Part shown: in pieces, positions 1 to 10,040 of the stretch | Numbering within the stretch: the first letter of the stretch is position 1 | Layout of the letters: each line of letters begins with the position of its first letter | Origin: Chloroflexota bacterium | Lineage (GTDB): Bacteria; Chloroflexota; Anaerolineae; Anaerolineales; Villigracilaceae | Assembly: GCA_016191895.1 (NCBI GenBank) | Contig: JACPVD010000080.1 | Location: 1-10,040 of the forward strand | Length of the DNA: 10,040 nt | Reading direction: 5' to 3' | Notes under the pieces: generated by a model | What the model was told of the DNA's origin: nothing | Database searches by the model: none | The model's input: the letters and a program-made list of their open reading frames with translations, nothing else | Made by a program: the position numbers and the translations under genes

Positions 1-29
1 CCGAGGAGGAGAGCGTGGAGGAGGGTCAT
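1..29 (-). CDS. Possible start of a gene running off the left edge
   Basis: An ATG on the minus strand at 29 opens a frame (M-T-L-L-H-A-L-L-L) that stays open to the window edge. An AAGGA stands 4 bases upstream (AAGGA-accc-ATG), a well-placed ribosome binding site. The leucine-rich beginning would fit a signal peptide or membrane segment, but nine residues cannot identify a family. It has the same orientation as the four-helix-bundle gene and tgt, so it may be the original downstream neighbour of tgt. A chance start is quite possible. Confidence 0.3.
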
Positions 30-56
30 GGGTTCCTTGTTGAGTTGATAGTGGAT

Positions 57-84
57 GGAGGATGGTTACTGGAGAATGGTTAAT
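57..84 (+). repeat. Two tandem 14-bp repeat units, left arm of an inverted repeat
   Basis: GGAGGATGGTTACT (57-70) is followed directly by GGAGAATGGTTAAT (71-84); 12 of 14 bases agree. Bases 64-84 also match the reverse complement of 550-570 at 17 of 21 positions. The stop codon of the four-helix-bundle gene (TAA, complement of 80-82) lies in this arm. The other arm lies over the junction between that gene and tgt, so the gene is bracketed by complementary sequence. Confidence 0.7.
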
Positions 85-529
85 AGGGGATGTCTTCTTC
101 TGGGTTGTCGGTAAGGTATGGTTGAGGTTCTTCGCGGACAGTGTAACCTGCCGGCATTTCTTTTTCGCCTTGTTTGGAGCGTTTGAGATAGGCAATATAG
201 TTGTTAAGCTGTTTGCCAAGTGATTCGGCAGACAGTGTCATCCGCTTATATATTTCCTCGGGCAAATAACCCAATTCATACGCAAGCGCCATGTGGCTTT
301 GAACTTCCGTCAAAGAACCGCGAGCAATGTAGCAAAAACGTACATTGTCCAGAAAGTGAAAACGTCCATGGCCTTCGGCGATATTCGCCGGGACGCTTTG
401 CGCGGCGCGTTTCAATTGTTGAGTCAAATTCCATTTTTCATCGGCTGGCAAATGCGGAACAACTTCTTTGTAAACCGCAATAGCAAAATCTTTCGCCCTC
501 ACCCAAACATCCAACTTATCCAAGTTCAT
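80..529 (-). CDS. Four helix bundle protein, 23S rRNA intervening-sequence (IVS) family
   Basis: A 149-residue protein of the four-helix-bundle family first known from intervening sequences inserted in 23S rRNA genes. Free-standing members are widespread and their function is unknown. The family hallmarks are visible: the opening LDKLDVWVRAKDFA (residues 3-16), QLKRAAQSVPANIAEG (38-53) and ARGSLTEVQ (69-77). It is predicted to be almost entirely helical, with no signal peptide or membrane segment. I chose the ATG at 529 because family members begin only a few residues before the D-L-x-V-W motif. An in-frame ATG at 565 overlaps the tgt stop codon (TAATG) and would add 12 residues that come from the flanking repeat; translation by re-initiation from there cannot be excluded. 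Neither start has a good Shine-Dalgarno. The tail after about residue 120 is polar, acidic and variable. Complementary repeats flank the gene, and the same orientation as tgt suggests co-transcription. Confidence 0.9.
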   Translation of the reverse strand: MNLDKLDVWVRAKDFAIAVYKEVVPHLPADEKWNLTQQLKRAAQSVPANIAEGHGRFHFLDNVRFCYIARGSLTEVQSHMALAYELGYLPEEIYKRMTLSAESLGKQLNNYIAYLKRSKQGEKEMPAGYTVREEPQPYLTDNPEEDIPY

Positions 530-549
530 CACTGTCACGGCGCGTCTCC

Positions 550-1744
<1,195 letters not shown>

Positions 1745-1745
<1 letters not shown>

Positions 1746-2257
1746 TGAACAAACGACGCTTCTTCGCAATCACGGATATCGTATTCATCATCGCCATTCT
1801 TACCGCCGCCTGCGGAGGAGGCGCCGCGCCGGAGCCGCAACAAACACAGGACGCCGGCGCGCCCGTGCTTTTCGATGCGGCAGGCGATGCCGCTTTAAAT
1901 CCCTCCAAGCCGCACATTGTCCGCGCAAGGTATGTCACTGTGGATCTGTCCATCCTGCTCGATGAGTCGGGAACGCCCCGCGCCCTGCCGGCAGGGACGG
2001 AGATCACGCTAAACCTCTTTCCAGACATCGTTTACACCGCCGTGATCGATAAAACCGATCAAAGCACGCCGGGCAGTTTTTCATGGGTTGGACATCTCAA
2101 GGATGTCGAATTCAGCGAGGCGATTCTCATCTATTCCGGGAATATCTTCATCGCCCATGTTGCCAGCCCGGCCGGGGTGTACGAAGTGTCCATTTCAGAC
2201 GAGGATCTGTATCAGGTCATACAGATCGATCAGTCGAAACTTCCGCAGGATCAATAG
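1745..2257 (+). CDS. Lipoprotein consisting of a free-standing metalloprotease prodomain
   Basis: A 170-residue probable lipoprotein. A basic N-terminus (NKRR) and hydrophobic segment (6-22) lead to LTAAC with Cys23 as the likely lipidated residue; Thr at -3 and Asp11 within the hydrophobic stretch are slightly unusual. After a linker (24-38), the rest matches the prodomain of the protease encoded just downstream: VRARYV (59-64) against VRSRYV, LNLFPD (89-94), FIAHVAS (135-141) and QIDQSKLP (160-167). Residues 85-167 align without gaps to 85-167 of the protease with 48 of 83 identical. No peptidase domain or zinc motif follows. It probably acts outside the membrane. By analogy with autonomous propeptide-like protease inhibitors it may inhibit, fold or tether the neighbouring protease; that role is inference. 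It lies 72 bases upstream of the protease and is likely co-transcribed from the promoter at 1710. A truncated duplicate without function is the alternative. Confidence 0.85.
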
Positions 2258-2329
2258 AAAGGAGGAATGCCAGCCACCTTATCGGTTTTTGGTTCACAAT
2301 TCGATAAAACCATACTCGGAGGTAAAACC

Positions 2330-4180
2330 ATGAAAAGCAAATTATCATTTCCTTTAAGCGCCCTGCTTATCCTGGCGTTGCTGGCGTCATTCCTGCCCGG
2401 TAGTGCCGCAACAGCGCGGGCGCAAACCAATGACGCGCCCCAATTATTCAGCGATGCCGGCAGCGCGCAACCCGCCTTCAAACATGCGCCCAGCCGTTCC
2501 GTCGTCCGTTCGCGATATGTCGCCGTAAACATCGGGACATTGCCCAGCCAGGATGCAATCGCCCGGAAAGCGGGAAGCGGATACGAGATCGAACTAAATC
2601 TATTCCCGGATGTCGCCTATACCGGGGTCATTGATCGCGTTGCGCAATACACCCCAACCAGCACATCCTGGACCGGGACTCTCAAAGGCAGGGAACTCAG
2701 TTACTTCTACCTTGTCGTATCCAACGGGACGTTCATCGCCCATGTCGCATCACAGGATGGAATTTACGAAGTGTCCTCGGCAGGTAATGGCGTGTACCGG
2801 GTAACTCAGATCGACCAATCCAAACTCCCGGAAAAAGACGACATCCGCATACCACCGGCGAGTCTCCTCAATAACACAGTTGCACCCAATTCCGCGGCAC
2901 TGCCGGACGACGGAAGCGTCATCGACGTGATGATCCTCTACACGCCCGCCGCCCGCGCCGCGGAGGGCGGAACTGCCGCCATGGACGCCCGTGTGGATCT
3001 TGCCATTACAGAAACCAACTCATCCTATACCAGCAGCGGTGTCGTGCCCACCATGAGTCTTGTTTACAAAGGCGAGATCAGTTATGTCGAATCGGGGGAT
3101 GAAGGCACGGATTTGGACAGATTGACCGCCACCAGCGACGGATTCATAGACACTGTTCACACCCTGCGCGACACCTACGGCGCAGACCTTGTTCAATTGA
3201 TCGTGGAGACGGGCTCCGGGTGCGGGATCGCCTGGTTCATGAGTACGGTGGACGCTTCATTCGCATCCGGCGGATTCTCCGTTGTCATCCGCGACTGCAT
3301 GACCGGCAACTATTCTTCCGGGCATGAGTTTGGACACAACCAAAGCGCAACTCACGATACTTATGTAGATACCGGGACATCCCCCTACCCCTACATTCAC
3401 GGTTACGTTAACCTTGCCGCGAGATGGCGCACGGTGATGGCCTATAACACTCAATGCGCCGATACCGCGCCTGGCACATATTGCACCCGCCTGTTGTACT
3501 GGTCCAACCCGACCAAACTCTATGGCGGCGCGGCAATGGGCGTAACTTCATCCTCTGAAAATTACAAGGTGTTAAACAACACGGCTTATACGGTGGCCAA
3601 CTTCCGTTCAGCCACGACTCCTTCGCTCTTCGCCGACGTGCCTTCCACCTACTGGGCGGCGGATTTCATCGAGCGGTTGTATAACGCCGGCATCACCGGC
3701 GGATGCGCCACCGGCCCATTGAGATATTGCCCCGAAGCCAGCGTCACCCGCGCGCAGATGGCGATCTTCATCCTGCGCGGCATACACGGAAGCGCGTACA
3801 TACCTCCCGCAGCAACAGGCGTTGTATTTAGCGATGTGCCGGCCGGTTACTGGGCCGCCGCCTGGATCGAACGCCTCTCCGCAGAAGGAATCACCGGCGG
3901 ATGCAGCGGCACGTCCTACTGTCCAGAGGCAAACATCACCCGCGCCCAAATGGCAATCTTCCTCCTGCGCGGCAAATATGGAAGCGCATACGTGCCACCG
4001 GCCGCCACTGGCACGGTATTCACCGATGTGCCGGCCAGTTACTGGGCCGCCGCCTGGATCGAACGCCTCTTCGCAGAAGGCATCACCAGCGGATGCAGCG
4101 GCACGTCCTACTGCCCTGACGCAAACGTCACACGCGCTCAAATGGCAGTCTTCCTTGTGAAGACATTCAGCCTGCCGTAG
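2330..4180 (+). CDS. Secreted metzincin-type zinc metalloprotease with prodomain and three SLH-like repeats
   Basis: A 616-residue exported peptidase. Order: signal peptide (1 to about 32, ending near ARA-QTN); prodomain (about 35-170, with RYV 62-64, LNLFPD 89-94, QIDQSKLP 160-167); catalytic domain (about 196-425) opening with VIDVMILYTPAAR; three SLH-like repeats (about 432-616). Zinc motif HEFGHNQSATHD (332-343) gives ligands His332, His336, His342 and catalytic Glu333; the Met-turn is Met370 in RTVMAYN. This is the reprolysin-like (M12B/M72-like) pattern, except that the usual glycine of HExxHxxGxxH is Ser339. Repeats begin near Asp436, Asp502 and Asp566, each with GC...YCP and TRAQM. 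I chose the ATG at 2330 because GGAGGT (2318-2323) stands 6 bases before it and a signal peptide starts there; the earlier in-frame ATG at 2267 has AAAGGAGG only 1 base away and would bury the signal. It probably acts at the cell surface; activation likely requires prodomain removal. A terminator follows. Confidence 0.92.
   Translation: MKSKLSFPLSALLILALLASFLPGSAATARAQTNDAPQLFSDAGSAQPAFKHAPSRSVVRSRYVAVNIGTLPSQDAIARKAGSGYEIELNLFPDVAYTGVIDRVAQYTPTSTSWTGTLKGRELSYFYLVVSNGTFIAHVASQDGIYEVSSAGNGVYRVTQIDQSKLPEKDDIRIPPASLLNNTVAPNSAALPDDGSVIDVMILYTPAARAAEGGTAAMDARVDLAITETNSSYTSSGVVPTMSLVYKGEISYVESGDEGTDLDRLTATSDGFIDTVHTLRDTYGADLVQLIVETGSGCGIAWFMSTVDASFASGGFSVVIRDCMTGNYSSGHEFGHNQSATHDTYVDTGTSPYPYIHGYVNLAARWRTVMAYNTQCADTAPGTYCTRLLYWSNPTKLYGGAAMGVTSSSENYKVLNNTAYTVANFRSATTPSLFADVPSTYWAADFIERLYNAGITGGCATGPLRYCPEASVTRAQMAIFILRGIHGSAYIPPAATGVVFSDVPAGYWAAAWIERLSAEGITGGCSGTSYCPEANITRAQMAIFLLRGKYGSAYVPPAATGTVFTDVPASYWAAAWIERLFAEGITSGCSGTSYCPDANVTRAQMAVFLVKTFSLP
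3833..4152 (+). repeat. Near-identical 192-bp-period repeats encoding SLH units 2 and 3
   Basis: The stretch from 3833 and the stretch from 4025 (192 bases, 64 codons apart) differ at only about 11 positions over roughly 130 bases, including long identical runs across the YWAAAWIERL and CSGTSYCP coding segments. The first SLH unit (from 3635, 66 codons earlier) is much more diverged in DNA. This points to a recent duplication or gene conversion of the last two units. Confidence 0.85.
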
Positions 4181-4211
4181 AAACAGTAGTGGGACAATAG
4201 TCTCTAAAACA

Positions 4212-4248
4212 AAAAGGTCGTGAGAGAAATCTTGCGGCCTTTTATTTT
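4212..4248 (+). terminator. Intrinsic terminator after the protease gene
   Basis: AAAAGGTCG (4212-4220) pairs with CGGCCTTTT (4235-4243) through one G-T wobble, with a 14-base loop, and runs into a T-rich tail to 4248. It starts 32 bases after the protease stop. Confidence 0.75.
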
Positions 4249-4286
4249 CCACATCTACCGGCAGATCGCAATCATGTGCTCAATAA

Positions 4287-4313
4287 GGCAATCCAAATTG
4301 CCGCAAGTTTTTT
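4287..4313 (+). terminator. Possible second terminator-like hairpin
   Basis: A perfect 6-bp stem GGCAAT/ATTGCC with a CCAA loop (4287-4302) is followed after five bases by TTTTTT (4308-4313). The stem is short and the T-run is not adjacent, so it is weaker than the hairpin at 4212. It could serve as backup termination for the protease transcript. Confidence 0.3.
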
Positions 4314-4407
4314 GTAAGAGACTGTCTTTTCACTTTTCCCTTCTTTTGTATCTTCTCAATAAATTGAGGCACAGGGTGTTTTGAACGCGTTTCCATCTTC
4401 TTAAGTA

Positions 4408-4416
4408 TGGTAAAAT
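4408..4416 (+). promoter_or_regulatory. Weak extended -10 promoter candidate upstream of the beta-helix gene
   Basis: TGGTAAAAT fits an extended -10 element (TGn-TAAAAT). The only TTGAAC-like -35 (4381-4386) lies 24 bases away, too far. Transcription from here would begin near 4423 and give a long untranslated leader. Other AT-rich -10-like strings nearby (for example TATACA around 4444) make the assignment uncertain. Confidence 0.25.
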
Positions 4417-4511
4417 ACAAATACGACTATTTAGGTAAACTTTATACATTTTCAATGATCGAACGTACTTTAAATACCGCACAGAGGGTATGTATCACCA
4501 GCGGCATCACC

Positions 4512-4529
4512 CATTCCAATCTTGGAATG
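4512..4529. repeat. 18-bp near-perfect palindrome
   Basis: CATTCCAA, a TC centre and TTGGAATG form an 8-bp perfect inverted repeat. It could be an operator for a dimeric regulator or a hairpin in the leader RNA. There is no T-run after it, so it is not a terminator. Confidence 0.5.
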
Positions 4530-4588
4530 ACGCGATCAATACTTGCCAATAAAAGTATTCATCAAGCAAGAGTCTCGTGTTCTTTACC

Positions 4589-4654
4589 GGTCTTGGCGCA
4601 AGACGAAACTTCGCCTACAAAGGCATCGCTTATGCGAGCCTCGCCGCCAACACC
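4589..4654 (+). promoter_or_regulatory. Predicted structured leader RNA (unknown class)
   Basis: GGTCTTGGCG (4589-4598) pairs with CGCCAACACC (4645-4654) at 9 of 10 positions with one C-C mismatch. Enclosed are a hairpin GGC-A-TCGC/GCGAGCC with a TTAT loop (4622-4640, one bulged A) and a small CGA/TCG hairpin (4604-4613). Together they make a three-way junction. The segment is GC-rich in an AT-rich intergenic region. Local alternatives exist, for instance GTCTTG-GCG-CAAGAC (4590-4604), so switching is conceivable. It does not match the riboswitch consensus sequences I can recall, including the c-di-GMP-I class. An alternative reading is a protein-like frame ending at 4672 without a clear start. 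Confidence 0.35.
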
Positions 4655-4681
4655 TTGACCGAAAGAATTTGAACATGTACA

Positions 4682-4733
4682 GAAAAGGAGGTGAGCCGGA
4701 AGAAGCCCAAACAATGCGGCCTGTTTTCTTTTC
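4682..4733 (+). promoter_or_regulatory. Extended Shine-Dalgarno-like segment in a possible hairpin
   Basis: AAAGGAGGTGA (4684-4694) is an eleven-base match to the complement of the 16S rRNA 3' end, yet no start codon lies 4-12 bases downstream; the next ATG is at 4714. Flanking GAAAAG (4682-4687) can pair with CTTTTC (4728-4733), and GCCG (4695-4698) with CGGC (4717-4720), which would hide it. A 27-codon frame from ATG 4675 to 4758 reads through it (MYRKGGEPEEAQ...), but has no good ribosome binding site of its own. Confidence 0.3.
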
Positions 4734-4778
4734 ACAGCGCAAAGAGACAGCGATTTAAACCATAAAGGAAAAATAAAA

Positions 4779-6764
4779 ATGAAACAAATTAATCGTATCG
4801 TTAGTATTTTCATCGCAGTAAGCATGCTTGTTGCAACAGCATTGACCGTAATGCCTGTTACGCAAGCGCGCGCGGCAACCTTTACTGTAACCACAACCGC
4901 CGACACCGATGACGGCACATGCGACAGCAACTGTTCCCTGCGTGAGGCAATCGACGAAGCCAACAGTAATGGCGCCGGCTCAGACACCATCACCCTGCCA
5001 GCGGGGACTTACACACTTACATTGGGCGATCAACTGCCTGTGGTAACCACCACCATCATTATCGAGGGTACCACCACCACAACCATTCAAGCGGCGGCTT
5101 CGCCAGATACTTCCGGCTACCGCATCTTTGAAGTGACAGGCGATTTAACCCTCAACAATGTCACACTGAAGAATGGCTGGTGCAACAATAATCTTGCATG
5201 CGCTCCACAGGGCGGCGCAAATCAGGATACATACAAAGGCTATGGCGGCGCAATCTTCAACAGCGGCACGTTGACCATAACCAACAGCATTATTCAAAAT
5301 AATAAAGCAGCCGGTGATGGCGGCGGTATCTACAACTACCAGGGCACGCTAAGCCTCACCAACACCACGGTCTCCAATAACAATGGCAGTTCCGGCGGCG
5401 GTGTCGGCGGCAAAGGCACGATCAATGTAACCAATGGCACTTTCGGAAGCAACACTGCAAATTCCGGCGGCGGCATTTCATCAAGCGACGGGACGCTCAA
5501 TGTAACAAACAGCCTGTTCACGTCCAACTCTGTAACCGGCAACGGCGGCGGTATTGGCAGTAACAGCACGCTGAATATCAAGACAAGCACCTTCACTGGA
5601 AATTCTGCTTCGAGCAGTGGCGGCGGACTTTCCAGTAACAACGGCCCCAGCAATATATCCAACAGCACCTTCACTAATAATAACGCTTCCAGCAGAGGCG
5701 GCGGTATCTTCAACTATGAAGACCTGAACCTGACAAACAACACCATCTCAGGTAACTCCGCGCCCAATGGCGGCGGCTTCTATAGCGACCCTTATCAGCA
5801 CGAAGGCGATTCTATCTACGCTGTTGTGGTCTTGAAGAACAACATTTTTGCCAACAGCACCAGCGGCGGCGACTGCTTCAATTACGTGAATGGAGCGGCT
5901 CATCCCGTCACCGGTAACAACAACCTGATCGAGACGGAAGGCAGCAACCCCTGCGGAACGACAGCGCCAATCACCGGTTCCGATCCCAATTTAGGCACAC
6001 TTACCGGCACGCCGGGCCATCTGCCCCTTAATGCCGGCTCGCCTGCCATCAATGCCGGGGATACGGCCGCATGCGCGGCTGCGCCTGTCAGTGATACTTC
6101 CCAAAATGGTGTCGCTCGCGGCACGCCTTGCGACGTTGGCTCCTACGAATCCGGCGGCGCTCCCACCTTCGTCGATGTCCCCTTCGACCATCCTCTTTGG
6201 AAGTATATCGAGGCCCTCTATCAAGGCGGATTCACTGCGGGATGCACTGCTACTCCCCTCGCCTTCTGCCCGGATACCATTCTTGACCGCGCTCAATCCG
6301 CCGTCTTCATGCTGCGTGGTGTAAAAGGCGCTGCCTACCTGCCTCCTCCCGGTCCGTGGACCAACTTCGTCAACGAAAGTTGGGTTGGGTTCGAATGGGC
6401 CAATGGCTGGGCGGATGCCATGTATGTCGAAGGGCTTACCTCCGGCTGTCAGGCCAGTCCTTTGAAGTTCTGTCCCGCCAATCAACTCCCCCGTGTGGAA
6501 GCCAGCATCTTCGGCTTGAAGATGAAGTATGGCAATAACTATGTTCCTCCGCCTGCAACTGGCACCATGTTTGCAGACTTCCCCTCCACCGACCCAAGCT
6601 ACTGGGGTATCGCGTGGGCTGAGAAAGCCTTTACAGACGGGTTATTGCCCGCCTGCGGCACCGATCCTGTCAGCGGCAAACCTATGTTTTGCCCAGGTGT
6701 CCTGGTGACTCGCGCCTGGGGCGCTTATCTCATCGTCAAGGCGAAAGGCCTGCCAACTCCATAA
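4779..6764 (+). CDS. Secreted right-handed beta-helix protein with choice-of-anchor Q-like region and SLH-like repeats
   Basis: A 661-residue exported surface protein. Order: signal peptide (1 to about 33, ending near ARAA); a CDSNCSLREAIDEAN segment (48-62), typical of the N-terminal cap of polymorphic beta-helix proteins; beta-helix rungs (about 80-350) with a repeating GGG(I/L)...L.(I/V)TN(S/T).(F/I)..N pattern of about 21-24 residues; a choice-of-anchor Q-like region (about 365-460) with PLNAGSPAINAGD and CDVGSYE; three SLH-like repeats (about 463-661). The repeats keep the paired cysteines (GC...FCP), but their TRAQ motif reads DRAQ, PRVE and TRAW. The start at 4779 has AAAGGA (4764-4769) 9 bases upstream. 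No catalytic residues can be assigned, so it is more likely an adhesin or structural surface protein than an enzyme. It probably shares its surface location with the upstream protease. It has its own long leader and a strong terminator. Confidence 0.88.
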   Translation: MKQINRIVSIFIAVSMLVATALTVMPVTQARAATFTVTTTADTDDGTCDSNCSLREAIDEANSNGAGSDTITLPAGTYTLTLGDQLPVVTTTIIIEGTTTTTIQAAASPDTSGYRIFEVTGDLTLNNVTLKNGWCNNNLACAPQGGANQDTYKGYGGAIFNSGTLTITNSIIQNNKAAGDGGGIYNYQGTLSLTNTTVSNNNGSSGGGVGGKGTINVTNGTFGSNTANSGGGISSSDGTLNVTNSLFTSNSVTGNGGGIGSNSTLNIKTSTFTGNSASSSGGGLSSNNGPSNISNSTFTNNNASSRGGGIFNYEDLNLTNNTISGNSAPNGGGFYSDPYQHEGDSIYAVVVLKNNIFANSTSGGDCFNYVNGAAHPVTGNNNLIETEGSNPCGTTAPITGSDPNLGTLTGTPGHLPLNAGSPAINAGDTAACAAAPVSDTSQNGVARGTPCDVGSYESGGAPTFVDVPFDHPLWKYIEALYQGGFTAGCTATPLAFCPDTILDRAQSAVFMLRGVKGAAYLPPPGPWTNFVNESWVGFEWANGWADAMYVEGLTSGCQASPLKFCPANQLPRVEASIFGLKMKYGNNYVPPPATGTMFADFPSTDPSYWGIAWAEKAFTDGLLPACGTDPVSGKPMFCPGVLVTRAWGAYLIVKAKGLPTP

Positions 6765-6787
6765 TTGAACACAAAATAACCCATAAC

Positions 6788-6820
6788 AAAAAGAGTCTCC
6801 AAAGCGGAGACTCTTTTTTT
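6788..6820. terminator. Strong bidirectional terminator between convergent genes
   Basis: A perfect 13-bp stem, AAAAAGAGTCTCC (6788-6800) with GGAGACTCTTTTT (6806-6818), and a 5-base loop. T-runs exist on both strands, so it can end both the beta-helix transcript and the opposing ABC transporter transcript. Confidence 0.95.
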
Positions 6821-6837
6821 GATTCTTCGTATCACCT

Positions 6838-7566
6838 TCAATGGATCGTCCCATGCGCCAGTTCCACGATCTCGTCTTTTGTTTCATACACCCGCACAAG
6901 TTTGCCATCCTGCATCTGCAGAACACGATCGACGAACTGGCACATGCGCAAATCGTGAGTCACCATGATGCCCGCGCGGCCATTCTCATGGATAAGGTGC
7001 GCGAAAGTTTCCACCACTTGAAACGCGCGTTCGGTATCCAGCGACGCGGTCGGCTCATCGGCCAACACGACAGCAGGATTGTGAATCAACGCCCGCGCGA
7101 TCGCGACTCGCTGCTGTTGCCCGCCCGACATTTGCGCGGGAAGATTATGCAAACGTTCCGACAACCCGAGGCGGGCCAGCAGTTCCCCGGAGCGAAGTCG
7201 CCCCGCATGCGTCAACCAGCCATTCAACCGCAGCATAAATTCCACGTTCTCCTGCGCCGTAAGATAGGGAATTAAATTATTCGATTGAAACGTAAACCCG
7301 ATCTTCTCGCGGCGGAGTTTTACGCGCTTCTTTTCGTTCATCTGTGAAAGGTCCTGCCCATCAATGAGAACTTGCCCCGATGTGGGTGTAAGGAGCGCGG
7401 CCAAAATCGAAAGCAGGGTGGTTTTTCCCGAACCGCTCGGCCCCACCAGCGCGACGAATTCACCGGACTTGACCTGAAACGACACGTCGTCCACCGCGTT
7501 GATGGTCGCTCCATCCAGCGTAAATGATTTGACGAGATTGCGAACTTCCAAAGCAATTGAATTCAT
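6838..7566 (-). CDS. ABC transporter ATP-binding protein (MacB/LolD-type)
   Basis: A 242-residue cytoplasmic ATPase that would drive the permease encoded just upstream. All nucleotide-binding motifs are intact: Walker A GPSGSGKTT (42-50), Q-loop Gln94, signature MSGGQQQR (146-153), Walker B VVLADE with Glu171 (166-171), D-loop SLD (175-177) and His204. The sequence belongs to the LolD/MacB/DevA/FtsE group, whose partners are FtsX-like permeases working by mechanotransmission rather than as ordinary importers. I chose the ATG at 7566; a TTG at 7581 in the same frame adds only EKNK-type residues and lies at the edge of an inserted repeat. Only a weak GGA precedes the ATG. The gene is last in the operon, 156 bases after the permease stop, but about 135 of those bases belong to the inserted element. 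It is followed by the shared terminator. Confidence 0.96.
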   Translation of the reverse strand: MNSIALEVRNLVKSFTLDGATINAVDDVSFQVKSGEFVALVGPSGSGKTTLLSILAALLTPTSGQVLIDGQDLSQMNEKKRVKLRREKIGFTFQSNNLIPYLTAQENVEFMLRLNGWLTHAGRLRSGELLARLGLSERLHNLPAQMSGGQQQRVAIARALIHNPAVVLADEPTASLDTERAFQVVETFAHLIHENGRAGIMVTHDLRMCQFVDRVLQMQDGKLVRVYETKDEIVELAHGTIH

Positions 7567-7580
7567 TTTGTTTTTTTCCA

Positions 7581-7720
7581 ATTATCAGTAGATCGCGAAT
7601 CTATACCGGATTGCGGACGCTTGCTGGCGGTTCGTCTTTTGCTCACCGTATCGAAACGTCAGTCCGCTTTTGCCGAGCAAATTGCAGACTGAAGTCTGCA
7701 ATCCGTGACCTACTGATTAT
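7581..7720. mobile_element. 130-bp MITE-like palindromic element with 5-bp target duplication
   Basis: The direct repeat ATTAT (7581-7585 and 7716-7720) directly flanks inverted ends: CAGTAGATCGCG (7586-7597) against the complement of 7704-7715, CAGTAGGTCACG, 10 of 12 identical. Inside are a second inverted pair (CGGATTGCGGAC 7607-7618 with 7694-7705, 11 of 12), TTGCTC/GAGCAA (7639-7644, 7675-7680), and a perfect palindrome ATTGCAGACT-GA-AGTCTGCAAT (7681-7702). No open frame of note is inside. It sits 2 bases after the permease stop codon, within the operon. Removing it with one ATTAT leaves a gap of 21 bases between permease and ATPase. Confidence 0.65.
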
Positions 7721-7722
7721 AA

Positions 7723-8883
7723 TTATCCCAACCGCAACGCCTTCAATGGCTCGATGCGAACCGCGTAAATGATCGACACCATGCCGCCAAGCGGACCGAT
7801 GAACAATAACAGCAGAATGGCGATCAATGACCTCGTCCCGTTGAATTCCAGGGGAATGGCCGGTGGCAGCCCCAGAGAAAAGAGATAATTCAACGCCGCG
7901 CCGATTCCCACACCCATGGCCGTCACTACAATGATCTGAATCACCGCCGCAAGACCAACCACAAAGTTCGACGAGCCAATGGCCTTCAACACGCCGATCT
8001 GCGGAACTTTTTGCAAAATTTGAATTTGAAAGAATCCGCCGATGACAAGGATGCCGATCAACAGGGTGAACGCGCCCTGTGTTTGCACCGTGCCCTGCTG
8101 GGCGGTATAGCCGGGGATGTTGTTGATGGTCGTTTCGATATCCGCCACCTCGATGTTCGACACTTCATTCACCAGGCGAAGTTTCACTTGTTCCAGTTGT
8201 GCGAGGTCTTTCAACTTGACCGCGATAATATTTGGATAAGGCGTGTCGCTGTTGAGATCGGATTCAGGTTGGGGACGGACCAATTCCCATGTGGCAGCCG
8301 GGACGAAGATCGTGGGTTGGAAGAAATATGCCTGTTCCGCCACCAGCCCGACGATTTTCAACGTATAAAACTCATCTTCCGTTCCCTGCGTGGAGCGGAG
8401 TTCGATCTCATCGCCGATCTTCAAGCCGGTGCGCTCGGCAACGCTGGCATCCATCACCGCTTCGCGCGCCTCACCGCCGCGGAAGTAACGTCCCTCCAAA
8501 AGCGGAGGCATGCCGGGGCGCTCCGCTTCCGCGCCAAGCAGGGAAATTTTCTGCGGCTCCGGCAAAGAGACGATTTCAGAGTTGGATGTATAGATGGCCC
8601 CCGCATCTTCCACACCCTCCACGCGGCGGACGGCTTTGACGGTGTTCGTTTCGAGCCGGCTGGCGGTGATGCTGTAATCGGACTTTTCGAGGAAGACGAT
8701 CAGTTGCGCGTCCAGATTCGCCACATATTGACGATTGGCATTCGAAAGCCCTTCGCCTAGCGCGGCAATGAACAACACCAGAACAGTGATCAACGCAATG
8801 ACCAGCGCGACCAGCGTAAAACGTCCTTTATTACGAAAGACTTCTTTCACGGCAAGATAGGTTGCAAGAAAAATATTTTTCAT
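7723..8883 (-). CDS. ABC transporter permease, MacB/FtsX-like
   Basis: A 386-residue membrane protein with the typical FtsX/MacB topology. TM1 is at about 21-43; a large extracytoplasmic MacB-PCD-like domain covers about 45-265; three more membrane segments lie at about 270-291, 306-335 and 352-374. The conserved cytoplasmic loop VPQIGVLKAIGSS (293-305) and the C-terminal RIEPLKALRLG, which contact the ATPase in this family, are visible. The start at 8883 is only 4 bases after the stop of the redox gene, with GGTGGT 8-9 bases upstream as a moderate ribosome binding site inside that gene's last codons. This indicates translational coupling. The partner ATPase is downstream. Relatives act in lipoprotein extraction, macrolide or peptide export, or cell-division signalling; which applies here cannot be read from sequence. 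No membrane-fusion (adaptor) gene is in the window, as expected for a monoderm envelope, although the gene could lie elsewhere. Confidence 0.93.
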   Translation of the reverse strand: MKNIFLATYLAVKEVFRNKGRFTLVALVIALITVLVLFIAALGEGLSNANRQYVANLDAQLIVFLEKSDYSITASRLETNTVKAVRRVEGVEDAGAIYTSNSEIVSLPEPQKISLLGAEAERPGMPPLLEGRYFRGGEAREAVMDASVAERTGLKIGDEIELRSTQGTEDEFYTLKIVGLVAEQAYFFQPTIFVPAATWELVRPQPESDLNSDTPYPNIIAVKLKDLAQLEQVKLRLVNEVSNIEVADIETTINNIPGYTAQQGTVQTQGAFTLLIGILVIGGFFQIQILQKVPQIGVLKAIGSSNFVVGLAAVIQIIVVTAMGVGIGAALNYLFSLGLPPAIPLEFNGTRSLIAILLLLFIGPLGGMVSIIYAVRIEPLKALRLG

Positions 8884-8887
8884 ATTT

Positions 8888-9487
8888 TTATACCACCGGC
8901 TTTGTATCGTACGGCCGATTCCAATCGACGCCCATAATGCCGCGCAGAATCAAGTCTACGGGCGGGTGATCGGCGATATCTTCATAATAATACGGCAGGC
9001 GGATTCGCCCATCCATGCCGACAATGAATGTGCCGGACATTTGGTAGGCATCCTGCCCGGGAAAGGGGACGCCGGGCTTATATCCTTTTACCTGCGCCAG
9101 CCTGCGATTGGAGAGCCAAATGCGCGGCGAGAGTAACGTCTGCCAGGCGGTTCCCCGGTACAAGCCATAGGCGCGATATGCCGAACGGTCGGGATCGGCG
9201 AGACAGGTGGCGCCGGGAGCGCGTTGATCGCAAAAGTCCTTTGCAGATTCGGCCGAGGCGTGGGAAACGATCGCAAGCCGGAGCCCGCTTTCGGTCAGGG
9301 CTTGATGCGCATCGATGAGTTGATCCACCATTTCCTTGCATTGCGGGCATCCAAAATGGCGGGTGAAGGCCAGCACGAGAACTTTATCCACCCAAAGAGA
9401 GGAGAGTTTCATCGGCCTGCCATCGGCTCCCAACACGTTTGCATCGGGAGCGGGGTCGTTGAATTTGAGATGGGGTTGTTTTGTCAT
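8888..9487 (-). CDS. AhpC/TSA-type peroxiredoxin-like redox protein
   Basis: A 199-residue thioredoxin-fold protein. Visible: HLKFNDPAPDANVLGADG (6-23), the usual peroxiredoxin N-terminal strand region; LAFTRHFGCPQCKE (39-52) with Cys47 and Cys50 as a CPQC pair; LADPDRSAYRAYGLYRG (96-112), a hallmark of the AhpC/TSA-2 group; and SGTFIVGMDGRIRLPYYYED (151-170), typical of the closing strands. The CxxC at the peroxidatic position, rather than the classical TxxC motif, fits the peroxiredoxin-like (PRXL2/AAED1-type) families, where the activity may be thiol reduction rather than peroxide removal. I chose the ATG at 9487, which has AAGGA 3 bases upstream. The longer frame from 9547 would place its start within the preceding terminator hairpin and add a hydrophobic-basic segment not expected in the family. 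No signal peptide with this start, so it is probably cytoplasmic. It is first in the operon with the permease and ATPase. Confidence 0.88.
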   Translation of the reverse strand: MTKQPHLKFNDPAPDANVLGADGRPMKLSSLWVDKVLVLAFTRHFGCPQCKEMVDQLIDAHQALTESGLRLAIVSHASAESAKDFCDQRAPGATCLADPDRSAYRAYGLYRGTAWQTLLSPRIWLSNRRLAQVKGYKPGVPFPGQDAYQMSGTFIVGMDGRIRLPYYYEDIADHPPVDLILRGIMGVDWNRPYDTKPVV

Positions 9488-9522
9488 GATTCCTTTTTTG
9501 AATAGGAAAAAAAAATTTGCCC

Positions 9523-9558
9523 AAAAAATCCGCGCCTGCATCGGCACGGACTTTTTTT
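9523..9558 (-). terminator. Intrinsic terminator after the SDH-type proteinase gene
   Basis: On the minus strand AAAA-G-TCCGTGCC pairs with GGCGCGGA followed by TTTTTT, with a 6-base loop. The stem is continuous through two G-U wobbles, which on the plus strand would be mismatches, so it is oriented for the minus-strand gene ending at 9588. It separates that gene from the redox/ABC operon. Confidence 0.8.
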
Positions 9559-9587
9559 ATATAGGCCACGCTGACTTTGCGCGAGTT

Positions 9588-10040
9588 TTACGAAATATGC
9601 AAGATCGATTTTTCGACCTTGCTCCCCACCTTCATCACGCGCCGCCAGCGGCTGACATCGTTGAGCGAAATCCAGCGGCGCTCTTCGGTGCGATAGAACC
9701 AATCCTTGTCCTGCTGGTAATACACAAGCACATCGGTGGATTCCCAGATATTGAGAATCTCGTTGCCGTGGGCATGGGTATCGTCGAAGTCGGTGGTGGC
9801 GCGCTGACCCATTTCGCTGTAGAGCTCGTTGAGTTCAAGGAGCAGGGTGTTGATCTCCGGCGTCAGGCGATTCACTTTGAGGCCGATGCGTTTGGCCTCT
9901 TCGAACAAAATCGGATAGCCGTGCGACGGGTATTTCGCATTGAGCGAATTGGCGATCCGATCGGCTTCAGCATCGTTACGGATGTGGTAGGCGAGCAATT
10001 CCTTACATAACATGATGGAAAGCGACTCGGCGCGATCCAC
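9588..10040 (-). CDS. C-terminal part of a probable SDH-type (Clp-fold) serine proteinase
   Basis: The frame is open to the right edge; 150 residues are visible and the first codon shown (GTG) is almost certainly internal, so the gene is partial. From memory of the family, the segment ELLAYHIRNDAEADRIANSL (14-33), then KYPSHGYPILFEEAKRIGL (36-54), corresponds to the part after the Clp-like catalytic core of serine dehydrogenase proteinases, where a related SHG...(D/E)EA..(K/L)GL pattern is seen. The conserved tail continues with LLLELNELYSEMGQRATTDFDD (66-87), DKDWFYRTEERRWISLND (110-127) and SKVEKSILHIS at the end. The catalytic Ser/Lys region would lie beyond the window. No signal or membrane segment is seen in this part. 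It is followed by a terminator and seems not to belong to the redox/ABC operon. Identification is by pattern memory only. Confidence 0.65.
   Translation of the reverse strand: MDRAESLSIMLCKELLAYHIRNDAEADRIANSLNAKYPSHGYPILFEEAKRIGLKVNRLTPEINTLLLELNELYSEMGQRATTDFDDTHAHGNEILNIWESTDVLVYYQQDKDWFYRTEERRWISLNDVSRWRRVMKVGSKVEKSILHIS

Follow-up and report, generated by a model that had tools for sequence, protein, structure and literature searches.

In Acinetobacter, the membrane-anchored protein CpaB is reported to be encoded by a gene adjoining cpaA and to be required for CpaA secretion, its C-terminal tail blocking the catalytic site of CpaA in a zymogen-like manner (PMC7542363, PMC4713064). In Pseudomonas aeruginosa, BamI is encoded beside mep72 and is reported to bind Mep72 and to relieve the toxicity that Mep72 has in E. 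coli (PMC4334185). PepSY, a propeptide domain of M4 peptidases, is also found alone in lipoproteins (SspA) and in YpeB, and such proteins have been proposed to restrain enzymes (PMC4282423). Free-standing propeptide domains (PepSY lipoproteins) and adjacent metzincin partners (BamI, CpaB) are thus already known in principle.

Here, we compared with these systems a two-gene locus of a Chloroflexota bacterium, contained in a stretch of 10,040 nucleotides referred to below as the window. The first-pass annotation of this stretch had described a small lipoprotein as a free-standing copy of the prodomain of the neighbouring metalloprotease, and had read it as a membrane-tethered inhibitor, chaperone or anchor of that protease.

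Results

A detached copy of a metzincin prodomain

The lipoprotein gene ends with a stop codon at 2255-2257 and is followed on the same strand by the protease gene (Table 1). The protease open reading frame as listed begins at 2267 (637 aa), and this start was set aside because a GGAGG (2261-2265) lies only one base before the ATG. We prefer the ATG at 2330 on account of its well-spaced GGAGG, the signal peptide downstream and the agreement with the residue numbering used earlier. The two genes are probably co-transcribed. A terminator-like site was sought on the + strand of the gap and none was seen, which is not evidence by itself, and a promoter-like site at 1710-1738 was no better than shuffle expectation.

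Table 1. Features of the lipoprotein/protease locus, in window coordinates.
Feature	Position	Strand	Basis
Stand-alone prodomain-like lipoprotein (170 aa)	1745..2257	+	ORF; alignment to protease; lipobox
Intergenic gap (72 bp), with GGAGG at 2318-2322	2258..2329	+	lipoprotein and protease genes on same strand
Secreted metzincin protease (616 aa)	2330..4180	+	ORF; domain matches; GGAGG and signal peptide for start
In-cis prodomain of protease (residues 32-170), lipoprotein homologue	2423..2839	+	alignment; E 3.8e-35; equal strand order in both predicted models
Zinc site HEFGHNQSATHD of protease (residues 332-343 from ATG 2330)	3323..3358	+	51-row alignment

Elsewhere in the window lie genes that we take, by eye, to encode a tRNA-guanine transglycosylase (565-1683, - strand), an ABC ATPase with an FtsX/MacB-like permease (6838-8883, - strand) and an AhpC/TSA-like protein (8888-9547). 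A surface protein of 661 aa with CSLREA and choice-of-anchor Q domains and Chlam_PMP repeats is encoded at 4779-6764 (+ strand); by eye it ends in Cys-containing repeats resembling the SLH repeats of the protease, and an SLH profile match is absent.

The lipoprotein begins with a signal peptide and a lipobox, its Cys23, noted before, standing within ILTAAC. In its predicted model, a low-confidence linker up to about residue 40 leads into an all-beta prodomain fold (about residues 41-166), and the chain closes with a short acidic tail. A regular expression that required an acidic residue beyond the last strand matched in 40 of 49 cases and the nine misses by eye also have one near the end, a count that carries little weight because acidic residues are common. 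A predicted-fold search revealed that the lipoprotein shares its fold with metzincin prodomains and with CpaB, the closest being CpaB (PDB 6O38).

Residues 85-167 of the lipoprotein align without a gap to residues 85-167 of the protease, counted from the start at 2330, with 48 of 83 identical, and LNLFPD, FIAHVAS and QIDQSKLP are common to both, so that the numbering and the blocks given in the first-pass annotation were reproduced exactly. The best local alignment comprised 152 residue pairs, 75 of them identical, with a score of 317, in comparison to a mean of 35 (sd 5.3, maximum 62) over 1000 shuffles. The lipoprotein is therefore a homologue of the prodomain in sequence and fold, yet it stands alone, without a catalytic domain fused to it; as previously stated, it has no peptidase domain, and the Pfam version used here gave no family match (0 families at E <= 1). 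In precomputed annotation, a newer Pfam entry, PF27177, is placed on lipoproteins, the window's among them, as well as on some proteases; the proteins of both kinds that bear the label include P0001, P0007, P0065 and P0139. Given this entry, the prodomain-like domain seems to have been modelled already by others. A match to the NCBIfam model invert_tail (3 of 45 relatives; E 0.01 in the window, below cut-off) was discarded, as it spans the signal-peptide/lipobox end.

At the codon level, the two genes share the codon for only 33 of 74 identical residues, with 36% agreement at third positions, so the duplication which separated the lipoprotein from the protease is old. A recent duplication or an assembly artefact is ruled out by these diverged codons together with the recurrence of the pair in other genomes.

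The protease consists of a signal peptide (residues 1-31, by eye), the prodomain, a catalytic domain (about residues 194-427) and three SLH repeats, with Pfam matches to Reprolysin_3/4/5 and to SLH repeats. Residues H332, G335, H336, H342 and D343 are invariant in the 51-row alignment. Among NCBIfam models, the catalytic domain scores best with Mep72 (NF052434; 93 bits over residues 197-431, under the cut-off of 645 bits), and the catalytic part also matches CpaA, far under cut-off. A PDB sequence search with the protease alignment gave nothing useful; an earlier protease query had matched S-layer chains through the SLH part, along with a few weak others.

The pair recurs in three families

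A first search of the 152 genomes of the window's family gave 25 genomes at E <= 0.001. Most matches weaker than about 1e-5 covered only the signal-peptide end of the query and were rejected, as was G137 (E 1.5e-4), which spans the query and is by sequence another lipoprotein with a similar start. A profile search of the same family, scoring the best 23 candidates per genome, found the domain in 12 genomes and a stand-alone copy in 7 of the 12. We extended the analysis to samples of the order, class and phylum (400, 396 and 400 genomes, each taking in some members of the window's family), scoring the best 8 candidates per genome, so that the counts are lower bounds. At least three further stand-alone copies were obtained, one in G257, from another family of the order, and two in G706 and G657, from one further family of the class. 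Among the best 8 candidates per genome, the phylum-level sample added no stand-alone copy, and no other was found in the families of G257 and of G706/G657 (24 and 14 genomes, respectively).

All ten genomic stand-alone copies lie directly upstream, on the same strand, of a gene for a protein with the prodomain and an HExxH site, with a spacing of 28-148 bp by mechanical starts, and all ten have the lipobox Cys by eye. The surrounding genes mostly differ between loci (by eye), with shared neighbourhoods for G150 and G114 and for G028 with G032 and G033. The pair is thus present in 10 genomes of three families rather than in one strain only, and where context is visible the lipoprotein was never found away from a protease (10 of 10).

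Adjacency to an SLH-metalloprotease, as originally described, held in the sense that every one of these copies adjoins a prodomain metzincin, whereas SLH repeats are not constant among the partners scanned: they occur in the window's protease and in P0054, 3keto-disac_hyd domains take their place in the G150 protease and P0067, and Ig-like domains in that of G657. The original interpretation is consequently borne out by the conserved pair and by the prodomain/CpaB fold, and loses the SLH anchor as a constant partner feature. The C-termini of partner proteases P0100, P0108, P0132 and P0103 carry a PGxELxGG-like tail that faintly resembles the PGGEG of the lipoproteins, which may be chance.

Protein database searches gave two lists of 15 and 52 matches (ids up to 52), some of which are protease fragments; 43 proteins were kept as stand-alone-like, including the window's own and a few that are N-terminally incomplete. 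Where source records name the lipoproteins, the name is only "hypothetical protein". Seven lipoprotein/protease pairs were taken as lying on the same contig because the length of the longest contig is identical for both members: P0002/P0054, P0009/P0132, P0018/P0103, P0019/P0112, P0021/P0108, P0026/P0100 and P0028/P0067. Outside the ten genomes, at least 7 of 14 stand-alone copies on contigs of at least 4 kb were matched to a protease, among 120 of 939 proteases; with so small a share of the proteases covered, the 7 copies that did not match carry little weight. P0047, P0048, P0049 and P0051 are distant stand-alone copies, and P0047 and P0048 have no obvious lipobox.

Descent of the stand-alone copies

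The domain tree comprised 101 rows and 120 columns, few for this number of rows, and its bootstrap was not fully settled. In the window's clade, the 25 proteases group together (100/98) to the exclusion of the clade's 30 lipoproteins, which indicates one old duplication there. A further protease, L126, has a very long branch and is loosely placed on the window-clade side of the tree. The lipoproteins of G706, G657 and relatives, and of G257, stand elsewhere, among other proteases. A single clade of all 41 stand-alone rows was rejected by the AU test (p 5.5e-6) under a model without gene conversion; either detachment occurred at least twice or copies have been homogenised.

Over 17 pairs, lipoprotein distances correlated with those of the partner's catalytic domain (r 0.86; 0.66 for the 14 main-clade pairs), which is expected under co-inheritance and would also be given by shared ancestry alone. 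Only 2 of the 17 lipoproteins have their own partner's prodomain as the nearest one, so pair-specific matching is not evident at this level.

Many relatives of the protease stand without a lipoprotein

We read 46 prodomain proteases in context, the two LRR-type proteases of G959 not being counted. A lipoprotein gene lies immediately upstream of 10 of them and not of the other 36, and when these loci were rescanned with greater sensitivity no additional stand-alone copy emerged. The 36 include a second G028 protease that follows the pair in tandem, that of G109, which is cut by the contig edge with no upstream visible, that of G321, with only 548 bases upstream, and that of G030, which is 5'-truncated. 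The lipoprotein is therefore dispensable for many relatives, among them G070, a member of the window's family with an intact zinc site and no lipoprotein.

In G032 (L102 939-2900) and G033 (L103 5735-7696), where there is likewise no lipoprotein, the zinc site is altered to HQFGH...GARDD; the two proteases have identical domain rows in the tree alignment, and their neighbourhood resembles the three-protease cluster of G028. Judged from its sequence, this protease is probably a dead pseudo-enzyme. A dead protease without a lipoprotein fits an inhibitor role, but this is one event. The G028 cluster itself (L098 3310-11886) encodes three prodomain metzincins and one lipoprotein, with two of the metzincins in tandem behind the lipoprotein. 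In G959 (L132 2-11447), two large prodomain metzincins, the second with LRRs, flank a 313-aa domain protein, which was rejected as a stand-alone copy because it resembles part of a third LRR protease broken by a frameshift.

Cell envelope of the pair-bearing genomes

Secretin (PF00263) was found in 0 of 10 pair-bearing genomes versus 6 of 14 controls, and Omp85 in 0 of 10 versus 7 of 14, the ten genomes being 62 to 98% complete and the window's own 67%. Since neither was found, a role in type II secretion is unlikely, and the cell would have a single membrane with the lipoprotein on its outer face.

Discussion

Our analysis favours, with some reserve, a lipoprotein that is a membrane-tethered prodomain acting in trans, which aids folding of the adjacent metzincin and blocks it near the membrane. 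Sec would export the lipoprotein, Cys23 would be lipidated, and the protein would be placed on the outer face of the cytoplasmic membrane. It would then bind the catalytic domain as the latter emerges, or once the protease's own prodomain has been cut off, aiding its folding and keeping the active-site cleft covered, its own short acidic tail lying near the zinc. The block would last until the protease passes to the wall or medium. Such an action would be like that of CpaB on CpaA, but in bacteria with no detectable type II secretion, and its target would be a protease that keeps its own prodomain. Several observations weigh against it: 36 of 46 proteases do not directly follow a lipoprotein; the protease already has an in-cis prodomain, so that the copy could be redundant; in only 2 of 17 pairs is the partner's prodomain the one closest to the lipoprotein; the CpaB profile missed the lipoproteins in the 10 pair-bearing genomes; and shared ancestry alone also gives the distance correlation. 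If a tethered prodomain does act in this manner, it offers a bacterium without detectable outer-membrane machinery a way to shield its own surface from its own protease, and the two genes make a compact, testable system for comparing the action of a prodomain in trans and in cis on a single enzyme.

A broader proposal, to which we give slightly less than even credence, is that metzincin prodomains have repeatedly been detached into membrane-anchored partners, at least twice in Anaerolineae-type Chloroflexota with CpaB of Acinetobacter as another case, and that the copy serves in trans as a zymogen lock that can be used again. An in-cis prodomain is one-shot, and a tethered copy could still hold the mature protease near the membrane; the cell would then be protected while the enzyme works further out.

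A pure folding or export chaperone, leaving the active site unblocked and latency to the in-cis prodomain alone, is in our view unlikely. The closest fold is that of CpaB, which PMC4713064 describes as required for CpaA secretion, and the in-cis prodomain could already give latency. However, CpaB itself is reported to occlude the active site (PMC7542363), and an in-cis prodomain would normally supply the folding help as well.

We consider it improbable that the lipoprotein is a surface tether, binding the active mature protease at the membrane without blocking it. The lipobox in 10 of 10 genomic copies agrees with a tether, and for partners without SLH repeats another means of holding the enzyme could be useful; the window protease, however, already has three SLH repeats, and a prodomain homologue is expected to bind over the cleft.

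Even less probable is a copy without action on its partner, which has taken on another role, such as acting against other proteases, foreign ones included, and whose adjacency is a relic of tandem duplication. Tandem duplication alone does give rise to adjacency once, the duplication in the main clade dates far back, and for most lipoproteins the nearest prodomain is not that of the partner. Yet adjacency has survived deep divergence and mostly different surroundings, and it holds across stand-alone copies that fall into more than one clade. Furthermore, 32 columns reach 80% conservation or more among 24 main-clade proteases, and at 23 of them at least 60% of the 30 main-clade lipoproteins keep the same residue.

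Finally, a functionless decaying duplicate, as might be supposed of a short gene absent beside most protease relatives read in context, is scarcely credible, given that all ten genomic copies are free of internal stops and keep the lipobox, that dN/dS between G150 and G114 by two methods is 0.15-0.21 for the lipoprotein (0.19-0.23 for the protease), and that stand-alone copies are spread over three families.

Relation to described systems

The prodomains of metzincin zymogens such as ADAM17 and profragilysin of Bacteroides act in cis and are cleaved off, whereas the lipoprotein has a gene of its own and carries a lipobox. With CpaB it shares its anatomy of anchor, linker, prodomain fold and short tail, and its gene likewise adjoins a metzincin gene (10 of 10 genomic copies). 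The differences are that CpaB is anchored by a transmembrane helix and the lipoprotein by a putatively lipidated N-terminal lipobox; that cpaB lies downstream of cpaA, according to PMC4713064, and the lipoprotein gene upstream of the protease; that CpaB serves type II secretion, whereas the pair-bearing Chloroflexota have no detectable secretin (0 of 10); and that the partner of the lipoprotein keeps its own prodomain, unlike CpaA.

At the sequence level, the CpaB model NF033512 gave no match to the window lipoprotein at E <= 1. It matched 3 of 45 relatives, the best being P0020 (E 0.0026, 17.8 bits, cut-off 90 bits), identified by single scans of 20 of the 45. Run over the ten pair-bearing genomes, NF033512 found none of the lipoproteins, so the sequence link to CpaB is weak; it gave one weak match (E 0.285) elsewhere in G150. 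Sub-cut-off matches also appeared in 5 of 14 control genomes, indicating that such matches are common noise. PDB sequence searches with the stand-alone alignments and with P0020 gave nothing useful, and fold searches alone gave results.

The likeness to Mep72/BamI lies in the adjacent metzincin partner gene and in the best NCBIfam score of the window's catalytic domain. BamI is set apart by its description in PMC4334185 as partly natively unfolded. PepSY resembles the lipoprotein as a propeptide domain that is also free-standing and membrane-associated, but it belongs to another peptidase family (M4), and a Pfam search of the 45 relatives at E <= 1 gave no PepSY match.

A literature search by titles and abstract openings found no description of this Chloroflexota pair. 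As far as that search shows, the pair itself, a protease with its own prodomain beside a detached copy, and the repeated detachment are new. The link between the CpaB fold and the metzincin-prodomain sequence family is apparently new as well, although the 6O38 structure paper may already remark on it. The pair ties together ADAM-like cleavable prodomains, the Gram-negative chaperone CpaB and the "hypothetical protein" lipoproteins of Chloroflexota, which have so far been filed apart.
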